From contig NZ_JAFIMU010000010.1 in the NCBI RefSeq assembly GCF_017302985.1, forward strand, positions 1-64,000: a stretch of 64,000 bases of DNA, in the 5' to 3' direction. This stretch comes from Corallococcus macrosporus. GTDB taxonomy: Bacteria > Myxococcota > Myxococcia > Myxococcales > Myxococcaceae. Made by a program: the position numbers and the translations under genes. The notes beneath the pieces were generated by a model, which saw only the letters and a list, made by a program, of their open reading frames with translations, ran no database searches and had not been told where the DNA came from. Of this stretch, positions 1-64,000 are shown in pieces (positions within the stretch are counted from its first letter, which is position 1; each line of letters starts with the position of its first letter).

Positions 1-1098
1 CGCGCGCTGGCGTGCCTCAACCACGTGCTCGCGCTGGACGCGACGAACGAGCGGGCGCTGGGGTTGCTCAAGAGCATCCAGCGTCAGCAGCGGCGGCGCA
101 CGTGGCGCAGGCGCGGCATCCGCGCGGGCATCGGAGCCGGCGTGGCGCTCGCGTTGGGCCTGGGCGGCTGGCAGGTGTACCGGATGAACGCCGGTGCGCC
201 CGAGACACCGAAGGTGGAGACGGCGGGCCCGCGAACCGACGGCACGAAGGCCACCGTCGGCACCCAACTTCCGACTGGCACCGCTGCCGCCACCGGCATG
301 CAAGGCTCGCAGGTCGCCGGCGCGCCGAGCGGCACTCAAGGCACGGGTGGCACGCCCAACGGCACGCAGGGCACGGGTGGCACAAACGGCTCGCAGGGCG
401 CGGGGGCTTCCAACGGCTCGCAGATCGCGGGCGCGCCCAATGGCTCGCAAGGCACGGGCGACGCCACGGGCACGCCTGGCGGTTCACGCTCCACGGGTGC
501 GCAGGGCACGGGCGGCACGGGCACTCCCGTCCGCGACCCCGACACCAACCCTCGCCTCCCCTCCCCCACGGAGCGCACGGCGCGCCCCACGATGGTCGCC
601 AGCCTCGACCCGCAGGACGACCCGAAGTCCTCTCGCGCTGGCCGGATCCCCGTGTCCATCCTCGTGCGCCCCTACGGCTCCATCCGCGTGGACGACGGCC
701 CCGCCGGCACGCAGCAGCTCGCGCAGCACGACGTGCACCTGACGCCGGGCCCGCACACCATCACCGTCTCCTGCGGCTACTGCGAGGACGCCACGGAGAC
801 CATCGACGTGAAGCCCAACGGCGAGAACGTCTTCCGCCTGCGCGCCCTCCTCAAGTCCTCGCGGCTCGCCCTGGACTACCAGCCGCCGGACGCCACCGTG
901 CGCGTGGGCGACGCGGAGCGCACCGCGCACGACAGCCTCCAGAACCCCTTCGACATCCGCTCCCCCCGGGGCCCCGCCAGCTTCCAGCACCGCGTGGAGG
1001 TGGAGATCTCCTCCCCCGGCTACAAGACCGAGAAGCGCGTCGTCCTGCTGGAGCCCGGCAAGCCCACCACCCTGCGCGGGAGCCTGGCCCCCGAATGA
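1..1098 (+). CDS. C-terminal part of a membrane-anchored signalling protein (probable Ser/Thr kinase with TPR and PEGA-like domains), 5'-truncated
   Basis: The reading frame is open from the first base, so the N-terminus lies outside the window. Visible in order: the end of a TPR-like helix (ACLNHVLALDATNERAL), a basic stretch (RRRTWRRR), one transmembrane helix near residues 39-60, a Gly/Thr/Asn/Ser-rich linker built from imperfect repeats (about bases 230-530), and a C-terminal region of about 150 residues resembling two PEGA-like beta domains (GSIRVDDGPAG). This layout is common in myxobacterial membrane Ser/Thr kinases, but no kinase motif is visible here, so the kinase call is inference. 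It ends in an ATGA overlap with the next gene, implying translational coupling. Confidence 0.7.
   Translation, partial: RALACLNHVLALDATNERALGLLKSIQRQQRRRTWRRRGIRAGIGAGVALALGLGGWQVYRMNAGAPETPKVETAGPRTDGTKATVGTQLPTGTAAATGMQGSQVAGAPSGTQGTGGTPNGTQGTGGTNGSQGAGASNGSQIAGAPNGSQGTGDATGTPGGSRSTGAQGTGGTGTPVRDPDTNPRLPSPTERTARPTMVASLDPQDDPKSSRAGRIPVSILVRPYGSIRVDDGPAGTQQLAQHDVHLTPGPHTITVSCGYCEDATETIDVKPNGENVFRLRALLKSSRLALDYQPPDATVRVGDAERTAHDSLQNPFDIRSPRGPASFQHRVEVEISSPGYKTEKRVVLLEPGKPTTLRGSLAPE
296..530 (+). repeat. Imperfect tandem repeats encoding a Gly/Thr/Ser/Asn linker
   Basis: Units such as GGCACGCAGGGCACGGGTGG and AACGGCTCGCAG recur, encoding GTQGTGG and NGSQGAG-type repeats. The stretch sits between the transmembrane helix and the C-terminal domains, so it is probably a flexible extracytoplasmic spacer. 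Confidence 0.7.
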
Positions 1099-2090
1099 GC
1101 CGTGGCCCGCTGCTTCTCGTCGCCCTCCTCGTGGCCCTGCTGGGCCCCGCGTCCGCGCGCGCCCAGGTCCCCAACGGCGCGGATCCGGAGGTCGCGGCCC
1201 TGCGCTCGTCCTTCGAGTACGGCAAGTACGCCGAGGTGCTGGAGCGCGCCGGCCAGCGCATCGACCGCGGCGACCTGCCCGAGGACGACCTGGTGGAGCT
1301 GCATAAGCTGGCGGGCCTGTCCGCCTTCAACCTCAACAAGACCGACGAGGCCGAACGCCACCTGCGCGCCGTGCTCCGGCTGGACCCCGACTTCAGCCTG
1401 GACCCCTTCGTCGTCCCGCCCCCGGCCGTCGCCTACTTCGAGGACCTGAAGAACCAGATGTCCGGCGAGCGCGAGTTCCTCCGCCAGGAGCAGCGCCTGC
1501 GCCTGGAGCGCGAGAAGGCCGAACAGGAGCGCCGCGAACAGGAGCGCGTCGCCCTGGAGACGCAGCGCCGCCGCGCGGAGGAGCTGGCCCGCCAGGTCAC
1601 CGTGCGCACCGTGGAGAAGCGCAACTTCCTGGTCAACTTCGTCCCCTTCGGCGCCGGCCAGTTCCAGCAGGGCCGCAACAGCATGGGCATCGTCTTCGCC
1701 GCCACCGAAGGCGCCCTGGCCGTCACCAGCATCATCGCGTTCTTCGCGTACGACTCGCTCTTCGAGGAGCGGTTCGTGAACCTCGACAACGTGCTGGACG
1801 AGGACGGCCGCGCGTCCATCCCGGTGCGCTTCATCCCCACGGATCGCGCGCGGCAGGCGGACACGTGGCAGCTCATCAAGCTCGCGTCCGCCACCGGCTT
1901 CTACACCGTCTACACCCTGGGCGTGGTGGACGCCGTCTACCACCACGAGGACCAGGTGGTGAGCAGCACCACCGTGGAGTCCCGCCCCGAACCGAAGCCT
2001 TCTCCCTCCGTCTCCCAGGCCGCGCCGCCGCGCATGCGGCTGTACTCCACCCGTGGTGGGCTGGGCGCCGGCTTCTCCCTCACGTTCTAG
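1095..2090 (+). CDS. TPR / coiled-coil envelope protein with C-terminal membrane segments
   Basis: 331 residues. Starts with a clear signal peptide (LLLVALLVALLGPASARAQ). A TPR-like region follows (EYGKYAEVLERAGQRI; KTDEAERHLRAVLRLDP), then a charged coiled coil around residues 120-175 (EREKAEQERREQER), then FVPFGAGQFQQGR, a motif type seen before paired hydrophobic helices. Two hydrophobic segments follow near residues 200-225 and 265-285. The ATG overlaps the stop of the preceding gene (ATGA). I do not recognise a specific function. Its position between a probable kinase and an FHA regulator suggests an envelope signalling module. Confidence 0.8.
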   Translation: MSRGPLLLVALLVALLGPASARAQVPNGADPEVAALRSSFEYGKYAEVLERAGQRIDRGDLPEDDLVELHKLAGLSAFNLNKTDEAERHLRAVLRLDPDFSLDPFVVPPPAVAYFEDLKNQMSGEREFLRQEQRLRLEREKAEQERREQERVALETQRRRAEELARQVTVRTVEKRNFLVNFVPFGAGQFQQGRNSMGIVFAATEGALAVTSIIAFFAYDSLFEERFVNLDNVLDEDGRASIPVRFIPTDRARQADTWQLIKLASATGFYTVYTLGVVDAVYHHEDQVVSSTTVESRPEPKPSPSVSQAAPPRMRLYSTRGGLGAGFSLTF

Positions 2091-2107
2091 CCCCAGAAAC
2101 TCCGCCC

Positions 2108-4006
<1,899 letters not shown>

Positions 4007-4026
4007 GGTTGCCGTCAAGCCACGCC

Positions 4027-4611
4027 ATGCACCACCACGCGACGCGACAGTCCCGGGGCATCCTCCAGCCGCTCGTGACGGCGCTGGGGCTGGCGGCGCT
4101 CGCGGCGGGTTCGGGCTGCCTCATCCCCCAGGATGAGGCGTTGCTGGAGAGCGTGCCGCAGTTCCGCAACCGCCCGCCGCGCATCCTGGAGGAGCAGGTG
4201 ACGCCCTCGGAGCGCATCCTGCGCAGCTTCGGCGTGGGCAGCTGCGTCCAGGACTTCAAGGTGGTGGTGGAGGACCTGGACGTCGACGACCGCATCACCG
4301 TGGAGTGGTACGTGGACTACAACCCGTCCAACCCCACGGGCTTCTACCGGCAGTTCGTCCTGCCCAACACCGGCCAGCCCGCCCGTGGCGACCGCGGCGA
4401 TCTGCGCATGGACCTGCGCTCGGCCAACAACCCGCTGGCCCCGCCGGGCATCCACCTGGTGGAGGCGCTCGTCACCGACCGGCACCTCACCAACCGCCAG
4501 CCGGATCCCCCGGAAGAGGTCCTGCTCGCGGACGGCGGCGTGGTGAAGGACCCGGGCTTCGTCACCTCGTACTCGTGGGTGGTGAACACGGTGGCGGGGG
4601 ACTGCCAGTGA
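4027..4611 (+). CDS. Putative lipoprotein of unknown function
   Basis: 194 residues, starting 20 bases after the sigma-54 activator. The His-rich start (MHHHATRQ) is followed by a hydrophobic segment and a lipobox-like site (AALAAGSGCL), so it is predicted to be a lipoprotein. The mature part is acidic and beta-rich with no catalytic motif I recognise (EQVTPSERILRSFGVGSC; DLDVDDRITVEWYVDY). The text resembles an Ig/cadherin-like fold, but that is a guess. Its stop overlaps the GTG of the next gene (GTGA). Confidence 0.75.
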   Translation: MHHHATRQSRGILQPLVTALGLAALAAGSGCLIPQDEALLESVPQFRNRPPRILEEQVTPSERILRSFGVGSCVQDFKVVVEDLDVDDRITVEWYVDYNPSNPTGFYRQFVLPNTGQPARGDRGDLRMDLRSANNPLAPPGIHLVEALVTDRHLTNRQPDPPEEVLLADGGVVKDPGFVTSYSWVVNTVAGDCQ

Positions 4612-6245
4612 CGCGCGCGCTCCGGGCCCTGGCGCTGGCGCTCGGGCTGACCGGGGCCGGGTGCGCGTTCCTGGAGGACGAGCCTCCGCCGGATCAGCTC
4701 GTGTGCCGCTCCGACGCGGAGTGCGCCGCGGGCCAGGTGTGCTTCGTGGACGGCTGCGGCAACCCCGGCGGCGACATCGTCGTGGAGGTGGAGCCCCACC
4801 CCAAGGCGGGCCTGCTCGCGCAGGACTTCCCGGTGGACCGGCTGCGGCCGGAGCAGAACCTGGAGCTGTTCAGCCCCGTGCGCCTGCGCGGCGAGGTGTC
4901 CCGGGGCGCCGCCGCCACGGCCGACGGCGGCACGTCCCCCGTCCCCTACCGGGCCCCCATCCACCTGCTGGCCACGGGCGAAAGCCGCCTCATCCCGGGC
5001 GTCGCGCGGCGCTACGAGACGACGCTCACGCCGGACGACGGCGCGTGGATGCTGCCGGTGGGCAGCGGCGACTACACGGTGACGCTCACGCCGCTGGACC
5101 CCGCGCTGCCGCCGCTGTCGCGCACGGCCTCCGTGGACCCCGCCACGGGCGGCATGGTGGCGTTCGACCTGCCCACCGCCCCGCGCGTCGTGACGATGAC
5201 GGGGACGCTGGTGCTCCAGGGCTCGCGCAGGGTGGACGCGGACATGGAGGTGCAGGCGCTGGATGAGTCGCTGCGTCCGCTGTCCCAGCGCGCCCGCGTG
5301 GCCCGCGACACGGGCGCTTTCCAGCTGGCGCTCAGCGTGGAGGACGCCTCGCGCGACACGGTGCTGCTGCGCGCGACGCCCGTGGACGCCGGCAGCCTGA
5401 TGCCCTGGAAGACCTTCGTGGTGGAGCCGTTCAGCGAGCTCCCCTCCGCGCTGGAGCTGGGCGACCCCGGCGCCGCCGTGCGCGTGGAGGGCCGCGTGCT
5501 GGAGTCCAACGGCCAGTCGCCCATGGCCGGCGCGCGCGTGTCGCTCCAGGGCCGCGTGGCCGGCGGCGGCACGTTCAAGGGCCTGCCGGTGCTCACGGAC
5601 GCGCAGGGGCGTTACCAGCTCCAGTCCCGGCCCGGCGTCGCGGAGTCCCCGCTCACGCTCGTCGTCGTCCCGCCGCCTGGCTCGCCTTCGCGCCTGACGC
5701 TCCAGCCGGTGGCGGTGGGCGCGGCGGACACGGTGCTGCCGGACGTGACGTGCCCGGCGCGCAGGGTGGTGGTGGGCAGCGTGAACAACCCGGAGGGCAC
5801 GGGCCCCGCGTCCGGCGTGCGCATCGTGGTGGAGCCGGTGGGCGCCCTCACGGGCTGGCCGCAGCCGCCCCTGGGCTTCGAGTCCCCCCTCACCACCAAC
5901 GGCGAGGGCCGCTTCGAGCTGGCCCTGGACCCGGGCGAGTACCGCCTGGACTTCCTGCCCGGGGAGAACCTGCCGCGCGTCAGCCGCTTCGTCACCGTGG
6001 CGGCGGGTGCCGACGAGACGGGGCCGCTGGAGCTGGCGGCGTTCACGCTGTCGCGGGGCCGTTCGCTGAGCGGCCGCATCACCCTGCCCCCGGATCCGGC
6101 GCTGGCGCCGGACGGCATCGCGGCGAACGCGTCCGTGCGCTTCTTCCGCGTGGTGACGGTGGCGGGACGGCCGGACTCCATCCTGCTGGCGCAGACGGTG
6201 TCCGACAGCACGGGGCGCTACTCCACCGTGCTGCCCACGCGCTGA
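4608..6245 (+). CDS. Large lipoprotein with Cys-rich N-terminus and carboxypeptidase-regulatory-like repeats
   Basis: 545 residues from a GTG that overlaps the previous stop. Signal peptide with lipobox (LTGAGCAF), then a compact Cys-rich segment (CRSDAECAAGQVCFVDGCG) typical of myxobacterial surface lipoproteins. The rest is repeated beta-sandwich modules of the carboxypeptidase-regulatory-like/CNA-B type (VEGRVLESNGQSPMAGARVSLQG; LTDAQGRYQL; GRSLSGRITLPPD). Likely an outer-membrane-anchored structural or adhesive protein. The same architecture recurs in the larger gene at 15372-17963, so the two may be distant paralogues. Convergent with the next gene, only 3 bases apart. Confidence 0.82.
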   Translation: MTRALRALALALGLTGAGCAFLEDEPPPDQLVCRSDAECAAGQVCFVDGCGNPGGDIVVEVEPHPKAGLLAQDFPVDRLRPEQNLELFSPVRLRGEVSRGAAATADGGTSPVPYRAPIHLLATGESRLIPGVARRYETTLTPDDGAWMLPVGSGDYTVTLTPLDPALPPLSRTASVDPATGGMVAFDLPTAPRVVTMTGTLVLQGSRRVDADMEVQALDESLRPLSQRARVARDTGAFQLALSVEDASRDTVLLRATPVDAGSLMPWKTFVVEPFSELPSALELGDPGAAVRVEGRVLESNGQSPMAGARVSLQGRVAGGGTFKGLPVLTDAQGRYQLQSRPGVAESPLTLVVVPPPGSPSRLTLQPVAVGAADTVLPDVTCPARRVVVGSVNNPEGTGPASGVRIVVEPVGALTGWPQPPLGFESPLTTNGEGRFELALDPGEYRLDFLPGENLPRVSRFVTVAAGADETGPLELAAFTLSRGRSLSGRITLPPDPALAPDGIAANASVRFFRVVTVAGRPDSILLAQTVSDSTGRYSTVLPTR

Positions 6246-6248
6246 AGG

Positions 6249-6758
6249 CTAGCGGCCGCTGTCCTTGCGGCGCGCGGTGTCGAAGGCGGCGTGCAGCGCG
6301 TCCACCGCGCCGCCCACCTCACCCGCGTACTGCACCGCGTGGATGGTGTAGAGGTCCTGCACCCGCGTGAGGTGGCGGTACACCGAGCGCAGCTCCACGC
6401 GGGCGGGGTCTCTCGACTCCAGGGCGCACTCGGACTCCGACTTGCGCACGCGCGTCAGCCAGTCGGTGCGGAAGCGCATCCACTCCTGGTCGACCTTGCG
6501 CGCGGGGAGGACGTGCACGAGCTTCTCGCGCTCGGCCTCCAGGTCCTTCCAGTGCGCGTCCGCGGCGTCCAGGCACTCGCGCACGGTGAGGGGCGGAGTC
6601 ACGGCCGGGGGCCGCTCGGGCGTCATCGCCGCGACGGAGTGCCCCACGTTCCAGATCATCCACAGCGAGAACAGCGTGGCCAGCGTGATGTGGACCCCGT
6701 ACGCGGCGCCACGGTAGGTGCGGAAGCGGGGGTCTTTCCGGGGGTCGGGAGCGGACAC
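6249..6758 (-). CDS. Conserved hypothetical single-pass membrane protein
   Basis: 169 residues from a GTG. One transmembrane helix near residues 23-45 (VHITLATLFSLWMIWNVG) follows a short basic, presumably cytoplasmic, N-terminus. The soluble part is helical and charged, with no recognised motif (ECLDAADAHWKDLEAERE). Function unknown. The next gene upstream on this strand is also a single-TM helical protein. Confidence 0.7.
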   Translation of the reverse strand: MSAPDPRKDPRFRTYRGAAYGVHITLATLFSLWMIWNVGHSVAAMTPERPPAVTPPLTVRECLDAADAHWKDLEAEREKLVHVLPARKVDQEWMRFRTDWLTRVRKSESECALESRDPARVELRSVYRHLTRVQDLYTIHAVQYAGEVGGAVDALHAAFDTARRKDSGR

Positions 6759-6811
6759 GGGGCCCAGGTCTTACGACCCTGGACCCCGGGTGGCAATCCT
6801 TCCCTTGCACA

Positions 6812-6839
6812 CCGTCCGGAGCTTTGCGCTTCCGGACGG
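6812..6839 (-). terminator. Hairpin terminator after the TPR membrane protein
   Basis: Perfect 9-bp stem CCGTCCGGA/TCCGGACGG with a 10-base loop, 20 bases past the stop of the gene ending at 6860. No long U-run follows, as is common in GC-rich genomes. Confidence 0.55.
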
Positions 6840-6859
6840 CGGCGGGCTTCCGGGCCGGA

Positions 6860-7843
6860 CTACTGGCCCGCGGGAGCGGTCTGCACGGCCGGCGTGGCCG
6901 TGGGCGCGGCGGCCGGGGCGGCGGCGGGCAGCGCGGCGGCGTCGGCACCACCGGAGGCGGCGCGCTTCGCGGAGCTCAGGCGGCCGCGGAACTGCGACAG
7001 GTACTGGGTGGCCGGGTACGTGGCCAGCGCGTCGCGCACCGTGTCCGCCGCCTTATCGAACGCGCCCGTCTCCTGGTACGACTGGGCGAGCAGCAGCATG
7101 GCGTAGTCGCGCGTCTTGGACTTCTTGTCGCCTTCCACGAAGCGGGCCAGCAGCGGCACGGCCTTGTCGTGCTGACGCAGCTGGTTGTAGGCGGTGCCCA
7201 GGAAGAAGGACGCGTCCAGCGCGTCGGCCTCCGGCGGGTTCATGGCCAGGAAGCGGGACAGGTCCTCCACCACGGCGGACATCTCGTTCTTGCGGAAGGC
7301 GATCTTGCCGCGCTCGAAGGCGGCGTCGCCCGTCTCACGGCGCAGGATGGCGGCGCGGTCGTTGAGGGCCTGGCGCTCCAGCGAGGACAGCTTCTGCGTG
7401 TCCAGCTTCACCAGCGCGTCGATGCCCTTGAGGCGCTCGTCGCCCGGCAGCGTGGTCATCATCTTGTAGACCTCGCCCGCGGCGCGCTGGGCCGTCAGGT
7501 GCGCGGTGGTGTCCGCGCGCTGCTTCTCCAGCTGCGCGGAGAGGTCCGACACCTGCTTCTCCAGCCGCTCGCGCTCGTTGGTGTTGCTGGAGCTGCGCGC
7601 GCCGTTCACCAGGACCGCGCCACCGACCGCCAGCACCGCGAAGAGCGCGTAGGCCACCGCCGAGGAGATCCACTGCCGCTTCTGGAAGTCCTCGTGACGC
7701 TTGCCAACCGCCTTCACCTCCGCATGGAGGTTCTTCAGCAGGTTGTCCGTCTTGATGACGAGGTTGCGCGACTCGATGACCTCGCGGCGGAGCTCGGAGA
7801 GTTCCTTCTCGACGTCGGTCTTCGGCTGTTCAGAGGGGGGCAT
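6860..7843 (-). CDS. TPR-repeat membrane protein with coiled coil
   Basis: About 327 residues. The chosen ATG (7843) has AGGA eight bases upstream; an ATG at 7849 and one at 7888 remain possible. A cytoplasmic heptad-rich segment (KELSELRREVIESRNLVIK) precedes one transmembrane helix (SSAVAYALFAVLAVGGAVLV). A second coiled coil (ERERLEKQVSDLSAQLEKQ) and TPR-like helices follow (DASFFLGTAYNQLRQHDKA; MLLLAQSYQETGAFDKA), ending in an Ala/Pro tail. It resembles YfgM/YbgF-type periplasmic scaffolds, but no specific family is assigned. Confidence 0.8.
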   Translation of the reverse strand: MPPSEQPKTDVEKELSELRREVIESRNLVIKTDNLLKNLHAEVKAVGKRHEDFQKRQWISSAVAYALFAVLAVGGAVLVNGARSSSNTNERERLEKQVSDLSAQLEKQRADTTAHLTAQRAAGEVYKMMTTLPGDERLKGIDALVKLDTQKLSSLERQALNDRAAILRRETGDAAFERGKIAFRKNEMSAVVEDLSRFLAMNPPEADALDASFFLGTAYNQLRQHDKAVPLLARFVEGDKKSKTRDYAMLLLAQSYQETGAFDKAADTVRDALATYPATQYLSQFRGRLSSAKRAASGGADAAALPAAAPAAAPTATPAVQTAPAGQ

Positions 7844-8020
7844 GGACATCTTCCTGGGACCGGAAATGACTTCGGCCGACTCACGCATGCTAAGGGACTC
7901 TCCGGGATGAGGGGGCGGGTTCTTTTGTCGCTCCCCAACAGAGCCCTCCGTGCCCACCATTCCCCGGACTCCCCGCTTCGTACGCGCTCGCCTGCTCTCG
8001 CGTTGGAACTTTCCGCGCGC

Positions 8021-8746
8021 CTAGAACTTGGGCATCGGCCGGGACGGATCCGGCGGGAACGCATAGGTCACACCGAGCGCGAACCAGCTGCCGCCGTGGC
8101 TGAAGCTGAAGGGCCCGCCAAACTTCGCCGCGTCCGGTGACTCCACGGGACCGCGCAGGAACGTGAAGCGGTACTCGGCGGTGATGCCCCACTTCGCGGA
8201 CAGGCGGAGCGTGGCGCCGAGCGAGCCCACCCAGGCCTGGGCGACCCGCTCCTGGACCGCCGAGCCCTCGCGCGTGGACGAGATGACGGTGGGCCCCGTG
8301 AGCAGGCCCACGTAAGGCACCAGCCCCTGAGGCCCCACGTCCAGCACGCCCTGGAAGCGCAGCCCCAGGAGGATGCCGTACGAAACGGTGCTGACCTTGC
8401 GGGACACGGCGCCGTCGCTGCCGGGCTCCGTGAGCCGCAGGTTCTGCGCGGTGCCGAACAGGTCGAAGCCCACCTCCACCAGGTCCGACATCGCGTACGC
8501 GAACGTGGCCACGCCCACGGGCGCTCCCGTGGACTCCGGCGCGCGCTCCAGGCCGTTGCCCGGCCCCTTGGCGCCATACCAGGCGTCGTACAGCGTGCCG
8601 TTGGACGTGAGCCGGTAGCCGGCCAGCACGGTGATGCGGCCCACCCCGTCCAGGTCGGTGGGGGCGCGCTCTGCGCCCGTGTCTTCGTCCTGGGCAAGGG
8701 CGGGAGCGGCGGCGAGGGCGAGGAGGAGCGGCAGACGGCGGAGCAT
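8021..8746 (-). CDS. Predicted outer-membrane beta-barrel protein
   Basis: 241 residues from the ATG giving a classical signal peptide (LRRLPLLLALAAAPALAQ). The mature protein alternates hydrophobic and polar residues in strand-like blocks (ITVLAGYRLTSNGTLYDAWY; AKWGITAEYRFTFLRG) and ends in FALGVTYAFPPDPSRPMPKF, consistent with a small barrel. No ligand can be inferred. Divergent from the YCII gene across about 195 bases. Confidence 0.75.
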   Translation of the reverse strand: MLRRLPLLLALAAAPALAQDEDTGAERAPTDLDGVGRITVLAGYRLTSNGTLYDAWYGAKGPGNGLERAPESTGAPVGVATFAYAMSDLVEVGFDLFGTAQNLRLTEPGSDGAVSRKVSTVSYGILLGLRFQGVLDVGPQGLVPYVGLLTGPTVISSTREGSAVQERVAQAWVGSLGATLRLSAKWGITAEYRFTFLRGPVESPDAAKFGGPFSFSHGGSWFALGVTYAFPPDPSRPMPKF

Positions 8747-8941
8747 CACGGCGCGGAAACCCGGGGCTTTCTGCCAGCACGGGCGCACACGGCCCCGGTG
8801 CTACAGGCGTGTCGCACACCGTAGCCGGGGGCCCTTCCGCGTCAACTTTCCGGTTCGTCCCCCGCCGTGTCGATTTCGCGCCCTACCATTCGTCGCGCTT
8901 TTGAACCCGACGTTGAACCCCACGTTCCAGGAGACCTCCCC

Positions 8942-9367
8942 ATGCGCTTCATGATGCTCGTCAAGGCGACCCCCGACAGCGAGACCGGCCGGCTTCCCAC
9001 GGAGGCGGAGCTGACCGAGATGGGCAAGTACAACGAGGAGCTGGTGAAGGCCGGCATCCTGCTCGCGGGCGAGGGGCTGCACCCCAGCTCCAAGGGCGCC
9101 CGCGTGACGTTCTCCAAGACGGGAAACACCGTGACGGATGGCCCGTTCTCGGAGACGAAGGAGCTGGTCTCCGGCTTCTGGATCATCGAGGTGAAGTCGC
9201 GCGAGGAGGCCATCGCCTGGGCCCGTCGCGTCCCCTTCAAGGACGGCCAGGTGGAGATCCGCCAGGTGGCCTCCGCGGAGGACTTCGCGCCCAGCGACCC
9301 CACCGGCGAGCTGCGCGCGAAGGAGGATGCACTGCGCGCCCAGGTCGAGGCGAAGGCCAAGGCCTGA
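8942..9367 (+). CDS. YCII / DGPF-domain family protein
   Basis: 141 residues, with AGGAGA correctly placed before the ATG. Contains the family signature DGPFSETKELVSGFWIIEV and an N-terminal MRFMMLVKATPDSE strand typical of the YCII/DGPF ferredoxin-like fold. The biochemical role is poorly known; such genes often lie beside ECF sigma factors, but none is adjacent here. Ends 4 bases before the convergent mutL stop. Confidence 0.88.
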   Translation: MRFMMLVKATPDSETGRLPTEAELTEMGKYNEELVKAGILLAGEGLHPSSKGARVTFSKTGNTVTDGPFSETKELVSGFWIIEVKSREEAIAWARRVPFKDGQVEIRQVASAEDFAPSDPTGELRAKEDALRAQVEAKAKA

Positions 9368-9371
9368 GCCG

Positions 9372-11255
9372 TCAGCGGGCGCGCCGCTCCAGCTCCAGGA
9401 GCGGCATCTCCAGCACCACCACCGTGCCGTGCGTGCATGGGGGTGTGAAGTCCGCGCGGTCCAACTCGCCCAGGAGCGCGCGAAGCTGCGCGTCGGTGAG
9501 CGGCGAAGAGGACGCGCGCCGGGCCGCGTGACAGGCCATCACGCGCACGGCCTCCGCCAGGCTCGTGACATCCAGCGGGGCACTGCGCGGCGGCAGCGCG
9601 CGCGACAGGGCCTCCAGGAGCGCGCGCGGATCCACGCCCTCCAGCCCCGCCGGCACCGACTTGAGCGCGAGCGCCGTGCCGCCGAAGGGCTCCACGTCCA
9701 CGCCCAGCTTGAGCAGCGCCTCGCGGCCGTCCACCAGCGCCTTCACCGCGGCGAGAGACAGGTCCACCGTGGTGCCGAACAGCGACGGCGGCGGCGCCTT
9801 CGTGTCGTCGTCCAGCCGGCGCAGGTACGCGGTGAGGCGCGTGCGCTCCAGCGCGGCGTGCGGATCCAGCACCACCAGCGTGCCGCCGGGGCCCTCGCAG
9901 ACATGGAAGCGGCTGCCCAAGAGGCCCATGGGGCGCAGCGCCGCGAAGTAGCCCGGAGGTGGCGCCTCGTTGAGCTGCGGCTGGGCCTCGCCGAACGCGG
10001 GCGAGCGGCCCGGCACCTGCGGGCCCTGGAACGGACCGGGGAACGCGCCGCCCTGCCCTCCTCCGTTTGGCGTGAAGTAGGACGGCGTCAGCGGGCGCGC
10101 GGGCGTCGAGCCACCGGGCCCTGGAGCGTCCATCGCGGTGGGCAGCGGCGCGCCCCAGGTGGCCTCCTGCGCGCGGGTGAGGAAGCGCTCCACGGCGTGC
10201 GCGTAGTGCGCGGCGTCGCGGGGCTGGGGGTTCGCGGCCTGCTGCTCGGGCGTGCCCAGCCAGGGGGCCGCGCGCAGCACGCGTGAGAGGGCGGCGCTGA
10301 TGGCGTCCTGCACGCCCCGGGCGTCCGCGAAGCGCACCTCCATCTTCTGCGGGTGCACGTTGACGTCCACCGCCGCGGGCTCCACGTCGATGTGCAGCAC
10401 CACCACCGGCTGACGGCCCGCGGGCAGGTAGTCCTGGAACGCGCGCTGAACGGTGCTGATGAGGCCGCGGTCGCGGATGTAGCGGCGGTTGACGAAGGTG
10501 TAGAGGCCACGCGCGTTGGGCAGCGTGTACTCGGGGGACGCGAGGTAGCCCGTGACGACGACGCCCAGCCGGCGCTCCTCCACCGGGAACAGGTGCGCGA
10601 AGGACGCGGGGCCCAGCGCCGCGGCGATGCGCTCGCGCGGATCATGTTCGCTGACCGGGCTGGAGAACAGCTCGTTGCCCTCGTGCGAGGCGAAGAAGCC
10701 GACCTCCGGATACGCGAGCGCCAGGCGCACCACGGCCTCCTCGCAGTGCTTGAGCTCGGTGGCGCCCTGGCGCATGAACTTGCGGCGCGCGGGCACGTTG
10801 AAGAAGAGGTCCTCCACCGTGATGACGGTGCCCACGCGGGGAGGCGCGTCCTCCACCGTCGGCGGACCTCCGCCCTCCACGCTGACCTTCGTCCCCTCGT
10901 GCGCGTCCGGCTCCGCGGTGTGCAGCGTGAAGCGGGACACGGAGGCGATGGCGGGGATGGCCTCGCCCCGGAACCCCATGGAGTCGATGTGGAAGAGGTC
11001 GTCCAGCTCGCGCAGCTTGCTGGTGGCGTGGCGCTCCAGGCAGAGCGTGGCGTCCTCGCGGCTCATGCCGTGGCCGTCGTCGGAGATGGTGATGCGCCCC
11101 ACCCCGCCGCCCTCCAGCTCCACGCGCACGGTGCGCGCGCCGGCGTCGAGCGAGTTCTCGCACAGCTCCTTCACCACCGACGCGGGGCGTTCCACCACCT
11201 CGCCAGCGGCGATCTTGTTGATGAGCACGTCGCTCAGGCGCGCGATTCGGGACAT
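9372..11255 (-). CDS. mutL: DNA mismatch repair protein MutL
   Basis: 627 residues, usual length for MutL. The N-terminal GHKL ATPase is clear: KIAAGEVVERPASVVKELCENS, the DDGHGM ATP-lid motif and GFRGEAIPAI. A proline-rich linker (about residues 340-410) joins the C-terminal dimerisation domain. The endonuclease motif DQHA-x2-E is altered to DPHAALE and lacks the final Glu at the expected spacing, whereas ACHAARRA and CTHG-type elements persist, so the latent nuclease may be weak or lost. It couples MutS mismatch recognition to downstream repair. Stand-alone gene, divergent from the epimerase gene. Confidence 0.96.
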   Translation of the reverse strand: MSRIARLSDVLINKIAAGEVVERPASVVKELCENSLDAGARTVRVELEGGGVGRITISDDGHGMSREDATLCLERHATSKLRELDDLFHIDSMGFRGEAIPAIASVSRFTLHTAEPDAHEGTKVSVEGGGPPTVEDAPPRVGTVITVEDLFFNVPARRKFMRQGATELKHCEEAVVRLALAYPEVGFFASHEGNELFSSPVSEHDPRERIAAALGPASFAHLFPVEERRLGVVVTGYLASPEYTLPNARGLYTFVNRRYIRDRGLISTVQRAFQDYLPAGRQPVVVLHIDVEPAAVDVNVHPQKMEVRFADARGVQDAISAALSRVLRAAPWLGTPEQQAANPQPRDAAHYAHAVERFLTRAQEATWGAPLPTAMDAPGPGGSTPARPLTPSYFTPNGGGQGGAFPGPFQGPQVPGRSPAFGEAQPQLNEAPPPGYFAALRPMGLLGSRFHVCEGPGGTLVVLDPHAALERTRLTAYLRRLDDDTKAPPPSLFGTTVDLSLAAVKALVDGREALLKLGVDVEPFGGTALALKSVPAGLEGVDPRALLEALSRALPPRSAPLDVTSLAEAVRVMACHAARRASSSPLTDAQLRALLGELDRADFTPPCTHGTVVVLEMPLLELERRAR

Positions 11256-11387
11256 GGCGATCAGCCACCCTCCGCGAACTGGATGACGTTGTCCAGAACA
11301 TCACTGGAGCGCTCGGCTGACATTCCCGGACGGCTGGGCTAACACCCGCCCCTGCGAATGGAAGTGATCCGAGCAGGCAAGGGCCCG

Positions 11388-12329
11388 ATGCGCATCGCGG
11401 TGACAGGCGCCAATGGCGACTACGGCAAGCTGCTCCTGCCGAGGCTGGAAGCGGACCCCGACGTGGAGAGCATCCTCGTGCTGGACACGAAGGAGCCCCA
11501 GGGGACGAGCAAGGTGGAGTTCCACCGCGTGGACCTCACGCGCTACGACGCGGAAGGCGAGCTGACGGACGCGCTCACCGAGCGCCCCGTGGACGCCCTC
11601 TTCCACCTGGCGTTCCTCTTCGGGCCCATCCTCAACGGTCCGCTGGCGCACGAGCTGGAAGTCATCGGCACCATGAACGTGCTGACGGCGGTGGGCCGCG
11701 CCCGGCTGCCACGGCTGGTGGTGCCGTCGCTCACGGTGACGTACGGCGCGCGGGGCAACAACCCGGCGCTCCTGCGCGAGGGCTCCCCGCTGTTCGGCTG
11801 TCCGCACAGCCGGTTCGTGAACGACAAGGTGGAGGTCGAAGGACAGGTGCGGGCCTTCCGCGAGCGGCACCCGGACACGCGCACGCTGGTGTTGCGCTTC
11901 GCACCCCTGCTCGGCCCCAGCCTGGACAATCCGGCGACGCGGTTGCTGTCGCACTCCGTGGTGCCCACGCTTCTGGGATTCGACCCGCTGTGGCAGGCCG
12001 TGCACGAGGAGGACGCGGGCCGGGCGCTGCACCTGGCGCTGCGGGCGGAGGCGGCCGGGGAATTCAACATCGTGGGGCGCGGGGTGTTGCCCCTGTCGGG
12101 GCTCATCCGCCAGGCGGGCGCGCAACCGCTCCCCCTGCCAGGGCCGTTGTTTCGTGGAGCACTTCGCGCGCTCGGGGTGGTGGGAGCGGGCACGTTGCCG
12201 GTGGCCCTGCTCGACTACATGCATTACTCCTGGGTCGCGGACGGGGAGCGCGCTGAGTCCGCGCTGGGGTTCGTGCCCCTTCACCATGTCAGGGACGCCG
12301 CCTCGGCGCTCAGAAGGAGCCAGTCATGA
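11388..12329 (+). CDS. NAD-dependent epimerase/dehydratase (SDR) family protein
   Basis: 313 residues. The start chosen gives MRIAVTGANGDYGKLLLP, the Rossmann glycine motif; an ATG 30 bases earlier is possible but lacks a ribosome-binding site. The SDR fold continues through the dinucleotide acidic position (ILVLDTKEP), DALFHLAFLFG and a position equivalent to the catalytic region (VVPSLTVTYGARG). The usual YxxxK is not clear, so it may be an atypical, perhaps non-catalytic, member. Its stop overlaps the start of an acyltransferase gene (ATGA), suggesting a shared lipid-related role. Confidence 0.85.
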   Translation: MRIAVTGANGDYGKLLLPRLEADPDVESILVLDTKEPQGTSKVEFHRVDLTRYDAEGELTDALTERPVDALFHLAFLFGPILNGPLAHELEVIGTMNVLTAVGRARLPRLVVPSLTVTYGARGNNPALLREGSPLFGCPHSRFVNDKVEVEGQVRAFRERHPDTRTLVLRFAPLLGPSLDNPATRLLSHSVVPTLLGFDPLWQAVHEEDAGRALHLALRAEAAGEFNIVGRGVLPLSGLIRQAGAQPLPLPGPLFRGALRALGVVGAGTLPVALLDYMHYSWVADGERAESALGFVPLHHVRDAASALRRSQS

Positions 12330-14380
12330 CCAAGGGTGTCCTCGGGAATGATCCCTTCCCGAAGGCCGCGAAGAAGTCCGCGGCGTCGAAGTCCGCGAAG
12401 GGCGCGAAGTCCGCCGGCAAGGCGAAGAGCGCCAAGGGCGGCGCATCGAAGTCCGGCGCGCAGGCGAAGGCCGCTTCCAAGGGCGGCACCCAGGGCGCGG
12501 AGGCGAAGCAGGCCGCCGCGACGCCGAAGACGAAGACCCCCGCCGCCAAGGTGCACATGTTCGAGGCGCGCACGAACGGGCATGGAACGCCGAAGCAGGA
12601 ACAGGACGCGCGCGAGGCCGAGCACGCCCCGCTGCGCGAGCCCTCCACGCCGGGCGCCTCCTCGTCGGAGCCCCGGCCGTCACGGCCACAGGTGCTCGCG
12701 GATGAGGTGCACGGCGCGCGCCCCCAGGAGCGCACGGTGGATCGCGCCCTGACGGAGGCCATCGCCTCGGACGCGGCGGAGGCCGCCGCGAAGACGGCCG
12801 TGGACGAACTGTTCGAAGGACGTAAGGGACCGGACCGGGACATCGAGCGCGTGCTCGCGACGGAGATTGTCGCGGAGCTGGCCGAGTCCGCGGTGCGGCA
12901 GGTCCTGGATGACGCCAACGGCAGCGGCCCCGAGCGGGAGATCGCCACCGCCGTCGCCACCCAGGTGGCCGAAGCCACCGCGGGCGTCGCCGTGGACGAG
13001 GTGCTGGACCGCCACGTCAACAGCCCCGAGGAGCGCGCCCTGTCCACCGCCGAGGACCGCGATGCGCGGGACCTCGACGAGGATACCGGAGCCGACGAGG
13101 ACGCGGATGGGGTCTGGACCGCCAACGCCTGGCAGCGCGACCCGAAGGACGTCCCTCCTCCCGAGGACACCGAGGAGGTCTGGACCGCGGACGCGTGGAG
13201 CCGCAACCCGGAAGGCATGGCCGCTCCGGTCGATCCCGACGAGGACGACCTGCCTGGCGGCGTGGAGCGCGTCGAGGAGGACGGCGTGAGCATCTCCGTC
13301 TCCATCATCGAGGGCGCGGCCCCGACGGACGTGGAGCCGGAGGTGGAGCTGCCCGACGAGTCCCACGACGAGCTGCCTCCCAGCCGGCGCCCCCTGTCGC
13401 TCGTGAGCGACCCGGGTGAACAGCCTTTCGACGAAGGCCCGGAGCGGGACGAGCGCGCCTTCGACCGTCCGGAGGAGCCCGCCCCGGCAACGGGCTTCGC
13501 GGGCCGCGCGGCGGGCATGTTCTCACTGGCCAGGGAGATTGCCGGGCAGGCGCTCGCGAGCGAGGGCCTGGGCCGCGCCGTCGGTGCCATGCACGGCCTG
13601 ATGGAGGCCGTGCGCACCAGCCTGGGCACCGGTGGCGGCAGCCGGCTGGATGACTACGGCAAGGACGCGGGGCTGGTGGAGAACCTCCAGCCCGTCCTGG
13701 ACTTCCTCTACGAGCAGTACTGGCGCGTCTCCGTGGAGGGCGTGGATCAGGTGCCGCGCGGCGCCGCCATCCTCGTCGCCAACCACTCCGGCGCCCTGCC
13801 CTACGACGGCCTCGTGATGGCGCAGGCGCTCGTGCGCGAGCGTCCGGACCTGCTGGAGGCCCGCTGGCTCGTGGAGGATCAGGTGTTCCACGCGCCCATG
13901 CTCGGCACCCTCTTCAACCGCCTGGGCGCCGTGCGCGCGTCGCCGGAGAACGCGCTGCGGCTGCTCGACGAACGCCGGCCGCTCGTCGTCTTCCCGGAGG
14001 GCTACCAGGGCGCGAGCAAGCCGTTCGCGGAGCGCTACCGCCTCAAGCGCTTCGGCCGCGGCGGCTTCGTGAAGCTGGCCCTGCGCACCGGCGCGCCCAT
14101 CGTGCCGGTGGCCATCGTCGGCGCGGAGGAGACGTCCCCGCTGCTGGGCCGCCTCCCCGGAGGCTTCCTCGGCTTCCCGTCGCTGCCGCTCACCGCGCCC
14201 GGCCCGCTGCCGGCCAAGTGGACCATCCGCTTCGGCGAGCCCATCACCATGGAGGACCTGGCGCCGGAGGCCGCGGACGACCTGGGCGAGGTGCAGCGGC
14301 TCACGGAGCTCACCCGCGAGTCCATCCAGAGCATGCTCCAGGCCCTGCTGCGCGAGCGCCGCTCGGTGTTCGCGGGCTGA
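12326..14380 (+). CDS. PlsC-type phospholipid/glycerol acyltransferase with long repeat-rich N-terminus
   Basis: 684 residues, translationally coupled to the SDR gene. Residues 1-75 are a Lys/Ala-rich histone-tail-like segment. Residues about 140-236 hold three helical repeats of 31-33 residues, and a WTAxAW motif occurs twice with 22-residue spacing. An acidic, disordered stretch follows. The last 230 residues are an acyltransferase: NHSGALPYDG with the His near residue 487, FPEGYQG, and APIVPVAIVGAEE. The NHSG-x3-YDG form differs from classical HX4D and matches a bacterial lysophospholipid-acyltransferase branch. The N-terminal extension is unusual for the family and may be regulatory or DNA/membrane binding. 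Confidence 0.88.
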   Translation: MTKGVLGNDPFPKAAKKSAASKSAKGAKSAGKAKSAKGGASKSGAQAKAASKGGTQGAEAKQAAATPKTKTPAAKVHMFEARTNGHGTPKQEQDAREAEHAPLREPSTPGASSSEPRPSRPQVLADEVHGARPQERTVDRALTEAIASDAAEAAAKTAVDELFEGRKGPDRDIERVLATEIVAELAESAVRQVLDDANGSGPEREIATAVATQVAEATAGVAVDEVLDRHVNSPEERALSTAEDRDARDLDEDTGADEDADGVWTANAWQRDPKDVPPPEDTEEVWTADAWSRNPEGMAAPVDPDEDDLPGGVERVEEDGVSISVSIIEGAAPTDVEPEVELPDESHDELPPSRRPLSLVSDPGEQPFDEGPERDERAFDRPEEPAPATGFAGRAAGMFSLAREIAGQALASEGLGRAVGAMHGLMEAVRTSLGTGGGSRLDDYGKDAGLVENLQPVLDFLYEQYWRVSVEGVDQVPRGAAILVANHSGALPYDGLVMAQALVRERPDLLEARWLVEDQVFHAPMLGTLFNRLGAVRASPENALRLLDERRPLVVFPEGYQGASKPFAERYRLKRFGRGGFVKLALRTGAPIVPVAIVGAEETSPLLGRLPGGFLGFPSLPLTAPGPLPAKWTIRFGEPITMEDLAPEAADDLGEVQRLTELTRESIQSMLQALLRERRSVFAG
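12743..13033 (+). repeat. Three tandem 31-33-residue helical repeats inside the acyltransferase gene
   Basis: Repeat units begin at about 12743, 12836 and 12935 (RALTEAIASD, RDIERVLATE, REIATAVATQ) and each ends with a VDELFEG / VRQVLDD / VDEVLDR block. DNA identity is low, so they are old protein repeats. Confidence 0.7.
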
Positions 14381-14395
14381 AAGGTCCCGGGGGCG

Positions 14396-15274
14396 TCAGC
14401 CGCAGACGCGGTTGCGCCCCTGGCTCTTCGCCTCGAAGAGGTGCTCGTCCGCCGCGCGCACCAGCTCCGCGGGCTCGCGGTGGTGCGGCTCCAGCGTGGC
14501 CACGCCCACCGACAGCGTGACGGGGATGACCTGCTTGTCGAACTCGAAGCGCTGCCGCTCCACCAGCTTGCGCACCTTCTCCGCGAGCTGGCGGGCGCCG
14601 CCCAGGTTGATCTCCGGCAGCAGCAGCGCGAACTCCTCGCCACCGTAGCGGGCGAAGACGTCCTCGCGCCGGATGCGCGTGCGCACCGTGGACGCCAGTT
14701 GCTTGAGCACCGAGTCCCCGGCGAGGTGCCCGTACGTGTCGTTCACGTCCTTGAAGTGATCCAGGTCGAACATCACCAGCGACAGCACGCGCTCGTAGCG
14801 GCGGCTGCGGGAGATCTCCCGGTCCAGCTGCTCGTCGAAGTAGCGGCGGTTGTAGATCTGCGTCAGGCCGTCCATCGTGGTCAGCCGGTAGATCTCGTCG
14901 TGGTACGCCGCCTCGATGTTGCCGCCCGCGATGAACTTGAAGATGGTGCGGCCAATCTTCACCAGGTCGCCATTGTGCAGCGACCGCGCCGCCGACGCGA
15001 CGTCGTCGTTGACGAACGTGCCGTTGGTGGACCCCAGGTCCTCGATGCGCACGCCCTTGGTGGTGTTGGTGATGCGCGCGTGGTTGCGGCTCACCGCTTC
15101 CTGATCAATCTGGATGTCCGCCTTGGACGACCGGCCGATGAGCGTCTCCTCACGCGCCAGGTCGTATTTGCGCCCCAGATCCAGGCCGTAGATGACCACC
15201 AGCGCCGCGTCCAGGTTGACGGGGCGCTCGGAGATCTTCGAGATGACGGTGACGACCGTCTCCTTCTGGCCCAT
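14396..15274 (-). CDS. FHA-GGDEF diguanylate cyclase
   Basis: 292 residues from the ATG giving [13 protein letters not shown]; a TTG at 15301 is an in-frame alternative. N-terminal FHA domain ([33 protein letters not shown]) and C-terminal GGDEF domain with active site [13 protein letters not shown] and the substrate motif [11 protein letters not shown]. No RxxD inhibitory site is obvious five residues before GGEEF. Predicted to make cyclic di-GMP under control of a phosphothreonine partner. Convergent with the acyltransferase gene, 15 bases apart. The lipoprotein gene upstream on this strand is separated by a hairpin. Confidence 0.93.
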
Positions 15275-15299
15275 GACGAAGGCAAACGTATCACCGCGC

Positions 15300-15317
15300 A
15301 ATTCGCGAAAGCGAATT
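15300..15317. repeat. Perfect inverted repeat AATTCGC-GAAA-GCGAATT
   Basis: Seven-base arms with a GAAA loop, unusually AT-rich for this genome. It lies just upstream of the FHA-GGDEF start and 55 bases after the stop of the lipoprotein gene. It could be a terminator or an operator. Confidence 0.55.
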
Positions 15318-15371
15318 CACGGCCGGAACGGGTGCCCCTCCAGGTCGTAGAACCCCTGACACCCCGCCACG

Positions 15372-17963
15372 TCAGGGCACCCGCACCGTGCGCACGGCGC
15401 TGACGGCGGGTCGCAGCGGCAGGCCGAGCAGGTCCACCAGCGACGCCACCAGCGTCACCTCCGGCCCGGAGCAGGCGGCGGGCAGCGTGAGCGCCACCTC
15501 GCCCGCCCGCGTGGTCACGTCGCCGCGCACCAGCGCGCCATCACAGCCCGGGCCGCCGTCGCGCACGGTGAGCAGCACCCCGCCCTCGTCGCCGTTGGCG
15601 GATGACGTTCCCACCTGGAAGCCGTCCACCCGCACGCGCACGGTGGCGCCGCGCGAGAGCGACGCGCCCTCCGCGGGCTCCAGCCACGTCACCTGGGGCC
15701 GGCCGTAATTCAGCGTGGACACCGCGCGCGCCGCCGCCGCGAGCGGCTCGGGCGCCAGGCCCCCGGACTCCGCCAGCGTGGAGAGGTTCAGCGACCGGCC
15801 CTCGGGCGTGGCCACGGCCAGCGCCTCCACCGACAGCGACGCGCGCGAGCCCTCGGTGTCCCCCTGAAAGGTGCGGTCCTCCATGCCGGAGGGCGGCACG
15901 GGCAGGCGCACGCCGGTGACGGAGCGCCGGCCATCCACCCACATCGTCCAGCGCCGTCCGGCCGCGTTGGTGAACGTCGCGCGCACGAGCGTCGCGCCCG
16001 GCACCGAGGCGGACATGCGCCACTCGCGCGGCAGCAGGCCGTGCCATGGCGATGCGTCGGGGTTGTAGCGGCCCCCCTCCGGGATGCCGAGGAACGCGTC
16101 GGAGAGCGTCACCGGCTCCAGGCCGTCCGGATCGAAGTGGGGCGCATCCAGGGGCGCCATCACCGCGCTGGTGGCCCGGCCCATGGGCTCCTCGCCGCCC
16201 AGCGTCCCGGACGACGCGAGCGCGAGCAGCCGGTACGCCTGTCCCTCCAGGCCGTGATGGGCCGGCGCCATGCGCACGCGCACGAGGCCCGGCGTGGAGA
16301 GCCCCGGCTGCGGATCCGTGTTCGGATCCACCGGGTTGACGTTGACGGCGGCGCCCAGGCCCAGCGGCACGGTGCCGCGTCCGGAGGCCGTCACCGAGCC
16401 CACCACCAGCACGCGCTGCAGGTAGCCGTCGCGGAAGCGCGGAAGCGGCGGCAGGCGCGTCACGAACGGGAAGGCCAGTGGCACCTGCCGGAAGTCCAGG
16501 GACACGAGCGGCACGGACACCGCCGGCTCGCCCGGGTTGGACGAGCGCAGGGCGAACTGCACGTCGCGCGACACGGCGGAGGAGAACCGCCCCGACGGCG
16601 GCAGCGCGCGCGCCAGGAGCAGCAGCGGATCCGTGCCCGGATCCATCATCCCCGCCGGCAGCTCGTTGTTCAGCACCTGCGCGGTGAGCGCCCAGAGCGC
16701 GCGCGTGCCGCAGCCGCCCACGCGCGTGGCCGCGTCCGGGTTGGCCACGCCCGCGAGCGCCGCGTCGCAGACCCCGGCGATGCCCGGCACGTCCACGAAC
16801 TCGGGCGCGACGACGCCCAGCCCGTTCACCCAGATGTTCGCGGGCACCTGGAACTGGCGCATCGCCCCGCCCAGCGTGAGGTCCACGGCGCGGTCGGGCC
16901 CCTGCACCTGCGCGGGGGCCGCCTCCGACAGGAGCCCCGGCACGGACAGCCCCGCCATGCCCAGGGACAGCGAGCCGTTCGGAACCACGGGCGCCAGGTT
17001 GGTGAACCGGGCGCGCACCCCGCCCACGCGGTCCACCGGGTTGCGGCGCAGGGGCAGCCGCAGGTCGCGCGAGCCGGCCATGTCGTAGTTCGCCACGGTG
17101 AGGTAGCCGAAGTCCGGGTGGAAGACGGACAGCGTCGAGTCACTGCGCGCCGCGAGCACCGCCACGCCCTGCGCGTCCGTCGACTCGCGCGCCGTCGCGC
17201 CGCCCAGCGCGTCCGCCACCACCACCGAGGCCGCCTGCACGGGGTGGCCCGTGAGCGCGTCCGTCACCACCACCCGCACCTGCCCTTCGGCCGTATGCGG
17301 GGGCAGCACGGTGACGCTCGCGCGGCACGCGATGGTGCCCACCCGGGCCTCCACCGCTTCCACCTCCGTGCCCACGGAGTCCAGCGTGAACGTGGCCCCG
17401 GCTCCAGTGCCGCCGCCCTTCACGCTCGCCGACACGGCGGCCCAGGTGAGGCCGTCGCGCAGGACGACCGGCTCGCCGCGGGCGTCGGTCACCCAGGCCT
17501 CGAAGCGCAGGGCGGTGCCCACGGGCGCGACGACGTGCTCGGGGACCACGCGGCAGGCCACGGCGGTGGACGGCGACGGGGGCGGACGGCAGGCGCCGTC
17601 GCGGCACACCTGCTGATCATCGCAGCCGTCGTCTCCGGTGCAGAGGGCGGGGACGCAGCGGCTGGCGTCACAGCGGCAGCCCAGCGCCTGCGACTCGCAC
17701 GCGGCGATGGCGTTCAGCTCGCCCCGGCGCTTCACGGAACAGTCGAGGTCCGTGCGGCACGAGGGCTCACAGCGCGACAGGGCGGTGTTGCAGAAGAACA
17801 GCGCCGGATCCGCGCAGTCCTGATCCACCGTGCAGGCATCGTCCGCCCACCCGCCGTGGATGTAGGGCGAGTTCTGGTCGGACATCCCGCAGCCCAGGGC
17901 GCACGCCAGCAGGCATGCGAGCACGAGGCCGGGGGACCGGACCGGAAGGGGGATGTGACGCAT
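15372..17963 (-). CDS. Very large lipoprotein with Cys-rich domain and beta-sandwich repeats
   Basis: 863 residues; GGAG lies six bases before the ATG. Signal peptide with lipobox (LLACALGCG). A Cys-rich region follows with four CxxxxDC-type units (CTVDQDCADPALFFCNTALS; CRTDLDC; CTGDDGCDDQQVC), then Ig-like and carboxypeptidase-regulatory-like domains (VRVVVTDALTGHPVQAASV) and beta-rich blocks to the end. Likely exposed on the outer membrane. The Cys pattern is shared with the lipoprotein at 4608-6245. No enzymatic motif recognised. Confidence 0.82.
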   Translation of the reverse strand: MRHIPLPVRSPGLVLACLLACALGCGMSDQNSPYIHGGWADDACTVDQDCADPALFFCNTALSRCEPSCRTDLDCSVKRRGELNAIAACESQALGCRCDASRCVPALCTGDDGCDDQQVCRDGACRPPPSPSTAVACRVVPEHVVAPVGTALRFEAWVTDARGEPVVLRDGLTWAAVSASVKGGGTGAGATFTLDSVGTEVEAVEARVGTIACRASVTVLPPHTAEGQVRVVVTDALTGHPVQAASVVVADALGGATARESTDAQGVAVLAARSDSTLSVFHPDFGYLTVANYDMAGSRDLRLPLRRNPVDRVGGVRARFTNLAPVVPNGSLSLGMAGLSVPGLLSEAAPAQVQGPDRAVDLTLGGAMRQFQVPANIWVNGLGVVAPEFVDVPGIAGVCDAALAGVANPDAATRVGGCGTRALWALTAQVLNNELPAGMMDPGTDPLLLLARALPPSGRFSSAVSRDVQFALRSSNPGEPAVSVPLVSLDFRQVPLAFPFVTRLPPLPRFRDGYLQRVLVVGSVTASGRGTVPLGLGAAVNVNPVDPNTDPQPGLSTPGLVRVRMAPAHHGLEGQAYRLLALASSGTLGGEEPMGRATSAVMAPLDAPHFDPDGLEPVTLSDAFLGIPEGGRYNPDASPWHGLLPREWRMSASVPGATLVRATFTNAAGRRWTMWVDGRRSVTGVRLPVPPSGMEDRTFQGDTEGSRASLSVEALAVATPEGRSLNLSTLAESGGLAPEPLAAAARAVSTLNYGRPQVTWLEPAEGASLSRGATVRVRVDGFQVGTSSANGDEGGVLLTVRDGGPGCDGALVRGDVTTRAGEVALTLPAACSGPEVTLVASLVDLLGLPLRPAVSAVRTVRVP

Positions 17964-18149
17964 GGGAACTCCGAGGGGGACCGGCCTTGCCCCGACCTTA
18001 CAGGGGGATGGGCCGTGACGCGACCGGGGACGACACCGGATCCGCTTTCATTGAATGCCCTGGAACCGGGGCGCGGGCCGCAATCGGCCGGGCGGGCAGG
18101 CAAAGTGTGGGTTGGCATCCGGCGCCAGGGGTTCCAGAATCGCCCGACG

Positions 18150-18449
18150 ATGGCGCGCAGCGAACCGAAGACCTTGGAGAGCCTGCTGCCCCGCGTGCTG
18201 GCGCGCCTGGCGGGAGAGTCAGGCCGCGCCTCGTCGCTGACGCCGCTCTGGGTCGCCGCGGTGGGAGAGAACATCGCGCGGCACAGCCGCCCTCACCTGC
18301 TGGACGGCACCACGCTGGTCATCTCCGTGGAGAGCGCCGAGTGGGCCCAGGTCCTCACCCGGCAGGCCGACGCGCTCTGCGAGCGGCTCAACGAGAAGCT
18401 GGGCCCCGGAAGAGTGAAGGCCCTCACCTTCCAACTGGTGTCGCGATGA
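18150..18449 (+). CDS. DUF721 (DciA-like) family protein
   Basis: 99 residues. The core WVAAVGENIARHSRPHLLDGTTLVISVESAEWAQ matches the DUF721 fold (related to DciA, the replicative-helicase operator of many bacteria). At under 100 residues it is the minimal domain only. The start MARSEPKTLESLLPRVLARL is the first ATG in frame with the domain. The ATG of the following CAP-domain gene overlaps its stop (ATGA). A helicase-loading role is plausible but not shown by context. Confidence 0.82.
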   Translation: MARSEPKTLESLLPRVLARLAGESGRASSLTPLWVAAVGENIARHSRPHLLDGTTLVISVESAEWAQVLTRQADALCERLNEKLGPGRVKALTFQLVSR

Positions 18450-20017
18450 AGGGCGTGCTCCTGGGCCTGCTGCTCGCGGGCGCTTCCGCCGCGCCGCCCG
18501 ACCCGACCGTGGCCGCCGTCTCCGTCCCGGCCCCCGTCGTGGAGGAGACGCCCCAGTCCCAGGAGGCCCGGGCCCGGCTGCACGTCCAGCGCGAGTTCGA
18601 GCGCGTGGGCCGGCGTGCCCCCACCAGCGACAAGGCGCTGGAGACCGCGGCGCGGAGGCTCGCGCGCGAGGCCCTCACCGAGTTCACCACGGGCGCCCCG
18701 GACCTGCGCACGCTGACGGAGGCGGTGAGCGACTCGGGCGCCGCGGATCCATCCCCCAAGGCGTTGGTCATCCGCGCCTGGGTGCACGCGCACGCCATCG
18801 AGACGTTCCTCGCCCGCACGGACTTCAACGACGAGCGCGTGAGCCACTACGGCGTGGGCGTGGCGTTCCTGGGCGAGCGCGCCGCGCTGGTGCTGCTCAC
18901 GTCGGACCGCAAGGCGGAGATGCTCCCCTTCCCCCGGACCCTGGCCAAGGCGGGGACGGAGAAGCGCGTGTGCGGCCGGCTCATCCCGCCGCTGCGAAGC
19001 CCGCAGGTCTTCGTCACCCGGCCAGATGGTGAGGTGGAGCGCGTGGCCCTGAGCCGCGCGCCCTCCGGCACCAACGGCTTCTGCGCGCCCGTGACGTTCG
19101 AGACGCCCGGCGGCTACACGCTGGAGGTGGTGGGCGAGGCCAACGCGGGGCCGGAGGTGACGTCGCTGTTCCTGGTGCAGGTGGGCGCCCGCACCGCGCG
19201 CGGTGAGCAGGAAGCCCAGCGCGAACCCACCACGCTGGCCGAGGCCCGCCCCGCCCTCTACGAGCGCATCAACACCCTGCGCCGCGCGCACAAGCTGCCG
19301 GAGCTCACGCCGGACCCGACGCTGGAGGACGTGGCGCTGCGCTACAGCACGCGCATGGCGACGGAGGGCTTCTTCGCCCACATCGCGCCGGACGGCTCCA
19401 CGCTCACGCGCCGGCTCCCGGAGGGCACGCGCTACGTGCGCGCCGGGGAGAACCTGGGGCTGGCGGCCGGTCCGCTCGCGGCGCACTTCGGCATCGAGCA
19501 CAGCCCCGGCCACCGCAAGAACCTGATGGACCCCGCGTTCCGCTTCATGGGCGTGGGCGTGGCGTTCCAGAAGGTGGACGGCCGCGACCAGGCCATCGTC
19601 ACGGAGGTCTTCACCGCGGCCTCGCCCGGCGCGTCGCTCCCGTCGGACCCGGTGTCGGACGTATACGAGGCCCTCTCCCGGCACCGCGCCACGCTCAAGC
19701 TGCCGCCGCTGGTGCGCAGCGAGGCGCTGGAGCGGCTGGCGCGCGAACACGCCCGCGCCGCCCTGGCGCAGGATGAGCCCACCGCGGGAGACGGAGACCC
19801 GTCCCCGCTGCACGAGCGCGTGTTCACCGCGCTGCCGGATGCGGGCACCGCGTCGGTGGACTTCTTCGTCGTGGGAGACCCGAGCGCCGTGCCGGAATCA
19901 CGCAGCCTGGCCACCGCCACCAACACCCGCGTGGGCGTGGGACTGGTGCGGGGCAACTCCAAGCGCTTCGGCCAGGGTCAGTACTGGGTGGCCGTCATCT
20001 ACGCGGCGGTCCCCTGA
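18446..20017 (+). CDS. Secreted CAP (SCP/PR1) domain protein
   Basis: 523 residues with a signal peptide (KGVLLGLLLAGASAA). The CAP domain is centred at residues about 270-390: RINTLRRAHKLPELTPD, YSTRMATEGFFAHIAPDG, GENLGLAAG, EHSPGHRKNLMDP. The spacing of His and Glu matches bacterial SCP-like extracellular proteins. The last 130 residues (YEALSRHRATLKLPPLVRSE; NTRVGVGLVRGN) look like a second, decayed CAP domain. The N-terminal 250 residues are unassigned. The molecular role of bacterial CAP proteins is uncertain. Confidence 0.87.
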   Translation: MKGVLLGLLLAGASAAPPDPTVAAVSVPAPVVEETPQSQEARARLHVQREFERVGRRAPTSDKALETAARRLAREALTEFTTGAPDLRTLTEAVSDSGAADPSPKALVIRAWVHAHAIETFLARTDFNDERVSHYGVGVAFLGERAALVLLTSDRKAEMLPFPRTLAKAGTEKRVCGRLIPPLRSPQVFVTRPDGEVERVALSRAPSGTNGFCAPVTFETPGGYTLEVVGEANAGPEVTSLFLVQVGARTARGEQEAQREPTTLAEARPALYERINTLRRAHKLPELTPDPTLEDVALRYSTRMATEGFFAHIAPDGSTLTRRLPEGTRYVRAGENLGLAAGPLAAHFGIEHSPGHRKNLMDPAFRFMGVGVAFQKVDGRDQAIVTEVFTAASPGASLPSDPVSDVYEALSRHRATLKLPPLVRSEALERLAREHARAALAQDEPTAGDGDPSPLHERVFTALPDAGTASVDFFVVGDPSAVPESRSLATATNTRVGVGLVRGNSKRFGQGQYWVAVIYAAVP

Positions 20018-20132
20018 AGCGCTGGCTTCGGGAGCAACCGCCACGCGGACTCCGGCCACGTCCGGACTTCGGGCGTGACCGGGGACCCGTTCTCTCAGGC
20101 CCGGTGACTTGGGCCCATGTCAGACGTCCTTG

Positions 20133-20366
20133 TTAGACAGGACGGCGCTGCGTGGCGTACGCCTCCAGCCCCATCTGCGGAGGAGCGAGGTTGGCGTACA
20201 TCGGGCACTTCATGCACGTGAACGACTGCCAGCCGCGACGGACCGCCTCATCGAGGCAGTTGTCGTAGTGGTTGCAGTTCAGGTTGCGATGCGTCTCGAC
20301 GCCTGCCCGCTTCGGGCCGGCTTCGGGATTGATGGTCTGCGGCAGATCGGATGGACACGGCTTCAT
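20133..20366 (-). CDS. Small Cys-rich protein, possible metal binder
   Basis: 77 residues; GGGGAGG precedes the ATG at good spacing. Two cysteine clusters (CNHYDNCLDEA and CMKCPMY) plus an N-terminal MKPC and His residues suggest a zinc- or iron-sulfur-binding site. No signal peptide. Isolated between the CAP-domain gene and the lytic transglycosylase. I do not recognise the family. Confidence 0.75.
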   Translation of the reverse strand: MKPCPSDLPQTINPEAGPKRAGVETHRNLNCNHYDNCLDEAVRRGWQSFTCMKCPMYANLAPPQMGLEAYATQRRPV

Positions 20367-20661
20367 GGAGCCTCCCCTATGAGCTGTTTCCCCCCCCGAG
20401 GTCTGTGAACGAGCAGTGCTACCGACGACAGGTGTTCCTGACACGACTGCGGTCCGGAGTAGCGCTCAACGGCGGCGCAACGTAAGGATTCCCTTCGGAT
20501 AGCGCAACGGGCCGACAACCCCGCGGGACCAGCCCGTGGGCGCGGGATCTAGGACTTGTCGGGCCGACTGTCAAACCGACCCCCGCCCACCTGGTGGGGA
20601 ATGTCGACTGCAAACCTCTCGTTCCGAAGCCGCAAGGCCGCGAAGTGAAAGGAAGAATCCC

Positions 20662-22797
20662 ATGAGTTGGACCGGTTGGGTGGCGGGTTGGATGACGACG
20701 GCGGCGCTGGGGCAGTCCCCCGCGACGCTGGAGGCCGTCCGCCTGCACCGGTCCGACGCGGCGGCGCTCGCCCAGGCGGAGCTCACCGCCTGCGAAAAAG
20801 CGAAATGCCCGGATGCGGGCCGCCTGGGCCTGCTCGCCGGGACGCTGGTGCTCTCCGACGGGGACGCCGCCGGGGCCCGGGACCTGCTCACCCGCCACGC
20901 GCCCCCCGCCCCCCTGGAGGCCTTCCACGCCTTCTACCTGGGCCAGGCGCGCTTCTACGCGGGCGACCCCAACGGCGCGGCGAAGGACTTCGAGCGGGCC
21001 CTGGAGAAGGCCTCCCCGTCCCTGGCCGTGCGCGCGCGCGCCCGCCTGGGGGAGTCGTTGCTGGACGCACACCGTCCCAAGGACGCGGCCCCGGTGCTGG
21101 AGTCGGCGGCGGCGGCGCAGCCCACCCCGGAGCTGCTCTTCCAGCGCGCCCAGGCCCGCGCGGCCACCGGCAACGCGGCGGGATTCAAGGCGGACCTCAA
21201 GTCCGTGGCGCTGCGCTTCCCCACCCACCCCTACGCGGACGAGGCGCTGGAGCGGCTGGCCGCGCTGAAGCCCGCGGTGAAGCTCACCCTGCCGGAGCAC
21301 CTCCAGCGCGCCCGGGGCTTCCTGTCCGACGGCCCGGCGGCACGCGCCGAGGAGGAGCTGGCGACGGCGGAGAAGCGGGGGCTGGTGAAGGGCGCGCCCG
21401 CGCAGGCGCAGGTGGCGCTCTTGCGCGCCCAGGTGCTCTTCGCGCGCGGCAAGAAGGAGGAGGCGGAGAAGGCGCTCGCGGTGGCGCGCAAGGGGCCGCC
21501 GGCCATCGCCGCGGAGGCCCAGTTGGTGGTGGCGCGCCGGGCGCTGAAGTCGGACGACAACGAGAAGGCGCGCAAGCTGATGGCCGCGCTGGACAAGGCC
21601 TATCCCTCCCAGGCCGCCGGTGAGGAAGGCGCGTTCTTCGCCGCGTGGCTCGACTTGCAGGGCGGCCGCTTCGAGGACGCGGCGAAGTCCTTCGCGGACT
21701 ACGAGAAGCGCTACAAGGGCTCGCGCCGCCGCGACGAGTCGATGTGGTTCCGCGCCCTCTCGCACATCCGGCTGGAGCAGTACGCGAAGGCCCGCCAGGC
21801 GCTGGACGACCTGGTGACGGCGTACCCGAAGACGAGCATGGCGCCGCAGGCCCGCTACTGGCAGGCGCGCACGGAGGAGCTGGGCGGCGGCAAGCCCGCG
21901 ACGGTGGGGCCGGCCTACGAGGCCGTCATCAGCGCGGCGCCGGCGTCGTTCTACGCGCTGCTCGCCACGGAGCGGCTGCGCGAGCTGGGGCGCACGCCGC
22001 CCGCGGCCTTCCCGCAGCCTCCGAAGCAGCTCACCCTCCCCCGCCCGCCGGAGCTGGAGCTGGCGGTGGCGCTCACCCGCGCGGGGATGTTCCGCGACGC
22101 GGCGGACGAGGTGCAGTCGCGCGTGTCGGGCCTGCGCACCGCGGACCAGGCGCTGCCGTTCGCGCACGCGCTGCTGCAACTGGGCGAGTTCGGCCACGCG
22201 CACGTGGTGGCGGCGCGCTACCTGTGGGGCCGGGCCTTCGGGGCCAAGGCGCCGGACGCGCTGGCCGCGTTCTACCCTCGGGCGTTCGCGCAGGCGGTGG
22301 AGACGGAGGCCACGCGGCAGGCGCTGGATCCGTTCCTCGTGTGGGCCATCATGCGGCGGGAGAGCGCCTTCCGCCCGGAGGTGATGAGCGCGGCGGACGC
22401 GCGCGGCCTCATGCAGATCATCCCGCCCACCGCGACGGAGATTGCCCAGAAGATGGCGGAGCCCGCGCCCGCCCCGGCGGACCTCTTCGCCCCGGAGCGC
22501 AACATCCGCTACGGCGCGTGGTACCTGGCGCAGCTCATGAAGCGCTTCGCGCACCCGGCGCTCGCGGCGGCGGCCTACAACGCGGGCCCCAAGGCGGCGG
22601 TGCGCTGGACGCAGGAGCGCGGCACCCTGCCCCTGGACCTCTTCGTGGAGTCCATCCCCTACCGGGAGACGCGCGGCTACGTGAAGCAGGTGGTGGCGGA
22701 CCTGTACCTCTACCACCGCTTCTACGAGAAGGACGGCACCCAGGCCCGGCTGGCCATGACGGTACCCCCGCCCTCCACGGACGGCGTCAGCTTCTGA
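20662..22797 (+). CDS. Soluble lytic murein transglycosylase with TPR-like superhelix
   Basis: 711 residues; GGAAG lies before the ATG. Residues about 1-530 are helical repeats of the Slt70 doughnut type (QARFYAGDPNGAAKDFERAL; SMWFRALSHIRLEQYAKARQ is one repeat). The C-terminal SLT domain has the catalytic Glu at about residue 567 in RRESAFRPE, then SAADARGLMQIIPPTA, NIRYGAWYL and AYNAGP. Cleaves peptidoglycan glycan strands to anhydro-muropeptides. The N-terminal hydrophobic stretch is short, so export is likely but the signal is not textbook. Stands alone. Confidence 0.94.
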   Translation: MSWTGWVAGWMTTAALGQSPATLEAVRLHRSDAAALAQAELTACEKAKCPDAGRLGLLAGTLVLSDGDAAGARDLLTRHAPPAPLEAFHAFYLGQARFYAGDPNGAAKDFERALEKASPSLAVRARARLGESLLDAHRPKDAAPVLESAAAAQPTPELLFQRAQARAATGNAAGFKADLKSVALRFPTHPYADEALERLAALKPAVKLTLPEHLQRARGFLSDGPAARAEEELATAEKRGLVKGAPAQAQVALLRAQVLFARGKKEEAEKALAVARKGPPAIAAEAQLVVARRALKSDDNEKARKLMAALDKAYPSQAAGEEGAFFAAWLDLQGGRFEDAAKSFADYEKRYKGSRRRDESMWFRALSHIRLEQYAKARQALDDLVTAYPKTSMAPQARYWQARTEELGGGKPATVGPAYEAVISAAPASFYALLATERLRELGRTPPAAFPQPPKQLTLPRPPELELAVALTRAGMFRDAADEVQSRVSGLRTADQALPFAHALLQLGEFGHAHVVAARYLWGRAFGAKAPDALAAFYPRAFAQAVETEATRQALDPFLVWAIMRRESAFRPEVMSAADARGLMQIIPPTATEIAQKMAEPAPAPADLFAPERNIRYGAWYLAQLMKRFAHPALAAAAYNAGPKAAVRWTQERGTLPLDLFVESIPYRETRGYVKQVVADLYLYHRFYEKDGTQARLAMTVPPPSTDGVSF

Positions 22798-22891
22798 CGA
22801 GGTGGTGACGGCCCGGGCGCCGCTCCAGCACGGGCGGCGCGAGCGCTCCGGTGCGAGCGGGACGGCCGCTGCTCGCGGCAGCATGCCGACT

Positions 22892-23587
22892 TCAGGCGCC
22901 GCGCGAGGCCCGGCGGCGCTCGATTTCGTGCTCCAGCGACTGCACGACCTCCGACAGCGGCATGCTGCTGGAGTCCACGTGCACGGCGTCCTCGGCGGGC
23001 TTGAGGGGCGCCACTTCGCGCTCGGAGTCCGCGGTGTCGCGGCGCGTCTGGTCCTGGAGGACGCCCTCCAGGCTGCTGTCCACGCCCTTCTGGAACAGCT
23101 CCTCGAAGCGGCGGCGCGCACGCACCTCCGGGTTCGCCTGGAGGAAGAACTTCACGTCCGCGTCCGGGAACACCACGGTGCCGATGTCCCGGCCCTCCAG
23201 GATGGCGCCCGACGCCGCCTCCAGCGCCAGCCGCCGCTGGAGCGCCAGCAGCCCCGCACGCACCACCGGCCGGCCGGACACCTGCGACGCGCCCATGGAG
23301 ATGGGCGGCGTGCGGATCTCCGACGACACGTCCTCGCCACCCAGGAAGACGTGGTTCTCCTCGCCCACCACCTGGAAGTGGATGCGCACGCGCCCGAGCA
23401 GCTCGCCCAGCTTCGCGTCGTCGTCGAACGCGATGCCCTCACGAGAGGCCATCAGCGCCACGCAGCGGTAGATGGCGCCCGTGTCCACCAGCGCGAAGCC
23501 CAGCCGCCGCGCGAGCAGCTTGGACACGGAGGACTTGCCCGCTCCCGCCGGCCCGTCGATGGCGACGATGAACGGACGCGCGCTCAC
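22892..23587 (-). CDS. cmk: Cytidylate kinase
   Basis: 231 residues from a GTG overlapping the hisC stop (GTGA). P-loop IDGPAGAGKSSVSKLLARRL, DTGAIYRCVAL, GRDIGTVVFPDADVKFFL and R-rich lid region (RARRRFEEL) are all present. Phosphorylates CMP/dCMP for nucleotide supply. Last gene of the accA-hisC-cmk string. Confidence 0.96.
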   Translation of the reverse strand: MSARPFIVAIDGPAGAGKSSVSKLLARRLGFALVDTGAIYRCVALMASREGIAFDDDAKLGELLGRVRIHFQVVGEENHVFLGGEDVSSEIRTPPISMGASQVSGRPVVRAGLLALQRRLALEAASGAILEGRDIGTVVFPDADVKFFLQANPEVRARRRFEELFQKGVDSSLEGVLQDQTRRDTADSEREVAPLKPAEDAVHVDSSSMPLSEVVQSLEHEIERRRASRGA

Positions 23588-24675
23588 GACAGGACCTCCT
23601 TCAGCGCGGCCACGCAGCGCGCGTTCTCCTGGGGCGTGCCCACGGAGATGCGCAGGCAGTTCGGGTGGCCGTTGCCCGCCATGGGCCGCACGATGACGCC
23701 CCGGCGCAAGAGCTGCTCGTACACCTGCGCCGACGGACGGTGGCAGTCCACGAACACGAAGTTCGCGTGGCTCTCCGTCAGCGTGAGCCCCAGCTTCGGC
23801 AGCTCCTCCCCGAAGTAGCGCAGCCCCACGCGGTTGTTCTCGCGCGTGCGCTCCACGTGCTCGGTGTCCTCCAGCGCCGCCATGCCCGCCGCCTGCGCCA
23901 CCGTCGTCAGGTTGAACGGCATGCGCGTGCGGTGCACGTAGCCCGCGAGCTTCGCGTCCATCACCGCGCTTCCCAGCCGGATGCCGGCCAGCCCGTGGAT
24001 CTTGCTGAACGTGCGCAGCCCCACGAGGTTCGGGTACGTGTGGAACAGCGCCACGGCGCTCGCGTAGTCGGGCCAGTCCACGAACTCCGCATAGGCCTCG
24101 TCGTGGACGACGAGCACGTCCTGGGGCACCGCCTGGAGGAACGTCTCCAGGTCCTTGCGCCCGAACGTGGTGCCCGTGGGGTTGTCCGGGTTGGCCAGGA
24201 ACACCATGCGCGTGCGCGGCGTGACGGCGCGGGCCATGGCCACAAGGTCGTAGCGGAAGCCCTCGCGCATGGGCACCTCCACGAACGCACGGCCGTGCGC
24301 CTGCGCGGAGATGCGGTACGCGGGGAACGAACCCTTGCAGAGGAGGATCTCCTCCTCCGGCGTCGTGAACGTGCGGATGAGCAGCTCAATCAGCTCGTTG
24401 GAGCCGCTGCCCAGCACCACTTCCTCCGGCTTCACGCCCAGGTGCGCGGCCAGCCGGCGCACCAGGTGGAAGCTGGTGGCGTCCGGGTACAGGTTCACCT
24501 GGCCAGCGGCGTTGCGCATGGCCTCCACCGCGCGGGGCGATGGGCCCAGCGGGTTCTCGTTGGAGGCCAGCTTGATGACACCGGTGAGGCCGTACTCCCG
24601 CTCGGTCTCCTCGATGGGCTTGCCCGGGACGTAGGCCTTGAGCGTCTCGACGTAGGGAGGAACGAGCGGTCGCAT
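23584..24675 (-). CDS. hisC: Histidinol-phosphate aminotransferase (PLP, class I/II)
   Basis: 363 residues from the ATG giving MRPLVPPYVETLKAYVPGKP; longer upstream starts are unlikely. PLP-dependent fold: LASNENPLGPSP at the substrate entrance, NPDNPTGT, HDEAYAEF, the Schiff-base Lys in FSKIHGLAGIRLG, and RPMAGNGHPNCLRISVG near the end. Acts in histidine synthesis; paralogues of this family can act on aromatic keto acids, so substrate is inferred from family. Overlaps cmk and follows accA by 13 bases, so one operon. Confidence 0.93.
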   Translation of the reverse strand: MRPLVPPYVETLKAYVPGKPIEETEREYGLTGVIKLASNENPLGPSPRAVEAMRNAAGQVNLYPDATSFHLVRRLAAHLGVKPEEVVLGSGSNELIELLIRTFTTPEEEILLCKGSFPAYRISAQAHGRAFVEVPMREGFRYDLVAMARAVTPRTRMVFLANPDNPTGTTFGRKDLETFLQAVPQDVLVVHDEAYAEFVDWPDYASAVALFHTYPNLVGLRTFSKIHGLAGIRLGSAVMDAKLAGYVHRTRMPFNLTTVAQAAGMAALEDTEHVERTRENNRVGLRYFGEELPKLGLTLTESHANFVFVDCHRPSAQVYEQLLRRGVIVRPMAGNGHPNCLRISVGTPQENARCVAALKEVLS

Positions 24676-24688
24676 GGGAGACGGGCCT

Positions 24689-25657
24689 CTATTTGCCGGT
24701 GAACACGCCGAAGGCGCGGAACTTGTTGTAGCGGTCACGCACCAGCGCGTCCGGGGACAGCTCGGCCAGTTGGCCCAGGTGCTTGCGCAGCGTCTTGCCC
24801 AGCGCCTCGGCGGCCTTGGCCGGGTCGCGGTGCGCGCCGCCAGGAGGCTCCGGGACCACCTCGTCGATGATCTTCATCTCCAGCAGGTCGGGCGCGGTGG
24901 GACGCATCGCGTCCGCGGCCTTGTCCGCCTTGCTGGCGTCACGGAAGAGGATGGACGCGCAGCCCTCCGGGGTGATGACGGAGTAGACGCTGTTCTGGAG
25001 CATCAGCACACGGTTGCCTACGCCAATGGCCAGCGCGCCGCCGGAGCCGCCCTCGCCAATCACCGTGGAGATGATGGGCACGCGCAGCCGGCTCATGACC
25101 TCCAGGTTCACGGCGATGGCCTCCGCCTGCCCGCGCTCCTCCGCGCCGATACCCGGGTACGCGCCCGGCGTGTCCACGAAGGTGAGGATGGGCTTCTCCA
25201 TCCGCTCGGCCATTTCCATCAGCCGGCGCGCCTTGCGGTAGCCCTCCGGGCGCGGCATGCCGAAGTTGCGCGCCATGTTCTCCTTGGTGTTGCGCCCCTT
25301 CTGATGGCCAATGACCATCACGGTCTTGCCGTCGAAGCGCGCGAAGCCACCGATGATGGAGGGGTCCTCGCCGAAGTGCCGGTCGCCGGCCAGCTCGAAG
25401 TAATCCGTGAACAGGTGCTGGACGTAGTCGAGGAAGAACGGGCGCGAGCTGTGACGCGACAGCTGCACCATCTGCCAGCGGGTCAGGTCGCTGAAGATCT
25501 CCGCCTGGAGCTTCTTCGCCTTCTTCTCCAGCTTGGAGATCTCCGAGGAGAAGTCCGCCGTGCCGGTGGTGGAGAGGGCCTTCAGCTCCTCGATCTTCTT
25601 TTCCAGCTCGATGAGCGGGCGCTCGAAGTCCAGCGCGTAGCCAATGCCGGTTGCCAT
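24689..25657 (-). CDS. accA: Acetyl-CoA carboxylase carboxyltransferase alpha subunit
   Basis: 322 residues, family length. N-terminal coiled region (DFERPLIELEKKIEELKAL), then LTRWQMVQLSRHSSRP, GHQKGRNTKENMARNFGMP, FVDTPGAYPGIGAEERGQ and the oxyanion-type GEGGSGGALAIGVGN. Transfers the carboxyl group from biotin carboxyl carrier protein to acetyl-CoA for fatty-acid synthesis. First gene of the accA-hisC-cmk operon. Confidence 0.97.
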   Translation of the reverse strand: MATGIGYALDFERPLIELEKKIEELKALSTTGTADFSSEISKLEKKAKKLQAEIFSDLTRWQMVQLSRHSSRPFFLDYVQHLFTDYFELAGDRHFGEDPSIIGGFARFDGKTVMVIGHQKGRNTKENMARNFGMPRPEGYRKARRLMEMAERMEKPILTFVDTPGAYPGIGAEERGQAEAIAVNLEVMSRLRVPIISTVIGEGGSGGALAIGVGNRVLMLQNSVYSVITPEGCASILFRDASKADKAADAMRPTAPDLLEMKIIDEVVPEPPGGAHRDPAKAAEALGKTLRKHLGQLAELSPDALVRDRYNKFRAFGVFTGK

Positions 25658-25749
25658 GGCGCCGAACTAGCACCAGGGTTGAGGCCTTTCAACGCGCAAG
25701 CGGTTACGCACCCCTGGAATGTCCCGGGGTGCCGCCCGTCTGGAGCCAC

Positions 25750-26439
25750 ATGATCCTCGCCCTCTCGCTGGCCCTGGCGCTGTCCGCCGCCCCGTCCACG
25801 CCCCCGTCGGGCAAGGAGCTCAACACCCAGGGCTTCCGCCTCTACCAGTCCGGCCGTTATCCAGAAGCGCTGGAGAAATTCCAGGCGGCCGCCCGGGCCA
25901 CCCCGGACTACGCCCTGGCCCACTACAACGCCGCCGCCACCCTGGGCGTCCTGCGCAAGCAGGGCAAGGTGTGCGACCACGACGCCTACCGAGGCACCAT
26001 CGTGGAGGAGCTGACCACCGCCGTGCGCCTGGACGCGCGCCGCCTCCAGCGGGCGAAGGCGGACCGGGACCTGGACGTCATCCGGGACACACTCGGCTGG
26101 CAGAAGCTCCTGGGCCACACCCCGGAGCAGGAGACCAGCGTCCCCACCCTCCTGCGGAACGTGTCCTGGTACGGCCCCGGCGTGGGCGTCTACGGCACCA
26201 CCCGCGCCCTCAAGTTCCAGGACGGCGGGCGCGTGGAGCTGTGGAGGAAGGACGTCGACGACTCGGGAACCCCCAAGGAGTCGCGCATCCAGGGCACGTA
26301 CACCGTGAAGGGCCGCGCCGTGACGGTGAAGCTGCCCAAGGCCGCCCCCGTCACCGGGAGCCTGGACGCGGACGGCACCCTGCGCTTCCCAGCACCCCTG
26401 GAGACGTTCACGGACAGCCCCTCCGAATGCGAGGCCTGA
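25750..26439 (+). CDS. Secreted TPR protein of unknown function
   Basis: 229 residues; GGAG precedes the ATG. Short signal peptide (ILALSLALALSAAPS), then one to two TPR units (NTQGFRLYQSGRYPEALEKF; ALAHYNAAATLG). The second half is a beta-rich module (ALKFQDGGRVELWRKD; IQGTYTVKGRAVTVKLPKA) resembling a lipocalin/META-like barrel. Faces away from accA. No catalytic motif. Confidence 0.8.
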   Translation: MILALSLALALSAAPSTPPSGKELNTQGFRLYQSGRYPEALEKFQAAARATPDYALAHYNAAATLGVLRKQGKVCDHDAYRGTIVEELTTAVRLDARRLQRAKADRDLDVIRDTLGWQKLLGHTPEQETSVPTLLRNVSWYGPGVGVYGTTRALKFQDGGRVELWRKDVDDSGTPKESRIQGTYTVKGRAVTVKLPKAAPVTGSLDADGTLRFPAPLETFTDSPSECEA

Positions 26440-26547
26440 ACGGGGGAAGTGACGACCCGTTCACGCCTACACGCCTCCGGGTTGCGCCGCCCTGGCGGGC
26501 CTGCCTGCCGGTGCCCACCTTCCCCGTGAAGCCGAGGGGGGAGCGCA

Positions 26548-27015
26548 GTGCACCGACTCAATGCAAGACACTGGGGGCTGGTGGCCATCATCGCGGCGGC
26601 GCCCTTCGTCCTGGCCTTCGTGCTGGGGGCCGCGGCCCCGCGGCTGCTGGAGCCGGTGCTGGGCACCCCGGTGGGCGGACTGAGCTGGGGGCTGGCCACG
26701 GTGCTGGGGCTGGTGGGCGGCGCCCTCTTCGCGCGCATCCTCGCGGCCCTGCAGCGCCCGCGCATCCAGCGGTCCCCGGTGCTGCGCCTGTTGGGGACGG
26801 TGGGCGGCGCCAGCGTGGTGGTGACCCTGTGCATCGTGCCGGCGGTGGCGCTGATGCTCGTGGGTCCGGGCTGGGTGCTTCAGCAGCACCTGACGGTGCC
26901 GGCGGCGCCGACGGTGCGCTCGCTCAAGTCGAGCGCCGTGGACCTGCTGGGCCAGGCGCGCCGGGCGTATCCCCACCGGCTGCCCCTGTCCCTGCTCCTG
27001 CCGGGCCCCCACTAG
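26548..27015 (+). CDS. Small integral membrane protein, hypothetical
   Basis: 155 residues from a GTG preceded by GGGGGAG. Three hydrophobic helices: residues about 10-32, 44-66 and 83-108. The C-terminal 40 residues are soluble (AVDLLGQARRAYPHRLP). No recognised family. Ends 25 bases before the convergent ArsA-type gene. Confidence 0.7.
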   Translation: MHRLNARHWGLVAIIAAAPFVLAFVLGAAAPRLLEPVLGTPVGGLSWGLATVLGLVGGALFARILAALQRPRIQRSPVLRLLGTVGGASVVVTLCIVPAVALMLVGPGWVLQQHLTVPAAPTVRSLKSSAVDLLGQARRAYPHRLPLSLLLPGPH

Positions 27016-27040
27016 GCGCCCGGCGTCTCCCACACGTCCG

Positions 27041-29017
27041 TCAGGCCGCCTTGATCTTCGCCGGCGGCGCGGACAGCGCGTACCACGCGGTGCGGAACGC
27101 CTTGAGCTCGCGCAGCCCCGCGGGGTGACGGCCCAGCGCGGGCGCCATCGTCACGGGCAGGCCAATCTTCTTCTCCATGGCCTTGGCCGCGTTGAGCTCC
27201 AGCTTGCGGCGGTTCTCGCACTTCTCGCAGGTGGACTTGGGGCCCACGCGGTTGACGAGCACCCGCTCCACCTGGAGCTTCTTCTCCTTGAGGTACTCCA
27301 CCAGCCGCTCCGTGCGGGACGCGGCCAGGTCCTCGCCGCGCGTCACGACGACGAAGCGCGACTCGCTGGGGGACGCCAGCGCGTCCTCGAAGCGCTTCAC
27401 GTGCTTGAGCATCGCCGCCAGGTCATCCGCCAGCTCGCCCAGGCCCTTGGCGCGGTGCTTGTTGAGGATGCCGTGCAGCGCGCCCAGCCACGTCTTCGCG
27501 GTGTCCGCCAGCTCCACCACGCGGACGTTGGTCACCTGCGGCGACGAGTCCACCACGATGCGCTTGAAGCGCTCCTGCACCAGCGCGTCCGTCAGCACGG
27601 ACATGGCCGCCAGCTCGTCGATGCCCGGGGGCGCGCACTCCAGCAGGTTGCGCAGGTAGAGCAGATCCGCCGGCACGTCGTTGCCCGCCTTGGGCGCGCC
27701 CTCGAAGGCCTTCTCCGCCTTCTCCTTCAGGCGCTTGCGCAGGGCGTTGAACCAGCCCGCCATGTCCAGCTCGCGCGCGTACAGGCCCTTGGTGCCCTTC
27801 ACCTGGGTCTCGGTGTCCGTCAGGCGGCTCTGCAGCACGTCCGACAGCGAGTGCGCGGGGTCCGTGGAGATGAGGAGCACCGGCCCCTCCTTCTCCGTCA
27901 GCGTCACCGCCGCGGCGGCCGCGCAGGAGGACTTGCCCACCCCGCCCTGCCCCACGAAGAAGATGAGCCGCGTGGGCGGCAGCGGGGGCGCCGCGATGGG
28001 AGGCATGGACGGGGCGCGCACCAGCGCCGGAGGCCCTTCCGCCGCGCTGAACTCCAGCGCCTTGGTCTCCTTGCCCGCCGCCCACTCCTTGGCGAACTCC
28101 TTCAGCCCGTCCAGCCCCCGGGGCGCCACCTCGCGGCGGCCCAGCAGGTTCACGGGCACGGTCTTGTCCAGCGCCTGGTACTTGCGCACGTGCGGCGCCT
28201 GCAGGCCGCGGCGGCCCTGGCACGCGGGGCAACCCTGGTGGTCCTCCACCTGGTTGACCACGACCTCCGTCACCGGCAGCCCGCGCTCGCGCAGCTGGGT
28301 GAAGTACATGCGCGTCTGCGCTTCCGGCACCGGCTCCGCCAGCGCCACCAGGTGGAAGGCCGTGCGCGCGGGATCCTTCAGCAGCGCCAGCAGCTTCTCC
28401 GCCTTCTGACCCACCTGCTCCAGGAAGCCCGCGGGAGCCGCCTCCGCCGCCGCGGCGGCCTTCTTGCCCTTGCCGCTGGGGGCCGGGGCGGCGCGGTCCT
28501 GGCCCGCCTTCACGAAGCCCAGGAACTTGCGCAGCTGCGCCGGCAGGTCGAACAGGCGCAGCGTGTGGCTGGTGGGCGCCGTGTCCACCACGATGCGGTC
28601 GAATTCGTTGGACTCCAGCAGGTCCACCACGTGGAAGAGGGCCACCAGCTCCTCCAGCCCCGGCACCGCCTGCTGGTAGAGCTTGCCCATCTCCTCGTCC
28701 GACAGGTGCGTGCCCTTCACCGCCGCCTTCGCCAGCGCCGGGAGGTACTCCGCCAGGAACGGCTTGAGCAGCGCGGGCGGGTTCAGCTCCGCGCCGAAGA
28801 GGCCGCCTTCGCCCTTGCCCGCCTGGAGCTTGGTGGGCTTCGCCGGAAGCTTCTTCTTCACCAGGTCCGACAGGGACTGGACCGGATCCAACGAGACGAC
28901 CAGCACCCTGTGCTTGGGCGCTTCTTCGGAGAGCCTCACCGCGTACGCTGCCGCGAGCGTGGTCTTGCCAACCCCGCCCTTGCCGCCGAAGAAGTGAAGT
29001 ACTCGCGCGTCGCTCAT
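27041..29017 (-). CDS. Double-headed ArsA/GET3-type ATPase
   Basis: 658 residues; AAGGAAGG precedes the ATG. Two homologous NTPase halves, each with the deviant Walker A of the ArsA/GET3 class: GGKGGVGKTT at residues about 10-19 and GQGGVGKSS near 353, each followed by a switch motif (VSLDPVQSLSDL; ISTDPAHSLSDV). Each half has a Cys pair (CPACQ; CEKCENRR). The length fits fused ArsA pairs. No arsB, arsR or arsD gene is adjacent, so arsenite efflux is doubtful; a client-protein or tail-anchored-type targeting role is an alternative. Confidence 0.87.
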   Translation of the reverse strand: MSDARVLHFFGGKGGVGKTTLAAAYAVRLSEEAPKHRVLVVSLDPVQSLSDLVKKKLPAKPTKLQAGKGEGGLFGAELNPPALLKPFLAEYLPALAKAAVKGTHLSDEEMGKLYQQAVPGLEELVALFHVVDLLESNEFDRIVVDTAPTSHTLRLFDLPAQLRKFLGFVKAGQDRAAPAPSGKGKKAAAAAEAAPAGFLEQVGQKAEKLLALLKDPARTAFHLVALAEPVPEAQTRMYFTQLRERGLPVTEVVVNQVEDHQGCPACQGRRGLQAPHVRKYQALDKTVPVNLLGRREVAPRGLDGLKEFAKEWAAGKETKALEFSAAEGPPALVRAPSMPPIAAPPLPPTRLIFFVGQGGVGKSSCAAAAAVTLTEKEGPVLLISTDPAHSLSDVLQSRLTDTETQVKGTKGLYARELDMAGWFNALRKRLKEKAEKAFEGAPKAGNDVPADLLYLRNLLECAPPGIDELAAMSVLTDALVQERFKRIVVDSSPQVTNVRVVELADTAKTWLGALHGILNKHRAKGLGELADDLAAMLKHVKRFEDALASPSESRFVVVTRGEDLAASRTERLVEYLKEKKLQVERVLVNRVGPKSTCEKCENRRKLELNAAKAMEKKIGLPVTMAPALGRHPAGLRELKAFRTAWYALSAPPAKIKAA

Positions 29018-29269
29018 TGCGTTGTGGCCTTCCTTGATGCCCCCCCGGCGGCACCCCAGATGACTCACGTTGGCCGACCGCCCCGTGGGGGGCGGACGTG
29101 GCCCGAAATGAGACGTCCCGGCCGGGCCCTCACCAACGGGTGGGAGAGGCCCGGAGGATCCCCCGTCCAGGGGGGAAAAGTCAAGAATTGACAGGGGTTT
29201 TCGAGACCTCCCCCGCCCGTTTAAACCGGCTTGGGGAGGCCCCGTGCGCGCCCTCCAGGAGCCCTGCCA

Positions 29270-29290
29270 AGGGCCCGGAATCCGGGCCCT
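29270..29290 (-). terminator. Hairpin terminator after the NtrC-type regulator
   Basis: Perfect 9-bp stem AGGGCCCGG/CCGGGCCCT with a 3-base loop, 18 bases past the stop at 29308. The rest of the roughly 290-base gap up to 29307 shows nothing else I can name apart from upstream DNA of the ArsA-type gene. Confidence 0.6.
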
Positions 29291-29307
29291 CCTGCCTACC
29301 CACCAGG

Positions 29308-30747
<1,440 letters not shown>

Positions 30748-30819
30748 GGTGAAAACCTCCACTGCGATGAAGCGTGATGAAACCGGATGGAAGACCGACA
30801 ACGCCTGAAGGGGGGAACC

Positions 30820-31500
30820 TCAGGCGCGCGGGAACACGAGGCGGCACGTCCCCGCCTGAATAGCGACTTCAATGCCCAGTTGCGCCGCGCGCAGCGTCAG
30901 CGCGGCCACGGTGTCCGTCGCCCGTTCGGGCGCCGAGGAGCCGTCCACGACCTCCAGCACCGCGCGAGGCCCTTCGGCGCGGACGGCGACCACCACCGTG
31001 CTGCCGGACTCCGCGCGCTGGAAGGCGCGCATCAGCACCTGCACCAGGAAGAACCCCAGCTCGGTGGTGTCCTCCATGCGGGCCTGCACGTCCGGCTCGA
31101 TGGTGCGCGTGACTTGAAGGCGGCGCCGGCGGCTCTCGTGGCCCAGCACGTCCAGGGCCTTGCCGGTGGCGTCCGACAGCGGCGCGTCCCCGGAAGGGCC
31201 GGCCCCGCGAAACACGATGAAGTCCGAGAAGAGCTTGAGTAGGCTGTCCACGCGAGCGATCTGCTCGCGCATGGCCTTGAGGTTCTTCTCCTGCGTGGCC
31301 GGCACCTGGCCGGACTCGCCCTTGAGCTTCTCGGAGAGCACCTCGAGATGGATAGCCAGCGCGTTGAGCGGGTTGCGCACGTCGTGCAGCAGGCTGTCCA
31401 TCAACGGCGGAACCGCGTCGTAGCGGGCCGCGCCCACCACGGGATCCGACACATCCTGGACAGAGGGCACACTGCTGGCCATTGCTGTTGAGCTAACCAC
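30820..31500 (-). CDS. Histidine-kinase-like protein with degenerate ATP-binding domain
   Basis: 226 residues from GTG 31500, which has AGGAG six bases upstream; ATG 31482 is the alternative. The DHp helix is recognisable (LLHDVRNPLNALAIHLEVL, His near residue 39). The C-terminal domain is kinase-shaped, but the N box (an Asn-rich helix) and the DxGxG G1 box are not seen: the equivalent reads EVVDGSSAP. So it keeps the phospho-acceptor but probably cannot bind ATP normally. It precedes the NtrC regulator by 72 bases. It could act as a phosphatase, a phosphotransfer or a decoy partner. No sensor or membrane domain is present. Confidence 0.85.
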   Translation of the reverse strand: MVSSTAMASSVPSVQDVSDPVVGAARYDAVPPLMDSLLHDVRNPLNALAIHLEVLSEKLKGESGQVPATQEKNLKAMREQIARVDSLLKLFSDFIVFRGAGPSGDAPLSDATGKALDVLGHESRRRRLQVTRTIEPDVQARMEDTTELGFFLVQVLMRAFQRAESGSTVVVAVRAEGPRAVLEVVDGSSAPERATDTVAALTLRAAQLGIEVAIQAGTCRLVFPRA

Positions 31501-31558
31501 CTGGAACTCCTAGTAATTTTCCGTCTCCCCACCCCCGCCGCCGCCCTACCGGAGCCAG

Positions 31559-31587
31559 GATTTAGGGAGCACCCCGGGGATCGTCAA
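31559..31587 (-). promoter_or_regulatory. Possible sigma-70 promoter for the kinase-like/NtrC operon
   Basis: TTGACG (five of six consensus) and TAAATC (weak -10) with a 17-base spacer, ending about 58 bases before GTG 31500. Weak -10, so tentative. Confidence 0.35.
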
Positions 31588-31699
31588 CCCTGGGTCGGTA
31601 ATTCTTGCCGGAGTTCTAAAATTCCCGTGTCGGAACGGCCACTTAGGACCTCTCCCGAGTGTCATTCAACGAACGGGAGCCCTGCACCCGGCGATCAGC

Positions 31700-31728
31700 G
31701 TGTCCAGGGGTTGTCCAGCCCTGGACAC
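31700..31728 (-). terminator. Strong hairpin after the dCMP deaminase gene
   Basis: Perfect 10-bp stem GTGTCCAGGG/CCCTGGACAC with a 9-base loop, 10 bases past the deaminase stop. No U-run follows. Confidence 0.6.
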
Positions 31729-31738
31729 CGGACGGCCT

Positions 31739-32197
31739 TCAGGTACCGGTGGCGGGCGCCGGAGGCTGCGCGGCGGCGCCCAGGCCCACAAGCTGGAGGC
31801 CCAGGCGGGCCGCGTACTCGAAGATGCGCGGATCCCGGTAGAACTCGCCGAACACGATGCGGGTGCAGCCGCTGTTGGCGATGAGCTTGAAGCACGGCCA
31901 GCACGGGCTGGCGGTCGTGTAGATGGTCGCCCCGTCGATGCCGACGCCGTTCTTCGCCGCCTGGATGATGGCGTTGGCTTCCGCGTGGACGGTGGCCACG
32001 CAGTGGCCGTTCTCCATCATGTGGCCCACTTCATCGCAGTGGGGCAGGCCGCGGATGGCGCCGTTGTAGCCGGTGGACAGGATGGTCTTGTCCCGCACCA
32101 GCACCGCGCCCACATGCTTGCGGTCACAGGTGGCGCGGGTGGCCACCTGCTGGGCGATGTCCATGAAGTACTGATCCCAATTGCCCCGAGCGGACAT
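31739..32197 (-). CDS. dCMP deaminase (ComEB-like)
   Basis: 152 residues from ATG 32197, which has GGAGGG about nine bases upstream. Zinc deaminase motifs: HAEANAI with the catalytic Glu, and SPCWPC with the two zinc Cys. NGAIRGLPHC and VGIDGATIYTT fit the dCMP/cytidine deaminase family, and the extra Cys/His segment (CDRKHVGAVLVRD) favours dCMP deaminase. It feeds dUMP for dTMP synthesis. In some bacteria the ComEB relative sits in the competence locus, but there is no competence neighbour here. Confidence 0.93.
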   Translation of the reverse strand: MSARGNWDQYFMDIAQQVATRATCDRKHVGAVLVRDKTILSTGYNGAIRGLPHCDEVGHMMENGHCVATVHAEANAIIQAAKNGVGIDGATIYTTASPCWPCFKLIANSGCTRIVFGEFYRDPRIFEYAARLGLQLVGLGAAAQPPAPATGT

Positions 32198-32281
32198 GCG
32201 GCTCAACCCTCCAGCGGATGAGCTCGCAGCTGTAACGCCGGATGCGGGCCGGAACCAATTCCTGGCCGGCCCGCTGTCGGA

Positions 32282-33163
32282 TCAGCGACTGGCCGTCTTC
32301 TGGGGCCCCGCTTCCGTGGAGCGCTCCAGCAGCCGGCCGAAGCCCTTCGCCCGCAGGAAGCCGCGCACCTTGGCGCTGGGCGCGGCGAACGTCTCCCCGG
32401 GCATGGGCACGTCGAAGCTGAAGTTCTGGGACGCGACCTCGAAGTCCACCTTCGCGGTGCGGTAGCCCTCCACGATGGCCAGCAGCCGCCCCGTCTCCAT
32501 GCTGAAGATGCCGCCGCCGGAGGCCCCGTAGCCGATGGGCGCGTCCGTCTTGAGCATGCGCGGGTGCTTCGTCTGCTTGTCCCACTCCACCTGGGACACC
32601 ATGCCGCCGGAGATGGACAGCGCGCGGCCGTACGGGGACGCGGCCACCACCACGTCCTCGCCGGGCTCCGGCTCGTCGTCCGCCGCCAGCTCCGCCACGG
32701 GCCACGTCACGCCCGTCACGCGCAGGAGCGCCAGGTCCACGTCCGGCACCTCACCCGTGGCCACCACCTCCGCCGCGTACTCATGCGTCTCCGCGCGCCG
32801 GTCCAGGACGACCTTGAGCACGGGGTCCGTGAGGTCGCCCTGCTCCACCGCGTGCGCGTTGGTGAGCACGTAGCTGACGGGGCCGGACTCACCGGCCTCC
32901 GTCCCGATGACGACGCCGGACGCCGAGCGGCGCACCTTGCCGCCCTCCGTCGTCACCAGCCGCACGTTGAGCGGGAGGATGCGCCGCACCATCGCCTTGC
33001 GCGTGGGCTGCGCCGTGGGCTCGGGCCGGGACAGCACCCGCTCCACCCGGAGCGGGGCCTGCGTGTGCGTCGCCACCGGAGTGTCCGCGGAGGACTGCGA
33101 CGGGGCACTGGCGCACGACACGAGGGCCCACAGGAGGGGGGTGCCCAACAGCAACCGGTTCAT
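32282..33163 (-). CDS. Trypsin-like serine protease lipoprotein
   Basis: 293 residues from the ATG giving a lipoprotein signal (LLLGTPLLWALVSCAS). The protease fold has the three expected residues: His in LTNAHAVEQGD, Asp in DVDLALLRV and Ser in GYGASGGGIF. No PDZ domain follows, so it is a short S1C-like enzyme. Anchored to an envelope membrane by its N-terminal Cys. Lone gene before prkA on this strand. Confidence 0.9.
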   Translation of the reverse strand: MNRLLLGTPLLWALVSCASAPSQSSADTPVATHTQAPLRVERVLSRPEPTAQPTRKAMVRRILPLNVRLVTTEGGKVRRSASGVVIGTEAGESGPVSYVLTNAHAVEQGDLTDPVLKVVLDRRAETHEYAAEVVATGEVPDVDLALLRVTGVTWPVAELAADDEPEPGEDVVVAASPYGRALSISGGMVSQVEWDKQTKHPRMLKTDAPIGYGASGGGIFSMETGRLLAIVEGYRTAKVDFEVASQNFSFDVPMPGETFAAPSAKVRGFLRAKGFGRLLERSTEAGPQKTASR

Positions 33164-33272
33164 CAACACTCCAGGCGCAAGGAAGAGGAGGGACGAAAGA
33201 CGACGACACACGCGCGAACTCGCTGTGAGGTCCCATCATCCCGAGCCCCGGCCTGGATTTGAAAGCAGGCGA

Positions 33273-33299
33273 GCAGGCATCGGCTTATCGGATGCCTGC
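33273..33299 (-). terminator. Hairpin terminator after prkA
   Basis: Perfect 9-bp stem GCAGGCATC/GATGCCTGC with a 9-base loop, 15 bases past the prkA stop. Confidence 0.55.
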
Positions 33300-33313
33300 C
33301 CTCCCGCCCCCGG

Positions 33314-35569
33314 TCAGGCGTAGCGCTGCCGCATCAGGAACAGGATGGCGTCCTTCGCGCAGAACTCGCAGTAGCCGTAGCGGTCCGCCATCGTCTTGAG
33401 CGTGTCCTGCACCTGGGACTGCTCGCGCGGGGTGAGCTGGGCGCGGTCCTCGGAGAGGTACTTGAGGATGTTCTCCTTGTTCTTGCGCAGCACGCGCTTG
33501 CGCTCCTCGAAGTAGTGGTCGCGCAGGCGCTTGAACATGTCCGGGAAGATGCGCGGGTAGTCCATGGCGCCGTCCGGGTTGTCCAGCCGGTGCGCGCCGA
33601 TGCTCGCGATGAGGCCCCGGCGGAAGTCCGGCGGCGCTTCGCCCTGCGGCATCACGATGGCCTCCACCTCCGCCATGCGCGCCTCGTCCGGCTTCTCCGA
33701 CTCGCCCGTCACGCGGTTGCGCATCTTCTCCCCGCGCACCCAGTGGCTGACGCTCTGGATGTAGCGCTCCACCAGCTCGCGGTACTGCCCTTCCGACACC
33801 AGGCCCATGGAGTCGCGCACCTCGGAGTCCACGCGGTCCAGGTACTCGCCCTCCACCACGCGCACGAAGGTTTCGTGGTCGTGGTAGCCGTCCATCACCT
33901 CCTGGAGGAGGAACTCGTAGACGCTCTTGTCCTTGCAGAGCGCGTGCAGTTCCTCCAGCACCGCCAGCGCGTGGAGGCACTTGTAGTCCGGGTTCTGCGC
34001 GGCGTTGAAGAGCGCGGTCTTGATCTCCCGCGCGCTCGCGCCGGAGCGCCCCTCGTAGTTGGGGTACGCGTCGGACTCCTCGTACATCTCCTCGCGCAGC
34101 TTGAGCAGCTCCTTGGTGTTGGACGAGGACAGCCGCGCGGGCACCCCACCCTCCTGGTACAGGTGCATCTTCTCCGCGGGCGCCACCTGATCCACCAGCG
34201 GCTTCACGTTGGCCGGGTAGCGGTCCGGGATGGGCTTCTTCAGGCGCGTGAGCACCGCCCACATCGCGGCCACCTCCGTGGCGTGCGGCGCGACGTGCTT
34301 GCCCACGGACGTGGCGGTGATCTGCGCGTCGTAGATCTCCTGCTCGACCTTGTAGCGGCGCAGGTACGGCACGCGCACCAGCTCGATGCGGCCCTTGAAC
34401 GACGCGAAGTCCGGCAGCTCCTTGAACGCGTTCAGGTGCTTCTCGTTGGAGGACGCGATGAGCACCTCGTCCAGCTGGAGCACGAAGGGCTCCAGGGGCA
34501 CCTCACCCGTCTCGCTGAAACCCAGCAGGTACTTGAACGCCTCCAGCGGGCGCTTGAGCAGGTCCGCGTACTCGATGAGGCCGCGGTTGGCGTGCACCAG
34601 CGGGCCATGCGGCTCGAAGAGCACCGTGCTGTGCAGCGCGGCGGGCAGGTTGAGCTGGGTGCGGTCCGCGCTGATCTGCTGCGCGGCGGCGTCCACGCTC
34701 ATCTGCGGCTCCACCGTCACCGTGCCCACCTGGTAGCGGCGCGACACGTAGAAGCGCTCCACCTGCACGTGGCGCAGGACCTTGAGGTAGTCCCCGCCGT
34801 AGGAGTTGAGCAGGGCCGTGTAGATGCGGCGGCACTTGGCGCACAGCTCGCCCTCGCGCACGTAGTCGGACAGGAGGAAGTCCCCCGTCTCTCCGTCGCC
34901 GTTGCCCAGCCCCTTCTTCTTGAGCGCGCCCTCCAGCAGGGCCTTGCGCTCCGTGGGCGGCACCGCGAAGAGCGGATGGTCGCGCAGCTCGCAGGGCATG
35001 CGCAGGTCCAGCGCCTCCGCGTCCAGGTGGGCGTAGGTCGTGAGTTCGCCATCCGCGGTCTTCGCGCCCGCGCGCTCGCCGAAGCCGATGGAGCCCTTGA
35101 TGAGCTTCTCCGACGGGAACACCCACGCGATGCGGTAGAGCGCCCCTTGCGGCTGACGGGAGTAGTCCTCCATCCCCTGCTTCAGCGCGTTGACCAGGCT
35201 GGACTTCGCGCTGCCGTTGGGGCCGTGCAGCATGATGAGCTTGTTGATGCGGCCGGCGCGCACGAAGTTGCCCAGGATGCGGTAGAGGGCGTTCTGCACC
35301 TCCTCCTGCCCGGCGACGCGGCCGTCATGCTCGGCGGACGGGACGTCGAAGACCTTGAAGCGCCGGATGGTGCCGGTGGGGTGCGGAACGGTTTCCGTCC
35401 CGTAGTGGTCCATCACGTCCCGCAGGTACTGCGCCGCGTTGCGCGACTGGCCCTTCGGGTCCGCGAAGAAGAGCGTGAGGTACTCCTCGAAGGACAGGAT
35501 GGACCGGTTCTTGACGAAGTCGGCGCTGACCTGTGCGCCCACCTCCTGCAGATAGCCCTTCGCTTCCAC
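33314..35569 (-). CDS. prkA: PrkA serine protein kinase
   Basis: 751 residues from a GTG preceded by AGGGGAG. AAA-type Walker A GPNGSAKSS at residues about 116-124; LDEVLIASSNEKHLNAFKE and the C-terminal PrkA kinase-like half, ending in a short CEFC Cys pair (YGYCEFCAKDAILFL). Larger than the roughly 640-residue Bacillus/E. coli YeaG proteins. In many bacteria prkA travels with yeaH and spoVR; neither is here. Instead it is divergent from an Hsp70 gene. It contributes to stress or developmental signalling. Confidence 0.95.
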   Translation of the reverse strand: MEAKGYLQEVGAQVSADFVKNRSILSFEEYLTLFFADPKGQSRNAAQYLRDVMDHYGTETVPHPTGTIRRFKVFDVPSAEHDGRVAGQEEVQNALYRILGNFVRAGRINKLIMLHGPNGSAKSSLVNALKQGMEDYSRQPQGALYRIAWVFPSEKLIKGSIGFGERAGAKTADGELTTYAHLDAEALDLRMPCELRDHPLFAVPPTERKALLEGALKKKGLGNGDGETGDFLLSDYVREGELCAKCRRIYTALLNSYGGDYLKVLRHVQVERFYVSRRYQVGTVTVEPQMSVDAAAQQISADRTQLNLPAALHSTVLFEPHGPLVHANRGLIEYADLLKRPLEAFKYLLGFSETGEVPLEPFVLQLDEVLIASSNEKHLNAFKELPDFASFKGRIELVRVPYLRRYKVEQEIYDAQITATSVGKHVAPHATEVAAMWAVLTRLKKPIPDRYPANVKPLVDQVAPAEKMHLYQEGGVPARLSSSNTKELLKLREEMYEESDAYPNYEGRSGASAREIKTALFNAAQNPDYKCLHALAVLEELHALCKDKSVYEFLLQEVMDGYHDHETFVRVVEGEYLDRVDSEVRDSMGLVSEGQYRELVERYIQSVSHWVRGEKMRNRVTGESEKPDEARMAEVEAIVMPQGEAPPDFRRGLIASIGAHRLDNPDGAMDYPRIFPDMFKRLRDHYFEERKRVLRKNKENILKYLSEDRAQLTPREQSQVQDTLKTMADRYGYCEFCAKDAILFLMRQRYA

Positions 35570-35901
35570 GGCGGCTCCCCTCTGTGGGTGGGTAGTCTCT
35601 CGGATGTAGCCACGGCGCTTCGCCGTCGCATGTGAACCCCGGGGAACGACCTTCGTTCCCGGCCCGGGGGATGTAAACCTCCCGGGCGGCCGGTCTGTTC
35701 GGGGCCACGCGCTTGGACGCCGGCCGTGTCCCACCCGGCCAGGCGGGCGCCCGGGGTGGGAGGTTGAAGGCGCGCTGGAAGTTTGAGGGCGTCCGTCGGA
35801 TGACGGATGGTTGGTGATTCGCGCACCCGGGATGGGTGAGATACGGTCCCGGACTGCCACACCCCACAGAGCCGCAACGCCTCACCCGGAGCCCACACGC
35901 G
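35570..35901. promoter_or_regulatory. 332-base divergent control region between prkA and the Hsp70 gene
   Basis: Gene-free. Contains a perfect 8-bp hairpin, GGGAACGA/TCGTTCCC with loop CCT at 35642-35660, followed at once by a second structure between two CCCGGG blocks (about 35663-35686). The prkA ribosome-binding site is at its left end. I cannot place promoters with confidence. No sigma-54 -24/-12 or CIRCE element is visible. Confidence 0.5.
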
Positions 35902-37422
35902 ATGCACAAGGAGCCCATCATCGGCATCGACCTCGGCACGACGAACTCGTGCGCGGCGATCGTCGAGGACAGCGGGAACGTCAAGCTCATCCCCTACAAG
36001 GGCGGCGAGTACACCATCCCCTCCATCTTCGCCATCGACGACAAGGGCAACGAGCTCATCGGCTTCGAGGCGAAGCGCCAGTGGCAGCTCAACCCGCGCA
36101 ACACCGTCTACGGCGCCAAGCGCCTCGTCGGGCTGAACTTCAGCAGTGAAGTCGTCGGCACGATGAAGAAGTCCGTGGCGTACAACATGCGCCCGGGCTC
36201 GAAGAACGACGTCACCCTGGACGTGGGCAAGAAGGAGTTCACCCTCCAGGAGATCAGCGCGAAGATCCTGGGGAAGATCCGCGAGGTCGCCTCCAACTAC
36301 CTGAAGACGCCCATCAAGCGCGCGGTGGTGACGGTGCCCGCGTACTTCAACGACCGGCAGCGCCAGTCGGTGAAGGACGCCGGCAAGCTCATCGACCTGG
36401 AGGTGGTGCGCATCATCAACGAGCCCACCGCGGCGGCGCTCGCCTACGGCGTGGGCAAGGGGCTGTCGGAGAAGGTCGTCATCTACGACCTGGGCGGCGG
36501 CACCTTCGACGTCTCCATCATCGAGATCCGCGACCGCGTCTTCGAGGTGAAGTCCACCGGCGGCGACGTGTTCCTGGGCGGCATCGACTTCGACAACGCC
36601 ATCATTCACCACGTCCTCAAGGACTTCGCGGCCAAGACGGGCATCGACCTGGCCACGGACCCGGTGGCCATGCAGCGCATCAAGGACCTGGCGGAGCGGA
36701 CCAAGATTGATTTGTCCGCGCGCGAGGAGGTCCCCTTCAACATCCCCTTCATCACGATGACGGCGCAGGGCCAGCCGCTGAACATCGAGATGAAGTTCAC
36801 GCGCAAGATGCTGGAGCAGCTGACGAACCAGCTCGTGGACCGCACCCTCCAGATGGTGGCGCGCGTGCTGGTGGACTCCGGCCTGTCCACCAAGGACATC
36901 GACGAAGTGATGCTGGTGGGCGGCCAGACGCGCATGCCCGTCGTGCAGGATCGGCTCACCAAGTTCTTCGGCAAGCCGCCCAGCAAGGGCGTCCACCCGG
37001 ACGAGGCCGTGGCCATTGGCGCCGCGCTCTACGCGCACTCGCTCCAGGACGACACCAACCTGCGCATCCAGTTGTTGGACGTGATTCCCATGGCCATTGG
37101 CCTGGAGCGCGGCGACGGCGGCTTCCACGTCGTCTTCCCGCGCAACGCGTCCATCCCCAACGCGAAGCAGTTGCTGGCGACGACGAGCATCGACAACCAG
37201 ACCGAGCTGGCGATGCGCATCTACCAGGGCGACCACGACACGGTGGCGCGCAACGACCTGCTGGGCGAATTCACCTTCTCCGGCATCGTCCCGGCGAAGG
37301 CCGGCACGGTGAACGTGGAGATCATCTTCGACGTGAGCGTGGAGGGCATCCTCACCATGCGCGCGAAGGACCCCGCCACCGGCCGCGAGATGAAGACCAC
37401 GGTGCGCGTCACGCAGAGCTGA
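35902..37422 (+). CDS. Lid-less Hsp70 (DnaK-like) chaperone
   Basis: 506 residues, about 100-130 shorter than DnaK. The ATPase domain is complete: [40 protein letters not shown] and [10 protein letters not shown]. The substrate-binding beta domain follows ([19 protein letters not shown]-like NASIPNAKQ) and the chain ends soon after, with no alpha-helical lid and no EEVD/acidic tail. Such proteins occur as second or third Hsp70s in myxobacteria. No dnaJ or grpE neighbour. Convergent with clpX. Confidence 0.93.
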
Positions 37423-37442
37423 GGGCGCCCCGGAAACACCGC

Positions 37443-37474
37443 GGCGCCCCTGCCTGCTGAAGGCGAGGGGCGCC
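37443..37474. terminator. Bidirectional terminator between Hsp70 and clpX
   Basis: 9-bp outer stem GGCGCCCCT/AGGGGCGCC with inner GCC/GGC pairing, placed 20 bases after one stop and 32 before the other. Confidence 0.6.
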
Positions 37475-37505
37475 GGGTGGGAAGCAACGACCGCCGGGGG
37501 AAACC

Positions 37506-38783
<1,278 letters not shown>

Positions 38784-38921
38784 TGCCGCCTCCGAGTTCG
38801 CCGGTCCCAGATTGGGACCTTCTCCGCCGACCACCGCACTCCGCCACCCTCGAAGCCGCCCACGTCTTTACGACGGCTCCAGGCCCACCTGCTACAGGCC
38901 CTGAACCCACTATAGGGCCCT

Positions 38922-38949
38922 CCCCTCCGGGCAGGAAGCCCGGCGGAGG
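38922..38949 (-). terminator. GC-rich hairpin after the HTH-like protein gene
   Basis: TCCGGGC-AGGAA-GCCCGG with flanking CC..GGAGG pairing, between the stop at 39008 and the clpX promoter region. Confidence 0.4.
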
Positions 38950-39007
38950 TGCCCTTTCCCAGGAGCGTTCATCCCAGGTCAACGGGTCGACGTTGGATAA
39001 CAGCGAC

Positions 39008-39643
39008 TCAGGCGTCCGTCACGCTCGACGCGATCTCTTCGACATCGTCCGCCAGGGCGGCCGCCCGCTCGGCGACAGCGTTGGGGACTCGACGGCTTCC
39101 CGCCAGCTCGGAGGCGAGCTTGCGCGCCATCTGCGCCAGTTTCCGCACCTGGAGGCTCTCCGGCGGCGGCTCCGGCGGGGGCCGGGGGAAGCGCTCGGTG
39201 AACTCCTTCTTGAGCTCCGTGGGAGACTTCTCCGGGCTCCAGATGCTGTCGCGCAGGGACTTGTATTCGGTGGGTGACAGCTGGCCGCGCTCCTCGGCGT
39301 CAGCCAGGACTTCCACCACTTCGAAGGCGGGCGCCTTCTCCGGGAACTCGTGCTGCTGGAGCTCTTCCGGGGCTTCGTGCTTGGCCAGGAAGCTGAACGA
39401 GCGCGTGAGCTTCAGCGCGGTCTGCTTCTTGATGTGCAGCTCCTTGAGGCAGTAGGCCTCGAAGGAGGCGTGGCCCCACTCCTCGTACTTGGCTTCGTCC
39501 CGGACCTGGACGAGCAGCTTGCCCAGCTCCGCCCAGGTGGACTTGAAGCGCTTGGCGGCGAGCAGGACGGTGTGGCGGAACGTCCCCGGGGGGACGCTCA
39601 TGGCCTTCTTGGCGATTTCGACTTCGGCGACAGAGGCGGACAT
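39008..39643 (-). CDS. Conserved hypothetical protein with helix-turn-helix-like segment
   Basis: 211 residues. The preferred ATG gives MSASVAEVEIAKKAMS; a GTG 18 bases upstream is possible. Helical throughout. The segment EEWGHASFEAYCLKELHIKKQ followed by TALKLTRSFSFL resembles an HTH of plasmid/phage or chromosomal regulators, but the match is loose. The C-terminal half is Pro/Arg/Glu-rich and then Ala-rich helix. No strong function call. Lies between clpX and an AgmX-tail protein, all on the same strand. Confidence 0.65.
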   Translation of the reverse strand: MSASVAEVEIAKKAMSVPPGTFRHTVLLAAKRFKSTWAELGKLLVQVRDEAKYEEWGHASFEAYCLKELHIKKQTALKLTRSFSFLAKHEAPEELQQHEFPEKAPAFEVVEVLADAEERGQLSPTEYKSLRDSIWSPEKSPTELKKEFTERFPRPPPEPPPESLQVRKLAQMARKLASELAGSRRVPNAVAERAAALADDVEEIASSVTDA

Positions 39644-39688
39644 GCCTGTTGTATCGGGCACGTCCGGGGGGTGGGCAAGAAAGTCGCC

Positions 39689-40600
39689 CTACCCCCGCTT
39701 GCCGATATTGAACGAAAGTCCCACGGTGGCGCGCTCGCCGTCGTAGGCCTTGAAGGGCCACTTCTTCAGCTCCGCGAAGAGGCACTCGTAGAGCGGGCCC
39801 TGCTTGAACTGGGGGTTGTCCACCCAGAGCTTGTTCACGCGGCCGTCGTTCCCGATGACGAACTCCATCGGAATCTTCGCGGCCAGGCCCGGCGTGCGCT
39901 CGGCCTCTTCCTTGAAGCAGCGGAAGAGCTTGGACTGGTTGCCGGCGACGACGCGGTTGATGGCGCCCTGGTCGAACTGCTGGGCCATCTCCAGGCCGTC
40001 CGGATCCGTGGAGACGCTGCCCGTCCGGGGCGGCCGGTTGGCGGAAGCGGCGCTGGCCACCGCGCCACTGCCCGCTGTCTTGGGGGAGGCACTGCCCTGC
40101 CCCGCGGGGCGATCCGGGCGGCGCGGGTCGTTGGTCGGGTAGGCGAAGAGGTCCTCGTCATCCCCCCGGGCCTGGGCCAGGCGGATGGTGGGCGGATCCA
40201 TGGTGATGCCGTCGCCCTCGTCCGTCGCGCCGAACAGGCCGTAGACGGCGGCGTTGCGCGCCAGGTACCAGCCGGTGACGCCCAACAGGAGCGCCACGCC
40301 CGCGGCGACGCCCGCGAGCACCTTCACGCGCTTCTGGTTGCGGGCCTGCTCCACGAGCATCGTCTGGGCGACGCGGCCCTGCGCCTCGAAGCGCGCGATG
40401 TGCACCTGGAAGGCGGCGGTGTCCCGGAGCGTCCGGAACTCCCGCTCACCCGCCGGCGCCACCGGGCTGTCCGGGGTCAGTTCCCCCGTGTAGAGCTTCT
40501 CCACCACCTGGGATGCGGTGATGGGCCCCAGCACCAGGTCTCCCTGTCGGAAAAGCCACTGCCCATCACTGTCCACCGCGAGTTCTTGTCCGGCCAGCAT
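39689..40600 (-). CDS. AgmX/PglI-type C-terminal domain protein with GYF-like N-terminus
   Basis: 303 residues. N-terminal GYF_2-like module (GQWLFRQGDLVLGPITASQV), then one transmembrane helix (VLAGVAAGVALLLGVTGWYL), a Pro/Ala/Ser-rich linker and a C-terminal TonB-like domain (VVAGNQSKLFRCFKEEAERTP; IPMEFVIGNDGRVNKLWVDN) that is the AgmX/PglI tail. In Myxococcus, proteins with this tail are linked to gliding-motility or envelope complexes, so a periplasm-spanning role is inferred. Divergent from truA by 43 bases. Confidence 0.86.
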   Translation of the reverse strand: MLAGQELAVDSDGQWLFRQGDLVLGPITASQVVEKLYTGELTPDSPVAPAGEREFRTLRDTAAFQVHIARFEAQGRVAQTMLVEQARNQKRVKVLAGVAAGVALLLGVTGWYLARNAAVYGLFGATDEGDGITMDPPTIRLAQARGDDEDLFAYPTNDPRRPDRPAGQGSASPKTAGSGAVASAASANRPPRTGSVSTDPDGLEMAQQFDQGAINRVVAGNQSKLFRCFKEEAERTPGLAAKIPMEFVIGNDGRVNKLWVDNPQFKQGPLYECLFAELKKWPFKAYDGERATVGLSFNIGKRG

Positions 40601-40643
40601 TCGCGCGGGAGTATCGTGTGTCTCCCAGCGTCATCGCAACGCC

Positions 40644-41504
40644 GTGGCAAAGCCCTCGCTCAAACGAATTCCCGCCGTACTGTGGACTTGGTATCGCGGT
40701 GGAAACTTCCGCGGCTTCCAGCGCCAGGTGGAAGGCCCCACGGTCCAGGACGCGCTCGAAGACGCCCTGGAGCAGGCAGGCTCACCGGCGACGGTGATGC
40801 CGTCCGGGCGCACCGACCGGGGCGTGCACGCGCGGATGCAGGTCATCAGCCTGCGCCTCAATGAGGACGTGCCCCTGGACTCGCTGCCCGCGAGGCTCCA
40901 GCCGCACCTCTCCCCGGACGTGGGGCTGTGCATCGCGAAGCGGCCGCCGGGCGCCTTCCACGCCCAGTGGAGCGCGAGCGGCAAGGAGTACCGCTATCAC
41001 CTGACGCTGGGTGGACCGCCGACGGAAGCGTGGCGGCCGTACGCGCTGGACGTGGCGGCGGACGGGACGCTCCAGGCCGGTCACCGGGTGACGCCGGAGC
41101 GGCTGGAGGCGCTGCTCGCCCGCGCCGTGGGCACGCGGGACTTCACCGCGTTCCACGAGCGTTCCAGTCCCCAGAAGCCGCGCACGCTCGCGTCCGCCAC
41201 CCTGCGGGAGCTGGGCGGAGGGCTCTTCGAGGCGCGGCTGGAGGGAGATGGCTTCGCGCGCTACCAGGTGCGGTACCTGGTGGGCAGTGCGCTGAAGGTC
41301 GCCGCGGGGCTCCTGTCCGAGGAGCAGTGGCACGCGGCGCTGGATGCGGGGAGCGCCCTGGCCGGCTTCAAGGCCCCGGCGCATGGGCTGGTGCTGTGGG
41401 AGGTCCGCTATCCTTCCGCGGTGGACCCCTTCGGGCCCGGCGAGCGCCTCCACCCGCCCGGTCTGCCCGACGCGCCACCCTTCACGGGAGCGCCGCCGGG
41501 CTGA
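40644..41504 (+). CDS. truA: tRNA pseudouridine synthase A
   Basis: 286 residues from a GTG. Catalytic Asp in SGRTDRGVHARMQV; other family parts are TWYRGGNFRGFQRQ, FHAQWSASGKEYRYHL, DFTAFHE and RYQVRYLVGSAL. It makes pseudouridine at tRNA positions 38-40. No good ribosome-binding site before the GTG, but no better start exists near the domain edge. Confidence 0.96.
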   Translation: MAKPSLKRIPAVLWTWYRGGNFRGFQRQVEGPTVQDALEDALEQAGSPATVMPSGRTDRGVHARMQVISLRLNEDVPLDSLPARLQPHLSPDVGLCIAKRPPGAFHAQWSASGKEYRYHLTLGGPPTEAWRPYALDVAADGTLQAGHRVTPERLEALLARAVGTRDFTAFHERSSPQKPRTLASATLRELGGGLFEARLEGDGFARYQVRYLVGSALKVAAGLLSEEQWHAALDAGSALAGFKAPAHGLVLWEVRYPSAVDPFGPGERLHPPGLPDAPPFTGAPPG

Positions 41505-41514
41505 CGTCGCGCTT

Positions 41515-41679
41515 TCAGTCCACGAAGCGCGCTTCGTACTTCGCCAGCAGATCCGAGATGGCCTCCCGGAGGTACTCGCTCTGACGGATGCGCGTGGTGC
41601 GCGACAGCTCCTTCAGGGCATCCAGCTTCTCGCGATTGAGACGAAACACGACCGAGGTGAGGCGGGGATTCATGTCCAA
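41515..41679 (-). CDS. Small ribbon-helix-helix DNA-binding protein
   Basis: 54 residues. TTG 41679 has GGAGG eight bases upstream; the ATG at 41673 lies two codons later and is the alternative. RHH pattern: RLTSVVFRLNREKLDALKEL as strand and helix 1, then RQSEYLREAISDLLAKYEA as helix 2. Resembles CopG/MetJ-type regulators or antitoxins, but no toxin gene is adjacent. Confidence 0.72.
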   Translation of the reverse strand: MDMNPRLTSVVFRLNREKLDALKELSRTTRIRQSEYLREAISDLLAKYEARFVD

Positions 41680-41742
41680 GTGCGTGGCCTCCGACAGATG
41701 CACACACCCTCTCACAATGTCGGACAACCTCAAGAAAACAAC

Positions 41743-42267
41743 CTACGAGGCCGAACCCACCGGGATGATCCACTGCAACCCGGTGAAGAGCTCGGTGTCC
41801 GCGCGCAGTCCGGAGCCGAACCCGAACGTGAAGCCGAGCCCGCCGTACAGCGCGAAATGATCCAAGAGGGTGTGTCTGGCGCCGAACCCTAAGCGAGGCC
41901 CCAGCCACGGCCCAGAAATCGGCCGCACGGAAACGCCGAGATCAAAGAAGGTCCGCCACGACTCGGATCCGAAGACGCTGCGGTAACCGGTGATCAGCGC
42001 CAGCTCCTCCCCCGGGCGGCCGGTGCTGCCGCGCGCGAGGAGGAACACCTCATTCCCCTCGTAGCCGACGGTGAGCGCGGCCCCCAGGTCCAGGTGCCCG
42101 GCGAGCCCGGACACGGCGGAGGTGCCGCTGATCCGTTCGGTGTACGTGGCCCCGGGCCCCACGGTGAGGATCAGCGAGCGCTGGCGCGCGTAGGGCCCGT
42201 CGTCCACGAACTCCGCCGCGGCGGCGGGGGCGGCCGCGAGGATCAGGACGGCCGGGAGCCCCTTCAC
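41743..42267 (-). CDS. Predicted outer-membrane beta-barrel protein
   Basis: 174 residues from a GTG that overlaps the larE stop (GTGA). Signal peptide (PAVLILAAAPAAAA), then strand-like blocks (LDLGAALTVGYEGNEVFLLA; FALYGGLGFTFGFGSGLRA). Small barrel, about eight strands. Co-translated with larE; the connection between them is unclear. Confidence 0.7.
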   Translation of the reverse strand: MKGLPAVLILAAAPAAAAEFVDDGPYARQRSLILTVGPGATYTERISGTSAVSGLAGHLDLGAALTVGYEGNEVFLLARGSTGRPGEELALITGYRSVFGSESWRTFFDLGVSVRPISGPWLGPRLGFGARHTLLDHFALYGGLGFTFGFGSGLRADTELFTGLQWIIPVGSAS

Positions 42268-43172
42268 CCCACCACCGGGAGCTTGAAGCCCTCGGCGGGT
42301 CCCTTCCCCTGCCCTGCCCCGGCCGCGGGGGTGATGCCGGCGGCCTCGTTGAGGCGGCCCGAGCGGAAGGGCTCCAGGTCCAGGGCCACGAACTTGAAGC
42401 CCAGGGACTTGAAGGCGCCGTTGATCCGCTCGCGGATGCCGGCCTCGAAGAAGCGCGGGTACTCCTCGCTGGCCAGCTCGATGCGCGCCACGTCCTGGTG
42501 GTAGCGCACGCGGAACTGCTTGAACTCCAGGGCGCGCAGCTCCGACTCCGCGGCGGCGATCTGCAGCAGCCGGTCGCGCGTCACGGACGTGCCGTAGGGG
42601 ATGCGCGACGCCAGGCACGCCATCTGCGGCTTGTCCCAGGTGGGCAGCCCCAGCTTGCGGCTCCACGCGCGGATCTCATCCTTGGTGAGCCCCGCCTGGG
42701 CCAGGGGGGACGACACCTGGTGCTCCTTCGCGGCCTTGTGGCCGGGGCGGTGATCCTTGAAGTCGTCCGCGTTGAAGCCGTCCAGCACCACGGCGAGCCC
42801 CAGCTCCGCGCGCTTCGCCTCGCAGAGGTCGTACAGCTCCGTCTTGCAGAAGTAGCAGCGGTTGGTGGGGTTGGCGGCGTAGTTGGGGTTCGCCAGCTCG
42901 TTGCTGGAGACGACGACGTGGCGGGCGCCCAGGCGGTCCGCCAGCTCACGGGCCTCGCGCTCCTCCTCCGGGGCCACGGAGGCCGACAGCGCGGTGAGCG
43001 CCAGGGCGCGCTCGCCCAGCACCTCCGCAGCGATGGCGAGGACGAAAGTGGAGTCCACGCCGCCGGAGAACGCCACCAGCGCACTGCCGTGGGCGCGCAG
43101 GGCTTCGCGCATCGCCTCCAGCTTGGGGCGGGACGCTTCACACAGGGCTTCAATCCGCTCGGGGCTCAGCAT
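42264..43172 (-). CDS. larE: LarE-type ATP-dependent sulfur transferase
   Basis: 302 residues; AGGAG is well placed. PP-loop SGGVDST, then CYFC (NRCYFCKTELYDLC) and ACLASR. The CxxC plus the later Cys is the three-Cys pattern that binds a 4Fe-4S cluster in some LarE proteins, as opposed to the single-Cys sacrificial type. LarE donates sulfur in nickel-pincer cofactor synthesis, but no larB, larC or larA is in the window, so another sulfuration target is possible. Its neighbour is an APS-kinase-like gene and then the CysO-type cluster. Confidence 0.9.
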   Translation of the reverse strand: MLSPERIEALCEASRPKLEAMREALRAHGSALVAFSGGVDSTFVLAIAAEVLGERALALTALSASVAPEEEREARELADRLGARHVVVSSNELANPNYAANPTNRCYFCKTELYDLCEAKRAELGLAVVLDGFNADDFKDHRPGHKAAKEHQVSSPLAQAGLTKDEIRAWSRKLGLPTWDKPQMACLASRIPYGTSVTRDRLLQIAAAESELRALEFKQFRVRYHQDVARIELASEEYPRFFEAGIRERINGAFKSLGFKFVALDLEPFRSGRLNEAAGITPAAGAGQGKGPAEGFKLPVVG

Positions 43173-43264
43173 GGGGGACTCCTAAAACGGAAGGGCCCCG
43201 GATTGCACGCGCATCGCGCGAGCAACCTGGAGCCCTTCGACAGTCAGGGGACAGCGGGGGGCTT

Positions 43265-44038
43265 CTAGCGGGCCTTGCCCTTCACGGCCTTCTTCTTCGC
43301 GGCGGCGGGGGCCGGCTTGCCCACGCGGGCGGCGCGGGTGGCCGGACGCGCCTTGGCGCCCTTGGAGCCCTTGTCCGCCTTGGGCGTCTTCGCGGCCTTC
43401 ACGGCGGCGACCCGGGCGGGGGCCTCCTCCTCGTCGCGGCGGGCCTTCTTGGCCGGCAGCGGGTTGGCCTTCATCTTCTTGCCGGTGATGATCTTCAGCT
43501 CGTCCGTCGTCATCAGGCCCAGGTCCAGCAGCGCCTGGAAGATCTTCGTGCCGCCGTCCTCCACCGACTCCGTGTCGGAGTAGATGGTCACCTCGGGAGA
43601 GGTGGGCGGCTCGTAGGGCTCCGTGATGCCGATGAAGTTCGGGATCTCGCCGTTGAGCGCCTTCTTGTACTTGCCCGTGGTGTCGCGCTCGATGAGCTTC
43701 TCCGTGGGGCAGTCGACGTAGACCTCCACGTACTTGCCCACCGAGCGGCGCACTTCCTCACGGCTCGACTTGTAGGGGCTCACGCAGGGGACGAGCACCG
43801 CCGTGCCGTTGCGGGCCAGGAGGCCGGCGACGAAGCCCAGGCGGCGCACCACCATGTTGCGCTCGTCCTTGGTGTCGCCGATGCCGGCCCACAGGTCGTT
43901 CTGGAGTTCACCCTCATCGAGGACCTCCACGTTGCGTCCGACCTGCCGGAGGCGCGCCGCGATGTAGGCGGCCGTCGTGCTCTTCCCGGTCCCGGACATG
44001 CCGGTCAGCCAGAGGGTGAAACCAGTGTTGGGGGCCAT
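43265..44038 (-). CDS. cysC: Adenylylsulfate (APS) kinase-like protein with Lys/Ala-rich tail
   Basis: 257 residues. P-loop WLTGMSGTGKSTTAAYIA and the CysC-type lower half (ERDTTGKYKKALNGEIPNFI; GITEPYEPP) are clear. The family motif DGDxxR is replaced by DEGELQ, so APS phosphorylation should not be assumed. About 65 residues of Lys/Ala-rich, basic tail (AAKTPKADKGSKGAK) are extra to the family. No CysD/CysN partner lies nearby. Probably a CysC-family kinase, exact substrate unproven. Confidence 0.85.
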   Translation of the reverse strand: MAPNTGFTLWLTGMSGTGKSTTAAYIAARLRQVGRNVEVLDEGELQNDLWAGIGDTKDERNMVVRRLGFVAGLLARNGTAVLVPCVSPYKSSREEVRRSVGKYVEVYVDCPTEKLIERDTTGKYKKALNGEIPNFIGITEPYEPPTSPEVTIYSDTESVEDGGTKIFQALLDLGLMTTDELKIITGKKMKANPLPAKKARRDEEEAPARVAAVKAAKTPKADKGSKGAKARPATRAARVGKPAPAAAKKKAVKGKAR

Positions 44039-44113
44039 AAGGGTTCAAACTCCCTGCGTCCGGAGCGCTTATTGCACGCGGCGTGGGACGCGGCAGATCC
44101 AATTGACCGCCGC

Positions 44114-44143
44114 TTTATAGACGATAACCCGGTCACTTGACAA
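44114..44143 (-). promoter_or_regulatory. Probable sigma-70 promoter of the cysC-like gene
   Basis: TTGTCA (five of six) and TATAAA (five of six) with an 18-base spacer, 75 bases before the ATG at 44038. The -10 is unusually clear in this GC-rich sequence. Confidence 0.6.
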
Positions 44144-44149
44144 TTCGGA

Positions 44150-44169
44150 CCCACCTTTCCGCAGGTGGG
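44150..44169 (-). terminator. Hairpin after the JAMM protease gene
   Basis: Perfect 7-bp stem CCCACCT/AGGTGGG with a 6-base loop, 26 bases past the stop at 44196. It separates the sulfur-carrier cluster from the cysC-like promoter. Confidence 0.5.
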
Positions 44170-44195
44170 GTTGGTCGCCGGGCAAGTTCCCGCCC

Positions 44196-44684
44196 TTACA
44201 CGGGTTTTTCAAACCTGAAATCCGCCAATGGAAGCGGAACAGTCTGAAAACCCCCCGTGCTCCAAACCGACTGGGAGGCGGAGGCAGCCCTGCCTCCGCA
44301 TATGGCGACTACGATATATGACACCTGAGGCAGGAGCGCGATTCCCGACGGGGCGGCTTGGCGTCGATCTTCGCTGGAGAACACTGCGGGCGTGTCCACA
44401 TGCGAGTGGAAGACACTGACCACCGCCTCCTGTCGCAGGTCCGCGTCCAGGCACACCTGGAGCCACGCCTCCGGCGCGAAGGCATAGGCGACACGGGGCG
44501 TGGGGGAGACGTTGGGCAGGGGAACGACCCGCCAGGAGTCCCCCTCCCCCACCCCGCTCCGGAGGATCACGCCGCAGCCCTCGTGGGGCCACGCGGCCTC
44601 CAGGTGGCGGATCATCCCGGCGAGGACTTCCGGGGGGACGTCGCGGATCAGGGCTTCGCTTCCGCCGCCGCGCAGCGCGAGCAC
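44196..44684 (-). CDS. JAMM/Mov34 metalloprotease, Mec-like
   Basis: About 162 residues. The GTG at 44684 has GGAG eight bases upstream and overlaps the degenerate E1 gene by 37 bases; the next ATG is 44615. The JAMM zinc motif is complete: EGCG with the catalytic Glu, HSHVDTPAVFSSED giving His-x-His and Ser-x-x-Asp. Related actinobacterial Mec (Rv1334) cleaves cysteine from the CysO carrier, and here a CysO-like carrier is encoded two genes upstream. Probable role: release of a sulfur product from that carrier. Confidence 0.88.
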   Translation of the reverse strand: MLALRGGGSEALIRDVPPEVLAGMIRHLEAAWPHEGCGVILRSGVGEGDSWRVVPLPNVSPTPRVAYAFAPEAWLQVCLDADLRQEAVVSVFHSHVDTPAVFSSEDRRQAAPSGIALLPQVSYIVVAICGGRAASASQSVWSTGGFQTVPLPLADFRFEKPV

Positions 44685-45280
44685 CGGCGCGGCTCCAGGT
44701 CCGTCATCGCGCCCGGCGCGCTCAACCACCGGCCGCCCAGCGCCGGGCCCATCCCCAGCCGCAGCCGCTGGAACACCAGCGCGCCCAGGGCGCCCAGGGC
44801 CACGCCCATGGCCCCGTCCGGCGGCGTGCCCAGGTGGCGCACCGTCTCCCCGAAGCACCAGACGCAGCCGTCCCTGCCCCGGAAAACCACTGCGCCGCGC
44901 ACGCCGTCACCGCCCAGCGCGACCCAGGGGGCCTCGCCGCTCCAGGCCGCCGGCAGCTCCGCGAGCAGCCCGCCGCCGGACGTGCCCACCGCGTCCGGGT
45001 TCACCTCCGGAATCACGCGCGCCAGCACCTCCGCCACGGGCTGGCCCACGTCCTGGGCCGACGCGAGGAACCCCGGCGACCAGGGCCCCATGGTCAAGGA
45101 GCCCACGCCCGTCACCGGGGTGCCGCCGCCGGCCAGGTACGCCGTGGCGGTGAGGCCGGACGCGCCCAGCCCGTCCACGCGTGCGCCGCCCGACAGCAGG
45201 GCCTCCTGGCCGCGCCCGCCCACGTCCCGCAGGAGGATCTGCCGGGAGTAGCGGAGAATCTGATCCTCGCGCAGCGCCAT
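44648..45280 (-). CDS. Degenerate ThiF/MoeB-like (E1-like) protein
   Basis: 210 residues; GAGGAG lies before the ATG. The start LREDQILRYSRQILLRDVGG is clearly MoeB/ThiF-like, and GLGASG is a relic of the nucleotide glycine motif. The Asp/Arg ATP-binding block and the catalytic Cys loop found in the true E1 nearby are missing, and the region after it is short. Two zinc-type Cys pairs persist (CVWC; CSRC). It is too well kept as an ORF to be a pseudogene, so it is probably a scaffold or accessory subunit. It sits between the CysO-like carrier and the JAMM protease. Confidence 0.8.
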   Translation of the reverse strand: MALREDQILRYSRQILLRDVGGRGQEALLSGGARVDGLGASGLTATAYLAGGGTPVTGVGSLTMGPWSPGFLASAQDVGQPVAEVLARVIPEVNPDAVGTSGGGLLAELPAAWSGEAPWVALGGDGVRGAVVFRGRDGCVWCFGETVRHLGTPPDGAMGVALGALGALVFQRLRLGMGPALGGRWLSAPGAMTDLEPRRCSRCAAAEAKP

Positions 45281-45290
45281 GACGCTCCTC

Positions 45291-45563
45291 TCAGCCCCCC
45301 GCCATGGCCGGGATGAGGGTGATGCGGTCCGCGTCCTTCACCGGCGTGTCCAGGGCGTTGAGCGCGCGCACGTCCTCCTCGTTGAGGAAGATGTTCACGT
45401 ACCGGCGCACGGTGCCCTTGTCGTCGAAGAGGCGCGCGCCCATGCCGGGGTAGCGCGCGTCCAGGTCGCGCAGCACCTCGCCCACGGTGGCGCCGGTGGC
45501 CTGGACCTCGGCCTGGTTGCGCGTGAGCGTGCGCATGGGTGTCGGAATGCGAATGGTGGCCAT
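45291..45563 (-). CDS. CysO-like/MoaD-family ubiquitin-like sulfur carrier
   Basis: 90 residues, complete and of family length, ending in the free di-Gly tail (LIPAMAGG). MATIRIPTPMR, GATVGEVLRDLDARYPGM and RRYVNIFLNEEDVR are very like CysO of actinobacteria, more so than MoaD of molybdopterin synthase. The carrier would be adenylated by an E1, thiocarboxylated, and used as a sulfur donor, probably for cysteine synthesis. Separated by 3 bases from tusA and 10 bases from the degenerate E1. Confidence 0.9.
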   Translation of the reverse strand: MATIRIPTPMRTLTRNQAEVQATGATVGEVLRDLDARYPGMGARLFDDKGTVRRYVNIFLNEEDVRALNALDTPVKDADRITLIPAMAGG

Positions 45564-45566
45564 GGT

Positions 45567-45806
45567 TCATTTCCCCCGCTTGCGGATGATCAACCGGTGC
45601 GTGCCGTCCCCGCGCGGATCCAGGGACACCACGTCGTGGCCCTCATCCTTCGCGCTGCGGGGCACGTTCTTCAAGGGTTCATCGCCCTTGAGCAGCACCT
45701 CCAGCAGCGAGTCCGCGGGCAGCGACTCCAGCTTCAGCTTGGTGCGCACGTAGGTCATCGGACACACCTCGCGGGTGATGTCCAACGTCGCCGTCACGTC
45801 GGGCAT
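45567..45806 (-). CDS. TusA-family sulfur-transfer protein
   Basis: 79 residues; GAGGA precedes the ATG. N-terminal strand LDITREVCPMTYVRTKLKLE holds the conserved active-site Cys of TusA/SirA-type proteins, with CPMT in place of the classical CPxP. Carries persulfide sulfur between proteins. Overlaps the E1 gene by 13 bases. Confidence 0.9.
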   Translation of the reverse strand: MPDVTATLDITREVCPMTYVRTKLKLESLPADSLLEVLLKGDEPLKNVPRSAKDEGHDVVSLDPRGDGTHRLIIRKRGK

Positions 45807-46570
45807 GCGGTGTCCTCCTGGGACGAGGGGAACGGGGGCAGCGTCTGGATGTTGCACCCCGGGCAGCCGGGCGCGCGCGTCACCTTCACCGTGCGCCCCT
45901 CCAGCGTCTCGCCGTCGAGCACGTGCAGCGTGGCCTGACCCCGCGGCCCCGTCGCCGCGCCCGCCAGCAGCTCCAGCGCGAGCAGCGCCTGCACCGCGCC
46001 GATGAGCCCCGCCATCGCGCCCAGCACGCCCGCCTGCGCGCAGGTGGGCACCGCGTCCGGGGGCGGCACGTCCTCGTAGAGGCAGCGCAGGCACGGCCCG
46101 CCGGGGTCGATGCGCAGGGCCTGGCCGTTCATGCGCAGCACGCCGCCGTACACCAGCGGCACGCCGGTGAGCACCGCCACGTCCGACAGGAAGAACTTGG
46201 TGGCCACGCCGTCCGTCGCGTCCACCACCAGGTCGTGCTCGCGGAAGAGGCCCTCCGCGTTGCCCGCGTCCAGCCGCTCCGGCAGGGCCTCCACGCTCAG
46301 GCCGGGGAAGGCGCGCAGCAGGCCCGCGGCGGCGGACTCCGCCTTGAAGCGGCCAACGTCCTGGGTGCGGTGCCAGAGCTGCCGGGGCAGGTTCGTCACG
46401 TCCACCCGGTCCGGATCCACCAGCGTCAGGTGGCCCACTCCGCCCTGCGCCAGCGCGAGCGACGCCGGACAGCCCAGGCCGCCTGCCCCCACTACCAGCA
46501 CCCGCGCGCGCTCGATGCGGGTGGCGTGGGGAATGCGCGCGTGGTGGTCGGTATCCGGCGAACCGTGCAT
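45794..46570 (-). CDS. moeB: MoeB/ThiF-type E1 adenylyltransferase
   Basis: 258 residues. All E1 features are visible: VLVVGAGGLGCPASLALAQGG, LVDPDRVDVTNLPRQ, the Arg-containing HRTQDVGRFKA, and VPTCAQAGVLGAMAGLIG with the catalytic Cys, plus two zinc Cys pairs (CLRC; CPGC). Predicted to adenylate the C-terminal Gly of the adjacent CysO-like carrier. The first gene of the minus-strand cluster, divergent from a small lipoprotein gene. The rhodanese domain of MoeZ is absent, so the TusA-like gene may fill that role. Confidence 0.92.
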   Translation of the reverse strand: MHGSPDTDHHARIPHATRIERARVLVVGAGGLGCPASLALAQGGVGHLTLVDPDRVDVTNLPRQLWHRTQDVGRFKAESAAAGLLRAFPGLSVEALPERLDAGNAEGLFREHDLVVDATDGVATKFFLSDVAVLTGVPLVYGGVLRMNGQALRIDPGGPCLRCLYEDVPPPDAVPTCAQAGVLGAMAGLIGAVQALLALELLAGAATGPRGQATLHVLDGETLEGRTVKVTRAPGCPGCNIQTLPPFPSSQEDTACPT

Positions 46571-46672
46571 GGGGCTGGTGCTCCGCGAGGAACGAAACGA
46601 ATATGGGGCGTCGACTGGACGTCCCCTCTTCAAACCGCCGCCGTCACAAGCGGCCCTCACCTGCCAGGACAT

Positions 46673-47095
46673 ATGAAAAACCTGACCGGCGCGCTCGTGT
46701 TTTCCACCCTGCTGTCCCTGGCTGTCGGCTGCCACAAGAACACCGGCGAGAGCCCTGACGCGGCCACGCAGACCGGCACCGTCAAGGAGGAGCTCCAGGC
46801 GGCCCCCGACGCCGCTCCCGCCCCCACGGCCACCGCCGAGGCCGGCACGAAGGACGCGAGCGCCGTGAGCTACGACTCGGGCGCCAGCGACCGCCTGGCC
46901 CTGGAGGCCTGCGTGGACGGCTGGCTCAAGTCCCACAACCTGGACCGCTACGGCAGCCAGAAGGGCACCATGTACGCGGGCGGCACGCCCCTGTTCGACG
47001 AGCGCACCGGCGAGACGAAGGACCGCCTGGACTTCGTCCTCGAGCGCCAGCCCGAAGCCAAGAAGGCGTGCGCGGACGAAGGCGCCCCCAAGTAA
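46673..47095 (+). CDS. Small lipoprotein, hypothetical
   Basis: 140 residues with a clear lipobox (LLSLAVGCHKN). After an Ala/Pro/Thr-rich linker comes a helical module (LALEACVDGWLKSHNLDRYG). No known family. Lies 102 bases from the E1 gene, divergently. Confidence 0.75.
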   Translation: MKNLTGALVFSTLLSLAVGCHKNTGESPDAATQTGTVKEELQAAPDAAPAPTATAEAGTKDASAVSYDSGASDRLALEACVDGWLKSHNLDRYGSQKGTMYAGGTPLFDERTGETKDRLDFVLERQPEAKKACADEGAPK

Positions 47096-47110
47096 CGCGT
47101 GTCTCCGCAC

Positions 47111-47133
47111 CCGCCAGGATGCCGACCTGGCGG
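47111..47133 (+). terminator. Hairpin terminator after the small lipoprotein gene
   Basis: Perfect 8-bp stem CCGCCAGG/CCTGGCGG with a 7-base loop, 15 bases past the stop at 47095. Confidence 0.55.
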
Positions 47134-47182
47134 CTTGCCGGGAATTCCGCTCCCGGAGAAGGTCCCGTAAGCTGCCGCTCGC

Positions 47183-48466
47183 ATGGACAGCGACCTCCGA
47201 CCCGGCGACGACCACCCGGCCCATGACCTGAAGGCCCGCGTCCGCGCCGTGCTGGAGCGCCGCAACCTCACGGACAACGTGTCCGCGGAGCAGGCGGCGG
47301 CCTCCTGGGAGCAGGACCGCTTCGTCGCCCGGGCCCGCGCGCTGTTCTACGCGCGGATGATGTTCCTCACGTTGGGCCTGCTCATCCTCGCGGTGCCCGC
47401 GTGGAGCGGCTACTTCGGCTTCAACGGGCCCATCTCCTTCCTGGGCTACTTCGCGATGCTCATCTACAGCGTCGCGAACCTGCTCGTCATCGACCACCCG
47501 AAGGCCGGCCGGTGGGTGACGTACCTGTCGCTCTGCTTCGACCTGCTGATCACCGTGGTGCTCATCGCGCGTCCGCAGGTGGGCGGCGGCCTCCAGAGTC
47601 CACTGCTGGCGACGCAGCTCTTGTTCACCACGCTCTTCGCCATCCTCTTCCCCAAGCCGCTGGCCATCCTGCCGCCGCTCCTGGCGCTGCCCATCACCAC
47701 GCGCCTGGACCTGCTCCTCAACCGCTCCGTGACGGCGGTGGAGCTGCTCACGCTGCTCTGGTACCTGGGACTCAACTTCATCATCGTCTACGTGCTCGTG
47801 TACCTGAACGAGCGCGAGGCCACCGCGCACCGCGAGGTGGTGTCCCTGCAGGGCGACCTGAAGGAGCTGGCGGTGGTGGAGGAGCGCAACCGGCTGGCGC
47901 GCGAAATCCACGACGGCCTGGGCGCGTCGCTGTCCTCCATGATCATCCAGGCGGAGTACATCCTGAACCTCGCGCGCGAGGACGGGCTGCGCACGGAGAT
48001 CCGCGAGATGAAGGCCACCGCGGAGGAGTCCATTGAAGAGCTGCGCCGCAACCTGCGGATGATGCGCGACGACTTCGAGCTGGCGCAGGGTCTGGAGGAC
48101 TACGTCAAGACGTTCCGCGAGCGCACCGGGCAGGACATCCGCTTCGAGCGCACGGGCCTGACGCGCAAGCTGCCCCCGGACGCGCAGCTGGCGCTGTTCC
48201 GCATCCTCCAGGAGTGCCTGTCCAACGCCGCGAAGCACGCCGAGGCGAAGGAGGTCCAGGTGCGCCTGGACTTCAGCGCGGAGGGCGTGCACCTGGTGGT
48301 CCGCGACAACGGCAAGGGCTTCGACCCGGGCCGCACGCCGCGCGGCCACTACGGCCTGCTCAACATGCGTGAGCGGGCCATGAAGCTCGGGGGTTCCATC
48401 GTGGTGGACTCGGCGCCCGGCGCTGGGGCCCAGGTGGCCTTCTCCCTTCCCTGTCTTTCCGCCTGA
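47183..48466 (+). CDS. NarL-family sensor histidine kinase
   Basis: 427 residues. Five to six hydrophobic segments (residues about 60-210; MFLTLGLLILAVPAWSGYFG, LLWYLGLNFIIVYVLVYL) form a membrane sensor. The HisKA_3 site is EIHDGLGASLSSMI, and the ATPase domain has NAAKHAEAKEVQV (N box) and DNGKGFDPG (G1). No extracytoplasmic domain of note, so the stimulus may be sensed in the membrane. The response regulator starts 22 bases downstream. Confidence 0.93.
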   Translation: MDSDLRPGDDHPAHDLKARVRAVLERRNLTDNVSAEQAAASWEQDRFVARARALFYARMMFLTLGLLILAVPAWSGYFGFNGPISFLGYFAMLIYSVANLLVIDHPKAGRWVTYLSLCFDLLITVVLIARPQVGGGLQSPLLATQLLFTTLFAILFPKPLAILPPLLALPITTRLDLLLNRSVTAVELLTLLWYLGLNFIIVYVLVYLNEREATAHREVVSLQGDLKELAVVEERNRLAREIHDGLGASLSSMIIQAEYILNLAREDGLRTEIREMKATAEESIEELRRNLRMMRDDFELAQGLEDYVKTFRERTGQDIRFERTGLTRKLPPDAQLALFRILQECLSNAAKHAEAKEVQVRLDFSAEGVHLVVRDNGKGFDPGRTPRGHYGLLNMRERAMKLGGSIVVDSAPGAGAQVAFSLPCLSA

Positions 48467-48487
48467 CACGCACCGGAGATCCGCCCC

Positions 48488-49228
48488 GTGGACCCGACTT
48501 CCAGCGCCGCCCCCCTCCCCATCCGCGTGTTCGTCGTGGAGGACCAGACCAAGATCCTGAAGAACCAGCTGCGCCTCTTCGAGGGCCACCCGGACATCGA
48601 CATCGTGGGCACCGCGCTGTCCGGCGAAGCCGCGTTGGCGGAGGTGGAGCGCGATCAACCGGACGTGATGCTGCTGGACCTGGGGCTGCCGCGCATGAGC
48701 GGCATCGACGTGACGCGCGAGGTGAAGGCGCGCTTCCCGAAGGTGGAGATCCTGATCTTCACCATCTTCGACGAGGAGGACAAAGTCCTCGAAGCCGTGA
48801 AGGCGGGCGCGTCCGGCTACCTGCTCAAGGGCGCGACGGTGGACAAGATCGTCGAGGCCATCAAGGAGGTGCGCGCGGGCGGCACGGTCATCCAGCCGAA
48901 CCTCGCGCGGCGCCTGTTGCGCCACTTCCGCGTGGAGCCGGACACCGCGCCCGTGCCCACCGAGCCGCTGCCCGTGACGCCGTCCGCCGCGGAGGCCGCC
49001 GCGGATGCGTCCGCGCGCGAGCCGCTGCTCAAGCCGCTGTCGGACCGCGAGCGCGAAATCCTGCAGCTCATCGCCAAGGGCGTGTCCAACAGCGAGGCGG
49101 CCCGGCTGCTGTCGCTCTCCAAGGCGACCATCCGCACGCACCTGGAGCACATCTACCGGAAACTCGAGGTGACGAACCGCGTGGAGGCCGTCACCGAGGG
49201 CATCCGCAAGGGCCTCATCTCCGTCTAG
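48488..49228 (+). CDS. NarL/LuxR-family response regulator
   Basis: 246 residues from a GTG. Receiver with phospho-acceptor Asp in DVMLLDLGLP, followed by SGYLLKGATVDKIVEAI. A linker of about 40 residues (Pro/Ala-rich) leads to a LuxR-type HTH (LSDREREILQLIAKGVSNSE; TIRTHLEHIYRKLEV). Partner of the preceding kinase. Target genes cannot be named from the sequence, although the formaldehyde operon follows directly. Confidence 0.94.
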   Translation: MDPTSSAAPLPIRVFVVEDQTKILKNQLRLFEGHPDIDIVGTALSGEAALAEVERDQPDVMLLDLGLPRMSGIDVTREVKARFPKVEILIFTIFDEEDKVLEAVKAGASGYLLKGATVDKIVEAIKEVRAGGTVIQPNLARRLLRHFRVEPDTAPVPTEPLPVTPSAAEAAADASAREPLLKPLSDREREILQLIAKGVSNSEAARLLSLSKATIRTHLEHIYRKLEVTNRVEAVTEGIRKGLISV

Positions 49229-49232
49229 TAGC

Positions 49233-49262
49233 GGGCCCTGATGGGTCGGGCCGTTTCTTTTC
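49233..49262 (+). terminator. Likely terminator after the response regulator
   Basis: GGCCC/GGGCC stem followed by TTTCTTTTC, just after the stop at 49228. Confidence 0.5.
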
Positions 49263-49328
49263 ACGGACGACGCGGTGCGTGGCCTCTACAGTGGGGAGTC
49301 TTCCTTCCCCACTCACAGGAGCCCCACC

Positions 49329-50441
49329 ATGGACGTCCGCGCCGCCGTCGCCTTCGAGGCCGGCAAGCCCCTGAGCATCGAAACCGTGCACCTGGAAGGC
49401 CCCAAGGCGGGCGAGGTGCTGATCGAGCTGAAGGCCACCGGCCTGTGCCACACCGACGAGTTCACCCGCTCCGGCGCGGACCCGGAGGGGCTGTTCCCCG
49501 CCATCTTCGGCCACGAGGGCGCGGGCATCGTCGTGGACGTGGGCCCGGGCGTCACCAGCGTGAAGAAGGGCGACCACGTCATCCCGCTCTACACGCCGGA
49601 GTGCCGCGGCTGTAAGTCGTGCCTGTCCCAGAAGACGAACCTGTGCACGGCCATCCGCGCCACGCAGGGCAAGGGCCTGATGCCGGATGGCACCAGCCGC
49701 TTCCGCCTGGGCAAGCAGATGATCCACCACTACATGGGCTGCTCCACGTTCGCGAACTACACGGTGCTGCCGGAGATCGCCGTGGCGAAGATCCGCGAGG
49801 ACGCCCCGTTCGAGAAGGTCTGCTACATCGGCTGCGGCGTCACCACGGGCGTGGGCGCCGTCGTCTACACCGCGAAGGTGGAGGCCGGCGCGAAGGTCGT
49901 CGTCTTCGGCCTGGGCGGTATCGGCCTCAACGTCGTGCAGGCCGCGCGCATGGTGGGCGCGGACATGATCGTCGGCGTGGACCTGAACCCCGCTCGCAAG
50001 GAGATCGCGGAGAAGTTCGGGATGACGCACTTCGTGAACCCGAAGGAGGTGGAGGGCGACCTCGTCCCCTACCTCGTGAACCTCACCGGCGGCGGCGCGG
50101 ACTACAGCTTCGAGTGCATCGGCAACGTGAAGACCATGCGCCAGGCCCTCGAGTGCTGCCACCGTGGCTGGGGCGAGAGCATCATCATCGGCGTGGCGGG
50201 CGCGGGGCAGGAGATCAGCACCCGGCCGTTCCAGTTGGTCACCGGCCGCGTGTGGAAGGGCAGCGCGTTCGGCGGGGCCCGTGGCCGCACGGACGTGCCG
50301 AAGATCGTGGACTGGTACATGGACGGGAAGATTCAGGTGGACCCGCTCATCACCCACACGCTGAAGCTGGAGGAGATCAACCACGGCTTCGACCTGATGC
50401 ACGAGGGCAAGTCCATCCGCAGCGTGGTGAAGTACGCATGA
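49329..50441 (+). CDS. frmA: S-(hydroxymethyl)glutathione dehydrogenase (class III alcohol dehydrogenase)
   Basis: 370 residues; AGGAG lies before the ATG. Catalytic zinc ligands in [17 protein letters not shown] and the later Cys; structural zinc motif [18 protein letters not shown] site [20 protein letters not shown]. Oxidises S-hydroxymethylglutathione to S-formylglutathione. Its stop overlaps the hydrolase start (ATGA), giving a complete detoxification pair. Confidence 0.95.
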
Positions 50442-51292
50442 GCGCCGTGACTCCGACGCTCGTCAGCGAGCACGCGTGCTTCGGAGGGACGCAGTCCTTC
50501 TGGAAGCACCCGTCCGAGGCCTGCGGCGGTGAGATGCGCTTCAGCGTCTACACGCCGCCCCAGGCGAAGCACGGCAAGGTGCCGGTGCTGTACTACCTGG
50601 CGGGCCTCACCTGCACGGAGGAGACGTTCGCCATCAAGGGCGGTGCGCAGCGCGTGGCGGCCGAGCTGGGGCTGATGCTCGTGGCGCCGGACACCAGTCC
50701 TCGCGGCGCGGGCATCCCGGGCGAGGACGCGGACTGGGACTTCGGCACCGGCGCGGGCTTCTACCTGGACGCCACCCAGGAGCCCTGGAAGGCGCGCTAC
50801 CGCATGGGCACGTACATCACGAAGGAGCTGCCCGGCATCATTGGCGCGCACTTCCCCGCGCGCATGGACCGCGAGGGCATCTTCGGGCACTCCATGGGCG
50901 GGCACGGCGCGCTGGTGACGGCGCTGCGCGACCCGGGCCGGTACCGGTCCGTGTCCGCGTTCGCGCCCATTGGCGCGCCCATCCGCAGCCCCTGGGGCAA
51001 GAAGGCCTTTGGCGGCTACCTGGGGCCGGATGAGGCGACGTGGCGCGAGTACGACGCCACGGAGCTGCTGAAGGCTGGCCGGCGCGTGCCGGCACTGCTC
51101 GTGGACCAGGGGACGAAGGACAAGTTCCTGCCGGACCAGCTGCACCCGCACTTCCTCAAGGAAGCCTGCGAGGCGGCGGGCCAGCCCCTCACCCTGCGCA
51201 TGCAGGAGGGGTACGACCACGGCTACTACTTCATCTCCACGTTCATGGAAGACCACCTGCGCCACCATGGCGCGGCGCTGAACGCGGGCTGA
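50438..51292 (+). CDS. fghA: S-formylglutathione hydrolase
   Basis: 284 residues, alpha/beta hydrolase of esterase-D type. Nucleophile elbow [11 protein letters not shown], with [12 protein letters not shown] and DTSPRGAG typical of the family; Asp in DQGTKDKFL and His in YDHGYYF complete the triad. Converts S-formylglutathione to formate and glutathione. Translationally coupled to the dehydrogenase gene. Confidence 0.95.
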
Positions 51293-51364
51293 AGCCGCGG
51301 CCCGGGCACTCATGCCCCTCAATCCCCTTCCCTCCCCGGCCCGAAACGTGGGAGGCGTGGGGGC

Positions 51365-52639
51365 ATGAGTGCTTCCTTCAAGTCCCTGGGCCTGTCCCCC
51401 GAAACGCTGGGCGCCGTGAAGCGTGCCCGCTTCGGCGCTCCCACGCCCATCCAGGCGCAGGCCATCCCGCCCGCGCTGTCCGGCCGCGACGTCATCGGCT
51501 GCGCGGCCACCGGCACCGGCAAGACGGCCGCCTACCTGCTCCCCATGATTGAACGCTTCGCGGGCGAGCGCGGCACGCTGGGCCTCATCCTCACGCCCAC
51601 GCGCGAGCTGGCGCAGCAGGTGACCGAGCAGGCCCGCTTCTTCGGCGAGTCCCTGCGCGTGCTGCCCACGCTCATCGTCGGCGGCGAGGACATGAACGCG
51701 CAGGTGGATGCGCTCAAGGAGCGCCCCACCCTCATCGTCGCCACGCCGGGCCGGCTGGTGGACCTCTTGGGCGTGAAGGCCGTGAACCTGTCGCGCATCC
51801 AGACGTTGGTGCTGGATGAAGCGGACCGGATGCTCGACATGGGCTTCCTGCCGCAGATCAACCAGATCCTCCACGCGCTGCCCCGCGAGCGCCAGACGCT
51901 GCTGTTCTCCGCCACCCTGGGCGCGGACGTGACGCGCTTTGGCCAGCGCGCCCTGCACAAGCCCGTGCGCGTGGAGGTGACGCCCAGCGGGACGCCCGCG
52001 CCGCGCGCCGAGCAGCACCTCTACATCGTGAAGCCCGAGGAGAAGTGGCCGCTGCTGCTCACGCTGCTCGCGCAGGACCAGGCCAGCGCGCTCGTGTTCG
52101 TGCGCACCCAGCAGCGCGCGGACAAGATGAAGGAGCTGCTCGCCGCCGCGGGCCACAAGTCCGCCGCCCTGCACGCGGGCCGCACGCAGGCGCAGCGGCG
52201 TCAGGCGTTGGAGGGCTTCCGCCGGGGGCAGTACCGCTGCCTCGTGGCCACCGACCTGGCGGCGCGCGGACTGGACGTGGATGACATCGGCCACGTCATC
52301 AGCCTGGATGTGCCGCACGGGCCGGAGGACTACGTGCACCGCATCGGCCGCACCGCTCGCGCGGCGGCCAGTGGGCGGGCGTCACTCTTCGCGCTGGAAG
52401 TGGAGCGCCGCACGCTCCAGGACATCGAGCGCATCATCCGCCAGGAGCTTCCCCGCACGGAGGTGCCTCGCAAGGACCCCATCTTCCAGCGGGAGATGGC
52501 GGCGTTCCTGGCGAAGCAGCGCGACCCGGGGCCTCCCCAGGCCGACCATGGCCGCTCCAAGCGGCCCGAGGGCGCGGCGCCCGGGCGGCATGCCCGGACG
52601 CACGGCAAGGGCCGGCCAAAGGGCCCCAGCGGTCAGTGA
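51365..52639 (+). CDS. rhlE: DEAD-box RNA helicase, RhlE-like
   Basis: 424 residues; GGAGG is near the ATG. Q motif (FGAPTPIQAQAIP), Walker A ATGTGKTAAYLLP, PTRELAQQ, DEADRMLDMGF, FSATL, HRIGRTARAAASG. The C-terminal 40 residues are Arg/Lys/Gly-rich, typical of RNA-binding tails. Its last 7 bases overlap the end of slyD on the other strand. Confidence 0.95.
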   Translation: MSASFKSLGLSPETLGAVKRARFGAPTPIQAQAIPPALSGRDVIGCAATGTGKTAAYLLPMIERFAGERGTLGLILTPTRELAQQVTEQARFFGESLRVLPTLIVGGEDMNAQVDALKERPTLIVATPGRLVDLLGVKAVNLSRIQTLVLDEADRMLDMGFLPQINQILHALPRERQTLLFSATLGADVTRFGQRALHKPVRVEVTPSGTPAPRAEQHLYIVKPEEKWPLLLTLLAQDQASALVFVRTQQRADKMKELLAAAGHKSAALHAGRTQAQRRQALEGFRRGQYRCLVATDLAARGLDVDDIGHVISLDVPHGPEDYVHRIGRTARAAASGRASLFALEVERRTLQDIERIIRQELPRTEVPRKDPIFQREMAAFLAKQRDPGPPQADHGRSKRPEGAAPGRHARTHGKGRPKGPSGQ

Positions 52640-53121
52640 TCGTGGTCCTCACCGGGGCCGTGCGCGTGGCCGTGCTCGAGCTCCTCGGGCGTGGCGGCGC
52701 GCACTTCCTTGATGGTGACCTCGAAGTGCAGCTCCTTGCCGGCGAACGGGTGGTTGAAGTCCACCAGCACCGTGTCCTTGCGAACTTCCTTCACCAGGAA
52801 GTCGACCTCGTCCCCTTCCGGGTCCGTGGCGCTCAGGATGCCGCCGGCCTTGATCTCCAGGTCGTCGGGGAACTCGGTCCGGGGGACCTCTTCCACGCCT
52901 TCCGGGTCGTAGTCGCCGTAGCCATCCGCCGCGGAGACGACCGTCTTCAGCGACTCGCCCGCGGACTTGCCCTCCAGCGCCTTCTCCAGGCCGGGGACGA
53001 TCTCTTCGTAGCCGTGCAGGTAGACGAGCGGATCGCCTGCCTCGCTCTCGTCCACGATCTTCCCGTCGCCGAGGTGCAGCTTGTAGTCAATGGCGACAAC
53101 ACTGTCCTTGCCGATTTTCAT
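52633..53121 (-). CDS. slyD: SlyD-type FKBP peptidyl-prolyl isomerase
   Basis: 162 residues; GAGGG precedes the ATG. FKBP core with GDPLVYLHGYEEIVPGLEKAL and the inserted-flap region (VSAADGYGDYDPEGVEEVPR). The C-terminus is His-rich (HGHAHGPGEDHDH), fitting the metal-binding tail of SlyD. Folding helper, possibly nickel-related. Convergent, with a 7-base overlap, with the helicase gene. Confidence 0.94.
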   Translation of the reverse strand: MKIGKDSVVAIDYKLHLGDGKIVDESEAGDPLVYLHGYEEIVPGLEKALEGKSAGESLKTVVSAADGYGDYDPEGVEEVPRTEFPDDLEIKAGGILSATDPEGDEVDFLVKEVRKDTVLVDFNHPFAGKELHFEVTIKEVRAATPEELEHGHAHGPGEDHDH

Positions 53122-53196
53122 GGGGCCCTCATAGCGCATTCAGTCATGTCGCGGTGGAAGGATGATGCTCACCGTTACAGCGTGCACACGGACCGC

Positions 53197-53733
53197 CTAC
53201 CAGCGCATGCGCAGCTCGAAGCGGCCGTGTCCGTCGTCGTTCTCCAGCACCGCGTGGGCGGTCGCGGCGCCGGCCTGACGCAGGGCCTCCTCGCAGCACC
53301 CCGCCGCGGCCTCCGCCGGAAAGGGGTAGCCCTGGAATGTCACCCGCCAGTCCTTGGGACCCAACTCCAGGGAGGTGATCTCCACCGGCTCCATCACCGA
53401 GCGGAAGCTCAGCGCCACCCGCTTCATGGCGCGCTCCGGGCCCGCGACCTTCAGGGCCACGTTCACCACCTTGCCCACCAGCGTCTCGAAGTAGCCGCGC
53501 ACCAGGTCCCGGCCCATCTGCCGCAGCGCCTCCTGCTGCGGACGGCCCGCGTAGGCGGCCTGCAGCACCAGGTTCTGGCAGCGCAGGAACACCGACGCCG
53601 GATAGCTGGCCCGGGGACGGTCCGGGTCATAGCCCGCGGCCGTCATGCGCTCGCGCAAGGACGAGTCCAATCGCACGCAGCGCAGGAGCGACTCGAACAG
53701 CGTGGACTGGATGACGACCTCGGCCGGGGACAT
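53197..53733 (-). CDS. DUF2378 (TIGR02265) Myxococcus paralogous family protein
   Basis: 178 residues. The pattern FESLLRCVRLDSSLRERMTAAG, RPRASYPASVFLRC and MGRDLVRGYFETLVGKV is that of the TIGR02265 family, known mainly from myxobacteria, where many copies exist and the function is unknown. Divergent from an ECF sigma-factor gene across 176 bases. Confidence 0.88.
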   Translation of the reverse strand: MSPAEVVIQSTLFESLLRCVRLDSSLRERMTAAGYDPDRPRASYPASVFLRCQNLVLQAAYAGRPQQEALRQMGRDLVRGYFETLVGKVVNVALKVAGPERAMKRVALSFRSVMEPVEITSLELGPKDWRVTFQGYPFPAEAAAGCCEEALRQAGAATAHAVLENDDGHGRFELRMRW

Positions 53734-53909
53734 GGGCGCTCGAATTGGGGAAACGCGTTGAAACCGGTAAGGCGCGCGACACTATCCTTTCGGGTCGTGG
53801 AAGCGAGCCCCCTGGCGATGTCACGTCCAGCGCTTGTCGTTTCAAGGCCTTGGAGCCGCCAGGGGGGCAATCGTCCGTCCCTGGAAACGATTTCCGGGCA
53901 GGGCCGTCC

Positions 53910-54464
53910 GTGAGCCAGACGATGGAAGGCGTCACGGACGAAGCGCTCATGGACCAGTTCTGTCAGGGAGACCACCCGGCGTTCGAAGCGCTGTTCGCCC
54001 GGCATGCCGGGCGTGTGCACGGCTTCCTCGCCCGCATGGTGAGGGACGGACCGCTGGCGGAGGACCTCATGCAGACCACGTTCCTCTCCGTCATCCGCGC
54101 CCGGGGCCGCTACGAGCGGGGCACGCGCTTCACCCCCTGGCTGCTCACCATCGCGGCGAACGCGGCCCGGGACGCGCTGCGGCACCAGCAGCACGTGGAC
54201 GCGCATGCCCACGCGCCGCCGGAAGGGCTCCTGGCCGTGCCCGCGCCGGACGGCGACCCGGCCATGCGCCGGCGCATCGAGGACGCGCTCCAGCAGTTGC
54301 CCGTGGAGCAGCGCGAGGCCGTGGTGCTGAGCAAGCTCGAGGGCTGGTCCTTCGAGGAGATCGCCGAGATGCGAGGCATCCGCGCGGGTGCGGCGCGGCT
54401 GCGGGCACACCGGGGCTACGAGAAGCTGCGCGAGCTGCTCGGCGGATTGGAGGAGGTGTCATGA
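53910..54464 (+). CDS. ECF sigma-70 factor
   Basis: 184 residues from GTG 53910; ATG 53922 is equally possible, and neither has a strong ribosome-binding site. Sigma region 2 (LFARHAGRVHGFLARMVRDG; LAEDLMQTTFLSVIRA) and region 4 (ALQQLPVEQREAVVLSKLEG; SFEEIAEMRGIRAGAA) are clear. Stop overlaps the next gene (ATGA), the usual pairing with an anti-sigma factor. Any autoregulated promoter would be in 53734-53909; TGAAAC...CTATC there is a weak candidate. Confidence 0.94.
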   Translation: MSQTMEGVTDEALMDQFCQGDHPAFEALFARHAGRVHGFLARMVRDGPLAEDLMQTTFLSVIRARGRYERGTRFTPWLLTIAANAARDALRHQQHVDAHAHAPPEGLLAVPAPDGDPAMRRRIEDALQQLPVEQREAVVLSKLEGWSFEEIAEMRGIRAGAARLRAHRGYEKLRELLGGLEEVS

Positions 54465-55120
54465 GCGCTCCTTCGGACCCGTGGCGGTCCACCCCACCCC
54501 GTCTGGACCCGAAGGCGATGCAGCGCGCGCTGGAGGCGTCGCGCGCGGAGCTGGCGCTGAAGCGGCCGGTGCGCTCCTGGCGCGCTCAGGCGGTGGGGCT
54601 GTTCGCGGCGTCCGCGGGCCTGGCGTTCGCGGTGGCCGGGGTGTTCCTGGCGCTGGGGCGCATCACGGGCGCGGTGCTGACGGGCCGCGCGCCGATGCTG
54701 GCGATGCTCCTGTCCACGGGCGCGGTCTGCTCGTGGGGGGCGCTGTCCCCGCGCGGGCGCCGGCTGCGGTGGGTGGGCGTGGGGATGGCGCTGGTGAGCT
54801 CCGCGCTGCTGGTGCTGACACGGGCGGCCCCGAGGGGCCCCTCCACGCTGCCCGAGTGGGTGTGCACGGTGAGCCATGTGGCGCTGGCGCTGGTGCCCCT
54901 GGTGGTGGCGGTGGTGGCGCTGCGGTCGGCCGCGTTCGACCCGCTGCGCGCGGCGGTGGCGGGGCTGTCGGTGGGGACGGTGGGCGCGTTCATGGGCGAG
55001 CTGGCGTGTGAGCAGGGCCCCGGACACGTGGCCATCTATCACCTGGGGGCGTGGGCGCTGCTGACGTTCACGACCTGGGCGCTGTCGAAACGACTCAAAC
55101 CCCGGACCTACGCACCATGA
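54461..55120 (+). CDS. Six-helix membrane protein, NrsF/DUF1109-like anti-sigma candidate
   Basis: 219 residues. Six hydrophobic helices (residues about 47-70, 79-98, 106-124, 140-160, 168-190 and 195-213) after a cytoplasmic N-terminus of about 45 residues. The last part, ELACEQGPGHVAIYHLGAWA, has the Cys/His pattern seen in the NrsF/DUF1109 class of ECF anti-sigma factors. Translational coupling to the sigma gene supports this. No zinc-finger ZAS motif. Confidence 0.8.
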   Translation: MSAPSDPWRSTPPRLDPKAMQRALEASRAELALKRPVRSWRAQAVGLFAASAGLAFAVAGVFLALGRITGAVLTGRAPMLAMLLSTGAVCSWGALSPRGRRLRWVGVGMALVSSALLVLTRAAPRGPSTLPEWVCTVSHVALALVPLVVAVVALRSAAFDPLRAAVAGLSVGTVGAFMGELACEQGPGHVAIYHLGAWALLTFTTWALSKRLKPRTYAP

Positions 55121-55413
55121 AGCACGACCCCTCGCTCATCTTGACGGAAGACGTGGACGGCGCGCCGGTGCGCATTGGCGCGACGGTGATGGTGGTCCGC
55201 ACCGAGCCGGACGACGTCATCTCCGAGCGCTTCCTGGGCCGCGTGGGCGTCGTCGTGGCGCTCGTCTTCGATGATCCGGCCACGCAGTACCCGGCGGATC
55301 CGCTCATCCAGGTCCGCGTGGCCGGCGTGGGCGAAGACCTGTTCTTCGCCCGGGAGATCGTCGAGGTGCCGCAGGGTCACTTCGTCACGTTCGGGTCGTC
55401 CAGCTCCGGGTAG
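55117..55413 (+). CDS. Conserved hypothetical protein (small beta-rich)
   Basis: 98 residues, coupled to the previous gene (ATGA). SH3-like text: GAPVRIGATVMVVRTEPDD, FLGRVGVVVALVFDDPAT. No known role. The last 37 bases overlap the 3' end of the convergent GST gene. Confidence 0.75.
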   Translation: MKHDPSLILTEDVDGAPVRIGATVMVVRTEPDDVISERFLGRVGVVVALVFDDPATQYPADPLIQVRVAGVGEDLFFAREIVEVPQGHFVTFGSSSSG

Positions 55414-56114
55414 TGGCGGAAGATGCCCTTCTCGTTGAAGGGCTGGGCGCGCGGGGACTGCTTGTACGCGGCGATGCGCGGCCGCTCCCGGATGCGCTGG
55501 TGCAGCGCCATCACGCCGGGCACTTCCGAGGCGATGCGGCGCATGGCGTTGGGAAACGCGTAGCGCAGGCCGTCCACGAGTTGGAAGAGCGCCAGCTCCG
55601 GGTAGGAGAAGTCGCTGCCCAGGAGGTACTTCCCGCCGCCCTGGGGGTTCGCCTTCAGCACGCGTTCGAAGTAGCCCAGGAACTTCGGGATGCGCTGGGT
55701 GCGGAAGTCCTCGGCGCGCTGCTTCGCGGCGTCCTTCTGCTCGTCGTAGTACTTCATCACGGCGATGGGATGGTGCGTGTCGTGCGCCTCCGCCACGACG
55801 TCCGCGACGGTGAGCTGGAATTGACGGGCGTGCAGCCGCGACGCCTCGTCGGAAGGGACGAGGCCGAAGCGTTCACCCAGGTACGCGCAGATGTTCGCGG
55901 CCTGGGAGAAGACGACGTCGCCCACCTTGAGCATGGGCGGCGCGTACGCGGGCACGGGGCCCTTGCCGAGCATGTCCGAAACGGCCTTCCCGCCACCGGG
56001 TTGCAGGCCCACGTCCACCCAGTCCGCGCCGGCCTCTTCCAGCACCAGCCGCACGAACTCGCCCCGGCCGGGAATGCCGGGCCAGTAGTACAGCTCGAAC
56101 CTCGCGTCGCTCAT
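55377..56114 (-). CDS. Glutathione S-transferase
   Basis: 245 residues from the ATG giving MSDARFELYYWPGIPGRGEF, which is the Tyr/Ser-type GST active-site strand; AGGTGA precedes it. Thioredoxin-like N-terminus (FSQAANICAYLGERFGL) and helical C-terminus (KYLLGSDFSYPELALFQLVD). Substrates unknown. Overlaps the preceding gene's end by 37 bases on the opposite strand. Confidence 0.9.
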   Translation of the reverse strand: MSDARFELYYWPGIPGRGEFVRLVLEEAGADWVDVGLQPGGGKAVSDMLGKGPVPAYAPPMLKVGDVVFSQAANICAYLGERFGLVPSDEASRLHARQFQLTVADVVAEAHDTHHPIAVMKYYDEQKDAAKQRAEDFRTQRIPKFLGYFERVLKANPQGGGKYLLGSDFSYPELALFQLVDGLRYAFPNAMRRIASEVPGVMALHQRIRERPRIAAYKQSPRAQPFNEKGIFRHYPELDDPNVTK

Positions 56115-56197
56115 CGCCGTCACCTCGCGTGATGGGAACCGGCGCGCATCCTGCGCTCGTGGGATGCGCATTCAGGAAACCCATCCACGGGGAGGGT

Positions 56198-56959
56198 TCA
56201 ATCCCCCACGGTCCGGCGGGCCCAGGCGCCGAAGACCATCTCGCCCAGGTAGGTCGTGTTGGCCTTCGTTCGTTCCTCGAGGAGCCGCGCGTCGATGGTG
56301 TCGATGCCCATCTCCTCCTCCGTGGCGATGCCGTGCCGCACGATGCGCGGGAGCATGGCCCGCAGGATGGGGCCCACCGGGTGGTGCACCTTCGGCGTCT
56401 GCAAGGTGGCTTCGGCACGGACGTGCTCCACCGAGAGGCCGGCCTGCTCCATCGCGGGGGCCAGGTGGAAGCCCATGTGGAGGTCCGCGCCTTCACGCTC
56501 CACGGTGTGCCACATCCACTCGCTCACGCGGATGTGGAGCGGCAGCGGCGGCAGGCTCACCGGGCCGATGGACGCGTCGTTCTCCTGGAAGACCACGAGC
56601 CCACCGGGCTTCACGGCCCGGACGAGTCCCCGCAGGGCGGCCACCGCGTCGGGCTGGTACATGAGCACGCGCCGTCCGGTGATGGCGTCGAACAGGCCCA
56701 GCTCGGGCGGCACGGCGGCCAGGTCCGCTTCGATGAAGGTGACGTTCGACAAGCCCTGCTCCCGGGCCTTCTCCCGGGCCATGGACAGCAGGTGGGGGTC
56801 GCGATCCAGGCCCACCACCTGCCCCGTGCTGCCCACCCTCCTTGCGACGAGGAACGTGAGGGCACCGAAAGCGCAGCCGACATCCAGCACGCGCATGCCC
56901 TCGCGGATTCCCGCGTCGTCCAGCAAGCGCTCCATCATCTCTTCCCGCGTGTCCGCCAT
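56198..56959 (-). CDS. SAM-dependent methyltransferase
   Basis: 253 residues from ATG 56959, which has AGGAGG six bases upstream. Motif I VLDVGCAFGALTFLVA, acidic post-I GLDRDPHLLSM, and VTFIEADLAAVP. The C-terminal half is helical and variable, so the substrate cannot be read. Belongs to the Methyltransf_11/25 type of small-molecule methylase. Confidence 0.88.
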   Translation of the reverse strand: MADTREEMMERLLDDAGIREGMRVLDVGCAFGALTFLVARRVGSTGQVVGLDRDPHLLSMAREKAREQGLSNVTFIEADLAAVPPELGLFDAITGRRVLMYQPDAVAALRGLVRAVKPGGLVVFQENDASIGPVSLPPLPLHIRVSEWMWHTVEREGADLHMGFHLAPAMEQAGLSVEHVRAEATLQTPKVHHPVGPILRAMLPRIVRHGIATEEEMGIDTIDARLLEERTKANTTYLGEMVFGAWARRTVGD

Positions 56960-57054
56960 CTCCATCCTCCTGGCGGCACACGATAGGAAAGCGCCGCCCC
57001 CGGAATGGAGGGCGGCGCTTCGGGAAAGATCGGCGGATCTTCCGGTGCGGGTGG

Positions 57055-57384
57055 CTAGTGCGTCCCGCTGGTGAACTTCAGGCCCATGATGGCGATGATG
57101 AGCAAGGCCAGGAAGAACAGGCGGGAGGGCGTGGCGGGCTCATGGAAGAGCACCATGCCGGCGATCGCAGCGCCGAACGCGCCAATGCCCACCCAGACCG
57201 CGTAGGCCGTGCCGATGGGTAGCTGCTTCACCGCGAGGCCCAGGAGGCCCATGCTCGCGATCATGGCCCCCACCGTGAGCACGCTGGGGAGCGGCCGGGT
57301 GAAGCCCTGCGTGTACTTGAGCCCGATGGTCCAGCAGACTTCGAGCAGCCCGGCGACAATGAGGAGGATCCACGACGACGTCAT
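57055..57384 (-). CDS. sugE: SMR-family guanidinium exporter SugE/Gdx
   Basis: 109 residues, four transmembrane helices. The essential Glu sits in IVAGLLEVCWTIGLKYTQGF and TAYAVWVGIGAFGAA is typical of SugE/Gdx rather than EmrE. Gdx exports guanidinium in exchange for protons. GGAG lies about 9 bases before the ATG, and a guanidine-III-type riboswitch lies immediately upstream, which independently supports the guanidinium assignment. Confidence 0.94.
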   Translation of the reverse strand: MTSSWILLIVAGLLEVCWTIGLKYTQGFTRPLPSVLTVGAMIASMGLLGLAVKQLPIGTAYAVWVGIGAFGAAIAGMVLFHEPATPSRLFFLALLIIAIMGLKFTSGTH

Positions 57385-57403
57385 GACACACGACTCCCGT
57401 TCA

Positions 57404-57445
57404 GGCGTCGTCTTGTCGTGACCGGGTACGGCGCACCTCGTCCGG
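57404..57445 (-). promoter_or_regulatory. Guanidine-III (ykkC-III) riboswitch
   Basis: Read on the minus strand, the element contains GGACGAGGTGCGCC and, later, ACAAGACGACG. The order CCGG, then the ACGAGG core, GCGCC and a second CCGG matches the guanidine-III aptamer almost base for base as I remember it. The 3' pseudoknot strand has one position that does not pair. It ends 20 bases before the sugE ATG, close to the ribosome-binding site, so control of translation by guanidine is likely. Confidence 0.85.
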
Positions 57446-57518
57446 GCTCGGCTGCCCCACCAAGGGGCATCCGCACGCGATGCGCAACCTAACCGGGATG
57501 GGCGCGTCCTGCCACCGC

Positions 57519-57989
57519 TCAGGCTTCTTCGTCCGGCAGCAACGTGAGGAGGAGCTCGTCGTCGGGACCCATGGGGCGCCAGCCCGGCGGGAGTGACATG
57601 TCGACGAGGGCATCGCCTGCCCGTTCGACACGGGCCGCATGGGTTTCAGGTGTGTCGGTGGACCAGTAGGCAAGCGCCTGTGCGACCAGGAATCGGTTGC
57701 TCCTGTCCATCTTTGCAGGCCATCCATCCGGGAGGTTTTCGGCAAGATGGCGCACCAGCACATCGCGCACGAATCGCGTGACCTGTTTGCGCTGCTCTGC
57801 TTCGGCGAGCAGTCCGCGTAGAATCTGGACGCCCGCGATATCGTCCTTCCCAAGCTCCTCCGCCAGTTCCACGAACGGCACGGCGGGGCGTGACTCGGCG
57901 AACGCAGTAAGTGACGTGAAACCGCGCTCCTGGAGCCGCTCACGGATGCGAACCTTCCAGTTGCCGTTCCAGGACCGTCCATCGGTCAT
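57519..57989 (-). CDS. Conserved hypothetical protein; possible immunity protein
   Basis: 156 residues; GGGAG precedes the ATG. Starts MTDGRSWNGNWKVRIRERLQ; the middle is helical (QILRGLLAEAEQRKQVTRFV), the end is acidic (DDELLLTLLPDEEA). I recall similar myxobacterial proteins but not a proven function. It follows a truncated lipoprotein signal-peptide ORF directly upstream on the same strand, a layout expected for a lost lipoprotein toxin and its immunity gene. Immunity is inference. Confidence 0.7.
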   Translation of the reverse strand: MTDGRSWNGNWKVRIRERLQERGFTSLTAFAESRPAVPFVELAEELGKDDIAGVQILRGLLAEAEQRKQVTRFVRDVLVRHLAENLPDGWPAKMDRSNRFLVAQALAYWSTDTPETHAARVERAGDALVDMSLPPGWRPMGPDDELLLTLLPDEEA

Positions 57990-58014
57990 CGCCTGCTCCC
58001 TCGGACGAAGTGCA

Positions 58015-58092
58015 TCAGGACCTTCGCACGGGTGGCACGGAGGCACACCCCAGGGACAGCAGCACCACACCCAGCGGCCAGCGCTTGCTCAT
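58015..58092 (-). pseudogene. 25-codon remnant of a lipoprotein (signal peptide plus lipobox only)
   Basis: ATG at 58092 encodes MSKRWPLGVVLLSLGCASV and a few more residues before a stop at 58015. Basic start, hydrophobic core and LSLGC lipobox form a complete lipoprotein signal, but nothing follows it. It ends about 25 bases before the next gene on the same strand. It may be a deleted lipoprotein toxin (SitA-like) or a genuine mini-lipoprotein. Confidence 0.5.
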
Positions 58093-58160
58093 GCGATTGC
58101 GGATTATCCCAGATTCGCCTATTGAACTGGCATAAGCAGCAATTCGTGAAAGGTCGTTCA

Positions 58161-58928
58161 ATGCAGCGCAAGCATTTCGCCGTGGCCGCAGGGGTGTCGC
58201 TGTTCGCCTTCGGGCTGGTCGCGGAGGCCGCGGAGATCTTCCGCAACACCGGCACGCTCAGCGGCTGGAACTCCCTCAACGTGGAGCACAACGGCTCGCT
58301 GAAGGAGGTCACCAACGTCGTCTACGAGGGCTCCACCGCCATCAAGGCCACGCAGGTCTATGACCCGAACTACACCGAGCGCTACCACTCGGAAGTCGTG
58401 AAGCACAACGTGTACCGCCGGGGCGACACGGGCTTCTACGGCTTCATGTTCCGGCTGCAGCAGGACTGGCAGTTCCAACCGCAGTCCTTCAACATCGCCC
58501 AGTTCATCGCGAACTTCTCCGACACGGGCTGCGATGGCCACATGCCCACCACCATGGTGTGGCTGTCCGGCAACCAGCTCACCACCCGCGTGAAGTACGG
58601 CACCGTCTGCGACCAGAAGACCACCACCTTCCGCAACCTGGCCACCGTCACCCCGGGCGAGTGGCACAAGGTCGTCATGCAGGTGAAGTGGGCCAGCGAC
58701 ACCACCGGCTTCATCAAGCTGTGGTTCGACGGCGTGAAGGTCCTGGAGCAGTTCAACCTGGCCACCACCGTGGCGGATGACCGCTACCTCCAGTTCCGCG
58801 TGGGCCTCTACGCCAACGGCTGGCACGACAGCGGCTACATGCAGGGCAGCCAGCCCACCCGCAGCATCTGGATCGACGAGATCGCCGCCGGCACGACGTT
58901 CGCCGACGCGGACCCTGCGCAGTGGTAG
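58161..58928 (+). CDS. Secreted polysaccharide lyase (PL20/heparin-lyase I-like)
   Basis: 255 residues with a signal peptide (FAVAAGVSLFAFGLVAEAA). Jelly-roll sequence pattern: DTGFYGFMFRLQQDWQFQPQ, PGEWHKVVMQVKWASDTTGF, IKLWFDGVKV, QFRVGLYANGWHDSG. This is the Polysacc_lyase (PF14099) type that contains PL20 glucuronan lyases. Substrate cannot be read. Convergent with the CotH gene. Confidence 0.85.
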   Translation: MQRKHFAVAAGVSLFAFGLVAEAAEIFRNTGTLSGWNSLNVEHNGSLKEVTNVVYEGSTAIKATQVYDPNYTERYHSEVVKHNVYRRGDTGFYGFMFRLQQDWQFQPQSFNIAQFIANFSDTGCDGHMPTTMVWLSGNQLTTRVKYGTVCDQKTTTFRNLATVTPGEWHKVVMQVKWASDTTGFIKLWFDGVKVLEQFNLATTVADDRYLQFRVGLYANGWHDSGYMQGSQPTRSIWIDEIAAGTTFADADPAQW

Positions 58929-58973
58929 TCCCGGCCGGCGCGGCGAGGTCCTCCCCCCGCCGCGCCGCCAACC

Positions 58974-60731
58974 TCACGGCAGGTTCGACTGGAACGTGCC
59001 CCAGCGCGTGTGCACCCACTGCCGGATGTACTCCACCTCCTCGGCGTGGGTCTTGAAGTCCTGGCGCAGGTGCCACTCCGGGAAGTTGCCGTAGCCGCCC
59101 TCGTTCACGTCGGGCCCCGTGCTCGGCTTCGCGAAGTTGCGGTACTCCTCCCCCCACCGCGCCTCGTCGCGCTGCGCGTTGGGCCCCAGCTCCCGCACGT
59201 AGCCGTCAATCAGCGCCTGCACCGCGGCCTCGCTCAGCTCGTTCTTCAGGGCCTGGCGGTAGCGCTCGCGCATGGGGCCCGCGATGGTGGGCTCCGCCAG
59301 CATCCGCTTGAAGAGCAGGTTGTCGGACGCGTACGTGGGCCGCGCCGTGGCGCTGGTGCGCGTGGTGTCGAAGTTCTGCCCGAAGCTCGCGTCCAGGTCC
59401 CACGGGATGTAGCGCCAGGGGCCGCCCGTCTTGGGGTCGTACGCGTGATAGGCGTTCTTCGACTGCGAGTCGTTGCCCTGGATGAGCGTATTGAAGATCC
59501 ACCAGTCCTCGTAGTCGCGCGCCTTCAGCTTCGTGCCGAACCCCTGGCGGAAGCCGTCCGCGTTGGAGTCCGCCACCCACGCGACGAAGTCGTGCAGCGT
59601 GTCGAAGGCGTGGGGCTGCTTCTCATCCGGCGTGCCCTCGTCCTTCACGAAGCCGACGTGGAGGTGCTCCTTCGTCTGCCCGTTGCGCGTCAGGCGGGAG
59701 AAGTTGGCGTCCGCGGTGTCGGCCTTGAACAGGTCCGAGTCCTTGTCGATGCCGTTCCACTCCATCAGCCGCTTGTCCACGTGATCCGCCGCCGTGTAGA
59801 GCCCGCGGAACTTGTTGTTCGCGTACACCACCACGCTGAAGGTGCGGATGCGCACGGCGTCGGGCGACAGCTTGTGCCACAGGTCGAACGCCAGCCTCGA
59901 GCGCAGGTAGGAGTTGTCATTGAACGTGGTGATGAGCACCACGCGCTTGCGGTCCTTGAAGCCGTCGCCGAAGACGGGCTCGGAGAACAGGTCGTCCTCC
60001 GCGAACTTGAGCGTCAGGCTGCGCTTGGGGAACACGCTGGACGTGGCGCCGCGGTACTTCGCCTCGATGGTGTAGCGGTGGCCCCGGTACACCACCTCCG
60101 CGGGCCGGTAGCCGCCGGACGTCAGACCCGGCTCCGGGGGGAAGAACAGGTGCACCACGGGCAGTCCGTACTCCTCCGTGTAGGCCACGGGGTCGACGAT
60201 GTCGACCTTGCCCGGCGCGTTGTCGTTGTTGGCCACGCCCACCTTGAGCGTGCCCGTCTCGCCGGTGGTGCGCTCCTCCAGCGTGAGCATCCACACCGCG
60301 CCCTGGTTGAGCGCGGGCTTCCAGCTCAGCGTGGCGGTGGACTCGTCGAACGTCGCGCCCGCGGGCAGGTTCTTCACCCCGAAGCGCAGCCCGGCCGCCG
60401 TGTAGCCCGTCGCGCACGTCACCTTCGCGGTGAAGGCCTCGCCCTCCAGCACCCAGCGCGCGTCGCCCGCCGTGGGCGCGCAGGTCAGCGGCGCGGTGCC
60501 CGCATCCGTTCCTCCGGCATCCGGCGACCCGGTGCCCGCGTCGTTCTGAGAGCCCGTGCCCGCGTCGGACGGCGCCTGCGTGCCGCCATCCACCGTGCCC
60601 GCGTCGGGCCGTGGCAGCCCGTCCGCGTCGTCATGGGTCGTGTCGGAAGGAGTGCCGGGATTGGGGCCCTGGGTGTCACCCCCACCGCACGCCACCAGGG
60701 CAAGGCACGCCAGCCCCGCCAGTCCCCGCAT
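58974..60731 (-). CDS. CotH-family lipoprotein
   Basis: 585 residues from ATG 60731, giving a lipoprotein signal (LAGLACLALVACGGG); in-frame starts upstream are possible. After an Asp/Gly/Thr-rich linker and a cadherin-like domain (LPAGATFDESTATLSWKPAL) comes a CotH domain: YRGATSSVFPKRSLTLKF, FRGLYTAADHVDKRLM, DLFK and PWDLDASFGQNFD. CotH proteins are atypical kinases that phosphorylate spore-coat proteins in Bacillus. Here it is likely on the cell or spore surface. Confidence 0.9.
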   Translation of the reverse strand: MRGLAGLACLALVACGGGDTQGPNPGTPSDTTHDDADGLPRPDAGTVDGGTQAPSDAGTGSQNDAGTGSPDAGGTDAGTAPLTCAPTAGDARWVLEGEAFTAKVTCATGYTAAGLRFGVKNLPAGATFDESTATLSWKPALNQGAVWMLTLEERTTGETGTLKVGVANNDNAPGKVDIVDPVAYTEEYGLPVVHLFFPPEPGLTSGGYRPAEVVYRGHRYTIEAKYRGATSSVFPKRSLTLKFAEDDLFSEPVFGDGFKDRKRVVLITTFNDNSYLRSRLAFDLWHKLSPDAVRIRTFSVVVYANNKFRGLYTAADHVDKRLMEWNGIDKDSDLFKADTADANFSRLTRNGQTKEHLHVGFVKDEGTPDEKQPHAFDTLHDFVAWVADSNADGFRQGFGTKLKARDYEDWWIFNTLIQGNDSQSKNAYHAYDPKTGGPWRYIPWDLDASFGQNFDTTRTSATARPTYASDNLLFKRMLAEPTIAGPMRERYRQALKNELSEAAVQALIDGYVRELGPNAQRDEARWGEEYRNFAKPSTGPDVNEGGYGNFPEWHLRQDFKTHAEEVEYIRQWVHTRWGTFQSNLP

Positions 60732-60873
60732 CCACCCATGCCTTGCTCGCACCGAGAACCGTCCCCCTTGCATCGCGGCCCGCATCAGGCCGTGGAGGCA
60801 AGGGGTAGGCATCCCGCCCGGGTCCAGAAACCCGTGCGCCAGGGGGGTGTTACACGTCCGACACGCAGGACGC

Positions 60874-61914
60874 TCAGTACGTCGCGATCACGCCGACGTG
60901 CAGGCTGGAGTATGTCTCCTCGGCCGCTCCCCCATCGTCCCAACCGGTGAGCGTGCCGGCCCCGGAGAACCGGTCCTTGAAGTGCGCCAGCCGCCAGGCC
61001 ACGTCGTAGCCGAAGGGCCCCCAGATGTCCCCCGTCACGCCCAGCTCCGCGCTCCAGCCGAAGCTGGACACGGACGTGCCGAAGCCGCGGACCTCCAGCG
61101 CCCGCCGGCCCCCGTCCGCGTCCGGCGAGTGCCCCGGCTTGGGCGACAGCAGGAGCCCACCCGACGCGTCCAGGCGCACCGAGGCGAAGAGCGGCACGGA
61201 CAGATCCAACGCCACGGACGGGAACACGCGATGCGTGCCGGACAGCGGGTTGTCCGTGGAGGACTCCACGTCGAACGCGCGCGTCTGCACGCCGGCCCTC
61301 GCGCCCACATAGCCCTGCTGCGGCCGCGTCGTGCCGAAGCGGAAGTAGAAGCGGTACAGCGCCTGCGCGGTGAAAGACGTGTCCGTGGCGGACACCTCGC
61401 GCACCGGCGTCTGGCCGCCGTCCCCGGTGAGCGTCACGTCGGAGCTGGAGAAGCCCCGCTGCGCCCCCAGCTTGAAGCCCAGCCCGCGCAGCACGGAGGT
61501 CGTCTCGCGTGCCAGCGGCAGCACCTCCGCCTCCAGCGCCAGCCCCAGGTAGGGATACGACGACGTGAAGTCGGACGTGTCCCCGAGCTGATCCTCCTCC
61601 GGCAGCCGGTCGTACTCGCCACAGCTCTCCACGCCGGGTCTGGCGCAGTAGCGCCGCCACGTCGCGGTGAGGGACAGGTTGAGCCGCACCCAGGTGGGCG
61701 CGCCCACCTCCGGCTCCGCCTTCGACTTCCCATTGCCGCCCGGAGTCGCGCCGCCCAGCCGCAGCGACAGCCACGCCGGGGCCTCACGCGTGCCGTGGAA
61801 GGCCCGAGGGGCCAGGGTGTCGGAGGCCGCCGCGGCCGGAGCCACCAGGGCTCCAGCGAGGGCCAGGGTCCACAGCAGTCCCGAGGGGACCCTCGCGCTT
61901 CGGGTGGTCGTCAT
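60874..61914 (-). CDS. Predicted outer-membrane beta-barrel protein
   Basis: 346 residues with a signal peptide (LLWTLALAGALVAPAAA). Strand-like repeats throughout (LGLALEAEVLPLARE; FTAQALYRFYFRFG; GWSAELGVTGDIWG) and a terminal aromatic (VGVIATY) fit a 14-16-strand barrel. No ligand family recognised. Upstream of the CotH gene on the same strand, with 142 bases between. Confidence 0.75.
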   Translation of the reverse strand: MTTTRSARVPSGLLWTLALAGALVAPAAAASDTLAPRAFHGTREAPAWLSLRLGGATPGGNGKSKAEPEVGAPTWVRLNLSLTATWRRYCARPGVESCGEYDRLPEEDQLGDTSDFTSSYPYLGLALEAEVLPLARETTSVLRGLGFKLGAQRGFSSSDVTLTGDGGQTPVREVSATDTSFTAQALYRFYFRFGTTRPQQGYVGARAGVQTRAFDVESSTDNPLSGTHRVFPSVALDLSVPLFASVRLDASGGLLLSPKPGHSPDADGGRRALEVRGFGTSVSSFGWSAELGVTGDIWGPFGYDVAWRLAHFKDRFSGAGTLTGWDDGGAAEETYSSLHVGVIATY

Positions 61915-61962
61915 GCTCCGAGCAGGTTCACCCAGTGACGGGGCGAAGTCCAGGCTCGGGGC

Positions 61963-63114
61963 TCAGGCGTTCATCACGTGACCCACGCTCGCCGCCGAGG
62001 GCACTGGCGCGGGCTGCGGGGAGAGCGAAGGCGAGGAATCCTCGGACACCACGGGAGCAGGCTGCGATTCCTGCGTACGCCCGAGGAAGTCCCGCCGGTA
62101 GATGCGCACCATGGCCATGAAGATGGACGCGATGAGCGGGCCCACCAGCAGGCCCATCATCCCGAACACCGCCAGCCCGCCGAACATGGACAGGAAGACG
62201 AGCAGCGGGTGCAGCGCCATGCGCGAGCCGCACAGCCGCGGGCGGATGACGTTGTCGATGCTGCCCACCAGGAACGTGCCCCACGCGAGGAGGAAGACGC
62301 CCTCGCTCACCCGGTTCGCCGCGATGAGGATGACGCCGATGGGCCCCCACACGAGCGCGGTGCCGCCCACCGGCACCAGCGCCACCAGCACCATGGCCGC
62401 GCCCCACACCCCGGCATGCGGCACGCCCGCGATGAGCAGGCCGACGAAGCCCACCGCGCCCTGCACCAGCGCGGTGACGGTGTTGCCGTAGATGATGGCG
62501 TACGCGACGTCCGTGAACTCGTGGGAGAAGGCGTCGAAGTAGCGGCGCTCCAGCGGGATGAGCCGGGCCACCTCGTTCACCAGCCGGCGGCCGTCGAGGA
62601 AGAAGTAGTACATGGCGACCGTCATCAGGAACATGTTGACGACGAGCTCCGTGCCCGCGCCGACGAGGTCCGCGAGCAGCCCCGCGCCGCCGGACACCGC
62701 CGTCATCAGCAGCCGCTCCGTCTCCGAGCTCTCCGGATCGAAGTGCACGTAGCGGGTGAGGCCGCGCGGCAGGCTGTTGAGCAGATGGTGCCGCAGGTCG
62801 ACCTGATCCAACAGGTCCTGCGCCTGGCCCACGAACTGGAGCACCTCGCGGGCCACCATCCAGCCCACCAGCGCCAGCGGCGCCAGGATGAGCAGGAACA
62901 CCGCGAGGGTGGACAGTCCCGCCGCCAGGGACTTGCGGCCCTGGAGCCGCCGGTCCAAGGAGTCCTGGATGGGCATGAACAGGACGACCAGGAAGCCGCC
63001 CAGCAGCACCGGCATCAGGAACGGCAGCAAGATGCGTGAAAAGAGAATCAACGCGACGGCGAAGAGCCCCGCGAAGATGAAGTTCGACCACCGCTTGGAA
63101 TCGCCCGCCGTCAC
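61963..63114 (-). CDS. AI-2E/PerM family membrane transporter
   Basis: 383 residues from a GTG. Six to eight hydrophobic segments; family signatures LLPFLMPVLLGGFLVVLFMP near the N-terminus and VALVPVGGTALVWGPIGVIL later, then DNVIRPRLCGSRMALHPLLV and MMGLLVGPLIASIF. Members export or permeate varied solutes; AI-2 transport should not be assumed. Confidence 0.92.
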   Translation of the reverse strand: MTAGDSKRWSNFIFAGLFAVALILFSRILLPFLMPVLLGGFLVVLFMPIQDSLDRRLQGRKSLAAGLSTLAVFLLILAPLALVGWMVAREVLQFVGQAQDLLDQVDLRHHLLNSLPRGLTRYVHFDPESSETERLLMTAVSGGAGLLADLVGAGTELVVNMFLMTVAMYYFFLDGRRLVNEVARLIPLERRYFDAFSHEFTDVAYAIIYGNTVTALVQGAVGFVGLLIAGVPHAGVWGAAMVLVALVPVGGTALVWGPIGVILIAANRVSEGVFLLAWGTFLVGSIDNVIRPRLCGSRMALHPLLVFLSMFGGLAVFGMMGLLVGPLIASIFMAMVRIYRRDFLGRTQESQPAPVVSEDSSPSLSPQPAPVPSAASVGHVMNA

Positions 63115-63207
63115 CGCCCCACCCCGTCCCCCAGACCTGCTGCACGCAAGCTAGGAACGGTTATTCCCACCAGGAAGCCCGTGCTTCCGTCCCTCGAGAG
63201 GCCACCC

Positions 63208-63720
63208 ATGACTACTGGACGTTTCGCCCCCCTGACGGCCGCCGCCCTGGCGGTGACGGGAAGCACCCTCCTGCTGATCGCGCCGGCCTGCAAGGAGGGA
63301 GGCGCCGTGGACTGCGGCGACGCGTGCGCCCCGGTGGAGGGCAACTACCCCCTGGCGTTCCAGGGCGACGCGGGCCTGGCCGCCGAGTGCGTGAACCTGA
63401 ACGTGCAGTCCCTGGCGGACGGCGAGGTGCTGAACATCCAGCGCACCGACGGCGGCGTCCTCACGGGTTCCCTGACGGGGGTGGCGCTGACGGGCCAGGT
63501 GTACGCGTCCGGCGATCTGATCCTCACCGGGACGCCGCCGCCCAGCAGCGACGGGGGGGTGAGCACCTTCCTCAGCCTCAACGCGACCTTCACCGGGGGC
63601 CCCGAGGACGGCGGCGGTGGCAGCCTGTCCGGGACCTTCACCGGCCAATACTCGCGCATCCAGGGCACGTCCGCCCTGAGATGCAACGTGACGCGCCCCT
63701 TCACGGCGACCCGGCAGTAA
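63208..63720 (+). CDS. Putative lipoprotein, beta-rich
   Basis: 170 residues. Hydrophobic signal segment ending in LLLIAPACKEGG, probably a lipoprotein although the lipobox is imperfect. Gly/Thr-rich repeats follow (GVLTGSLTGVALTGQVYASG; GGGSLSGTFTGQY). No function recognised. A start at 63181 is possible. Confidence 0.7.
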   Translation: MTTGRFAPLTAAALAVTGSTLLLIAPACKEGGAVDCGDACAPVEGNYPLAFQGDAGLAAECVNLNVQSLADGEVLNIQRTDGGVLTGSLTGVALTGQVYASGDLILTGTPPPSSDGGVSTFLSLNATFTGGPEDGGGGSLSGTFTGQYSRIQGTSALRCNVTRPFTATRQ

Positions 63721-63754
63721 AGCCAGGGCCGCCGGGAGCGGCGCCAGGGCGAAA

Positions 63755-63877
63755 CTACTTCTTCTTGCCTTCGGCGGCGGCGGCCTTGGCGGCTTCCTTC
63801 TGCTTCTTGATCCGCTTCTTCCAGTGCTGACGGATCTTCATCTGCACGCGGCGGTGCTTGCTCTTGCTGTTGGCCAT
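63755..63877 (-). CDS. 40-residue highly basic protein
   Basis: ATG 63877 preceded by AGGAG; reads MANSKSKHRRVQMKIRQHWK, then a Lys/Ala-rich tail to the stop. About a third of residues are Lys or Arg. The size and charge suggest a ribosome-associated or nucleic-acid-binding peptide, but no family is recognised. Convergent with the lipoprotein gene. Confidence 0.65.
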   Translation of the reverse strand: MANSKSKHRRVQMKIRQHWKKRIKKQKEAAKAAAAEGKKK

Positions 63878-64000
63878 GTGGGTGGCTCCTGGTCTCCGGA
63901 ATGGAGCAAAGGGGGGCTTACCTATCAGAAGCCTACGGGCTCCCGGAAGAGGAACCCTCGGGGTCTTCTGGGGTGGGAGGGGGGCCTCCGTCCGGCGGGG

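Follow-up and report, generated by a model that had tools for sequence, protein, structure and literature searches.

A myxobacterial sulfur-carrier operon encodes two complementary E1-like proteins, the candidate subunits of a split E1

A sulfur-carrier operon that encodes two E1-like proteins, one of them degenerate, raises the question of what the second protein contributes. Such an operon lies in the window analyzed here, a stretch of 64,000 nucleotides from Corallococcus macrosporus. The initial annotation, made from the sequence alone, described five tightly packed genes for an E1, a TusA-like protein, a CysO-like di-Gly carrier, a degenerate E1 (dE1) and a JAMM protease. This description was confirmed: the five genes are tightly packed on the minus strand, each has an intact reading frame, and all are matched by Pfam profiles at the positions proposed (Table 1), with the qualification that the ThiF score of dE1 (24.5 bits) is under the 28.1 cut-off. 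The TusA and E1 genes overlap by 13 nt. The start of the JAMM gene is uncertain (CTG at 44651 or in-frame ATG at 44615), and with the CTG start it would overlap the dE1 gene by 4 nt. The zinc motif of the JAMM protein, encoded in the same operon as the carrier, is intact as described (HSHx7SxxD, HSHVDTPAVFSSED); the corresponding pattern matched 109 of the 111 JAMMs compared, and in the two outside it (L048 and L052) the H, H, S and D are kept by eye, with a different spacing or HAH. The extent originally given for the operon, 44196-46570, proved too short, because it stops two conserved genes early, before those for APS kinase and a LarE-type protein. The latter matched PDB LarE (5udq) with an E value of 3.3e-49. 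LarC is encoded elsewhere in the genome, and LarE may therefore serve the nickel-pincer cofactor.

Table 1. Coordinates and profile matches of the genes in the block
Feature	Coordinates	Strand	Evidence
E1-like adenylating subunit, N-terminally truncated	45794..46570	minus	258 aa; Pfam ThiF E 8.8e-62, profile 16-237 of 238
TusA/SirA-type sulfurtransferase, CPMT cysteine motif	45567..45806	minus	79 aa; Pfam TusA E 7.8e-18
CysO-like ubiquitin-fold sulfur carrier	45291..45563	minus	90 aa, C-terminus AMAGG; Pfam ThiS E 6.6e-17
dE1, inactive E1-like partner (degenerate E1)	44648..45280	minus	210 aa; Pfam ThiF 1.8e-5
JAMM/Mec-like metalloprotease	44196..44651	minus	Pfam Prok-JAB E 4.6e-19
APS kinase (CysC), sixth gene of the block, conserved	43265..44038	minus	NCBIfam TIGR00455 166.1 bits, cut-off 138.7; synteny
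LarE-type sulfur transferase, seventh and last gene of the block, conserved	42264..43172	minus	NCBIfam TIGR00268 E 8.9e-95; synteny

In agreement with the proposed CysO-like identity, the best PDB match of the carrier was Mycobacterium tuberculosis CysO (3dwg_C, E 2.7e-20, residues 2-90), and its C-terminal Gly-Gly is exposed. The only MoaE of the genome is encoded side by side with another ThiS-family protein on a different contig (C9). On the CysO match and this separate MoaE/ThiS-family pair, we rejected a MoaD or MoaD-like identity of the carrier; a MoaD carrier with a moaE partner elsewhere had been named at the outset as speaking against the proposal. No cysM is present in the window, as had been noted; in related genera, however, cysM lies inside the same cluster (L051, L054, L055, L058, L072, L115, L221 and L234), and relatives have it between the dE1 and JAMM genes. 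These cluster copies are 52-60% identical to each other. The four cysteine-synthase-like genes of the window's genome are 32-35% identical to the cysM of L055, and for none of the four is CysM the best NCBIfam model; for the L055 protein it is, yet under cut-off (322.5 of 394.2). Because cysM sits inside the cluster in these relatives, the ancestral cluster is tied to cysteine, and a CysO/CysM/Mec-like cysteine pathway is likely its ancestral role. The earlier suggestion of a cysteine or other sulfuration pathway thus holds in its cysteine part for the ancestral cluster, while none of the cysteine-synthase-like genes of the window's genome has CysM as best match. Overall, the initial interpretation is partly supported.

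The residues of the two E1-like proteins bear on the question directly. E1 (46570-45794) contains a complete ATP/Mg site, the catalytic Cys and two CxxC motifs, and no arginine-finger motif (the MoeB Arg14 segment) was found in its frame upstream of GxGGxG. In dE1 the RYSRQ arginine-finger segment and the CxxC pairs are retained, and equivalents of D62, R73, K86, D130 and the catalytic Cys are missing. The D62, R73, K86 and D130 equivalents are all present in 146 of 146 E1s (99 truncated and 47 full-length), R73 having been demanded by the pattern that selected them, and the catalytic Cys is kept in 97 of the 99 truncated ones. Among 96 dE1s, none of the four was present in 92, one in 3 and two in 1. 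The finger column itself is uninformative for E1s, since the truncated rows were trimmed to start 8 residues ahead of the glycine loop and the full-length ones were defined by the finger. Invariance of Arg13 and Gln25 in the 96 dE1s was likewise dropped as evidence, because the selecting pattern demands both. We relied instead on 66 dE1s found by whole-protein similarity with no finger demanded. They were drawn from 70 loci; the four outside the set are L054 and L055, for which the script located no start codon, the cut locus L060, and L066, excluded as a full E1. Of the 66, 64 retain both Arg13 and Gln25. In the other two the finger Arg is absent, TusA is gone, and the accompanying E1 no longer has R73, D130 or the catalytic Cys. 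Residues 1-30 form the most conserved stretch of the 66 dE1s, with a mean top-residue frequency of 0.74 compared with 0.24-0.51 for other 30-residue blocks. Unfused dE1s range from 88 to over 210 aa, and the shortest still carries the finger segment. Internal TGA codons in dE1 of several genomes were considered as selenocysteine codons and rejected, since the frames show natural dE1 ends. Judged from their sequences, the two E1-like proteins complement each other, one half holding the finger and the other the ATP site. This complementarity, like the membership of APS kinase and LarE in the block, was missed by the initial annotation.

Predicted structures were compared with known E1s. The AF2 model of dE1 (pLDDT 84.5, pTM 0.85), built on an alignment in which 15 of 27 rows are full-length E1s, gave VIA Z scores of 17.1 for ThiF, 16.9 for MoeB, 16.9 for SAE1 and 16.5 for APPBP1. 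The nearest structures to the E1 model (pLDDT 87.9) were ThiF/MoeB, followed by UBA3 and SAE2 chains. Thus, ThiF and MoeB homodimers head both lists. Within the same PDB entries of the eukaryotic pairs, the best chain was SAE1 or APPBP1 for dE1 and SAE2 or UBA3 for E1; the chain lengths fit these names. Taken alone, SAE1 (8vy5_B) gave a higher Z with the E1 model (25.5) than with the dE1 model (15.1).

Recurrence of the gene order in other myxobacteria, suggested at the outset as a check, was found: the five-gene block plus APS kinase and LarE recurs across several Myxococcota families. In 70 loci picked by dE1 similarity (L008-L077), tblastn detected E1 in 68, TusA in 62, the carrier in 53, JAMM in 57, APS kinase in 66 and LarE in 35, the last count reflecting that 30 of the loci span only 3.3-3.6 kb and end before LarE. 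The association of these genes in the dE1-picked loci is beyond chance. No E1-dE1 fusion was noticed among the loci examined, and several of the 34 genomes tried retain E1, dE1 and JAMM but gave no match to CysO.

How regularly truncation of E1 goes with a dE1 was assessed in a census selected by the E1 body alone, which covered the best 150 places of more and was scored by script, with six rows settled by eye. It gave 97 truncated E1s with a dE1 partner, 47 full-length E1s without dE1 and 3 truncated E1s without dE1, 2 of these at contig ends; the remaining rows were decayed (2) or cut (1). L238, L241, L246 and L286 enter no count, and L067, L073, L077, L237 and L240 fall outside the best 150 places. 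In one genome (G007, locus L221) a carrier-CysM-JAMM cluster includes a truncated E1, and no dE1 was found. A first census, in which truncated E1s had been found via dE1 and full-length ones via the RYxRQ pattern, was discarded for this bias. The counts are not independent, because a quick tree accounts for truncation with only 2 changes; the census mirrors one or two inherited states and not many events.

Based on sequences and models, the operon is probably a unit for loading and recycling a sulfur carrier, with its E1 split into two subunits that would form an obligate asymmetric heterodimer. E1 and dE1 would pair in the style of SAE1-SAE2 or APPBP1-UBA3, and Arg13 of dE1 would complete one active site in trans. 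The heterodimer would adenylate the CysO-like carrier at its C-terminal Gly-Gly, and TusA, likely the sulfur donor of the operon, would supply persulfide sulfur to yield the carrier thiocarboxylate. An acceptor enzyme, CysM in those relatives that keep cysM, would take the sulfur, and the JAMM protease may then free the product or trim the carrier. Through APS kinase and LarE, the unit would be linked to the activation of sulfate and to sulfur transfer. In the one-contig genome G094 the E1/dE1 pair are the only two ThiF-family proteins above cut-off, and the only ThiS-family protein precedes a thiG-like gene; the pair is therefore probably active there. A published paper calls the arginine finger non-essential in MoeB and ThiF. 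E. coli TcdA is described as having no finger, so that loss of the finger need not require a partner.

The dE1 protein could instead serve the JAMM protease as an adaptor: as a dead E1 it would bind the carrier and hand it over for cleavage, with no role in adenylation. The dE1-JAMM fusions in L052 and L076, the 4-nt overlap in the window if the CTG start is used, and the predicted E1 fold of dE1, which may be able to bind the carrier, fit such a role. We nevertheless consider it distinctly improbable, since dE1 was lost jointly with E1 and TusA in 8 genomes of 3 genera in which carrier and JAMM stayed, and L067 has E1 and dE1 with no JAMM nearby by tblastn. Moreover, conservation in dE1 peaks in the finger segment, which its partner E1 does not have. 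It is very hard to believe that dE1 is a decaying, functionless duplicate retained in the operon by chance: its ATP residues are gone and its length varies, but Arg13 and Gln25 persist where neither was demanded, dE1 is lost together with E1, and the finger-less dE1s of two genomes are accompanied by a dead E1.

Other readings concern the fate of the carrier. Its conjugation to proteins in a Urm1/SAMP-like manner, with JAMM as deconjugase, rather than cysteine synthesis, seems unlikely. The carrier marginally exceeds the NCBIfam SAMP1 cut-off, by 0.5 bit (60.5 against 60), the catalytic Cys is kept in nearly all truncated E1s, and the best NCBIfam model of the JAMM protein is desampylase, far under cut-off (46.4 of 130 bits). 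The seven-gene block has no E2, however, CysO is the closest solved carrier, and cysM in relatives together with APS kinase and LarE in the block points to sulfur metabolism. It is conceivable, if doubtful, that the split E1 serves ThiS/MoaD carriers (thiamine, molybdopterin) and that CysO is a side branch, as some lineages hold E1-TusA-dE1 with no CysO match and G094 has the pair as its only E1 above cut-off and ThiS as its only carrier. In the window, by contrast, the operon includes CysO, the genome encodes more ThiF-family proteins, one of them a full-length match, and its two other ThiS-family proteins are located elsewhere, away from the operon.

The window shares a CysO-like carrier and a JAMM protease with CysO-CysM-Mec, and related genera have cysM in the cluster; unlike that system, its genome has no CysM-like copy, and the place of the rhodanese fusion MoeZ is taken by a truncated E1 together with an inactive partner that carries the finger, and TusA. 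The HcyS-HcyD-HcyF homocysteine pathway of Wolinella succinogenes, in which a carrier, a JAMM protein and an E1 work with a sulfhydrylase, also resembles the window but differs in product and acceptor enzyme; we know of no inactive E1 in it. As in SAE1-SAE2 and APPBP1-UBA3, one active and one inactive homologous subunit are present, the active one without the finger and the inactive one with it. Unlike them, the pair is bacterial, is associated with a sulfur carrier and not a protein modifier, and is known from sequences and single-chain models; neither a catalytic-cysteine domain nor a UFD is found in the 258-aa E1, whose only Pfam match above cut-off is ThiF (residues 17-237). In M. tuberculosis, cysteine synthesis by CysO-CysM-Mec is described as using MoeZ as E1 (PMC3227635). 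The yeast Tcd1-Tcd2 pair, in which Tcd2 receives an arginine finger (Arg59) from Tcd1, an inactive E1-like protein, differs from the window in that it is tRNA-modifying and in that mutation of the finger is reported to have little effect (PMC13139853). TusA and a second E1-like protein had been put forward as additions to the CysO-Mec theme. Both are present, but the TusA addition is not new, because Iyer, Burroughs and Aravind predicted in 2006 a type 4e neighbourhood of E1, JAB, SirA(TusA), carrier and APS kinase (PMC1779556). As described there, it shares with the window a ThiS/MoaD-like carrier, JAB, an E1 without rhodanese, SirA(TusA) and adenylylsulfate kinase. In the available part of that paper the type 4e account includes no inactive or truncated E1 and the words 'truncated' and 'dimer' are absent; Myxococcus is not named there, and Anaeromyxobacter appears under type 4b (E1 with rhodanese plus JAB). 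No description of a bacterial heterodimeric or split E1 was found in the open-licence literature searched by title and start of abstract.

We lean towards the view that an asymmetric heterodimeric E1 serving a ubiquitin-like sulfur carrier arose independently in Myxococcota, with an inactive paralogue retained as its arginine-finger subunit, in parallel to the origin of SAE1-SAE2 and APPBP1-UBA3. If so, E1 asymmetry is neither confined to eukaryotes nor dependent on protein modification, and the annotation 'degenerate E1' would have to be corrected to that of a working subunit. The family, with its full-length relatives and a partner of only 88 aa, would then offer a small natural test system for the role of the inactive half.

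The five genes described in the initial annotation (an E1, a TusA-like protein, a CysO-like carrier, a degenerate E1 or dE1, and a JAMM protease) are all present on the minus strand as described. E1 and TusA overlap by 13 nt and, if JAMM starts at CTG 44651, dE1 and JAMM by 4 nt; the other two intergenic gaps are 3 and 10 nt. The APS kinase gene follows 157 nt after this set and LarE 92 nt further on. We sought neighbours by tblastn at 70 loci in related genomes (L008-L077; L-numbers denote loci and G-numbers genomes) that were recruited via dE1 similarity. E1 was found at 68/70, TusA at 62, the carrier at 53, JAMM at 57, APS kinase at 66 and LarE at 35; 30 of these loci, only 3.3-3.6 kb long, end ahead of LarE, and other contigs are cut. 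dE1 and JAMM share one open frame in L052 and L076.

Coordinates of the features discussed
Feature	Location	Position	Strand	Remarks
E1	window	46570-45794	minus	Pfam ThiF
TusA	window	45806-45567	minus	Pfam TusA
Carrier	window	45563-45291	minus	Pfam ThiS
dE1	window	45280-44648	minus	Pfam ThiF, below cut-off
JAMM	window	44651-44196	minus	Pfam Prok-JAB; CTG start assumed
APS kinase	window	43265-44038	minus	
LarE	window	42264-43172	minus	CYFC plus a Cys adjoining the position of sacrificial Cys176 of L. plantarum LarE
Histidine kinase and NarL-type response regulator	window	47183-49228	divergent from operon	named by eye; similar kinase at equivalent place in L077 and L336
Second system of G174	L124	3831-6212		carrier and full-length E1 in one 550-aa frame; JAMM and CysM adjoining
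Rrf2-type regulator of G007	L221	6721-7257		named by eye; beside CysK-like gene and carrier cluster

Because of its divergent position, and because a similar kinase occurs at two other loci, the kinase/regulator pair may regulate the operon. The Cys pattern of LarE may point to the iron-sulfur type; the LarC gene of this genome lies on another contig. Two small genomes of the family (2.3-2.7 Mb; L077, L230) retain E1-dE1-JAMM-APS kinase-LarE; CysO and TusA were not found in these genomes, and a ThiS-family gene lies ~4 kb from the cluster.

The window E1 aligns to the ThiF profile from position 16 onward only. When cluster E1s were read in frame upstream of the glycine loop, ignoring start codons, no R-Y-x-R-Q segment was found; the single regex match (L054) lies ahead of the likely GTG start. 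This arginine-finger segment is present in dE1 as RYSRQ, with Arg13 aligned to MoeB Arg14. Equivalents of MoeB D62, R73, K86 and D130 all occur in 146/146 E1s (99 truncated, 47 full-length), R73 being required by the pattern that selected them, and none of the four in 92/96 dE1s (one in 3, two in 1). The catalytic Cys is present in 97/99 truncated and 47/47 full-length E1s and in 0/96 dE1s. The two CxxC pairs are mostly retained by dE1 (the four Cys in 84, 84, 83 and 52 of 96). We take the MoeB-equivalent residues to have the roles known for MoeB, an assumption partly backed by two papers. One covers Gly41, Arg73, Lys86 and Asp130 (PMC12355090), the other Arg14 as the arginine finger (PMC13139853). 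Together, the sequence facts strongly indicate that an E1 has been split in two, which is our main result.

The 96 dE1s were picked by a pattern demanding the finger, whereas a set of 66 was assembled by whole-dE1 similarity with no such demand. In the latter (effective number 23), Arg13 and Gln25 are present in 64/66, and the mean top-residue frequency is 0.74 over residues 1-30 versus 0.24-0.51 in other 30-residue blocks. The two dE1s without finger residues (L046 and L050, of G084 and G090, genus g3) accompany E1s in which NLxRQ, DATD and the catalytic Cys are all lost; TusA is missing there and the carrier intact. The finger and the ATP site have decayed jointly there. dE1 measures 210 aa in the window and shrinks to 128 aa (L073) and 88 aa (L115); the L115 protein retains LTEEQIARYARQILVVGGKGQ next to short remnants of the rest, and dE1s of family f2 (~230 aa) are nearer to E1.

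A query of the E1 body minus its N-terminus matched 181 of 195 Myxococcota genomes at 1e-20. Among the best 150 places of a longer list, all within fetched loci, a script counted 95 truncated E1s with dE1 and 3 lacking it, 47 full-length E1s lacking dE1 and 1 with it, and left 4 places unclassified. By eye, L054 (the script's full-length E1 with dE1) and L055 are truncated with dE1, giving 97; the remaining unclassified places are the decayed pair L046/L050 and L011, cut by its contig. Two of the three truncated E1s without dE1 (G131, G190) lie at a contig edge, and a dE1 of G131 is on another contig (L057). The third, in G007 (L221; with carrier, CysM and JAMM), is a real exception: no dE1 was found in 10.6 kb, and only the full-length E1 of G007 answers the dE1 query. 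The dE1 of L209 is divergent and carries RYARQ and GAAQ. The full-length class includes the cluster E1 of G060 (L234; TusA, carrier, CysM, JAMM, APS kinase and LarE, no dE1), and outside the best 150 places full-length E1s adjoin TusA in G006 and G021. In other lineages, at loci recruited by an RYxRQ pattern (L150, L166, L168, L197, L205), a full-length E1 likewise accompanies TusA, carrier, CysM and JAMM, and dE1 is absent. In a quick tree of 87 E1s truncation needs 2 changes, and one change is compatible; the census counts therefore reflect one or two inherited states rather than many events.

Eight genomes keep carrier, JAMM, APS kinase and LarE in order, and E1, TusA and dE1 were not found in their clusters (tblastn, 12.3 kb): G112, G141 and G145 (genus g10), G142, G154 and G161 (g17), and G022 and G080 (g3). 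Genome-wide, the dE1 query finds nothing better than 1.7e-4 in them, and no match in G141; the top E1 matches, at 1e-34 to 1e-48, fall in the range of full-length E1s. Congeners retain the cluster (G083 in g10; G165, G169, G177 in g17; G146, G152, G185 in g3), indicating three or more joint losses, provided that the genera are valid. JAMM was kept when E1, TusA and dE1 were lost together, which links dE1 to E1 and TusA, not to JAMM.

AF2 predicted an E1 fold for both dE1 (pLDDT 84.5, pTM 0.85, from a 27-row alignment in which 15 rows were full-length E1s) and E1 (87.9, 0.87). In second-look alignments, with each PDB entry represented by its best chain and rows within 1 Z taken as tied, the dE1 model matched ThiF (Z 17.1, rmsd 3.2, 196 aligned), MoeB (16.9, 3.1, 198), SAE1 (16.9, 3.0, 194) and APPBP1 (16.5, 2.8, 183), and the E1 model ThiF and MoeB (Z 30.8 each; rmsd 1.9 and 2.0; 222 and 220 aligned), UBA3 (28.9, 2.6, 230) and SAE2 (27.8, 2.7, 224). 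In entries of eukaryotic pairs (such as 1y8q, 3kyc, 1r4m and 2nvu), whose chain names we assume, the best chain was the inactive subunit when the query was dE1 and the active subunit when it was E1. However, homodimeric ThiF and MoeB top both lists, and SAE1 on its own (8vy5_B) aligns better with the E1 model (Z 25.5) than with the dE1 model (15.1).

Together these data suggest that E1 and dE1 probably form a heterodimer. What speaks most strongly against the pair being obligate is that PMC13139853 reports the MoeB and ThiF fingers as non-essential; it also describes yeast Tcd1-Tcd2, where an inactive E1 lends a finger that is dispensable in that pair. This neighbourhood type had already been predicted as type 4e operons (PMC1779556), and the chemistry of CysO-CysM-Mec with MoeZ was already known (PMC3227635). 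A search of open-licence papers retrieved none that describes a heterodimeric E1 from bacteria.

The interpretation given in the initial annotation is supported in part. Its CysO-like assignment of the carrier holds: among solved structures M. tuberculosis CysO ranks first (E 2.7e-20 over residues 2-90), with MoaD and SAMP1 entries lower. A role as MoaE partner was ruled out, since of the three ThiS-family proteins of this genome (the operon carrier and one each on contigs C9 and C4) it is the different one on C9 that directly adjoins the only MoaE. The carrier exceeds the NCBIfam SAMP1 cut-off by a marginal 0.5 bit, so that protein modification is possible. A bare MAGG terminus occurs in 62/109 carriers. 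The carriers of L051, L055, L058, L221, L234, L166, L168, L172, L178, L183, L197 and L205 have 1-2 further residues after Gly-Gly (GGR, GGAR, GGAL, GGFK and the like) and would need trimming; all come from cysM-bearing clusters. The association is not strict, as L072 and L115 also bear cysM and have carriers with a terminal GG. G022, G080 and G084 (L117, L119, L120) contain a second, off-cluster CysO-like gene with 58-62% identity to the window carrier, and no dE1 was seen at the second system of G174.

The reported lack of cysM holds locally only. A cysteine synthase gene lies between dE1 and JAMM in L051, L054 and L055, and clusters L058, L072, L115, L221 and L234 contain one as well; for the L055 protein the best NCBIfam model is cysM, at 322.5 bits and thus below the cut-off of 394.2. 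Identity to this protein is 52-60% for cluster copies in G004, G078 and G138, and 32-35% for the window genome's four cysteine-synthase-like genes; two of these four exceed a CysK cut-off, two exceed none, and cysM is the best NCBIfam model for none. The missing cysM is therefore a local absence.

In G094 (one contig, completeness 100), E1 and dE1 are the only proteins over the ThiF cut-off, a third match falling below, and the only ThiS-family protein precedes a thiG-like gene (named by eye); the pair must therefore load ThiS, if thiazole is made this way there. No CysO match was found in G069, G126, G128, G109 and G140 (genera g8, g13, g16), each of which has two ThiS-family proteins; in addition to the truncated E1, two further ThiF-family proteins exceed the cut-off there. 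Given the ThiS context in G094 and these CysO-less genomes, the E1/dE1 pair may act on more than a single carrier.
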